This document shows positions 1 to 36,932 of a DNA stretch of 36,932 bases, piece after piece. The DNA is taken from contig JACNGQ010000166.1 in the NCBI GenBank assembly GCA_014384025.1, positions 1 to 36,932 of the forward strand, written 5' to 3'. The position numbers and the translations under genes are program-made. Under the pieces are notes generated by a model. The model was not told the origin of the DNA and made no database searches. It saw only the letters and a list, made by a program, of their open reading frames with translations. Within the stretch, counting starts at the first letter, position 1. Each line of letters opens with the position of its first letter. Source of the stretch: Planctomycetota bacterium. Its GTDB lineage: Bacteria > Planctomycetota > Phycisphaerae > Sedimentisphaerales > Anaerobacaceae.

Positions 1-100
1 CAATATCCAAAAAAGAAAGAACATCCTCATCTTCGTAAATCTTTGTAACCGGAATTTGCCCGGCTACCATTTTACAAAAAAGACAATCATCGGCGCTCAT
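1..100 (-). CDS. HIT-family (histidine triad) protein, N-terminal fragment
   Basis: Only the first 33 codons lie in the window; the gene runs off the left edge. The start reads MSADDCLFCKMVAGQIP and continues VTKIYEDEDVLSF. This matches the usual opening of HIT-domain nucleotide hydrolases (C-x-F-C, then K-I-x-x-G-x-I-P, then a YEDE/FxD strand), with Cys6 and Cys9 as the frequent zinc pair. The HxHxH catalytic triad would fall outside the window, so activity cannot be judged. HIT proteins hydrolyse adenosine phosphoramidates or dinucleoside polyphosphates. A purine-rich GGAAG lies just before ATG. It follows rplQ on the same strand after 101 bases and may be the last gene of the operon or have its own promoter. 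Confidence 0.75.
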   Translation of the reverse strand, partial: MSADDCLFCKMVAGQIPVTKIYEDEDVLSFLDI

Positions 101-104
101 TCTT

Positions 105-116
105 CCATATCTCGTC
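105..116 (-). repeat. CGARATA-type repeat before the HIT gene
   Basis: On the minus strand this reads GACGAGATATGG, ending six bases before the HIT start codon. It is a degenerate copy of the ACGAGATACGAA motif seen before many start codons in this window. Confidence 0.5.
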
Positions 117-201
117 TTGCTATATATCGGGCTGGATTTCACAGCCGTGTTTATTGCTTTTACACTTGACGCTATTTTCTATCTGTTAACAGCTATGACT
201 G

Positions 202-714
202 TTAAGTATTTTCCTGCTTCTCGCCGGTTTCTGCAGTTTCCACAACTTCGGCGGCAGGCTCCGCTTTTTTGCGAGAGCGTTTTTTAGGTTTGTCATGTTT
301 TTTCTTGCCTTCGTCAGCACCCACCAACTGCAGCAAAACAAGCTGGCCGTTATCACCCAGCCTTCTCATGGACAAACGAATAATTCTCGTATAACCGCCG
401 GGTCTGTCGAGGTATCTTGGGCCAATCTCACTGAACAATTTACCGATTATCGTACCGGTTTTGACAGCCTGACCATCCTCCTCATCTACTATATCGCGAT
501 TTCCAAGCTGAGAAATGGCCCGTCGCCTTGCCGCCAATGTACCTTTCTTGGCTAACGTAATTAATTTCTCGGCAAAGGGCTTCACCTCTTTAGCCTTTTC
601 TATCGTAGTTGAAATCGTCTCGTGCTGGATTAGCGAAGCGACTAAATTTCGCCGCATAGCCAGACGATGCTCTTTTGTTCGACCCAACCGACGTCCTGCT
701 ACTCTATGACGCAT
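202..714 (-). CDS. rplQ: 50S ribosomal protein L17
   Basis: L17 of the large subunit, near the peptide exit tunnel. The N-terminus MRHRVAGRRLGRTKEHR and the motif ALAARRRAIS/RIIRLSMRRLGDN are family hallmarks. The protein is 170 residues against the usual ~120. The surplus is a C-terminal tail from about residue 130, rich in Lys, Glu and Ala (KKKHDKPKKRSRKKAEPAAE), probably disordered. ATG is preceded by AGAGGAA at a suitable distance. It is the last ribosomal gene of the alpha block, 64 bases after rpoA. Near its stop codon lies a weak AACAG/CTGTT inverted repeat without a T run, so I do not call a terminator. Confidence 0.97.
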   Translation of the reverse strand: MRHRVAGRRLGRTKEHRLAMRRNLVASLIQHETISTTIEKAKEVKPFAEKLITLAKKGTLAARRRAISQLGNRDIVDEEDGQAVKTGTIIGKLFSEIGPRYLDRPGGYTRIIRLSMRRLGDNGQLVLLQLVGADEGKKKHDKPKKRSRKKAEPAAEVVETAETGEKQENT

Positions 715-778
715 ATATTCAAATTCCTCTTAATCCGGCACTACTGCCTTCGAACATTATCAAACTAATCCATCAATA

Positions 779-1786
779 TTAACTATCAATATCTGTCATT
801 CCCAAAGACAAGCCAATGTCGGCGAGTTTTCTCCTGATTTCCCTCAGAGAAGTCTTGCCGAAGCTGCGAATCTTTAACAAATCAGCTTCTGTCATTTTGA
901 CTAAATCGCCAACCTTTTCGGTTTTAGCAGATTCAAGGCAGTTGCTTGCTCTTACAGACAACTCCAGCTCCTGAATCGGCATGGCGAGTTTTTGGCTTAA
1001 TTCCTCATCCACCACTTGTTCCTGAGTCTCGACCTCAATAGCCTCAGAAGCGGCAACTGTTTGCTCTCCAAGCTCGAAATACTGTATGAATGGATTGACA
1101 TGCTTTCGTAATATTTTTGCGGCTTCCACCAGCGCCATTTCAGGAGTAATCGTTCCGTTGGTCCAAATCTCAAGAATCAGCTTGTCATAATTGGTTCGCT
1201 GGCCGACACGGGTGTTCTCGGTTACGTAGCGTACTCTTGTAACCGGTGAATATACCGCATCGATCATTATTCTTCCGACTTCCTGTTCGAACCTGTCGGC
1301 GTCGGCGATACGTTCGGAAGCCGGTACATAACCACGACCACTCTCAACTACCATTTCCATTTTAAACTCTACTTTTTCCGTCAAAGTAGCCAATACCATA
1401 TCTTTGTTTATCACTTCAATAGACGGGTCGGCAACTATATCAGCAGCCGTTACAAGGCCGGCCTTGTTTGCATACACAGTCATCGTCTTTGGCCCTTTGC
1501 CCTGCAGGCAAATGACAAGACTCTTGACATTCAAAATAATATCGGTGACATCCTCCTTTACTCCTGTTACCGTACTGAACTCATGGCTGACACCGTCTAT
1601 TTTGACCGATGTTACGGCACTGCCTTCCAAAGAGGAAAGCAATATACGTCTGAGACTGTTCCCAATAGTGGTGCCGAATCCTCTTTCGAATGGTTCAATA
1701 AAGAATCGGCCATACTTATCGCTCGATACGATCGTGTCTCGTTCAACACGAGTCGGCAATTCCAAGCCACGCCATGTAACTCGCAT
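779..1786 (-). CDS. rpoA: DNA-directed RNA polymerase subunit alpha
   Basis: RNA polymerase alpha, 335 residues, the usual size. The N-terminal dimerisation domain (about 1-235) holds [24 protein letters not shown]-type sequence, here [19 protein letters not shown], the scaffold for beta and beta-prime. The C-terminal domain (about 265-335) carries [26 protein letters not shown] and LSLGM, including the Arg, Asn and Cys of the DNA-contacting surface (265, 268 and 269 in E. coli). It can therefore be expected to read UP elements. ATG follows an AGGAG ribosome binding site. It lies between rpsD and rplQ, as in the alpha operon. Confidence 0.98.
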   Translation of the reverse strand: [335 protein letters not shown]

Positions 1787-1802
1787 ATAGTTCTCCTATG
1801 TA

Positions 1803-1845
1803 AGTTTTGAGTTTCGAATTATTAGTTTTGATTTATCTCAAAACT
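1803..1845 (-). other. Inverted repeat in the rpsD-rpoA spacer
   Basis: AGTTTTGAG (1803-1811) and CTCAAAACT (1837-1845) form a perfect 9-bp stem around a 25-base loop. The loop has a second partial copy of AGTTTTGA. No T run follows, so it is not an evident terminator. It could be an mRNA processing or stability element between rpsD and rpoA. Confidence 0.4.
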
Positions 1846-1875
1846 CGACATTAATAACCTTTAAGCTGTTAGCAG

Positions 1876-2508
1876 CTATCTGGAGCAGAATTCCACAACC
1901 AACTGCTCTTCAACAGGAATCTGGACATCATCCCGAGAGGGCAATGCAACAACCGTAGCTTCGGGTTTTTCCCGAGCTAATTGCAGCCAGCTTTGTGTAG
2001 TATAATTCGGGTTGCTTTCCAACTGTTCCTTTACTTGTTTTACGCTTTTTTTAGAACCTTTGATGATTATCTTGTCACCTATTTTCGTTGTATAATCACT
2101 AATATTCACCTTGCGTCCGTTTATATAGATATGACCGTGAGCAATCAACTGCCTTGCAGCCTTTCGCGACGGTGCAAAATTTAACTTATAGACCACATTA
2201 TCCAAACGTCTTTCCAGCAATTGCAGCAGTGTTTCGCCGGTATTGCCCTTACCCCGTGCCGCTCGATGAAAATACCTCATAAACTGCCTCTCAAAAAGCC
2301 CGTAATATCTTTTGACCTTTTGCTTTTCGCGCAACCGAACTCCGTATTCGCTTATCCTGCCCCTTCGCCATCCGTGCATCCCAGGGGCCAGATTTCTCTG
2401 TTTCTTTTCGATAGGACACTTGGCCGTCTCACATCTTATGCCTTTGAGCATAAGTTTCATTCCTTCACGACGACAGTGCTTACAAGATGAACCCAGATAA
2501 CGTCCCAT
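1876..2508 (-). CDS. rpsD: 30S ribosomal protein S4 (zinc type)
   Basis: S4 is the primary 16S rRNA binder that nucleates the small-subunit body; in many bacteria it represses its own operon. The protein has 210 residues. MGRYLGSSCKHCRREG opens with a CxxC pair, and GIRCETAKCP supplies two more cysteines (C9, C12, C26, C31), so this is the zinc-binding form. The S4 RNA-binding domain is visible near residues 95-160 (RRLDNVVYKLNFAPSRKAARQLIAHGHIYING). ATG follows GGAGATAAATATAAAGA, a GGAG site with long spacing. It lies between rpsK and rpoA. Confidence 0.97.
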   Translation of the reverse strand: MGRYLGSSCKHCRREGMKLMLKGIRCETAKCPIEKKQRNLAPGMHGWRRGRISEYGVRLREKQKVKRYYGLFERQFMRYFHRAARGKGNTGETLLQLLERRLDNVVYKLNFAPSRKAARQLIAHGHIYINGRKVNISDYTTKIGDKIIIKGSKKSVKQVKEQLESNPNYTTQSWLQLAREKPEATVVALPSRDDVQIPVEEQLVVEFCSR

Positions 2509-2552
2509 TCTTTATATTTATCTCCGAAATAGTTTCTAATAGTACTTGTCTT

Positions 2553-2933
2553 TTAAACTCTCCTTCGCTTCGGCGGCCTACAGCCGTTGTGCGGCAGTGG
2601 AGTAACATCCTCTATAGAAGCGATACGCAATCCGGCCTGCTGTAAAGCTGAGATGGCGGATTCACGACCTGAACCGGGCCCTTTAACCCTGATTTCAACT
2701 TCGCGAACACCATTACGCATAGCGGAACTGGCACAGCGTTGTGCTGCCCTTTGAGCGGCAAAAGGCGTGCTTTTACGAGAGCCTTTGAAACCTACACAGC
2801 CGGCTGAGCCTGAAGCAACTGCATTACCATCCATATCCGTTATCGTAATCAATGTATTATTGAATGTCGCCTTAATGTGCACAATAGCCCGGACAACATT
2901 TTTCCTTACTTTTCGCTTCGTTCTTTTTGCCAT
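2553..2933 (-). CDS. rpsK: 30S ribosomal protein S11
   Basis: S11 lies on the small-subunit platform and lines the mRNA exit region. At 126 residues it is of normal length. Recognisable segments are [47 protein letters not shown] and the basic C-terminus [10 protein letters not shown]. The start is [12 protein letters not shown]; a GAGGAA sequence lies about a dozen bases before ATG. It follows rpsM after 53 bases and precedes rpsD, the standard alpha-operon order. Confidence 0.98.
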
Positions 2934-2986
2934 TATTCAGAAAATTCCTCAAATCAGCATATTAAAAAGTATATGACATTTTATCT

Positions 2987-3370
2987 TTAGCGTTGTTCCT
3001 TTACACCCTTCTTGCCCGCAACTGTTTTTCTCGGGCCTTTGCGGGTACGCGCGTTACTCTGGGTACACTGGCCCCGAACGGGCAAACCCCTTCTGTGACG
3101 AACGCCCCTGTAACAATTTATATCACGCAAGCGAGCAATATTTTGTGAATACTGCCTGCGAAGCTGACCTTCAACCGTGTAATTGCGGTCGATAATCTGC
3201 GTTATACGGCTAAGCTCATCTTCGCTAAGCTTGCCGGCTTTTGTATTTCTTTCTATACCTGCCTCTTTAATTATCTGTTCCGAGGTATATTTACCAATAC
3301 CGACAATATAAGTCAGCGAAATCCATATTGATTTTTCATTCGGTATATCAACACCAACAATACGTGGCAT
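2987..3370 (-). CDS. rpsM: 30S ribosomal protein S13
   Basis: S13 is in the head of the small subunit and takes part in bridges to the large subunit and P-site tRNA contacts. The sequence opens [19 protein letters not shown], has the helix-two-turn-helix region [13 protein letters not shown], and ends with the basic tail [20 protein letters not shown]. The length of 127 residues is typical. A strong AAAAGGAGCTTAT site precedes ATG. It sits between rpmJ and rpsK. Confidence 0.98.
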
Positions 3371-3390
3371 ATAAGCTCCTTTTCGAATCC

Positions 3391-3408
3391 GGTAATTGGT
3401 TAATTACC
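3391..3408 (-). other. Hairpin in the rpmJ-rpsM spacer
   Basis: GGTAATT (3391-3397), a GGTT loop and AATTACC (3402-3408) make a perfect 7-bp stem, with further partial CCGG pairing outside. No T run follows. The sequence resembles the dispersed ATTGGTAATTGG-type spacer repeats of this window. Confidence 0.45.
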
Positions 3409-3429
3409 ACCGGGCAATCATAAATCACA

Positions 3430-3543
3430 TTAACCCTGGCGTTGTTTATGCCGCGGGTTCGTACATATTACCCTCACAACACCTTTGCGACGAATAACCT
3501 TACAATTCTCACATATACGCTTAACTGAACTTCTAACTTTCAT
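3430..3543 (-). CDS. rpmJ: 50S ribosomal protein L36
   Basis: L36 is a small zinc-ribbon protein of the large subunit. The 37-residue frame translates as [16 protein letters not shown] followed by [21 protein letters not shown]. The zinc ligands Cys11, Cys14, Cys27 and His32 are all present, so this is the zinc-binding (C+) form. AGGTAGATAAA precedes ATG. It lies between infA and rpsM, the usual place. Confidence 0.96.
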
Positions 3544-3577
3544 TTTATCTACCTATTATTGCGGTATTAGTCTGTAA

Positions 3578-3793
3578 CTAATTCCGGAGTACTATCCGGC
3601 CCCTGTTTAGATCATAAGGCGACATTTCAACTATAACTGTGTCACCCGGCAAAATCCGAATATAATGCATTCTCATTTTGCCAGAAACATGCGCCAAAAC
3701 CTTGTGGCCGTTCTCCAGCTCTACTTTAAAAACGGCATTCGGCAAAGCATCGGTCACTTTGGCTTGTAATCTTATTGTGTCCTTCTTTGCCAT
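3578..3793 (-). CDS. infA: Translation initiation factor IF-1
   Basis: IF-1 binds the A site of the small subunit during initiation and aids IF-2 and IF-3. The 71-residue protein is a single S1/OB fold: [20 protein letters not shown], then [30 protein letters not shown] and [14 protein letters not shown]. Length and motifs are standard. The site ACAGGAAA precedes ATG. It lies between map and rpmJ; the 61-base gap to map carries an inverted repeat. Confidence 0.98.
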
Positions 3794-3821
3794 TTTCCTG
3801 TCTTGTATTTCCTTATTTTCT

Positions 3822-3856
3822 GACTCGTAACTCTTGTTTCGTCCGAGATACGACTC
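3822..3856 (-). repeat. Imperfect inverted repeat between map and infA
   Basis: GACTCGTAACTC (3822-3833) faces GAGATACGACTC (3845-3856); 10 of 12 positions pair, with an 11-base loop. The right arm overlaps the map stop codon and contains CGAGATACGA, the common repeat of this window, but here in the plus orientation. Transcribed from the minus strand it could fold as a hairpin just after map. Confidence 0.5.
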
Positions 3857-4640
3857 ACTGACTTTTTACAGTTAATACCTCACAACCCCCTTTAACTATC
3901 GCGATTGTATGCTCAAAATGAGCCGAGCATTTCCTGTCTCTTGTTACCACCGTCCACCCGTTCCCAAGCGTTCGCACGCCACTTGAGCCGGCGTTAATCA
4001 TCGGCTCAACAGCCAGAACCATTCCTTCGGCCAGAATAATGTCATTTGCGAGCAAATCATTGTTGACGAAATTAGGCACTCTCGGCTCCTCATGCATTTT
4101 TCTGCCGATGCCGTGTCCAACAAAGTCTTTCACCACCGAAAAACCTGCCGACTCTGCATATCGTTGCATCTCGGCAGCCACCTGGCTCCATTTAACAGAC
4201 GGCGCAGATTTCGCTATTGCTATATCAAGAACATGTCTTGTTACATCCAACAGTGTGCGCTTAATCTCGGAAATTTCGCCGATGGCGATGGTAACAGCAG
4301 CATCCGAACAATAGCCGTTAAGTCTAACGCCAAAATCAACGCTGAGAATATCACCTTCTTTAAGCTTCGCATCCTCAGTAGGAATCCCATGAACGACCTG
4401 CTCGTTTATCGAGGCACAAATTGCACCCGGAAACGGGATTTTAGACACTGGGGTGCGAACACCCTTAAACAAAGCCTCAGCACCGGCATCATCAGTCATC
4501 TGCAAAGCTACACAATCCAACTGCAGGGTGGATACACCCGGCTCAGCAATCTCTTTTAGTTTTAAAAGAACTTCTGCTACAACAGCACCTGCTTTACGCA
4601 TTAAGTCAATTTCTCTTGGGCTGCGAAGCGTTATAGCCAT
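3855..4640 (-). CDS. map: Methionine aminopeptidase, type I
   Basis: Removes the initiator methionine from new proteins; a dinuclear metal enzyme. The 261-residue sequence has the pita-bread fold landmarks: [16 protein letters not shown], the metal-binding Asp residues in [16 protein letters not shown], the His in [15 protein letters not shown], the Glu in MVLAVEPM, and the last Glu in [11 protein letters not shown]. All five metal ligands are therefore present. No N-terminal zinc-finger extension, so type Ia. The start [18 protein letters not shown] is preceded by a CGAGATACGG repeat rather than a clear Shine-Dalgarno. It lies 45 bases after adk. Confidence 0.97.
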
Positions 4641-4644
4641 TTAA

Positions 4645-4671
4645 TTCCGTATCTCGTTTCGTGTTCCGATA
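4645..4671 (-). repeat. CGARATA-type repeat before map
   Basis: The minus strand reads CGGAACACGAAACGAGATAC and then GGAA, ending five bases before the map start. It contains CGAGATACGG plus a diverged second unit ACACGAA. Confidence 0.65.
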
Positions 4672-4685
4672 CACTTACCATCGCT

Positions 4686-5339
4686 TCACGTCCTGACAAG
4701 GGCGTCCATCTTCTCAAATATCAAATCCCTTACCTCATCCGGGGCCCTATCTGCATCGAGGTCATAAACAGTGCCGTTTTTTCTATAGTAATCCACCAGC
4801 GGTTCAGTCTGCTGATGGTATGTTTTAAGACGATTAGCCACCACATCAGGTGTATCGTCAGGTCGTTGAACAAGTTCAATACCGTCATTATCACAGATAC
4901 CTTCGGCTTTTGGCTTCAAGTGTTCAATGTGATAAACCGCCCCACACTCAGGACAACTTCTCCTGCCCGTTATACGCTTTGCTACTACGTCGTCATTTAC
5001 CTGGAGGTTTAAGACAAAATCTATCATCATCTCGTTATCAGCCAATGACTTATCAAGCTCAACAGCCTGGTTGACGGTTCTTGGAAAACCATCCAGTAAG
5101 AAACCAGCAGCAGGGGCACCTTTTATCGCCTTTGTCATCATCTCAATTATTATTTCATCAGGCACAAGACCGCCCGAGTCCATATAACTTTGGGCTTTTT
5201 GCCCTAATTCCGTACCTTGCGCCCGTTCCTGCCGTAAAATATCACCGCTGGATAAATGAAGCAGACCATATTGGACAACAATGTTCTTACACTGCGTTCC
5301 CTTACCTGCACCCGGCGCTCCCAACAAAATTATTCTCAT
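4686..5339 (-). CDS. adk: Adenylate kinase (zinc-LID type)
   Basis: Catalyses ATP + AMP to 2 ADP. The 217-residue protein opens with the P-loop GAPGAGKGTQC, followed by the AMP-binding part LSSGDILR and the signature GFLLDGFPRT. The long LID carries a metal site: SCPECGAVYH and ICDNDG provide Cys, Cys, Cys and Asp, the same ligand set as in Bacillus subtilis adenylate kinase. The start codon overlaps the secY stop (ATGA), so translation is probably coupled. The adk-map pair after secY is a common spc-operon tail. Confidence 0.97.
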   Translation of the reverse strand: MRIILLGAPGAGKGTQCKNIVVQYGLLHLSSGDILRQERAQGTELGQKAQSYMDSGGLVPDEIIIEMMTKAIKGAPAAGFLLDGFPRTVNQAVELDKSLADNEMMIDFVLNLQVNDDVVAKRITGRRSCPECGAVYHIEHLKPKAEGICDNDGIELVQRPDDTPDVVANRLKTYHQQTEPLVDYYRKNGTVYDLDADRAPDEVRDLIFEKMDALVRT

Positions 5340-6697
5340 CCATATGCTCCTTTTATCCTGCCGGCTCCACTGAAACCATCATAGCTGCGCATCAAAAGAT
5401 TCGCTTCGATTTTCTGAACCAGATCCAGCGAGACACTAACAACTATCAATAAACCGGTTCCGCCCAGGAACGTCGCCACACGCCAGTCAATTCCCAATAA
5501 TATTGAAATCAACGACGGCACAACGGCAATTATTGCCAAAAATGAAGCTCCGAAATACGTAATTCTTGTCATTACCGTTTCCAGGTAATCAGCGGTCCTG
5601 CGTCCCGGACGAAGCCCTGGAATGAAACTTCCGGAATCCCGCAGGTTCTTAGCCATCTCCTTTGGCTGAAATTGTACTGTTACCCAAAAATAAGCAAACA
5701 AAAATATCAACAGCATATACAGAACATTATAGGTATAAGAACTTGGCCCGAGAGCATCCTTAATAGTCAGCACAATCGCAGAATTTTGGAGGCTTGGAAT
5801 TCTCAATAACTGCTCGATTATAATGGGGGGAAACATCATAAAACTCGAAGCAAAAATTATGGGCATCACACCGCCGTGATTGACACGAAGCGGCAAATAA
5901 TGCCTCTGCCCGCCATACATCCGGCGTCCTCGCATCTGCTTTGCCTGCTGAATCGGTATTCGACGCTGGCCCTGAGTTATCAGTATCGCACCGGCTACGA
6001 CAAACACAAACGCCGCTATCAGGAACAATATCTTCGCCGGGCCGACGGTACCGGGTGCTGCGCCGAGTTTCAGGTCAACATTCTGCCAAAGCGTCCAGAT
6101 TGCCCAGGGCATTCTGGAAACAATTCCGGCCATAATTATCAAACTAATACCGTTGCCTATACCGTATTCATCTATCTGCTCGCCAAGCCACATCAAAAAG
6201 ACAGTGCCCGCCGTCATCCCAACAACACCCATTATCATCGCCTGACGGTACATGCCCGCATAGGTCAGTCCCTGCCCACCTAACAACTTCATAAACATGA
6301 TAGACTGTACAATACATATCAACACAGTCAGATAGCGAGTGTACTCCTGTATCTTTTTGTGGCCTGTTTGTCCTTCCTGTCGCAATTTCTTCAAAGCAGG
6401 AATAACCTCACCCAACAGCATAAGAATAATCGATGAGGTGATATAAGGCATAATCCCAAGGCCAAACAAGCTGCTCTTATCCAGCCTTCCTCCGGTGAAC
6501 ATCTGCATGTATTCGGCAGCTCTGCCCAGGGGACTTTCCGTGTCTCTTGAACCGGCAATTTCACTTATCTTTTTCTGGTCAAAGCCGGGTACAGGAATAT
6601 GAAATCCGACTTTGTATATTATCAGCAGCGCCAGAGTAAAAAGAACCTTATTGCGCAGATCAGGGATCCTGAATATGTTAATTACCGTTCCAAACAT
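5336..6697 (-). CDS. secY: Protein translocase subunit SecY
   Basis: The channel-forming subunit of the SecYEG translocon in the cytoplasmic membrane. At 453 residues it has the usual ten hydrophobic segments, starting with MFGTVINIFRIPDLRNKVLF and KVGFHIPVPG. Other landmarks are the plug-side SSLFGLGIMPYITSSIIL, LQEGQTGHKKIQEYTRY-like RQEGQTGHKKIQ, and the cytosolic loops QAKQMRGRRMYGGQRHYLPLR and GSFIPGLRPGRRTADYL. AGGAAATA precedes ATG. It follows rplO after a 91-base spacer containing a hairpin and a possible internal promoter. Confidence 0.98.
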   Translation of the reverse strand: MFGTVINIFRIPDLRNKVLFTLALLIIYKVGFHIPVPGFDQKKISEIAGSRDTESPLGRAAEYMQMFTGGRLDKSSLFGLGIMPYITSSIILMLLGEVIPALKKLRQEGQTGHKKIQEYTRYLTVLICIVQSIMFMKLLGGQGLTYAGMYRQAMIMGVVGMTAGTVFLMWLGEQIDEYGIGNGISLIIMAGIVSRMPWAIWTLWQNVDLKLGAAPGTVGPAKILFLIAAFVFVVAGAILITQGQRRIPIQQAKQMRGRRMYGGQRHYLPLRVNHGGVMPIIFASSFMMFPPIIIEQLLRIPSLQNSAIVLTIKDALGPSSYTYNVLYMLLIFLFAYFWVTVQFQPKEMAKNLRDSGSFIPGLRPGRRTADYLETVMTRITYFGASFLAIIAVVPSLISILLGIDWRVATFLGGTGLLIVVSVSLDLVQKIEANLLMRSYDGFSGAGRIKGAYG

Positions 6698-6760
6698 TAT
6701 TTCCTGTCCATAATTCTGTTTCCGCCTCTGGGAAGCGAATACCCCGGTTTTCTATTTCCT

Positions 6761-6782
6761 TCCGCATTATAAAATATGCGGA
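6761..6782 (-). other. Hairpin in the rplO-secY spacer
   Basis: TCCGCAT (6761-6767) and ATGCGGA (6776-6782) form a perfect 7-bp stem with an 8-base AT loop. On the minus strand it is followed by AGGAAATAG, not a T run, so it is probably a processing or regulatory hairpin rather than a terminator. Confidence 0.5.
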
Positions 6783-6792
6783 CAACAATCAA
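6766..6792 (-). promoter_or_regulatory. Possible internal promoter before secY
   Basis: A perfect TATAAT (6766-6771) lies 15 bases after TTGATT (6787-6792) on the minus strand. The spacing is short and the -10 box overlaps the hairpin, so this is tentative. Confidence 0.25.
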
Positions 6793-7232
6793 ATAATTTT
6801 TGCCGTGCCGCCGGAAGCCACAATCTTGTGCTCTGCCGCCTTGCTGAATTTGTGAGCTGTTACCTGCAGCTTCTTTGTAAGGTCTCCCATGCCGAGAATT
6901 TTTATTTTGCTTTTGGTGCTGTTAATCAGTCCGACGCTGGATAATTGCTCTACGCCAACATCAGCACCATCCTCGAATCTTTCCAGTTGTGAGATATTGA
7001 CGATTTCGCAGCGTACCGCAAAATTATAATTATTAAAACCCCGTTTAGGCAGTCGTCTAAACAAAGGCATCTGACCGCCTTCAAGAAGTGTAAAAGAAGT
7101 CGAGCCCGCCCTGCTGCCGGCACCTTTGTGACCTCGGCCACAGGTTTTTCCGTGGCCGCTGCCCGAACCTCTGCCGACACGCCGCCGACGTTTATGTTTA
7201 CCTACAAGAGATGTTATTTCATGATTCAACAT
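6789..7232 (-). CDS. rplO: 50S ribosomal protein L15
   Basis: L15 binds 23S rRNA at a late stage of large-subunit assembly. From the chosen ATG the protein has 147 residues: MLNHEITSLVGKHKRRRRVGRG, then the Gly-rich SGSGHGKTCGRGHKGAGSRAG, and a C-terminal globular part ending AEHKIVASGGTAKII. I chose this ATG because the family begins with a short MxL-x-L segment and GGGTGA precedes it; an upstream TTG (7259) would add nine atypical residues. The gene follows rpsE directly, with no room for rpmD (L30). Confidence 0.96.
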   Translation of the reverse strand: MLNHEITSLVGKHKRRRRVGRGSGSGHGKTCGRGHKGAGSRAGSTSFTLLEGGQMPLFRRLPKRGFNNYNFAVRCEIVNISQLERFEDGADVGVEQLSSVGLINSTKSKIKILGMGDLTKKLQVTAHKFSKAAEHKIVASGGTAKII

Positions 7233-7262
7233 TAAAATCACCCGATTGTTAATCAGCAACCA

Positions 7263-7769
7263 TTAAGCATTAATTGCAACACCACGAAGAGATTCAACCA
7301 TTTCTTTGCTGCGCAATTTCAATAATCCGTCAAGTGTAGCTTTGACTACATTTTTTGCAGAAGTACTTCCGTAAACTTTTGTAAGAACATCCTGTACACC
7401 GGCATATTCGAGCACTGCTCGAGCACTTGAACCCGCGATAACCCCGGTACCCGGACTGGCCGGGACCAATACTACTTTTGTGGCCCTGTATTTGCCGTTT
7501 ACTGCGTGTGGTATTGTCCGGTTAAGCAAAGATATCTTGTGCAAAGATTTTTTGGCGTCTTTTATACTTTTCTCGACCGCCTGCGGAACCTCATTAGCCT
7601 TGCCATAACCGACACCGACTGTACCTTCCCTGTCACCAATTACAACTAATGCGGCAAAACTAAATCGCCTACCGCCCTTCACTACTTTGGCGCAGCGAAA
7701 CACCTTTACAACCGTATCTTCCAACGGTTTTTCTTCCTGACCGGAAAGTTTAACTGGTTCTACTGCCAA
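7263..7769 (-). CDS. rpsE: 30S ribosomal protein S5
   Basis: S5 lies at the mRNA entrance and helps accuracy and helicase function. The domain is intact: VVKVFRCAKVVKGGRRFSF, VGVGYGKANEVPQAV, then the S5 C-domain VLVPASPGTGVIAGSSARAVLEYAGVQDVLTK. The start is uncertain: there is no ATG in frame near the N-terminus. TTG at 7769 has GGAG six bases upstream and gives 168 residues beginning (M)AVEPVKLSGQ; another TTG at 7781 would overlap that GGAG. A tiny frame ATG-TTT-GGA-GAA-TAA (7785-7771) ends just before the TTG, possibly allowing reinitiation. It lies between rplR and rplO. Confidence 0.95.
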   Translation of the reverse strand: MAVEPVKLSGQEEKPLEDTVVKVFRCAKVVKGGRRFSFAALVVIGDREGTVGVGYGKANEVPQAVEKSIKDAKKSLHKISLLNRTIPHAVNGKYRATKVVLVPASPGTGVIAGSSARAVLEYAGVQDVLTKVYGSTSAKNVVKATLDGLLKLRSKEMVESLRGVAINA

Positions 7770-7804
7770 TTTATTCTCCAAACATTTTCGTGTTGACTAT
7801 GTTG

Positions 7805-8170
7805 TTAAAAAACCAATCCGGCTTTTCTTGCCCCTTCGGCAAGTGCCTTGACTCTGCCGTGAAACTTATATCGATTTCTATCAAAGCGAACACACTTAAT
7901 ACCAACACCGAGTGCTTGTTTTGCAACCGATTCACCTATTATTGTGGCAGCTTTTTTATTACCGGCATTGGGCATTTTATCCTGCATACCTTTTGTCCTT
8001 GTACTTGCCGAAGCAAGTGTCGCTCCGGCAACGTCATCTATAATCTGAGCATAAATATGCCTGTTTGACCGAAATACCAATAATCGAGGTCTATCCGGCG
8101 TCCCAAAGACTTTCTTCCTCACATGATATTTACGTCTTAGCGCTGCTTTTTTCAAACTGTCCATTTTCAT
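7805..8170 (-). CDS. rplR: 50S ribosomal protein L18
   Basis: L18 binds 5S rRNA with L5. The 121-residue protein has the basic N-terminus [20 protein letters not shown], then [31 protein letters not shown] and [20 protein letters not shown], all family hallmarks. I chose the ATG at 8170 (MKMDSLKK); GGGA lies about ten bases before it, and the next ATG (8164) is an alternative. It starts 15 bases after rplF ends. Confidence 0.96.
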
Positions 8171-8185
8171 TAAAGTAAATCCCAA

Positions 8186-8767
8186 TTATGCCGATCCGGA
8201 AGCAAATGCCTTGCCGACCTTACGTCGTACATGTTCGTCGGTATAGCGGATACCTTTTCCTTTATACGGTTCCGGCGGCCTTATCTTTCTAATATCTGCG
8301 GCGAACTGTCCCAGCAAACATTTGTCCGTTCCCGAAAGCGTGAACCTTGCAGGAACATCATTACCCCTGGTAGCACCGAGCTCGATATTAACCTTTATAC
8401 CCTTCGGTATTACCAACTCTACAGGATGGCAAAAACCTATCTGAAAAGTCAGTTTTCCGCCCTGCTCTTTGATATTATAACCGGTGCCGAATATTTGCAT
8501 TTTCTTCTCAAATCCTTTACTGACACCGGTAACCATATTGGCAATCAAAGAACGCATCGTGCCATGTAGCTGCTTGTTCTGGCGGTCCTGAGGACGCTTA
8601 TTTTCAACTAATATTTCCCCCCCGGCATCGTCAATTTTAACCTTTATCCGAGGATGACAGTCCATCTGGAGCTCGCCAAGCGAGCCTGAGACCTTGATAC
8701 ACTGGCCTTTCAGCTCAACCTTTACGCCTCCAGGAATACTAATAGGTTTTTTTCCAATACGACTCAT
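8186..8767 (-). CDS. rplF: 50S ribosomal protein L6
   Basis: L6 sits near the sarcin-ricin loop and the L7/L12 stalk base. The start MSRIGKKPISIPGGVKVE is the canonical one; an upstream ATG in frame would add only MYGKL inside rpsH. Two alpha/beta L6 domains follow, and the signature PEPYKGKGIRYTDEHVRRKVGKA closes the protein at 193 residues. Its ATG shares one base with the rpsH stop (TAATG), which suggests translational coupling. Confidence 0.97.
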   Translation of the reverse strand: MSRIGKKPISIPGGVKVELKGQCIKVSGSLGELQMDCHPRIKVKIDDAGGEILVENKRPQDRQNKQLHGTMRSLIANMVTGVSKGFEKKMQIFGTGYNIKEQGGKLTFQIGFCHPVELVIPKGIKVNIELGATRGNDVPARFTLSGTDKCLLGQFAADIRKIRPPEPYKGKGIRYTDEHVRRKVGKAFASGSA

Positions 8768-9165
8768 TAGCTTACCGTACAAAGTATTTCGCCGCCGACT
8801 TTAGCTTCGCGACAGCTTTTGTCACTCATTACACCCTTACTTGTCGAAACAATTGCTATACCCATACCGGCTAAAACACGCGGTAATTTATCAACAGACG
8901 AATATATTCTTCGACCGGGCTTGCTCGTTCTTGCTATTTCACTGATAATAGAATTGCCGTCCTGGTCATACTTTAACGTAACCCTCAGTATTCCCTGCTG
9001 GCCGTCGTCGATTCTGTCGAAATCCTCGATGTAACCTTCCTTGTTCAAAACAGCCGCTATGCCTTCACAAATATTTGACGCCTTTATATTGACCTGCTTT
9101 TTGTTTATTCTCGCAGCATTGCGAATTCTCGTCAACATATCAGCTATTGGATCACTTAAACTCAT
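8767..9165 (-). CDS. rpsH: 30S ribosomal protein S8
   Basis: S8 binds helix 21 of 16S rRNA and represses the spc operon in E. coli. The correct start is MSLSDPIADMLTRIRNAAR; the frame stays open 30 codons further up, but that part overlaps rpsN and is unlike S8. The protein has 132 residues and ends with LPRVLAGMGIAIVSTSKGVMS and the closing GGEILCTVS, the RNA-binding region of the family. A GAGG lies nine bases before ATG. Its stop overlaps the rplF start. Confidence 0.97.
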   Translation of the reverse strand: MSLSDPIADMLTRIRNAARINKKQVNIKASNICEGIAAVLNKEGYIEDFDRIDDGQQGILRVTLKYDQDGNSIISEIARTSKPGRRIYSSVDKLPRVLAGMGIAIVSTSKGVMSDKSCREAKVGGEILCTVS

Positions 9166-9214
9166 AATTTCATGCCTCGAGCTCTGGGGCAATTTCGTGA
9201 TTAAATTCACAATT

Positions 9215-9400
9215 TTACCAACTGGCTTTTCTAACTCCCGGTATTTTTCCTTCATTCGCTAAAGTTCTAAAGCAAATCCGGCAAACCTTAAACTTGCGAT
9301 ATACTGCCTTGGACCTGCCACAAAGCTGACAACGCGTATATTGTCTGACACGATATTTTTGTTTTTGTTCTGCCTTGATTTCAAGTGCTTTCGTTGACAT
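9215..9400 (-). CDS. rpsN: 30S ribosomal protein S14, zinc type
   Basis: S14 of the small-subunit head. The 61-residue protein is the short zinc-binding (type Z) form: CQLCGR and CRICFR provide Cys24, Cys27, Cys40 and Cys43. The end [17 protein letters not shown] is canonical. The start is [19 protein letters not shown]; the bases before it carry a diverged ACGAGAAAT and GGAG. It lies between rplE and rpsH as expected. Confidence 0.97.
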
Positions 9401-9436
9401 TCATACGCTCCAATTTCTCGTTTCCGAGCTTAAGCT

Positions 9437-9997
9437 TTATTCTTGATTTACCGCTGTTAATCCTTTGAACGGCATACCAAAGAGCTGAAGCAGTTTCCTT
9501 GCTTCTTCATCGGTCTGTGCCGTAGTTACAAAAGTTATGTTCATACCCTGCTGAAATTCCACTTTTACCGGGTTGATTTCAGGAAAAACACTCTGTTCAC
9601 CCAGGCCCATCGAATAATTCCCTCTGCCGTCAAAACTCTCCGCATTAAGCCCTCGAAAGTCTCGTACCCGGGGGATTGCAAGACTAATGAGTCTGTCCAT
9701 AAATTCGTACATTCTCACGCCGCGGACAGTAACCTTCAAACCGGTTTCCTGGCCTTCACGAACCTTGAAGTTCGAAACACTCTTTTTCGCCTTACAGACC
9801 AAGGGCATTTGGCCGGTAATCATCATTAAATCCTTTTTGGCTAATTCAATGAATTTCTTATCCTGCGTCGCTCTGCCGATACCCATAGAGATAACGACCT
9901 TTGTCATCTGCGGCACTGCCATAGGATTTTTGTAGTTGAATTCCTTTGTCAGCTCCGGAACTATTTTTGACTTATATAAATCTTTCAAACGTGTCAT
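9437..9997 (-). CDS. rplE: 50S ribosomal protein L5
   Basis: L5 binds 5S rRNA and forms a bridge to S13. The chosen start gives MTRLKDLYKSKIVPELTKEF, typical for the family; the open frame extends 14 codons upstream into the spacer without L5 similarity. Landmarks are YKNPMAVPQMTKVVISMGIG, GQMPLVCKAKKSVSNFKVR and FPEINPVKVEFQQGMNITF. The length is 186 residues. The start is preceded by AAGAGATACAGT, a diverged copy of the spacer repeat, with only GAG as possible Shine-Dalgarno. Confidence 0.96.
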   Translation of the reverse strand: MTRLKDLYKSKIVPELTKEFNYKNPMAVPQMTKVVISMGIGRATQDKKFIELAKKDLMMITGQMPLVCKAKKSVSNFKVREGQETGLKVTVRGVRMYEFMDRLISLAIPRVRDFRGLNAESFDGRGNYSMGLGEQSVFPEINPVKVEFQQGMNITFVTTAQTDEEARKLLQLFGMPFKGLTAVNQE

Positions 9998-10000
9998 ACT

Positions 10001-10014
10001 GTATCTCTTGAAAC
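10001..10014 (-). repeat. CGARATA-type repeat before rplE (degenerate)
   Basis: The minus strand reads GTTTCAAGAGATAC, three bases before the rplE ATG. It keeps GAGATAC but not the flanking CG. Confidence 0.4.
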
Positions 10015-10054
10015 GGCTAACCGGCCAAATAAACACCAATTACCAATTAATAAC

Positions 10055-10390
10055 TTACTTTTTTGCCTTCCTGATAACGCCGATCTCATTACCATCGGCA
10101 GTAAGACGCTTTTTACTGCCATCCTCACTTACCTGATAACGTACTCTGCTGCCTTTCGAGCTTTTCGGATTCACCGGCAAAACATTACTTATATGTATCG
10201 GCTGCTCAACATTAATTCGACCTCCCTGCGGATTTTTCCGCGAAGGTCTTACGTGCCTTTTGGCTATGTTATGACCCTGAACCACTACGCGATGCTTGTC
10301 AAGTATCACACGCAGAACTCTGCCAGTAGCACCTTTGTGGTCACCGGCTATTATCTCGACGATATCACCTTTTTTTATATGCGAAGCCAT
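10055..10390 (-). CDS. rplX: 50S ribosomal protein L24
   Basis: L24 initiates large-subunit assembly at the 5' end of 23S rRNA. It is 111 residues: MASHIKKGDIVEIIAGDHKG is the KOW motif, followed by TGRVLRVILDKHRVVVQGHNIAKRHVRPS and QGGRINVEQPIHISNVLPV. GGGTATTT precedes ATG. It lies 28 bases after rplN and 57 before rplE; the latter spacer contains a copy of the ATTGGTAATTGGTG repeat. Confidence 0.97.
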   Translation of the reverse strand: MASHIKKGDIVEIIAGDHKGATGRVLRVILDKHRVVVQGHNIAKRHVRPSRKNPQGGRINVEQPIHISNVLPVNPKSSKGSRVRYQVSEDGSKKRLTADGNEIGVIRKAKK

Positions 10391-10418
10391 AAATACCCAA
10401 ATTACAATTCAACATTAC

Positions 10419-10805
10419 TTATACTACCTCGCTTGCCAGCGAGAGAATCTTCATATAATTTTTTTCGCGAAGCTCACGAGGCACCGCGCCGAATATTCTT
10501 GTTCCTATCGGATTGCCATCACCGTCAATCATCACAGCGGCATTGCTGTCAAACCTTACATAGCTGCCATCGGAACGTTTAACAGGGCTCTTGGTTCGAA
10601 TAATAAGACACTTATGCACTTTCTTATCATCCAACTGGCAATTGGGAAGCGACTTTTTTATCGCAACACAAACAATATCTCCAACGCTTGCGACCGGACG
10701 AGTCATCTTACCCCGTGAACCGCCTCTTCCAAGAACCTTTATGCACAATGCAGACTTTACGCCTGAATTGTCTGCTATATCCAACATTGTTTCCTGCTGA
10801 ACCAT
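10419..10805 (-). CDS. rplN: 50S ribosomal protein L14
   Basis: L14 forms bridges to 16S rRNA at the subunit interface. At 128 residues it is slightly longer than the usual 122. MVQQETMLDIADNSGVKSALCIKVLGR is the canonical opening, followed by ASVGDIVCVAIKKSLPN, VHKCLIIRTK and GTRIFGAVPRELREKNYMKILSLASEVV. GGGATAAAAG precedes ATG. It follows rpsQ after 16 bases. Confidence 0.98.
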   Translation of the reverse strand: MVQQETMLDIADNSGVKSALCIKVLGRGGSRGKMTRPVASVGDIVCVAIKKSLPNCQLDDKKVHKCLIIRTKSPVKRSDGSYVRFDSNAAVMIDGDGNPIGTRIFGAVPRELREKNYMKILSLASEVV

Positions 10806-10821
10806 TATCTTTTATCCCAAC

Positions 10822-11100
10822 TCACACTTCAACTGCTCTCTGGACAACCTTGACAAGACGCCAACTCTTGGTCTTGCTTCGAGGCCTGCACTGAGTAATT
10901 TCAACCACGTCGCCAACACCACTCTTATTGTGTTCGTCGTGAACACCGATTTTCGTCCTGCGCTTGATGTATTTGCCGTACTTTGGATGCTTGACTTTGA
11001 AGTCAATGACTACCCTGACGCTCTTGTCGCCACTGTTGCTTACCACCACGCCGGTTAAAGTTTTTAATTTTTGTTCCTGCATCTTTGCTTTCCGACTCAT
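10822..11100 (-). CDS. rpsQ: 30S ribosomal protein S17
   Basis: S17 is an OB-fold protein that binds 16S rRNA early. Landmarks are [39 protein letters not shown] and [18 protein letters not shown]. From the ATG at 11100, which shares one base with the rpmC stop (TGATG), it has 92 residues. A second ATG at 11082 ([11 protein letters not shown], 86 residues) has GGAAAG just upstream and is an equally good start. Confidence 0.95.
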
Positions 11101-11306
11101 CAATCGTCTGCGGGTAAAACGTTACTTTTTTCCCGCATTATTGTTTTAATTCTTGCGATATCACGCTTGACATTAATAACGGCTTTGGAGTTCTCCAGCT
11201 TTTCCGTAACCGCCTGCGAGCGCAGATCAAACAAATGCCTCTCAAGCTCTTCAAGTTTGTTCTCGAGCTCATCCTGACTCATCTCTCTGTAATGCTGCGC
11301 TTTCAT
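11100..11306 (-). CDS. rpmC: 50S ribosomal protein L29
   Basis: L29 lies at the peptide exit tunnel and contributes to docking of exit-site factors. The chosen start [20 protein letters not shown] with a following AAGGAA-type site upstream gives 68 residues; the frame is open further up but there it overlaps rplP. The signature [20 protein letters not shown] and the stretch [14 protein letters not shown] mark the two-helix hairpin. It follows rplP after 13 bases and overlaps rpsQ by one base. Confidence 0.96.
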
Positions 11307-11319
11307 TCGAAGAGTTCCT

Positions 11320-11739
11320 TTACAATGAATGTCTTCGTTTAATAAATCTACACCTAATCGGCATTTTATGAGCAACTCTGAGCAGCGCTTCTTTTGCTAC
11401 ATTCTCAGCTACTCCACCGATCTCAAAACAAACCTGACCGGGCCTGACTCTGGCAACCCAGAACTCCGGTTCACCTTTACCTTTACCCATTCGGGTTTCG
11501 AGCGGCTTTGAACTCACCGGCTTATGCGGGAATATTCTGATATATACCTTGCCTTCGCGATGCAAAAAGTGAGTCGCTGCTACTCGGCCGGCTTCAATGT
11601 GTCTTGCCGTTATCCAGCTCATTTCCAAAACCTGTAAACCGTACTCACCAAACGCAACAAAATTGCTTCTCGAGGCATTGCCCTTCATTTTGCCGCGTTG
11701 GCTTTTACGATATTTAACTCTTTTCGGCATCATTGCCAT
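11320..11739 (-). CDS. rplP: 50S ribosomal protein L16
   Basis: L16 organises the A-site region of the large subunit. The protein has 139 residues with [66 protein letters not shown] and [18 protein letters not shown]. The Arg in the [12 protein letters not shown] loop, hydroxylated in E. coli, is present. The first ATG gives MAMMPKRV; starts at the third or fourth residue are also possible. AAGGG lies ten bases upstream. It lies between rpsC and rpmC. Confidence 0.97.
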
Positions 11740-11801
11740 TTTTTCAAACCCTTGTAAAACTCGTATTTAAGATATCACTATTTTGTCAACAAAACCGGTT
11801 T

Positions 11802-12614
11802 TTAGCTTTCCTGTGCATCACCTGGCTCGGCATTGGTTGGCTCTGCAGAAGGAACATTCGGTGCAGAAGGTGCTCTGCTGCTTCTCTGAGGAGCCTCTTT
11901 ATGTCTCCCGCCGCCTCTTGTTGACGGACCCATCCGCTTTGGTGGGCGGCGACGATGCTGGCTCGGAACAATTTCTTCGCCGAATTTGCCTTTATAAATC
12001 CAAACTTTTATACCAATGGCTCCGTATGTCGTTCTTGATGTTGCCACAGCATAATCTACATTGGCGTCCAGCGTATGCAACGGGATACTGCCAAGCTTCT
12101 GAGTTTCCTTTCGGGACATCTCAGAACCACCCAGCCGGCCCGAGCAAATAATCTTAACTCCTTTAGCACCAGCTTGCATTGCATTTTCACAATATTGTTT
12201 CATCGTACGCCTGAAGGAAGCCCGCTTGCCTAACTGCTCAGCAATCGCCTCAGCAACCAAATTAGAGTTGAGCTCCGGTTCTTTTATCTCGATGACGTTG
12301 ACACTTATCTTCCGGCCCGTTAGTTCTTCAAGCTCTTCACGCAACTTATCGACTTCACCGCCCCTTGGGCCAATGACCACGCCGGGCCGAGCGCTGTACA
12401 GTGTTACTTTCACTTCGTTGCGCGTCCGGATTATTTCAGTCTTTGCAACCGCTCCTTTGGGCATTTGACGGTTAAATCTATTGTCAACATACCGGCGAAT
12501 CTTCTGATCCTCGACAAGATAATCCCCGTAATTGGCCTTTGTAGCAAACCATGTACTCTGCCAACCAAGGGTTATTCCTGTCCTGAATCCTACTGGCGAT
12601 ACTTTCTGACCCAT
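11802..12614 (-). CDS. rpsC: 30S ribosomal protein S3
   Basis: S3 lines the mRNA entry channel and has helicase function with S4 and S5. The protein has 270 residues against a usual 210-235. MGQKVSPVGFRTGITLGWQ opens it, the KH-2 domain carries GVVIGPRGGEVDKLREEL, and the C-domain carries GAKGVKIICSGRLGGSEMSR and TTYGAIGIKVWIYKGK. The extra length is a C-terminal low-complexity tail from about residue 225, rich in Arg, Pro, Ala and Ser. ATG follows a CGAGATACGAAATT repeat, not a standard Shine-Dalgarno. Confidence 0.97.
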   Translation of the reverse strand: MGQKVSPVGFRTGITLGWQSTWFATKANYGDYLVEDQKIRRYVDNRFNRQMPKGAVAKTEIIRTRNEVKVTLYSARPGVVIGPRGGEVDKLREELEELTGRKISVNVIEIKEPELNSNLVAEAIAEQLGKRASFRRTMKQYCENAMQAGAKGVKIICSGRLGGSEMSRKETQKLGSIPLHTLDANVDYAVATSRTTYGAIGIKVWIYKGKFGEEIVPSQHRRRPPKRMGPSTRGGGRHKEAPQRSSRAPSAPNVPSAEPTNAEPGDAQES

Positions 12615-12616
12615 AA

Positions 12617-12635
12617 TTTCGTATCTCGTATTTCG
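12617..12635 (-). repeat. CGARATA tandem repeat before rpsC
   Basis: The minus strand reads CGAAATACGAGATACGAAA, three near-perfect 7-mer units (CGAAATA, CGAGATA, CGAAA..), ending two bases before the rpsC start. It fills almost the whole rplV-rpsC spacer and is the best copy in the window. Confidence 0.8.
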
Positions 12636-12636
12636 T

Positions 12637-13185
12637 TTATACTTGCGTTACTGTTATATGTATATGACAAGCTTTTTTGTGAATAGGATGCGCTCTGCCT
12701 CTGTCTTTCGGTATCCATCTTTTTGTACCGATCCGAATTCCAGCATCATCGACCCGGGCAGAGCATACATAAAGTTTATCAACATCAACCTGCCGCTCGT
12801 CGGCATCCGCAACAGCACTTCTCAAAACCTTATCAATCATCGTTGCAGCACGTTTTCTCGTGAACTTCAGGATATCCATTGCGTCCTGAGCACTCCGGCC
12901 GACTATCAGTTGAGTAACCAGACGAGCTTTGCGAGCCGACATCGGTGCATATCGATAAGACGAACGCCAGTCAGCTATATCATTTACCTCGACAGACAAG
13001 GCACTCGCCAGGCGATTAATATCATCCGCCCGCGGTTCCGGTTTGAACAGGCCTTTTTGCCAGTTCCTAATAGCTGCAACCGCTTGCTTTTTATTAAGCC
13101 TGGCTCCGGCAAGCCTATCGGCCATCTGCCCGATATCCATCTGTCGTTCCCGGCAACATTCTTTTAACTTCTCAGCACTTAGCAT
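12637..13185 (-). CDS. rplV: 50S ribosomal protein L22 with N-terminal HTH-like extension
   Basis: L22 binds 23S rRNA and lines the exit tunnel constriction. The L22 domain occupies about residues 74-182: RYAPMSARKARLVTQLIVG, DILKFTRKRAATMIDKVLRS, VDKLYVCSARVDDAG and the tunnel loop PKDRGRAHPIHKK. The usual length is 110-120; here there are 182. The first ~73 residues form a separate segment, including DIGQMADRLAG, AVAAIRNWQKG and DINRLASALSVEVNDIADW, that resembles a Cro/C1-type helix-turn-helix in shape and motif order (helix, recognition helix with RNWxxG, then LAxALxV). No start codon with a good site lies at the domain junction, so the fusion appears real. ATG follows TTGAGATAATT, a weak site. 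It lies between rpsS and rpsC. Confidence 0.93.
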   Translation of the reverse strand: MLSAEKLKECCRERQMDIGQMADRLAGARLNKKQAVAAIRNWQKGLFKPEPRADDINRLASALSVEVNDIADWRSSYRYAPMSARKARLVTQLIVGRSAQDAMDILKFTRKRAATMIDKVLRSAVADADERQVDVDKLYVCSARVDDAGIRIGTKRWIPKDRGRAHPIHKKACHIHITVTQV

Positions 13186-13186
13186 A

Positions 13187-13198
13187 ATTATCTCAAAT
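13187..13198 (-). repeat. GAGATA motif before rplV (degenerate)
   Basis: The minus strand reads ATTTGAGATAAT, one base before ATG. It keeps only GAGATA of the repeat and may simply be a weak ribosome binding site. Confidence 0.3.
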
Positions 13199-13227
13199 CT
13201 GTCTTTACGAGCAGCGCTTCACGCATT

Positions 13228-13497
13228 TTACTTTATCTTCTTACTCGAATGCCCCTTAAACGTCCGTGTGAGCGAAAATTCACCTAACTTATGCCCAACC
13301 ATATCCTCTGTAACAAATACTTTATGAAACATCTTGCCATTGTGAACCATAAACGTAAAACCCACGAACTCCGGGACAATCGTACATCTTCTTGCCCAGG
13401 TCTTTATTGGCTCGCGAGAACCGGAGTCAATTTGCTTATTGACCTTGCCAAACAGCTTGTCGTCAACGTATGGTCCTTTTTTAAGAGATCTTCCCAT
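13228..13497 (-). CDS. rpsS: 30S ribosomal protein S19
   Basis: S19 is in the small-subunit head next to S13. The canonical start [19 protein letters not shown] is used (89 residues); an in-frame start seven codons upstream is within the spacer repeat and lacks support. Landmarks are [52 protein letters not shown] is preceded by GTGAGATACGAGAA. It lies between rplB and rplV. Confidence 0.97.
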
Positions 13498-13511
13498 TTC
13501 TCGTATCTCAC
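13498..13511 (-). repeat. CGARATA-type repeat before rpsS
   Basis: The minus strand reads GTGAGATACGAGAA immediately before the rpsS ATG, two 7-mer units with small changes. Confidence 0.65.
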
Positions 13512-13563
13512 ATAGCACGTGTTTTTCGCACGGCTAAATCAAATATTCAACTGTTTTTGCCTT

Positions 13564-14412
13564 CTACACTCTAATTTGAAAACGTCCACTTTTTCGTCTG
13601 CGAATTATCCTCTTGTTACTTGGATTTCGCGGATTTCTGGTTTTCCCGCCTTTTGCAAGCACACCGGTAGGCGAACAGGGATGGCGTCCGCCGTTTGCTC
13701 TGCCTTCTCCACCACCCATCGGATGAGCGACCGGATTCATCGCTTTTCCCCTTACGTGCGGCCTGATGCCCATATGCCGCTTACGCCCGGCTTTGCCAAT
13801 GCGTACATTCTGGTGGTCGGGATTACTAAGCCGGCCGATTGTTGCCCGGCATTCCTTACGAATCATACGCATCTCACCGCTTGGCAAAATGATGCTAACC
13901 CAATTACCTTCTTTTGCCACAATCTTTGCGGCGTTGCCGGCGCCCCTGACAAGCTTTCCACCCTGTCCGGCTCTCATTTCGATATTATGAATCTCCATAC
14001 CGGCAGGAATGGCAGACATAGGCATCGTATTACCAATTTTAGGCTCACAAACCTCCCCGCTTTCCACCAAGTCTCCGGCCTTTATACCAAACGGTGCTAA
14101 TATATACATCTTTTCGCCGTCGGCGTAGTGCAGCAGGGAAATAAAACAATTCCTGTTGGGGTCATATTCAATCGTCGCCATTTTTGCCGGGATTCCGTCC
14201 TTCTTACGTTTGAAATCGACTATGCGGTAAATCTTTCTTGCACCACCGCCCCTAAAACGAGTAGTGGTAATACCATAATGGTTTCTACCGCCGCTCTTTT
14301 TGATACGCTTGCAAAGCGACTTCTCAGGCTTGTCGTTGGTCAACTCGGCATAATCGTTAACCGAACTATTTCTCCGACCGGCACTTGTTGGTTTATAAAT
14401 TCGAATACCCAT
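13564..14412 (-). CDS. rplB: 50S ribosomal protein L2
   Basis: L2 is needed for peptidyl-transferase assembly and subunit joining. The 282-residue protein has MGIRIYKPTSAGRRNSSV, GGRNHYGITTTRFRGGGARK, IEYDPNRNCFISLLHYADGEK, MRAGQGGKLVRGAGNAAKI and VRGKAMNPVAHPMGGGEGR. The functionally important His of E. coli (229) is kept, while the neighbouring Asp and second His of NPVDHPHGGG are Ala and Met, a variant I associate with planctomycete-like sequences. ATG follows a CGAGATACGAATT repeat. Confidence 0.98.
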   Translation of the reverse strand: MGIRIYKPTSAGRRNSSVNDYAELTNDKPEKSLCKRIKKSGGRNHYGITTTRFRGGGARKIYRIVDFKRKKDGIPAKMATIEYDPNRNCFISLLHYADGEKMYILAPFGIKAGDLVESGEVCEPKIGNTMPMSAIPAGMEIHNIEMRAGQGGKLVRGAGNAAKIVAKEGNWVSIILPSGEMRMIRKECRATIGRLSNPDHQNVRIGKAGRKRHMGIRPHVRGKAMNPVAHPMGGGEGRANGGRHPCSPTGVLAKGGKTRNPRNPSNKRIIRRRKSGRFQIRV

Positions 14413-14414
14413 AA

Positions 14415-14430
14415 TTCGTATCTCGTATTT
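14415..14430 (-). repeat. CGARATA tandem repeat before rplB
   Basis: The minus strand reads AAATACGAGATACGAA, ending two bases before the rplB ATG and overlapping the rplW stop codon. It contains two full 7-mer units. Confidence 0.8.
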
Positions 14431-14707
14431 AGAACAAATCTATATGAAATTCAGGATCCAGAAATACAATAGCCTTTTTCCAGCTTGACGTCTCTCCAAT
14501 CGCTCTGCCTCTGCGACGTTGTTTGCCTTTGCGGTTGGCCGTCCTTACTTTTTGGACCTTGACATTGTATATTTTTTCGACAGCGTTTTTTATCTGCGTC
14601 TTATTAGCCCTTTTATTTACTTCAAAAGAATATGCACCTTTTGTATTTGCAAAGTGCATCCCCTGTTCTGTAATTAAAGGCCGAATTATTACGTTATAAT
14701 CATCCAC
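14429..14707 (-). CDS. rplW: 50S ribosomal protein L23
   Basis: L23 sits at the tunnel exit and docks trigger factor and SRP. No ATG lies at a fitting place; a GTG at 14707 gives 92 residues beginning (M)DDYNVIIRPLITEQGMHFAN, the normal length. CGGG lies just upstream, 11 bases after the rplD stop. A longer frame reaches back 30 codons into rplD and is unlikely. Landmarks are AYSFEVNKRANKTQIKNAVE, YNVKVQKVRTANRKGKQRR and SSWKKAIVFLDPEFHIDLF. Confidence 0.92.
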   Translation of the reverse strand: MDDYNVIIRPLITEQGMHFANTKGAYSFEVNKRANKTQIKNAVEKIYNVKVQKVRTANRKGKQRRRGRAIGETSSWKKAIVFLDPEFHIDLF

Positions 14708-14718
14708 AACAATACCCG

Positions 14719-15354
14719 TTAATTTCCGCTTGTCTGCTCTCTGTTCAAAACATCTAAAAACGCCTCTTTGGTAAACAGCATTTTGCGATGGCGGCAAATA
14801 TCACCTGCGTTCAATTCACTTACAGGCATAACATCTACCTTTGGAATATTATTAGCTGATTTGTAAAGATTTACGTTTTCAGAGCTAACCGTTACCAAAC
14901 AACTGCGATCAATTTTTAAGTTGCCCAGAATACCTGCAAAATCTTTTGTTTTTGGTTTATCAAAATTCAGTCCATCAACCACCACAACGTCGCTTCTCAA
15001 AAGCTTTGCCAATATCGCCGAGTTCATGGCTAATCTTCTTTGCTTTTTTGGCATACTTTTACTGAAATCCCTTGGAGTTTTGGCAAAGGTAACGCCGCCA
15101 CCTTTACGTTTACCGGTTCTGATATTACCAACCCGGGCATTTCCGGTTCCCTTTTGCCGAAAGAGCTTTCTGTCTGAACCAGCCACCATACTTCTGCTTT
15201 TGGTGGCGGCAGTCCCCACACGCTTGTTCGCATGATACATAACAACGGCCTGCTTAAGCAGAGAGTATCTGACCGAGCCGCCCAAAACCGCCTCATCAAC
15301 TTTCAAGCTTTCGACTTCCTGACCATCTGTGTTGTAAACCGCCAATTTAATCAT
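14719..15354 (-). CDS. rplD: 50S ribosomal protein L4
   Basis: L4 reaches into the exit tunnel and, in E. coli, represses the S10 operon. The 211-residue protein has VLGGSVRYSLLKQAVVMYHANKR, KLFRQKGTGNARVGNIRTGKRKGGGVTF (the extended tunnel loop) and the C-terminal Rossmann-like part ILGNLKIDRSCLVTVSSENVNLYKSANN. TGGAAAA precedes ATG. It lies between rplC and rplW. The rpsJ leader described below is where L4-type autoregulation might act, but no known L4 site is recognised. Confidence 0.97.
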   Translation of the reverse strand: MIKLAVYNTDGQEVESLKVDEAVLGGSVRYSLLKQAVVMYHANKRVGTAATKSRSMVAGSDRKLFRQKGTGNARVGNIRTGKRKGGGVTFAKTPRDFSKSMPKKQRRLAMNSAILAKLLRSDVVVVDGLNFDKPKTKDFAGILGNLKIDRSCLVTVSSENVNLYKSANNIPKVDVMPVSELNAGDICRHRKMLFTKEAFLDVLNREQTSGN

Positions 15355-15382
15355 TTTTCCAGGTTTTCCATTCTCCCACTAT

Positions 15383-16030
15383 TTAGGCTTTTTTTGCGCT
15401 CCGTACAATGCAATAACCACCGGCCGGGCCGGGCACAGATCCCTTGATAATTAACAAGTTCTTTTCTTCGTCCACCTCTACCAACTTGTGGTTCTTCATA
15501 GTTACACGACAGTTGCCCAAATGACCTGCCATTTTCTTGCCTTTTTTGATATTACCACCATGGCCTCGGTCTGTACCATATCCTGCCTGAGAGCCTGGAG
15601 CCCTGTGTTTTCTTTCCGTGCCGTGCGAGGCGGGAAAACCCCCAAAACCGTGCCGCTTCATAACTCCGGCAAAACCCTTACCCTTGCTGGTGCCCACGAC
15701 ATCTACAAATTCCTCATCTGCGAAAACAGAAACCGTTACAGAATTTCCTACTTCGTACTGCTGTTCTGCCCCTTCGGCCAACCGCATCTCTTTGATGAAT
15801 TTCTTTGGTGTTGTGTCGGCTTTTTTAGCATGCCCTATTTGCGGATACTTCCTTCGGGCGGGCTTTATCTCATCGAAACCCAATTGAACAGCATTGTAGC
15901 CGTCAGTTTCAGTCGTTTTCACCTGCATAACCTGACAGGGACCGGCCTGTATGACCGTAACCGGCACTAAGTCACCCAAATCGTTATATATCTGGGTCAT
16001 TCCAACTTTTTTTCCTAACAACATTGCCAT
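15383..16030 (-). CDS. rplC: 50S ribosomal protein L3
   Basis: L3 is an early assembly protein whose loop reaches the peptidyl-transferase centre. At 215 residues it starts MAMLLGKKVGMTQIYNDLGD, followed by FADEEFVDVVGTSKGKGFAGVMKRHGFGG and KGKKMAGHLGNCRVT. The central loop is GSQAGYGTDRGHGGNIKKG, more Gly-rich than in E. coli and similar to planctomycete L3. ATG is preceded by the repeat CGAGATACAAAGAA. It lies between rpsJ and rplD. Confidence 0.98.
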   Translation of the reverse strand: MAMLLGKKVGMTQIYNDLGDLVPVTVIQAGPCQVMQVKTTETDGYNAVQLGFDEIKPARRKYPQIGHAKKADTTPKKFIKEMRLAEGAEQQYEVGNSVTVSVFADEEFVDVVGTSKGKGFAGVMKRHGFGGFPASHGTERKHRAPGSQAGYGTDRGHGGNIKKGKKMAGHLGNCRVTMKNHKLVEVDEEKNLLIIKGSVPGPAGGYCIVRSAKKA

Positions 16031-16033
16031 TTC

Positions 16034-16050
16034 TTTGTATCTCGTATCTG
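16034..16050 (-). repeat. CGARATA tandem repeat before rplC
   Basis: The minus strand reads CAGATACGAGATACAAA, three bases before the rplC ATG; two 7-mer units with one change. Confidence 0.75.
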
Positions 16051-16068
16051 GTGATTCGCTTGGAAATA

Positions 16069-16383
16069 TCAGGCTTTTATCCTTACAAAAACTCCCGCCG
16101 GAACTACAAGGCGGTTCAACACTTCAACCGTTCGAGCGTTAGCTTCGTGAATATCAATCAGGCGTTTATGAGTTCTCAGCTCGAATTGTTCACGCGATTT
16201 CTTGTCGATGTGCGGACTTCGCAAAACAGTATATCTTTCAATACGCGTCGGCAGAGGCACGGGACCACTAACACGAGCATTGGTTTTTCGAGCGTGCTCC
16301 ACTATTTCCTTGGCGGACGCATCAAGAGCCCTGTGGTCGTAAGACTCCATCTTAATTCTTATTCTTTCAGTGTCAGCAGCCAT
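16069..16383 (-). CDS. rpsJ: 30S ribosomal protein S10 (NusE)
   Basis: S10 works both in the small-subunit head and, as NusE, in antitermination with NusB and NusG. The 104-residue protein shows [42 protein letters not shown] and [18 protein letters not shown], the tRNA-groove loop region. AAAGGAA lies four bases before ATG, directly after a 7-bp hairpin. It is the first gene of the S10 block and is preceded by a 471-base spacer with a likely promoter. Confidence 0.98.
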
Positions 16384-16396
16384 AAAGTTCCTTTAC

Positions 16397-16416
16397 TCAA
16401 GCCGACAAAGGCTCGA
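16397..16416 (-). promoter_or_regulatory. Hairpin next to the rpsJ ribosome binding site
   Basis: On the minus strand TCGAGCC, loop TTTGTC, GGCTTGA forms a 7-bp stem with one G-U pair. It ends two bases before the AAAGGAA site (16388-16394) of rpsJ and could control its translation. No known operator is recognised. Confidence 0.4.
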
Positions 16417-16526
16417 AGTATTTCAACTTATACTACAAAAAACATAAATTCCAATTTTAGACTACACTATTTCTGCTATCAGCCAAACGTATTTTGTTTG
16501 ATTTCTGGCAGGAAAGGCCTTTGCAT

Positions 16527-16581
16527 CGATTATTGATTACTCAAATGTCTCTTTCGATTTAGTCCTTCAATAACCAACTAC
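16527..16581. repeat. Dispersed spacer repeat, copy in the rpsJ leader
   Basis: Plus strand: CGATTATTGATTACTC (16527-16542) and CCTTCAATAACCAACTAC (16564-16581). The same two blocks occur in the same order beside tRNA-Trp and rpmG at 31675-31762. Confidence 0.5.
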
Positions 16582-16777
16582 AAATTCGCCTTCCTTAAGA
16601 GTTTGGGTTCGTGCTACAACTACTACCCATCCGAAGCCATACACCAGCCTTTGGATTACCCCTGATTCTAACAGAGTCATAAATCATCCATGACCACAAT
16701 TTTTTGATATGCCACAGCCCAACTAAGGTTTACGCAAAGCCATCCTTGGCGATGCTCGCTACGGCTGAAAACGTTGA

Positions 16778-16806
16778 AAGTTAACACATAAAACAGTAGC
16801 TGTCAA
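16778..16806 (-). promoter_or_regulatory. Probable promoter for the rpsJ operon
   Basis: TTGACA (16801-16806, minus strand) is a perfect -35 box. Seventeen bases later TAACTT (16778-16783) keeps the T, A and final T of a -10 box. It lies just after an AT-rich hairpin following fusA and would give a leader of about 390 bases before rpsJ. Confidence 0.5.
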
Positions 16807-16818
16807 CAAAATGTCGAT

Positions 16819-16848
16819 AAAAAATATTTAAAATATAAATATTTTAAA
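16819..16848 (-). terminator. AT-rich hairpin after fusA, possible terminator
   Basis: TTTAAAATAT, two bases, ATATTTTAAA is a perfect 10-bp inverted repeat (16827-16848). On the minus strand it is followed by ATATTTTTTAT. The stem has no G or C, so termination may be weak. Confidence 0.4.
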
Positions 16849-16854
16849 CTTTTT

Positions 16855-18930
16855 TTAAAATATAATTTGCTTTGCAATCTGTTCGGGGACCTTCTCATAA
16901 CTCAACGGCTCCATCGTAAAGGTCCCCCTGCCCGCGGTTACGCTTCTAATATCGCTGGAGTATCCAAATAATTCAACCAGCGGTGCCTTCGCATCAATTA
17001 CCTGCATATTTCCATGCAAATGACAATCGGTGATTAGTCCCCTTTTTGCAAGCAAATTACCCTGAACAGCCCCAAAATTAACCTGCGGTACTATTACTTG
17101 AAGCCTCATAACCGGCTCAAGTAATACCGGTTCCGCCTCTTTTACAGCCTTTTCGAGAGCAATTGCGGCTGCCTGCTCAAAAGCAAGACCCGAGGAATCC
17201 ACTGAATGGAAAGACCCATCAATTAGCGTAATTTTAATTCCCACAATAGGATAGCCCGACAATACACCGCTGCTTAATGCATCCTTGCACCCACTTTTAA
17301 CGTCAGGAATGTATTCTCTCGGTACGGCATCGCCGGGGGCCTCGTTTTGAAATTCATAATCACTGCTCCAATGGCCGTCATCGGTCAAAAGTGGCTCGAC
17401 TTTCAAAACAACGTGCCCGTATTGGCCGTGCCCACCTGTCTGGCGTACAAACTTACCTTCAGCCTGTGCTGTTTTAGTGATAGCTTCCTTGTAGGCCACT
17501 CGGGGTTTGCCTACCCTGACGTTCACCCCTCTGTCCCTTACCAGTTTATGCTGAAGTATCTCCAGGTGTAATTCACCCATTCCACTGATTATTGTCTGGC
17601 CCGTTTCACTGTCTGTTTTGCATTCAAAAGTCGGATCTTCACGCTTTAAGTTGGCCAGGGCATCAGCCAGTTTTGCCTTTTCTGCGGCCGTTTTTGGCTC
17701 TATCGACATATTAATAACCGTCTGTGGAAATGTAATGCTCGGAAGGGAAACCGGTTTCTTGGGATCACAAATCGTATCGCCTGTAAGTGTCTGTTTCAGT
17801 CCTACGACTGCGACAATATCGCCTGCACTGGCTAAATCCAAAATTTTTCGTTCATTAGCATGCATTTCAAATATTCTGGTAACATTCTCCCGACGATTAC
17901 GATTTGTATTCAAAACCCTGCTGCTTGATTTTAATTTGCCCTGATAAATCCTTAGAAAATACAAATCGCCATGTACATCACTGGTAATCTTAAACGCCAG
18001 CGCAACAAGACTGCCATTGGGGTCGCACTTAATCGTTATTTTTTTATCTTCATCATTTGGTTTGTGTCCGGTCAAAACAGGTTTATCCAGGGGGGAAGGC
18101 AAATATGCCAGAACGCCGTCAAGCAGCCTTTGTACACCAATATACTTCAACGCTGAGCCAACAAATACCGGATGAAGCTTGTTGCTCAGAGTTCCTTTTC
18201 TGATTGCCCTGTTAATAATCGTAATATCAGCCGGCTTATCGTGAACATAGCAGTCCATCAGCTCGTCATCATATTCCGCTGCAAGCTCAATCATCTGTTT
18301 TCTTTGTTGCTGAGCAGTCTGTTTAAACTCGGCAGGAATTTCCGTTTCTTCGAAAGTCGCCCCCATCTTTTCAGCTTTATAGAAAACCGCCTGCATCTTT
18401 ATAAGGTCAATCACGCCGGCAAAAGTGTCCTCGGCGCCAATAGGAATCTGCAGCAAAATCGGATTGGCAAGGAGTTTGTCTCGAATACTGTTAATCGTCA
18501 TCTCGAAATCTGCGCCAACTTTGTCCATCTTATTTACAAAACAAAAACAGGGCAGGTCGTATTTTTGCCCCTGCCTCCAGACGGTTTCACTCTGGGCCTG
18601 AACGCCTTCACTGCCGTCAAAGACAGCTATAGCGCCATCGAGAATACGTAGCGACCTTTCGACTTCAGCGGTAAAGTCAATATGGCCCGGCGTATCTATA
18701 AGATTGATTTCATAACCCTTCCACGGGCATTTCGTCGCCGCTGAAGTGATTGTAATACCTCTTTTTTGCTCTTCTTCCATAAAGTCCATAACGGCAGTAC
18801 CATCATGGACCTCTCCCATTTTGTAGGTTTTGCCCGCATAGAAAAGAATACGCTCGGTAACCGTTGTTTTACCGGCATCGATATGAGCCATAATCCCGAT
18901 ATTGCGCAGTTTTTCCAAATTGCTCGACAT
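16855..18930 (-). CDS. fusA: Elongation factor G
   Basis: GTPase driving translocation. The 691-residue protein has five domains. The G motifs are present: AHIDAGKTT (P-loop, residues 15-23), [10 protein letters not shown] (switch I), DTPGH (79-83) and VNKMD. Domain IV carries [15 protein letters not shown], and domain V ends with [19 protein letters not shown]. The region around [17 protein letters not shown] is ordinary for EF-G. It is separated from rpsG by an intrinsic terminator and from rpsJ by a promoter, so its mRNA level may be set apart from both neighbours. The bases before ATG lack a strong Shine-Dalgarno. Confidence 0.98.
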
Positions 18931-18974
18931 AATTAATATTTCGTCTTTCGTGAGCCGTAACTCAAGTGGTGTAT

Positions 18975-19016
18975 AAAAAAACTGCCACGGTTATTTTCAT
19001 AAAATTCCGTGGCAGT
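18975..19016 (-). terminator. Intrinsic terminator between rpsG and fusA
   Basis: On the minus strand ACTGCCACGG (19016-19007) pairs with CCGTGGCAGT (18990-18981), a perfect 10-bp GC-rich stem extended by five A-T pairs around a CAT loop, and is followed by seven T residues. It begins 15 bases after the rpsG stop. It looks like a classic rho-independent terminator or a partial attenuator. Confidence 0.85.
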
Positions 19017-19031
19017 TACAAACGAAAGTTT

Positions 19032-19505
19032 TTACCAGGCAAAGTGGGCAAAAGCCTTATTCGCCTCGGCCATTCTGTGAATATTCTCCCGGGTGGTCAT
19101 TGCCGTACCATGTTCATTATATGCGTCTATTAATTCAGAAGCCAGTCGCTGGCACATAGGTTTGCCCTTTTTGCCTCTGGCCGAAGCCAATATCCACCTG
19201 AATGCAAGCGATTGCTGGCGTTTGGAGCTTACCTGCATCGGAACCTGATAACTGGCTCCGCCGATACGTTTGCTGCGAACTTCGAGTAACGGCTTTACAT
19301 TGTTTATCGCTTTCTCAAATACCTCAAGAACCTCAGCATCCTTGACATTTTTACTGATGATATCCATAGCATCATAAAATACCTGCTGCGCTGTGCTTTT
19401 TTTGCCATCCAACATCAAACAGTTCACAAACTTGGAGACCAGCTTGCTGTTATATTTAGCATCCGGTTTTAACTGTTGACTTGAAGCCGTAAACTTTTTA
19501 GACAT
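19032..19505 (-). CDS. rpsG: 30S ribosomal protein S7
   Basis: S7 nucleates assembly of the small-subunit head and, in E. coli, represses the str operon. The 157-residue protein has [62 protein letters not shown] and the closing [21 protein letters not shown] precedes ATG. It follows rpsL and is followed by a strong terminator hairpin. Confidence 0.98.
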
Positions 19506-19555
19506 TACTTTTCCTCAATATTGTTAACTGATAATTACTTATATATTTAACCAGT

Positions 19556-19927
19556 TCATTTCACCTTTTTTGCACCATATTTACTTCTACCTTGTTTTCG
19601 ATTAGCCACGCCGGCACAGTCAAGAACACCACGAACGATATGATACCGAACACCCGGCAGGTCCCTGACTCGGCCGCCGCGAATCACAACCGTGCTATGC
19701 TCCTGAAGATTGTGGTCAATACCCGGTATATAAGCGGTAACTTCCTTGCCGTTGGTCAGACGAACACGAGCGATTTTCCGCAAAGCCGAGTTCGGTTTCT
19801 TGGGCGTTTGTGTCCTTACAATCAGGCACACACCTTTTTTCTGCGGCGAACCGCTAATATCAGATACTCGTTTATGGCCCTTCGATTTCGCCCGAGGATT
19901 TCTAACTAACTGATTTATAGTTGGCAT
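19556..19927 (-). CDS. rpsL: 30S ribosomal protein S12
   Basis: S12 lies at the decoding centre and governs accuracy and streptomycin response. The start [20 protein letters not shown] gives 123 residues; the longer open frame upstream overlaps rpo[12 protein letters not shown] retains Lys43, and [20 protein letters not shown] retains Asp89, the methylthiolation site, but position 88 is Arg where E. coli has Lys. It lies 37 bases after rpoC, so rpoBC and the str genes may be cotranscribed. Confidence 0.98.
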
Positions 19928-19964
19928 AATACTTGTATAGCCTTTCGTATTTTCATTATCGAAA

Positions 19965-22900
19965 CTAATTGATTCCCAGTGCTTCCCTGACGGCGGCATC
20001 GGCCTTCGCTTCGGCCTCTTTGGCTTCCTTGATTTCCTTGGCCTCTTCGAATTCCTTCGGCAGCGGAGCTTCCACAAGGTGCTTAACTTTAATATTCAAA
20101 TACGGCTTGAAAGCCGTACCGGCCGGTATCAGATGACCGAGTATTACATTTTCCTTCAATCCATGAAGCTCATCCACTTTACCAGCCAAAGAAGCCTCTG
20201 TCAAGACTTTAGTTGTTTCCTGGAAACTGGCCGCTGCAATAAAGCTCTCAGACCACAGCGAAGCCTTCGTAATCCCCAAAAGCAACGTCTTGGCGGTCGC
20301 AGGCTTTGGTTTCTTTCCCGTGGCCCCGTTACCACCAATCAATTCAACCTTTTCGTTAATAGCGGCCAATTCCTTTTTATCGATAACCTGGCCGTCAACT
20401 AAATTAGACGCATCTCCAGCATTGGTAATTTTGATACTGCTGGTTAATTTTTCATTCTCTCTTCTGAACACGAATTTATCAACAACCTCGCCCGGCAAAT
20501 ACGAACTATCGCCCACAGACTCAATCTCGACCTTGCGCATCATTTGAGAGCAGATAATTTCAATGTGTTTGTCGTTAATATTGACATTTTGTGAACGATA
20601 AACATTTTGAATCTCAGTAGTCAAATACCTTTGAAGCGCCTCTTCACCTTTTATCCGCAGAATATCGTGCGGCACAAGCGGGCCGTCTGTCAGGGCATCT
20701 CCTGCTTCTGCGAAATCACCGGTGTGAACATTAAGGTGTCTGTCACGCGGGACATGGTGCTCCTTTTCCATTCCCGATTCGGAACGTATGATAATCGTCA
20801 TTTTACCCTTGCGCTTATCACTTCGCAACTCAACCCGACCGCTGATCTCAGCCATTGCAGCAGGATCTTTGGGCTTGCGTGCCTCGAACACTTCGGTAAC
20901 TCTGGGCAAACCACCTGTGATGTCCTGGGTACCGCCGGAAGCTCTGGGCTGATGGGCAAGCAACTGGCCCGCCTGAACTCCCTGACCCTCATTAACCTCG
21001 ATTCTGGCCCCGGCAGGCAGATAATGAACATCGAGTATCTTGCCATCTTTATCTTCGATTATGATTTGCGGATGCTTATCGCCTTTATGCTCGATTACGA
21101 TGGGTCTGCCAACCTGGCCTTTTCGCTCTTCCTCAATTCCAATCGTCTCGCCTTCAATAATATCAACAAACCGTATAAGCCCGGCCACCTCTGCCAATAT
21201 TGGTGTACGGTGCGGGTCCCATTGGAATAACACAGATCCGGTTTTAACTTTCTGGCCGTCATCCACCAAAACAATGGCGCCATAAGGCACTTTGAATCGG
21301 TCCAATTCCCTGTCTTTTGCATCAAGAATAGCTATTTCGCCGTTACGTTTCAGCGCGACTATCTCTACTTTACTACTACTTCGCTTGATGGGAACCGCAT
21401 TGATATCACGATACTGCACACTTCCTGTGTGCGTGGCCTTCTGCTCACGCTCAAGAATAGCTCTTTCAGCGACACCTCCGGTATGGAATGTTCGCAGTGT
21501 CAACTGCGTACCCGGCTCCCCGATGGACTGTGCCGCAATGATGCCAGCCGCCGAACCTTCTTCAATCAATTTCCCCGTACCCATATCCCATCCGTAACAC
21601 TTTGCACAAACACCAAACGGACTGTCACAGGTCAGGGTGCTTCTGATTCTGATGGCATCAAGCCCCAAAGCTTCAATCTTTGCCGCCGCTTCATGGTTTA
21701 TGACCTCATTCTCGCGTACAATCATTTCGTCCATAATCGGGTTACGAATATTGTCTCTTGCGGTTCTACCGATAATAAGCTGTGAAAGAGGCACCTCAAC
21801 CTGATCACCCCTGCTGACTGTGCCTTTGGTAATTCCCTGCAGCGTCTGGCAGTCTCTTTCAATTATAATCATATTCTGGGCAACATCGATAAGCTTCCTC
21901 GTAAGATATCCTGAATTAGCTGTTTTTAGTGCCGTATCGGCAAGTCCCTTACGTGCCCCGTGTGTTGAGCTGAAGTACTCAAGGACTGTCAATCCCTCTC
22001 TGAAGTTCGCCTTAATCGGCGTTTCGATAATCTCGCCGCTGGGCTTTGCCATTAGCGCTCTCATTCCGGCTAACTGCTGAATCTGATCTACACTTCCTCG
22101 CGCACCCGAATCACTCATAAGGAAGATTGGATTGAGGTATGGCTGTCCGTCCTCAGTAGTATCATTTTTAAGCCCTCTCATCATTTCATTCGTTACAGCG
22201 ACCCTGGCACCGGTCCAGGCATCGACAACCTGATTATACCTTTCTCCCTCTGTCAAAACTCCGTTATCGTAGTTCTTAAGTATTTTGCCTACTTTCTTTT
22301 CGGTTTGTTCGATAATCTCTGCCTTCTTCTCAGGTATTTTGATGTCCGTAATACCAAAGCTTAATCCGGCAAGAGTAGCATATTTGAAACCCAAATCTTT
22401 TATTTTATCAAGCAGGTCCACCGTCTCGGCCGAGCCTGTGAATTTAAAACAGTCACTAATCACACGGCTCAACATCTTTTGAGACATCGTCATATTGTAA
22501 AACGGCATTCCCGCTGGAAGCATATCGTGGAATATACATCTTCCGGCAGTTGTTTCAACAATATCAGATTCCTCCGATTCGAATTCTCCAACTACTTTGA
22601 TGCCATTTAGGCGGACTTTAATTCTATTGTGCAAACCAATTTTACCTACTTCCAGGGCCATAATAGCCTCGAAAGTATCCCGGAACAATCTAACCTCTTT
22701 TTTCCCGGAGACATCACGAGCTTCTGCATAAGTCAAATAATAATTGCCCATCACCATATCCTGTGATGGCCCGACCATCGGCGAACCATTCGCAGGTGAA
22801 AATATATTGGAGGTGGTCATCATTAAAATATGAGTCTCAGCCTGTGCTTCGACACTTAACGGTAAATGCACCGCCATCTGGTCGCCGTCGAAGTCAGCAT

Positions 22901-24257
22901 TGAATCCCCTGCAGGCCAGCGGATGCAGCATAATCGCGTTACCTTCAACCAGTACCGGCAAGAAGGCCTGAACACCCATTCTATGGAGTGTAGGTGCACG
23001 GTTAAGCAACACCGGATGCTGATGAATAACCTCTTCAAGTATGTCCCAGACCTGCTCATCACGCCGCTCAATCATTCTCTTGGCGCTCTTAATCGTATCT
23101 GCCAGGCCACGCTGTTTCAGCTTGCGAATAATAAAAGGCTGATACAGTTCGAGAGCTATCTTCTTCGGTAATCCGCATTGATAAAGTTTCAAATTGGGGC
23201 CAACAACAATTACCGAACGGGCCGAATAATCCACACGCTTACCAAGCAGGTTCTCACGGAATCGTCCCTGTTTACCCTTAATCATATCGGTCAGAGACTT
23301 TAAGGGGCGATTATTACTACCCAGAACAGAACGCCTGCAGCGACCGTTATCAAGCAGAGAATCCACCGCCTGCTGAAGCATCCGCTTCTCATTGCGGATA
23401 ATAACCTCAGGAGCGTTCAGATCCATCAGCTTCTTTAAACGGTTATTGCGATTGATAATTCTCCTGTAAAGGTCGTTTAAATCACTGGTAGCAAAATTAT
23501 CTCTTTCGAGCAGAACCAGCGGCCTTAAATCCGGCGGAATGACTGGGGCCACTTCAAGTACCATCCACTGCGCCTTATTGGTGCTGCTCTTGACCTGGTT
23601 GATAATAGTAAGTCGCTTTATAAGGTCTTTTATCTTTTGCTTACTGTTTGTCTTGCCTATGGCCTCTCTGAGCTGAGTGCTGACTTCATCAAGTTTGAGG
23701 TTTTCAAGCAGAGTTCTGATGGCTTCGGCACCCATCCCGGCCTTAAACGACTTTCCGTATTTCTTTTCAGCTTCTCTGAATTCTTCCTCGCTGAGCAGTT
23801 GACAGACTTTCAAGGGGCTTTGTCCAGCCTCTGTTACGACATACTCCTGGAAATAGATAATTTTCTCCAGGTCGGCGGATTTCATTGCCAATAGGTTTCC
23901 GAGCCGATTTGGTATAGCTTTGAAAAACCATATATGAACAACCGGAGCCGCCAGATTGATATGCCCCATTCGCTTTCTTCGGACGCGGCTATGGGTAACT
24001 TTAACTCCACATCGATCGCAAATTATTCCCTTGAACTTTGTACCTTTGTACTTTCCACAGGCACATTCCCAGTCACGTTCCGGTCCGAAGATTCGCTCGC
24101 AGAATAATCCGTCCTTCTCCGGACGATAAGTACGATAGTTGATAGTCTCGGGTTTTCGTACTTCGCCAAAAGACCAACTGCGAATATCATTGGGACTGGC
24201 CAACGAAATCTTGACCGAACCGTAGTCATTAATTCGATCGTAAATACTTCCTAACAT
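19965..24257 (-). CDS. rpoC: DNA-directed RNA polymerase subunit beta-prime
   Basis: Catalytic subunit of RNA polymerase, 1430 residues. The N-terminal zinc site is C65, C67, C80 and C83 ([16 protein letters not shown]). The Mg-binding loop [12 protein letters not shown] is at 453-464 with Asp455, Asp457 and Asp459. A second zinc site uses the Cys of ERDCQTLQG and C877, C884 and C887. Trigger-loop and bridge-helix regions ([17 protein letters not shown]-like [26 protein letters not shown]) are intact. The C-terminus ends in an Ala/Glu/Lys-rich helix. AAGGGG precedes ATG. It follows rpoB after 49 bases. Confidence 0.99.
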
Positions 24258-24306
24258 TTAATGCCCCTTACCATTGACACTTGACAATCGGTAACTCACT
24301 AATTAC

Positions 24307-27300
24307 TTAAAGTGAGATGCTTCCAAGCCGCTTCTTTTCAAGCTGAATATTCAATCCTAATCCTCTTAGCTCATTGCACAATACGTCAAAAGACAAAGGT
24401 GTCCCTGCTTCAAGACTGTTTTGCCCTTTGACCATTGATTCATAGATTTTCGTACGTCCCTCAACATCATCGCTTTTCACTGTGAGCATTTCCTGAAGTG
24501 CATAAGCGGCGCCGTACCCTTCCAGAGCCCAGACTTCCATTTCACCGAATCTCTGTCCACCGGTTCTGGCCTTGCCGCCTAACGGCTGCTGAGTAATCAG
24601 ACTATAAGGTCCGGTAGCCCTTGCGTGAATCTTGTCATCGACAAGATGATGCAGTTTCATCATATAGATGTATCCAATTGTTGCAAACTGGTCGAAAGGC
24701 TCACCTGTCCTGCCGTCATACAATTGTGTCTTGAGGATTGACGGCACATCTATGAAAAATTCATCCGCCGGCGGTGCTTCCTTGTTCTCCCGGAGCTGTA
24801 CTTTTCGATTGTTCATAAGCTCGTTCGCTTCAGCAGTCAATCGCTGGATGTCGTCTTCTGTAGCTCCATCAAATACCGGCGTAATCGCTTTAAAGCCCAA
24901 CACCCTTGCCACCCAGCCGAGGTGCGTTTCGAGAATCTGGCCGACATTCATTCGACTCGGAACACCGAGAGGATTCAGTAATATGTCAAGAGGTGTGCCA
25001 TCCTCGAGAAACGGCATATCCTCCTCGGGCATAATCTTGGCAATGACTCCCTTGTTGCCGTGGCGTCCCGCCATTTTGTCGCCTATTGAAAGAGACCGTT
25101 TAATCGCAACGTAAACTTTTACCATTTGCAAAACACCGCTTGGCAGCTCATCGCCGTGTTTCATACTCTCAATGCATTGTTTCTTTTCTTCCTGAGCTTC
25201 TGTAATCTTAGCCCAGAATCTATCCACAATTTTTTGTACGTTATCACGTAGCGAAGCCGGTTTGACCCACTTGATATTAAAGTTTTCCACCTGCTCATAA
25301 ATAACATCATCGTCAGCACTGGCACCGACTTTCTGACGTGTGGATGGATCAATAACATTGACCTCGTATTTCTTGTGAATAGATTCGATCATCTGCCTGA
25401 ATATCATACATTCTTTGGCCTTCATCTGTTTTTGATATTCTTTTATCTGGGCAGCCTGTTCTTTCTTTTGTTCTTCTGTACCCGCGCCACGCCTGGTAAA
25501 TCGTTCCGTCTTCATTACGACACCTTCGTATCCGCTGGGAAGCTCAAGTGAATCATTTTTAACGTCTTCACCGGCTCTGCCGAATATAGCATGCAGAAGT
25601 TTCTCTTCAGGAGTCAGCTCCGTCTTGCTCTTGGGAATAACCTTGCCCACCAAAATATCCCCGGGGCAGACTCTTGTTCCTTCGCTCACCACTCCATATT
25701 CATCAAGATTCCCCAGCGCCCTTTCACTGACATTGGGAATATCACGGGTAAATTCCTCTTTGCCAAGGCGCGTCTCGCGAACTTCTGCTGTAAATTCATC
25801 TATATGAATGCTCGTAAAGCTGTCGCCTTTACAAAGCTTCTCACTAACGATAATCGCATCTTCAAAGTTAAAACCGTCAAAAGAAACAAATCCCACAAGG
25901 ATATTCTTCCCAAGAGCTAATACACCTTGGGAGGTGCCTCCACCGTCTGCTATGACTTGACCGGTTTTTACCTTCTCACCAAGCTCTACAATGGGTTTTT
26001 GATTAAGACAGGTTCTTTCGTTCAATCCAACAAATTTGGCAAGATGATACTCATCAGTATGGTCAATAACTATCTTTGAGGCGTCAACTGCGGTAACAAC
26101 CCCGCTTTTTTGAGCATGGACTACCATACTTGAGTTTTGGCCAACGACAGCTTCCATGCCGGTGCCGACCAACGGCGGCTCAGTCTTCAGCAGCGGAACC
26201 GCTTGCCGTTGCATATTCGAACCCATCAATGCCCGGTTCGCATCATCGTGTTCCAGGAACGGAATAAGTGAAGCGGAAACACCAACAATTTGTTTTGGCG
26301 AAATATCAACGTAGTCAACCTCTTCGTCGGAAACCTGGGCAAGTTCACCGGCTTTTCTTGCAAGAACGAAACCTTTGGTAATTTTGCCGCTGTTAGCATC
26401 AACCTCGTTCGGAGGTGCAAATATTACCTTCATTTCCTCATCAGCTCGCAAATATTCGATCTCGTTGGAAACCTTACCTTTTTTAACTTTGCGATACGGT
26501 GTAAGCAAAAATCCATACTCATCAATTGAGGCAAATATCGCCAGCGAAGCGATCAAGCCGATATTTGTCCCTTCAGGTGTTTCAATAGGGCATATTCTGC
26601 CGTAATGGCTGATATGAACATCGCGAACTTCGAATCCCGCCCGTCTTCTGTTCAAACCGCCCGGCCCAAGAGCAGACAAACGCCTTTCGTGGGTCAACTG
26701 GCTCAAAGCATTGGTCTGATCAACGACCTGGCTCAATTCACCACGACCAAAGAAATAGTTGATGCTACTCGAAACGCTCTTGGAATTAACCAAATCTGCA
26801 ATGCGCAGCGGCTCTTCGGATTCTCTTCTCATGCTCATCCGTTCCTGAACGGTCCTGCGCAGTTTAAGCAGCCCTTTTCTGATTTCATCCGCCGCCAGTT
26901 CATCGATTGTTCGAAGCCTCCGGTTCCCCAGATGATCGATATCATCAATCTCGCCTTCGTTATTACGTAAAGCCATTATGTATTTCATCGTGTTGAGGAA
27001 ATCTTCGGGCCGAAGCGTCATCTCGTCCTCACCTATCGTCTGATGGAACTTACGATTCAATCTGAACCTGCCGACCTTGCCGAGACGATAACGGTTGGAA
27101 TCAAAAAATTTCTCTATAAAAAAGGCTTTTGCTTTTTCCTTATTGGGTGGATTGCCGGGTCGCAATCTCATATAAAACTTGAGCAATGCCTGCTCGTGAC
27201 TCTCGATATCATCCTGAGCTAATGTATTCAATATGAGAACATCCCGGACTTCATCGATAACCTCGATCTGCTTTTCTGATTTTTGTGCTTTTGTTTTCTT

Positions 27301-28125
27301 GGCGCTTTTAGATTTGGGTGTTGCGTACGCATCCTGTACCACAGAGACTTTATCGCTGATTTGCGCTCCGGCTTTTACTATGATTTCGCCGGACTCTTCA
27401 TCCACGAGTCGCTCTACAGCCCACATAGTGGGAGTTAATTTATTTAGCGGCACCTTTTTCGTCGGATAAAACAACCGCAAAATCTCCTCTGTAGTACCGT
27501 AAGCAGGATCCATCGCCCGAAGTAAAATCGTTGCAGGTATCTTGCTGGACTGGTCGATTCTGACAACCAAAATGTCTTTATTCGTCACTCCTATCTCTAT
27601 CCAACTGCCCCGTTCGGGAATAACTCTGCCGCCATGCAGAACCCTGTCGCCTTCTTTGCTCTCGATAAGAAAATCAACACCCGGACTTCGGTGCAATTGG
27701 CTTACGATGACTCGAACAGCACCGTTGATAATGAACTCCCCGCCACCTATCATAACCGGCATTTCGCCGAGATACATCGCCTGCTCGGCTAAATCCTCAC
27801 CTTCCTTGGTCCGCAGTCTGCACCATATTTTCAACGGATAGCCGTATGTCAAACGTAACTGTCGGCACTGAAGAGGGGTGTAATGGGGCCTTTCCAGTTC
27901 ATAGTAGAGATATTCCAGAACCTTCTTCTTGTCGTAGCTCTCGATAGGAAAAGTCTCGCGGAAAATAGCTTCGAGTCCGCTACACTTTCTTTTCGTTGGT
28001 GCAACGTCTTTTTGCAAAAAACAATCATAACTTTTTCTTTGTACTGCTACCAGGTCCGGAATCTCAACGGCATCTTGTACTCTTCCAAAATTACGAACAC
28101 TTTGTTCAGTACCAATGTCAAGCAT
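24307..28125 (-). CDS. rpoB: DNA-directed RNA polymerase subunit beta
   Basis: Beta subunit, 1272 residues. The rifampicin region reads [19 protein letters not shown] and [10 protein letters not shown]; compared with E. coli, Gln513, Asp516, His526, Arg529 and Ser531 are kept, while Phe514 is Val and Asn518 is Thr. [12 protein letters not shown] is at 1015-1026. A Lys-rich stretch ([14 protein letters not shown]) in the first third is a small lineage-specific insert. GGAG lies eight bases before ATG. It lies between rplL and rpoC; a hairpin is present in the rplL-rpoB spacer. Confidence 0.99.
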
Positions 28126-28185
28126 TACTTTTTCTCCAGCATTATATGCCCAAATCGCCTTCTAACTACAAACCTCCGTGCCATC

Positions 28186-28210
28186 CCTGCTTCCTTACCA
28201 AAAGGGCAGG
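28186..28210 (-). other. Hairpin in the rplL-rpoB spacer
   Basis: CCTGC-TT-CCTT and AAGG-GCAGG fold as a two-part stem (5 and 4 bp, two-base bulge) with a 5-base loop. No T run follows on the minus strand. Position matches the attenuator and RNase III region known between rplL and rpoB in E. coli. Confidence 0.45.
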
Positions 28211-28227
28211 CCAGGCTACTATTCAGC

Positions 28228-28683
28228 CTAAACCAACTCAACTACGGCTCCGGCGGCTTCAAGCTGCTTTCGTGCAGCTTCGGCTTCATCTTTACTCAAG
28301 CCCTCTTTCACCGGCTTGGGAACATTGTCAACAAGATCTTTGGCCTCTTTCAATCCCAATCCCGTTATAGCTCTAACCTCTTTGATAACCTGGATCTTTT
28401 TCTCGCCGAATTCTTTGAGGATTACATCAAAACTTGTTTTTTCTTCCTTCTCCTCAGCCGGACCCTGTGCTGCTGGACCTGCAACCATAACGGCTCCGCC
28501 TGCTGCCGGCTCGATACCATATTCTTCCTTGAGATAATCACCCAGCTCTTTGGCTTGTATCAATGTAAGACCAACAATCTCGTCTCCAAGCTTCTTGACC
28601 TTACTGCTTACCTTGCTTGTCTTTGCTGCCTCGGCCTCTTTAGTATCCTTGGCTTCTTTTGTTTTCTGAGCTTCTTCTGCCAT
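28228..28683 (-). CDS. rplL: 50S ribosomal protein L7/L12
   Basis: Multicopy stalk protein that recruits elongation-factor GTPases. The C-terminal domain is canonical: [39 protein letters not shown] and [21 protein letters not shown]-type sequence. The N-terminal dimerisation part is [20 protein letters not shown], followed by an Ala/Gly/Pro hinge. At 151 residues it is about 25-30 longer than usual because of a charged N-terminal leader of Lys, Glu and Ala ([20 protein letters not shown]). CAGGAG precedes ATG. It follows rplJ after a 116-base spacer with two hairpins. Confidence 0.97.
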
Positions 28684-28743
28684 TTCTATTAACTCCTGTT
28701 ATATAGCGCCTCGTGGTAGCCGAAACTCCGTCGTCTCGTTTAA

Positions 28744-28779
28744 CCCCATTATTAAAACGGGGACAGCCACGCAGGCTGT
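28744..28779 (-). other. Two adjacent hairpins in the rplJ-rplL spacer
   Basis: ACAGCC/GGCTGT (28763-28779, 6 bp, 5-base loop) and CCCC/GGGG (28744-28762, 4 bp, 11-base loop) lie back to back about 20 bases after rplJ. They could adjust the L10:L12 ratio by mRNA processing or translation control; there is no T run. Confidence 0.4.
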
Positions 28780-28799
28780 TCTAAATTTCTTATTTTCTT

Positions 28800-29333
28800 T
28801 TACGCTGCTTGTTTTTCGTCTTTCTCGACAATAGTCTCGATACAACCCGCGATGATTCCCGCAGGAGCACCAATAGTTAATACTAAATTGCCTGCTGGGG
28901 ACTTTATCAAACCGGCAATCCTGCCCAGCATCTCTGCCCGTGTCGGCATCTTCGAAAGTCCGGATGCCTCTTTCGCGTCCAAAGCCGAGCCGTCAAGAAA
29001 TGCCCCTTTAATCTCTATAATGGGAATCTTCTTAACCCATTCAGTCATCGCTTTTGCAACGTCAACAATACTGTCACCACCATAAACAATGGCACAGGGA
29101 CCGCTAAACAATGCCGCTGCCGGCTCCATCTGCTGGTCGCGCAATGCTTGTTTGAACAGCAGGTTCCTGACTACTGATAAGTGGATGTCTTTTTCTTTAA
29201 GGGCACCTCGCATTAAATTATTGTCAACACCGTTAATGCCTTGTGTGCAGACAACCAGAAAATCTTTAATGTCGTTGTTGACGATTTTATTTCCCAGTTC
29301 AGACTTTAGTAACTCTTTTACGTACTTGCTCAT
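28800..29333 (-). CDS. rplJ: 50S ribosomal protein L10
   Basis: L10 forms the base of the L7/L12 stalk. The 177-residue protein has the rRNA-binding N-domain [60 protein letters not shown], and a C-terminal helix ([20 protein letters not shown]) that binds L12 dimers. ATG is directly preceded by CGAGATACGAAAA. It follows rplA after 30 bases. Confidence 0.96.
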
Positions 29334-29350
29334 TTTTCGTATCTCGTATT
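29334..29350 (-). repeat. CGARATA tandem repeat before rplJ
   Basis: The minus strand reads AATACGAGATACGAAAA, touching the rplJ ATG. It has two full 7-mer units and accounts for over half of the rplA-rplJ spacer. Confidence 0.8.
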
Positions 29351-29363
29351 GAGTATTATGTTG

Positions 29364-30041
29364 TTAAATATCAATTGTTATACCGGGGCTCATTGTCGCA
29401 GATATACTGACTTTCTTGATATACGTCCCTTTTGATGAGGTCGGTTTTACCTTCTTGATATGCGAGATAAACGCCTCGACATTATCTACCAGTTTTTCCT
29501 TGTCAAAACTATGCTTACCGACTACGACATGAACATTACCACCCGCATCGTTTCTAAACTCAACTTTGCCTGCAGCAAATTCAGCCACTGCTTTGGCCAC
29601 TTCGCCGGTTACCGTGCCGTTTTTGGGTGAAGGCATCTTTCCCTGAGGTCCAAGAACCCGTCCAAGCTTACCTACCTTGCTCATCACCTTCGGAGACGCA
29701 ATAGCCACATCGAAATCCAGCCAGCCGTCCGTAATTTTCTTTACCAGCTCGTCACAGCCTGCCTCAATAGCACCGGCACTCCTTGCAGCCTCAGCATCAG
29801 AGTCCTCACAGAAAGCGATCACTTTCTTCTGCTTGCCAATCCCGTGAGGCAAAGATATTGACCCTCTAACCAACTGGTCGGCCTGCTTAGGATCAATACC
29901 TAAATGAACCACACATTCGATGCTCTGGTCGAATTTCACCGATTGAAACGACTTGATTTTTTCGATCGCATCAGCCAGGCTAAGATTTCCTCCGCTTAAC
30001 TGTTCCGATTCTTTCTTGTATCTTTTTGTTTTAACTCGCAT
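29364..30041 (-). CDS. rplA: 50S ribosomal protein L1
   Basis: L1 forms the mobile stalk that handles E-site tRNA; it often represses its own operon. The 225-residue protein has MRVKTKRYKKESEQLSGGNL, DQSIECVVHLGIDPKQADQ, VRGSISLPHGIGKQKKVIAF, MSKVGKLGRVLGPQGKMPSPK and PTSSKGTYIKKVSISATMSPGI-type signatures. ATG is preceded by ACGAGATAAACA. It follows rplK after 31 bases. Confidence 0.97.
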   Translation of the reverse strand: MRVKTKRYKKESEQLSGGNLSLADAIEKIKSFQSVKFDQSIECVVHLGIDPKQADQLVRGSISLPHGIGKQKKVIAFCEDSDAEAARSAGAIEAGCDELVKKITDGWLDFDVAIASPKVMSKVGKLGRVLGPQGKMPSPKNGTVTGEVAKAVAEFAAGKVEFRNDAGGNVHVVVGKHSFDKEKLVDNVEAFISHIKKVKPTSSKGTYIKKVSISATMSPGITIDI

Positions 30042-30043
30042 TG

Positions 30044-30057
30044 TTTATCTCGTTTTA
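30044..30057 (-). repeat. CGARATA-type repeat before rplA
   Basis: The minus strand reads ATAAAACGAGATAA A-type sequence ending two bases before ATG; one unit (CGAGATA) is exact. Confidence 0.6.
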
Positions 30058-30072
30058 TATACCGAATTATCA

Positions 30073-30498
30073 CTAATCAATTACATCGACGCCCATACTC
30101 CGGGCCGTACCTCTGATAATTTTCTCTGCCTGATCCAGATCGTATGCGTTCAAATCCTTGAACTTAGTCTCAGCGATTTTCCGAACCTGCTCGGCAGTGA
30201 CTGTTCCTACCTTCTCTTTATTAGGAATGCCGCTGCCTTTCGCAATTTCGGCTGCCTGTTTAAGCAGAACTGCCGCCGGCGGACTTTTTACCTCGAAAGT
30301 GAAACTCTTGTCCTTAAAAACTGTTATCACTACAGGCACTGTCATTCCGTTAAGATCCCTTGTTCGCTCATTGAACTGCGAAACGAACTGACCTATGTTA
30401 ACGCCATTCTGCCCCAAAGCAGGTCCTATCGGCGGCGCTGGTGTCGCCTTGCCGCCCGGCGCCTGCAATTTAATCTTCACTACTACCTCTTTGGCCAT
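30073..30498 (-). CDS. rplK: 50S ribosomal protein L11
   Basis: L11 is part of the GTPase-associated centre and needed for RelA sensing. The 141-residue protein has [26 protein letters not shown]-type N-domain ([19 protein letters not shown]), [20 protein letters not shown] and the C-domain ending [10 protein letters not shown]. Length and motifs are standard. AAAGGTGAAG precedes ATG. It follows nusG after 57 bases. Confidence 0.98.
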
Positions 30499-30555
30499 TC
30501 TTCACCTTTAAATGTTTGTTCGCAGTCTATAAGCTACGCACCTGAAGTCTCTTAA

Positions 30556-31098
30556 TTACAGTTTTTCTATCTGCCAATACTCAATATCCAGCGGTGTGCT
30601 TCTACCGAATATCGTAACAATAACCTTTACTATACCACGCTCTGAATCGATAGAATCGACTGTGCCTTCGAAGTTTTCAAAAGCACCCTCTCGAATCTTA
30701 ATCTGATCACCTTTTACAAACTCAACTTTGATGCTCGGTGCTTCCTCGGGCTTTTCAGCCTCTAAAAGCATTTTCGCCACATCCGTATCGCGCATCGGGC
30801 TTGGAATTCCTTCCGAACCAATAAAATCTCCAACGCTGGTCGTACCTTTAATCATAAACCAGGCCTTCTCAGGAACACGCCCGTCCTCAGTCGATTCCAT
30901 CTCCATAAAAACATAGCCCGGATACAGTTTTCGCTTATGAACTGTCTGTTTGTTGCCGCGGATACGCTTTATCCGCTCTACAGGAACCTCTATCCTGCCG
31001 ATAATGTCGGTCAAGCCCTCTCTCTCGACCTTCCGTACAAGAGCATCTTTGACCTGCACTTCTTTATTTGCCGCAACTCGTAAAACGTACCACTGCAT
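30556..31098 (-). CDS. nusG: Transcription termination/antitermination protein NusG
   Basis: NusG binds RNA polymerase and links it to the ribosome or Rho. The 180-residue protein has the NGN domain (1-~115: MQWYVLRVAANKEVQVKD, HKRKLYPGYVFMEME, WFMIKGTTSVGDFIG) and the KOW domain (~125-180: VEFVKGDQIKIREGAFENFEG). AGGATACTAATATT precedes ATG. It is 43 bases after secE, the usual partner. Confidence 0.97.
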   Translation of the reverse strand: MQWYVLRVAANKEVQVKDALVRKVEREGLTDIIGRIEVPVERIKRIRGNKQTVHKRKLYPGYVFMEMESTEDGRVPEKAWFMIKGTTSVGDFIGSEGIPSPMRDTDVAKMLLEAEKPEEAPSIKVEFVKGDQIKIREGAFENFEGTVDSIDSERGIVKVIVTIFGRSTPLDIEYWQIEKL

Positions 31099-31141
31099 AA
31101 TATTAGTATCCTGTCCGATATCCCCTTTAAGATACGATTAT

Positions 31142-31525
31142 TTAGACCAAGAGCCAAGTAAAGAATGTTCTGAATGTAAGATCCGTCGCTCCGAGAAGAA
31201 CTGCCATAATAAAAACAACAACGATAACGATAAATGTCGAAACAGCTATCTCCTTTTTGCTTGACCAGCTAACCTTCTTCATTTCGCTCTCAGCGGCAAT
31301 CATAAAGTCTGCAATTGAAGGTTTATTCATCAGCCATGAAATAAAAAGAGCCAAAACAACAAACAAGCCGGCCGGAACCATAGTTTCAATCCACAATCCA
31401 AGATCTGTCGCCTGCAACCTTTTATAAAGCTGCAAACAGCCTAATCCGGCAATTATTGCGCCGGCAAAAGCACTGCAAAGCCTTGTATATTTGCCCTGAC
31501 CACGCTTATAAATAGTAAAAATCAT
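31142..31525 (-). CDS. secE: Protein translocase subunit SecE
   Basis: SecE clamps SecY in the membrane. The chosen ATG at 31525 (MIFTIYKRGQGKYTRL) has GAGG six bases upstream and gives 127 residues; an ATG four codons earlier lacks a site. Three hydrophobic segments are visible, at about 17-35, 50-66 and 95-115, so this is a longer SecE than the 60-residue single-span form. The conserved amphipathic hinge EMKKVSWSSKKEI lies before the last segment. It is followed by nusG and preceded by tRNA-Trp. Confidence 0.93.
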   Translation of the reverse strand: MIFTIYKRGQGKYTRLCSAFAGAIIAGLGCLQLYKRLQATDLGLWIETMVPAGLFVVLALFISWLMNKPSIADFMIAAESEMKKVSWSSKKEIAVSTFIVIVVVFIMAVLLGATDLTFRTFFTWLLV

Positions 31526-31567
31526 ATTCGACCTCATATCAATCGGGTTCCAGTAGGCTTACTTACG

Positions 31568-31595
31568 CCGTATCTCACCGAAAACCGTATATTTC
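31568..31595 (-). repeat. CGARATA-type repeat between tRNA-Trp and secE
   Basis: The minus strand contains ATACGG, CGGTGAGATACGG, a diverged two-unit copy. It lies 43 bases before the secE ATG, so not every copy touches a start codon. Confidence 0.45.
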
Positions 31596-31598
31596 AAA

Positions 31599-31671
31599 CA
31601 GGCCAGGAGGGAATCGAACCCCCAACCTTCGGTTTTGGAGACCGACGCTCTGCCAATTGAGCTACTGGCCT
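31599..31671 (-). tRNA. tRNA-Trp (CCA anticodon)
   Basis: A full cloverleaf on the minus strand: acceptor AGGCCAG/CTGGCCT, D-stem GCTC/GAGC, anticodon stem TCGGT/ACCGA with loop CTCCAAA (anticodon CCA), T-arm GGGGG-TTCGATT-CCCTC, discriminator G. The 3' CCA is not encoded. It lies between rpmG and secE, as in many bacteria. Confidence 0.95.
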
Positions 31672-31674
31672 ATT

Positions 31675-31762
31675 TAATTGATTATTGATTATTGAGTAAC
31701 TCTCTTCTATTATTTGAAATCTTTCTGAAACGCCGAAACACATCTTTCAATAACCAATTACT
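31675..31762. repeat. Dispersed spacer repeat flanking the tRNA-Trp/rpmG junction
   Basis: Plus strand: TTAATTGATTATTGATTATT (31674-31693) then CTTTCAATAACCAATTAC (31744-31761). The second block runs into the rpmG stop. The same pair occurs in the rpsJ leader. Confidence 0.5.
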
Positions 31763-31928
31763 TGCGCCGTATCTTATGGGCAGTATGCTTTCGATCATTC
31801 TTGCAGTATTTCTTCAAACTCAATTTCGGCGTACCCTCAGCGACACTAACGTTAGTACGATAGTTTCTCTCTTTACACTGACTGCATTCAAGCCAGACAT
31901 TTTCTCTTTTACTCTTTTTTTTAGCCAT
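31758..31928 (-). CDS. rpmG: 50S ribosomal protein L33
   Basis: L33 of the large subunit near the E site. The start MAKKKSKRENVWLECSQCKE gives 56 residues; the frame is open 19 codons further upstream but this part is spacer sequence. Zinc ligands: Cys15 and Cys18 (CSQC) and Cys42 (KYCKND) are present, but the fourth position, normally Cys, is Asp45. It may bind zinc with three Cys and one Asp, or be in decay toward the zinc-free form. GGGGATATAAGCTT precedes ATG. It lies between tuf and tRNA-Trp. Confidence 0.95.
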   Translation of the reverse strand: MAKKKSKRENVWLECSQCKERNYRTNVSVAEGTPKLSLKKYCKNDRKHTAHKIRRK

Positions 31929-31969
31929 AAGCTTATATCCCCACCAGACAGGCCTACTTACGTAAGAAA

Positions 31970-31990
31970 CATCTGTTTGTCCCACAGATG
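31970..31990 (-). other. Hairpin in the tuf-rpmG spacer
   Basis: CATCTG (31970-31975) and CAGATG (31985-31990) make a perfect 6-bp stem with a 9-base loop. No T run follows on either strand. The spacer (31929-32070) holds no other clear signal. Confidence 0.4.
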
Positions 31991-32070
31991 CCCGCCCGGA
32001 TACACTTTACCGGTATAAACGCCCTCTTTATCGGTGCCAACAGTTCCCAGAGAAGTTACTCAGAGATATT

Positions 32071-33285
32071 CTATTCAAGAATTTTAACTACGACACCGGC
32101 ACCAACTGTCCGGCCTCCTTCACGAATAGCAAAACGAAGACCTTCCTCCATAGCAATTGGCGAAATAATCTCCACCTCCATAGCAATATTGTCTCCCGGC
32201 ATACACATCTCTGCACTTTTGCCTTCTCTGCTCATCAATCCAAGGACCGCACCGGTAACATCGGTTGTTCTGAAATAAAATTGTGGTTTGTAATTCGCGA
32301 AGAACGGCGTATGACGACCACCCTCTTCTTTAGATAAAACATAAACTTCAGCTTGAAACTTGGTATGCGGAGTAATACTCTTGGGTGCCGCAACAACCTG
32401 TCCACGTTCCAATTCCTTCTTTTCAACGCCCCGTAAAAGCAGGCCTACGTTATCACCCGCCTGGCCGTCGTTGAGGGTCTTGTTAAACATTTCAACGCCC
32501 GTAACGACCGTCTTGCGGACTTCCTTTGCCAGTCCGATGATTTCAACCTCCTCGCCGGTATGGATTTTACCACGCTCAATTCTGCCTGTGCCGACCGTAC
32601 CGCGACCTTTAATGCTGAAAACGTCTTCGACAGGCATAAGAAAAGGCTTGTCGATATCGCGCTCCGGATTTGGGAAATAATCGTCAACTGCAACCATCAG
32701 CTCATCTATGCACTTGCAGGCCTCGTCATCCTTACCTTCGCTTTCCATCGCAGCTAAAGCCGAGCCCATAACAATAGGAATATCGTCACCCGGGAATTCG
32801 TACTTGTTCAGCAGGTCCCGTATTTCCAGCTCGACCAATTCTATCAGCTCAGGGTCATCAACCTGGTCCACTTTATTAAGGAACACTGCAATCCTGGGCA
32901 CATTACCCTGACGGGCAAGAAGAATATGCTCCCGAGTCTGGGGCATCGGCCCGTCACTGGCCGCAACCACCAGAATAGCGCCGTCCATTTGGGCCGCGCC
33001 GGTAATCATGTTCTTGATATAGTCGGCATGTCCAGGACAGTCAACGTGAGCATAATGGCGATTTACCGTCTCATACTCCACGTGCGCAGTATTTATTGTA
33101 ACGCCGCGCTCTCTTTCTTCCGGTGCATTGTCAATGTCTTCAAACTTCTTGATAGTACCGCTACCAGACTTATGTGCCAGCCGCATTGTGATTGCAGCAG
33201 TCAACGTCGTCTTACCGTGGTCAATATGGCCGATTGTTCCAATATTGATATGTGGTTTTGTCCGTTCAAATACAGCCTTAGCCAT
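32071..33285 (-). CDS. tuf: Elongation factor Tu
   Basis: GTPase that brings aminoacyl-tRNA to the ribosome. The start [22 protein letters not shown] gives 404 residues, about ten more than E. coli. G motifs: GHIDHGKTT (19-27), [13 protein letters not shown] (switch I), DCPGHADY, and NKVD. Small insertions occur after helix A ([15 protein letters not shown]) and in domain II ([14 protein letters not shown] region). The C-terminus is VVKILE. GGAGG lies 11 bases before ATG. It is the only tuf in the window and follows tRNA-Thr; a possible promoter lies between them. Confidence 0.98.
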
Positions 33286-33364
33286 CTTAAAATAAACCTC
33301 CAATGTACAGGGTTAGTATTTATTTTTCCCTATCTTGTTTCCCACTAACTGTTTTCCATACTTT

Positions 33365-33394
33365 ATTATAATCAATTCACAGCCGGGCTTTCAG
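33365..33394 (-). promoter_or_regulatory. Possible promoter before tuf
   Basis: Perfect TATAAT (33365-33370) with CTGAAA (33389-33394, 4 of 6 to the -35 consensus) 18 bases upstream, minus strand. It lies between tRNA-Thr and tuf, so tuf may have its own start in addition to read-through. Confidence 0.4.
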
Positions 33395-33421
33395 ACGCCC
33401 AAGCTTGACCAGCTTGCATTT

Positions 33422-33493
<72 letters not shown>

Positions 33494-33921
33494 GATATCC
33501 GAATCACCGATTTTTCACTCGGCCATTCAAATAAGAAACTACTCTTTTGCCCGGCTCAAAGCCGAAATATACAAACAATATCCCTTTGTTCCTGTCGTAT
33601 TTATATATACTGATAGCGCAGGAACCCATTCCTATACAAATAATATGTTAACGTAAACCACGTAATCTATCGAAACGGCCACGGAACTGCAAACATAAAA
33701 AATGAAAAAAAATAAAAAATTTTCATTTTTTCTAAATTTTCACATCCAAATCCCCTCGCAACACCGCCGCAACCCACAATGTTCCCCATAGATAAAATAC
33801 TAATTCCTTACAAAAAGTACTCCCGGAATCCTTTACTAACAACAAAATCCAGGATGCTAATTCTCCCATAATCATAAACAGCAGCCTTTTGACGATTTGA
33901 TATGACCCAGATTTTATGTGT
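33494..33921. other. Non-coding spacer upstream of tRNA-Thr
   Basis: No convincing gene. It holds small hairpins (CGGCT-CAA-AGCCG at 33552-33564; AGGAA-CCCA-TTCCT at 33620-33633), an AT-rich 12-bp inverted repeat at 33697-33731, and a TATATATAAA run on the minus strand (about 33600) that could be part of the promoter of the tRNA-Thr/tuf transcript, but no good -35 box fits it. Confidence 0.5.
33697..33731. repeat. Perfect AT-rich inverted repeat
   Basis: AAAAAATGAAAA (33697-33708) and TTTTCATTTTTT (33720-33731) are exact complements across an 11-base loop. Each direction ends in a T or A run, so it could act as a weak bidirectional terminator between the pseudogene region and the tRNA-Thr transcript. 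Confidence 0.5.
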
Positions 33922-34526
33922 GAGGTCGAAGGACGCAGTGTCGAGATTTCCAGTATCATTGCCGAGGCAGCAGTGCAGATTGGTGGCAAAGGCGAGAGGA
34001 CCCGATTGAGGTCGGAGATGGTGTCCATAAAGGCCAGAAGATTTTCACCATTCCCAACTCTGATGTTATGGGTGTTGAGTTGAGGGTTCACGAGTCATCG
34101 GTGAATATGGTTAAACCGGGTCAAAAAGCGACTATTACAGTAGAAGCCTACCCCGACATAGCCCTTGAGGGCAAGGTGCTCAAAGTTGCTCCTTTGCCTG
34201 ATCCGCCCCACGGCAGGTTCGATCCAAGCGTTAAGGTTTATACTACACAAATCACAATAGACGGAGCGCATGATATCCTAAAACCGGGAATGTCTGCAAA
34301 AGTCGAGGTTCTTATTGAGCAGTTGAAGAACGTTTTAATTGTACCCATTCAGGTTGTTGCCAATCGAGAGGGGAAAAAAGTCCGCTACGTTGCAACCCCA
34401 GAGGGCCCAAAACAGCGTGATGTACAAACCGGTTCGTTCAACGACACCTACGTACATATTATCAGCGGCCTGGAAGTCGGAGAGCAAGTGCTGTTAATTC
34501 CCCCTAAATTGACTGAATCGGAATAA
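33922..34526 (+). pseudogene. Remnant of an RND/ABC efflux periplasmic adaptor (HlyD family)
   Basis: The C-terminal half is clear. From about 33978 a frame reads EDPIEVGDGVHKGQKIFTIP, then VELRVHESSVNMVKPGQKAT, LKVAPLPDPPHGRFD, LKPGMSAKVEVLIEQLKNVL and VQTGSFNDTYVHIISGLEVG, ending at 34526. These are the beta-barrel and membrane-proximal domains of MFP adaptors. The N-terminal membrane anchor, lipoyl half and hairpin are missing. Upstream (about 33922-33977) a similar-looking frame (VEISSIIAEAAVQ) is out of phase, so at least one frameshift is likely. The only in-frame ATG, at 34068, would give 152 residues. No transporter gene is next to it. A decayed gene is more likely than a functional short protein. 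Confidence 0.7.
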
Positions 34527-34545
34527 AAACTGAATTGCTATACAA

Positions 34546-36804
34546 TTATGCCTTTTTGGCTTTATCTGCTTCTTTCAGCTTTTCCGCCTCTTCACTTTTA
34601 CTAAGACGGTCTGTCCAGCCTTTCAGCCACTTTTGCCAATTTGGTCTGGCCTCAGGAAGCTTCACTCCACTCAGTGCCTTTATAACTACGTTGGGATCTG
34701 CCCCGGAGGGTTTGCTCAAATAATCATCAATTGAGACCAGAACGGCATTGTCGAAATCTTTCTTTGCCAAACATTCAATCACCAGCTCGGTCGCAAGCTC
34801 TACTTTCGAACCTCTCAGGTAGGCATCCAATAATTTTGGCAGGATTACCTCTTTTTCGCTGGCAGTTGGATCAGCTTTATAAAGCATGTTTAAATACTCA
34901 GCCTCTCGTTCGAACTGACCTGTTTTTTCATAAAGCTCAGCCAGTTTCTTTCTAACAGTTTCGAGCATTTTTGCTTCGCCCGCGGTCTTTGCCTCTGCTT
35001 TCTTAAGAAAAGCAATTTTCTGATCAGCAGGCAGCGCAGTTTTACTTTCTGATGATGTTAATTTTTCCATCCATTCTTTGAGGGTAGCCGTATCTGAACC
35101 GTCGAATATCTTAAGCATCGCCTGCCAGGCCGGCCCACCTTCGGAGTTGGAGCCTATTTTCACCAACAACCACGTTAAATCCTCTTTGCCGCCAACTTCT
35201 CCAGCAACGTCTATCAGTTTTTTCCTTAGTATCTCGCTGGGATCATCGAAAAACTTTGCTGTCCTCAATCTTTTAAGAGCGCCCACTTTCTCGATATATA
35301 TGAGACCATCCACTGCCGTTTCCCGGACAAAATCTGTTCCGTCGCTCAGAGCTTCGATAAATAAAGGTTCAAAAAGTTTAGCGGCCATGATCCTGCCGAC
35401 ACTCCTTGGACTACATAAGTCCGCCATCGCGCTGAGCAACTCTCTACGTAACGCACTATCGGGGTTTTCCTTTTGTTGGTTATATCTTTCGACAAACAAA
35501 CCAAGATATCCCTCAAGCTCTTCCCCCTTTAATCCATTCGGTTCAAGCAGCTTTCGTAATACTTCCGCGCCCTTGCGGGCTTTCCCTGTATCCTCTTCAG
35601 AAAGAAACTTCACTGCAACTCCCAGTGCTTGTTTTCTTATTTCCGGTGTAATCTTGGCAGGAGAAGACGAAAGAGCAATGGAACATGCTCCCCCAATCGC
35701 ATCCAATAATTCTATCTTGACCTCGTCATCGGACTCGGATTCAAGCTGAGCTAAAAGCGGTCCCGCGGAATCCATTCTTCTTAAAATATTCAAGCCGAGA
35801 GTCTTTTTCTTAACGTCTTTGTCAGGATCTGAAATCAATTTTAACAAAATCGGCTCCAGCTCCGCCGGCAATTTCGGCTTACCGGAAGCAAATTGCCATT
35901 TATAAACCTTATCCAGTGCCAACAATTTGACTCTGGCTTCTGAACTACCCAAATGCTCCTTTAAAAAATTACCTCTGACAGCATCATCAATGATACCGTC
36001 GTATTCTCTGGTCAATGCCGATAAATATTTATTCTGCCATAATTCCATTTCTTTTCTCAAATTGCGCATCTCTGTTTCCTGCCGAATAAGCCAGTCTCGC
36101 AGGAATTCATCTCTGCTTTTACCTCGAAGCTCATTGATGTTTTGCCAGCGTTCGTATGGGCTTTCGCCGACCGGTATGCCCAGGGAGCGCAGGGCTTTTT
36201 CCGCCTCGGCAGATACCTGTTTGTCTGAGTCGTCAACCAACCTTATAAGGCTGATAGTTGCCCCCTTGTCCGGTCGAAGTTTCAGGGCAGTTATAGCATT
36301 TATTCTCATTTTGACCGGCTTCGAACCATCTTTGGTTATATCTTCGAGAGATTGCCCAATTTTGTCATACCCAAAAATAAGCATTGCCTCTGCAGCCAAC
36401 TGGGACTCTTCCGGATTCTCGGTGGAAAAAACGCCAAGCAAAGGCGAGATAAAATCGTCCGTATTCTTTATTAATTTCTTTGACAACCTGGCCTCAATAA
36501 ATGCCTTGCAAACAGCAATACGTGCGGGACTGTTTTTAGCATCTTTCAGCGCATCCAGCAGAACCTTCCTGGATACGGGATTTTCACTATCCAGCATAAC
36601 AGTTGCCGCTTTTACGCGTATTTGCTCGCTTGGATCTGTGAGGAGGGAATTTTTATTGAGTTCCAGTTGCTCGTCAGGTTTAGCGTTTGAAGGCGCTCCA
36701 CTCGTTGCACTCGCCGCAAAGACCGTATCGTTTGCGCTAATGCCTGCATGCTGGCATCCTATCGCCAATATCAATATTATCAGATATAACCTCTTCGTGC
36801 TCAT
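34546..36804 (-). CDS. Exported HEAT-repeat-like protein of unknown function
   Basis: A 752-residue protein from the ATG at 36804, which has AAGG upstream; an ATG at 36849 (with CAGG) would add 15 residues. The N-terminus MSTKRLYLIILILAIGCQHA is a signal peptide; AIGC resembles a weak lipobox, while AGISA-ND could be a signal-peptidase I site. The remainder is nearly all alpha-helical with repeated pairs such as SEQIRVKAATVML, EESQLAAEAMLIFG, DKQVSAEAEKALRSLG, EVKIELLDAIGGA, DFVRETAVDGLIYI and SEILRKKLIDVAGEVGG, typical of HEAT-like repeats. Residues about 250-290 look like coiled coil. The C-terminal part (KLAELYEKTGQFEREAEYL, LPKLLDAYLRGSKVELATEL) resembles TPR-type helices, and the end is Lys/Glu/Ala rich. 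No enzyme motif is seen. Such large exported repeat proteins are common in planctomycetes. It converges on the pseudogene with a 19-base gap. Confidence 0.8.
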   Translation of the reverse strand: MSTKRLYLIILILAIGCQHAGISANDTVFAASATSGAPSNAKPDEQLELNKNSLLTDPSEQIRVKAATVMLDSENPVSRKVLLDALKDAKNSPARIAVCKAFIEARLSKKLIKNTDDFISPLLGVFSTENPEESQLAAEAMLIFGYDKIGQSLEDITKDGSKPVKMRINAITALKLRPDKGATISLIRLVDDSDKQVSAEAEKALRSLGIPVGESPYERWQNINELRGKSRDEFLRDWLIRQETEMRNLRKEMELWQNKYLSALTREYDGIIDDAVRGNFLKEHLGSSEARVKLLALDKVYKWQFASGKPKLPAELEPILLKLISDPDKDVKKKTLGLNILRRMDSAGPLLAQLESESDDEVKIELLDAIGGACSIALSSSPAKITPEIRKQALGVAVKFLSEEDTGKARKGAEVLRKLLEPNGLKGEELEGYLGLFVERYNQQKENPDSALRRELLSAMADLCSPRSVGRIMAAKLFEPLFIEALSDGTDFVRETAVDGLIYIEKVGALKRLRTAKFFDDPSEILRKKLIDVAGEVGGKEDLTWLLVKIGSNSEGGPAWQAMLKIFDGSDTATLKEWMEKLTSSESKTALPADQKIAFLKKAEAKTAGEAKMLETVRKKLAELYEKTGQFEREAEYLNMLYKADPTASEKEVILPKLLDAYLRGSKVELATELVIECLAKKDFDNAVLVSIDDYLSKPSGADPNVVIKALSGVKLPEARPNWQKWLKGWTDRLSKSEEAEKLKEADKAKKA

Positions 36805-36932
36805 TCGGATGACCTTGAGGAATTTACTACCCGTCAACTTAACTATCATATAATAACCTGCAAACAACACCGAGTCAAATGATAATTATTAATTCAATAA
36901 TAAATTACGGTCTCGGATGAAATTTCCTATGA
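36805..36932. other. Right-edge region upstream of the HEAT-repeat gene
   Basis: AT-rich sequence with GATAATTATTAATTCAATAA, reminiscent of the dispersed spacer repeats. No further gene or convincing promoter is visible. Confidence 0.4.

Follow-up and report, generated by a model that had tools for sequence, protein, structure and literature searches.

In planctomycetes of the order Sedimentisphaerales, and in two separate families, the essential 50S protein uL22 carries a transcription-factor domain that is absent from close relatives. The added domain, predicted to be a Cro/C1-type helix-turn-helix (HTH), precedes the uL22 core and is a genuine and ancient feature that selection has maintained. 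With a little better than even confidence, we regard the fusion protein (here, HTH-L22) as a genuine uL22 whose HTH is a lineage-specific 50S component that would contact rRNA near the tunnel exit and would not read DNA.

A uL22 gene with an N-terminal extension

The HTH-L22 gene occupies positions 12637 to 13185 on the reverse strand of the window, the whole stretch of 36,932 nucleotides analyzed here, and encodes 182 amino acids starting from an ATG at 13185. The coordinates, strand, ATG, and unbroken frame are as the initial annotation had claimed, and its division of the protein into HTH-like residues 1 to 73 and an L22 domain from about residue 74 agrees with Pfam and with the predicted fold. 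The uL22 (RplV) core, residues 74 to 182, is encoded with the stop codon at 12637 to 12966 (reverse strand) and was recognized by Pfam, NCBIfam, and Foldseek. PF00237 (Ribosomal_L22) matched residues 77 to 179 with 98.6 bits (cut-off, 28), and TIGR01044 of NCBIfam scored 92.6 bits (cut-off, 73.65); both curated cut-offs were exceeded, and the full core was covered. Against ribosomal L22 chains, Foldseek returned an E value of 6e-11.

The gene is flanked by those for S19 (13228 to 13518) and S3 (11802 to 12614) within a long ribosomal protein cluster, the S10 operon. A whole-genome search found a single copy of L22 in the 6.7-Mb genome, so the HTH-L22 protein must serve in the ribosome. When 13 proteins of the S10 operon were checked, a long N-terminal extension was present on L22 alone. 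Separately, L22 proteins of other planctomycete families bear long C-terminal tails of tens to about 115 residues (four loci), and given these tails, L22 appears to be unusually plastic in the phylum.

Translation of and selection on the extension

In unfused relatives, L22 starts just ahead of the core, which would fit an annotation artefact in which the true start of the present gene lies at the domain junction. The start codons of the fused genes speak against this: domain position 1 is a start codon in all 29 fused loci, which represent nine families (ATG in 17, from the order and family f25; GTG in 12/12 from family f10). The frame is closed 11 codons upstream of M1. The initial annotation had seen no good start at the junction, and indeed M82, the methionine near it, is not conserved, with orthologues having M, L, I, G, V, T, Q, or S, so that the junction is without a conserved start codon. 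In comparisons with 18 relatives, dN/dS was 0.08 to 0.33 for the extension (mostly 0.13 to 0.33) and about 0.05 to 0.10 for the L22 core, ratios that indicate purifying selection on the extension, weaker than on the core. Start codons, closed frame, unconserved M82, and selection signal led us to reject an over-extended start, and with the confident predicted fold described below, an artefact is highly improbable.

No constraint at the nucleotide level was detected in the extension: the low synonymous divergence in the closest pairs was matched by the adjacent S19 region and disappeared in wider pairs. The constancy of GTG starts in family f10 is odd for an essential ribosomal protein gene.

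Fold and family of the N-terminal domain

Residues 1 to 73, encoded at 12967 to 13185 (reverse strand), are identified as a Cro/C1 (XRE-type) HTH by the predicted fold, by Pfam matches of orthologues, and by the conserved start. On the protein itself the family signal is borderline, with HTH_26 matching residues 6 to 73 at 15.8 bits (cut-off, 22; E = 0.017 for residues 1 to 73). Orthologous extensions gave much lower E values, the best being 1e-8 for HTH_19, 3.3e-8 for HTH_3, and 2.3e-7 for HTH_31; HTH_3 (PF01381) was matched by 14 of 31 orthologues. A sequence search of the PDB with the extension gave weak matches only, to TniQ and others.

An AF2 model of residues 1 to 73 alone, built with 42 orthologues, had a mean pLDDT of 93.6 and predicted helices at residues 4 to 14, 18 to 25, 32 to 43, and 53 to 62. 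In the full-length model, strand 1 of uL22 (residues 73 to 80) follows the HTH directly, with no linker. When the model of residues 1 to 73 was compared with 400 PDB chains by VIA-align 2, the best matches were nearly all Cro/C1 domains, with Z up to 9.8 over 62 of the 73 residues at an rmsd of 1.6. CylR2 (Z = 9.8) and C.Csp231I (9.5) were followed by P22 c2, DdrO, and SinR (about 9), and many Cro/C1 domains aligned at Z 8 to 9.8 over 60 to 67 residues; the HTH domains inside the phosphonate enzymes HppE, HEPD, and MPnS reached similar Z scores. Foldseek gave weak E values for the model (best, about 0.07; all above 0.06) with a probability near 1. The initial annotation had read a Cro/C1-type layout in the first 73 residues and had suggested structure prediction and comparison with HTH_3 and HTH_26; the predicted fold and the HTH_3 matches of orthologues agree with that reading, the match to HTH_26 remaining weak.

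Within the domain, the loop before helix 3 varies most, as seen in family f5, two loci of which have additional insertions of several residues there.

Helix 3 and the DNA-reading positions

All 83 distinct sequences of the fused HTH share three residues, N41, W42, and A60. N41 (codon at 13063 to 13065, reverse strand) is the sole invariant polar residue of helix 3 and is the same in all lineages; next to it stands the invariant tryptophan (codon at 13060 to 13062, reverse strand), and most sequences have K or R at position 40. The positions of helix 3 were assigned through sequence anchors rather than structural coordinates, by comparison with an XRE protein encoded in the genome under study, from which five XRE loci served as controls. 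Thus mapped, DNA-reading positions 35 and 38 are near-invariant alanines, and positions 36 and 37 vary among orthologues, mostly among A, V, S, and T; polar, conserved DNA-reading residues were sought in helix 3 of the orthologues and were absent. Compared with an ordinary XRE protein, the domain also has a lengthened helix 2-3 turn, about seven residues being added in the stretch from the LA of helix 2 to the G of W-x-x-G. The mean net charge of the HTH is higher in f10 and f25 (+5 to +6.5) than in the order (about +3).

We read this pattern as a loss of sequence-specific DNA reading with one constant contact kept, as a ribosomal component would keep it. Much of the conservation of the HTH could be related to the fold, with surface constraint apparent only for N41 and the basic position 40. 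The DNA-binding autoregulator that the initial annotation had envisaged is not supported, given the alanines at 35 and 38, the variable positions 36 and 37, the longer turn, and an N41 that is the same everywhere.

Distribution and history of the fusion

A profile of the extension matched 103 of 297 genomes of the class Phycisphaerae: 70 of the order, 31 of f10, and 2 of f25. All 70 order genomes with an assembled L22 have the fusion, and L22 is unassembled in the only two order genomes without a match. One match per genome was obtained, except for one genome with two, and the matches fell in the L22 open frame wherever coordinates were compared. The 58 operons split cleanly into 29 fused (E ≤ 3.7e-11) and 29 unfused (E ≥ 0.76). 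The search of related genomes for the same fusion, which the initial annotation had proposed, found it in the order, in f10, and in f25. The extension was not found in the other families among the 297 class genomes, including the close relatives f24, f22, and f20. A second profile, with f10 and f25 included, gave no clear case elsewhere in 392 genomes of the phylum; its three marginal matches (E = 2e-5 to 6e-4) lie in frames of 912, 107, and 497 codons, and these frames and the weak scores suggest that they are not L22 fusions. No description of an HTH-L22 fusion was found in the open-access literature searched.

None of the free-standing XRE proteins of the class sample matched the first profile at E ≤ 1e-4, which speaks for a common origin of the fused domains. 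Trees were computed for 23S rRNA, for 11 operon proteins (FastTree), and for the short L22 core. In the 23S and operon trees, the order stands apart from a group formed by f10, f25, and the unfused f24, with unfused families between. The L22-core tree broadly agrees with the operon tree and puts the order and f10 each with its own relatives; the trees thus do not call for L22 having passed as a whole gene from one to the other, and such a transfer was rejected. Unconstrained parsimony required three changes, and a single gain required one gain and seven losses. Because the fused domains are homologous, one old gain with repeated loss is favoured as the probable history, two acquisitions of the HTH followed by a single loss being a possible alternative.

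A structured leader RNA upstream of S10

The S10 operon has its own promoter-like TTGACA site (-35 at 16806), and directly behind it, at the 5′ end of the transcript, lies a structured RNA here termed R1 (16711 to 16771, reverse strand). S10 itself starts at 16383, some 330 nt further downstream. The R1 model, derived from 16 sequences, comprises two helices with compensatory changes in 10 of 12 pairs, a level of covariation reached by none of 500 shuffles and by no slid control, and its core AGCGAGC...GCG is invariant. The model recovered a copy on which it had not been trained (E = 6e-7) and found one copy each in 65 of 72 order genomes. No R1 was found in f10, and f25 gave a partial match (E = 0.006) on a contig other than that of its L22. 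No family of Rfam 15 matched R1 at the gathering score. A mimic of rRNA was considered and rejected, as the leader model had no good match to the 23S loci of the clade. R1 is probably a ribosomal protein leader, which makes it a new, order-specific candidate of this kind, and it may help to regulate the operon to which the HTH-L22 gene belongs. A second block conserved within the genus, CCTGCCAGAAATCAAACAAA...GTTTGGC, lies in the S10 leader between 16383 and 16711 (reverse strand) and possibly forms a hairpin.

Proposed role of the HTH and alternative readings

We propose that the HTH is an ancient acquisition from an XRE-type transcription factor, since retained in the 50S subunit, where it would lie at the solvent side near the tunnel exit. 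Since it runs straight into strand 1 of uL22, it would be held rigidly. The stretch K/R40-N41-W42...P49, from helix 3 to helix 4, may contact 23S rRNA or adjacent proteins, and the domain would no longer read DNA; we infer that it now probably serves the ribosome rather than DNA and that rRNA contact is probable. Its likeliest job would be to stabilize or assemble that corner of the 50S subunit or to alter the docking surface of the exit. Two observations weigh on this proposal. No consistent 23S rRNA indel accompanies the fusion in 26 genomes (30 loci, gathered by a 23S pattern search), so no matching rRNA change was found, which counts against a ribosomal role; and the HTH is missing in the close relatives f24, f22, and f20, so a ribosome can do without it. 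As separate observations on these loci, two of the fused clade have about 290 extra bases at a single conserved position, and in one unfused locus about 460 bases are inserted elsewhere; these may be introns or intervening sequences.

The autoregulator of the initial annotation could still take an RNA-based form, as a structured leader is present, even though its DNA-binding form is not supported, given the degenerate helix 3. Stated generally, excess free HTH-L22 would bind the leader RNA or DNA of its own operon and repress it. The HTH does sit on a ribosomal protein whose operon has a promoter-like TTGACA site and a covarying leader, R1 occurs once per genome in the same order as the fusion, and feedback by ribosomal proteins on S10 leaders is known, the E. 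coli leader being the target of uL4 (PMC10931766). However, f10 and f25 carry the HTH with no R1 detected upstream of S10; the confinement of R1 to one HTH-bearing clade means that HTH and leader are not coupled across all carriers. The DNA-reading positions moreover differ between orthologues, the S19-L22 spacer varies in length even within the genus, and the ligand of the leader could be uL4 or another ribosomal protein. Nothing beyond co-occurrence in the order links R1 to the HTH, and f10 and f25 stand against a strict link; we consider autogenous regulation unlikely. A protein with two functions, holding rRNA near the exit and, in excess, binding R1 to shut its own operon, is quite improbable; if it were real, a transcription-factor domain would have been turned into a ribosome-built RNA-binding feedback sensor. 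The HTH might instead serve at the tunnel exit as a platform on which a clade-specific biogenesis factor docks or by which ribosomes attach to the membrane or nucleoid. Such factors dock at the exit, which is ringed by uL22, uL23, uL24, and uL29 (PMC5071890), and the HTH changes more rapidly than the L22 core, a behaviour to be expected if it offered a surface to another protein. Against this, neither uL23 nor uL29 differs in length in a way that matches the fusion, and a longer uL24 is confined to f10 and f25; we rate docking as rather unlikely. The rRNA-contacting 50S component is the reading that we prefer.

Comparison with known systems

HTH-L22 resembles uL22/RplV in its complete core, its standard place in the S10 operon, and its single copy. 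It differs from an ordinary bacterial uL22 of about 110 residues by the 73-residue folded HTH at its N terminus. It is rare for a core ribosomal protein to acquire a folded domain of unrelated ancestry, and the presence and absence of this one amounts to a natural experiment on which additions and removals the tunnel-exit region tolerates. It is also a caution that domain fusions can stay hidden under automatic L22 annotation. One known model, PRK12279 (NF008917), describes an L22/unknown domain fusion and, like HTH-L22, combines uL22 with an extra region. HTH-L22 matches only the L22 part of this model (positions 11 to 108 of 311; 51.6 bits against a cut-off of 526), and the extra part of PRK12279 comes after L22, whereas the HTH comes before it. 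The chloroplast uL22c is likewise a lineage-specific enlargement of uL22 that includes the N terminus, but its extensions lie at both ends, are mostly unmodelled in the map, and are not described as containing a folded HTH (PMC5071890).

The HTH itself shares with Cro/C1 domains the fold, the order of helices, and the signatures W/I-x-x-G....P and LA..L.V; unlike a normal Cro/C1 HTH, it is joined to a ribosomal protein. Precedent for such a domain acting on a ribosome comes from EDF1/Mbf1, a Cro/C1 HTH that touches rRNA in a position between helices h16 and h33, and from archaeal MBF1, which attaches to 30S and 70S by way of its HTH (PMC7486125); HppE, HEPD, and MPnS are precedents for the fold within enzymes. 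EDF1/Mbf1 is a separate small-subunit factor of eukaryotes and archaea, reported absent from bacteria and not fused to a ribosomal protein, and has an N-terminal MBF1 domain or zinc ribbon, whereas HTH-L22 starts with the HTH and continues into uL22. HTH-L22 would be a bacterial parallel of EDF1/Mbf1, built into the large subunit.
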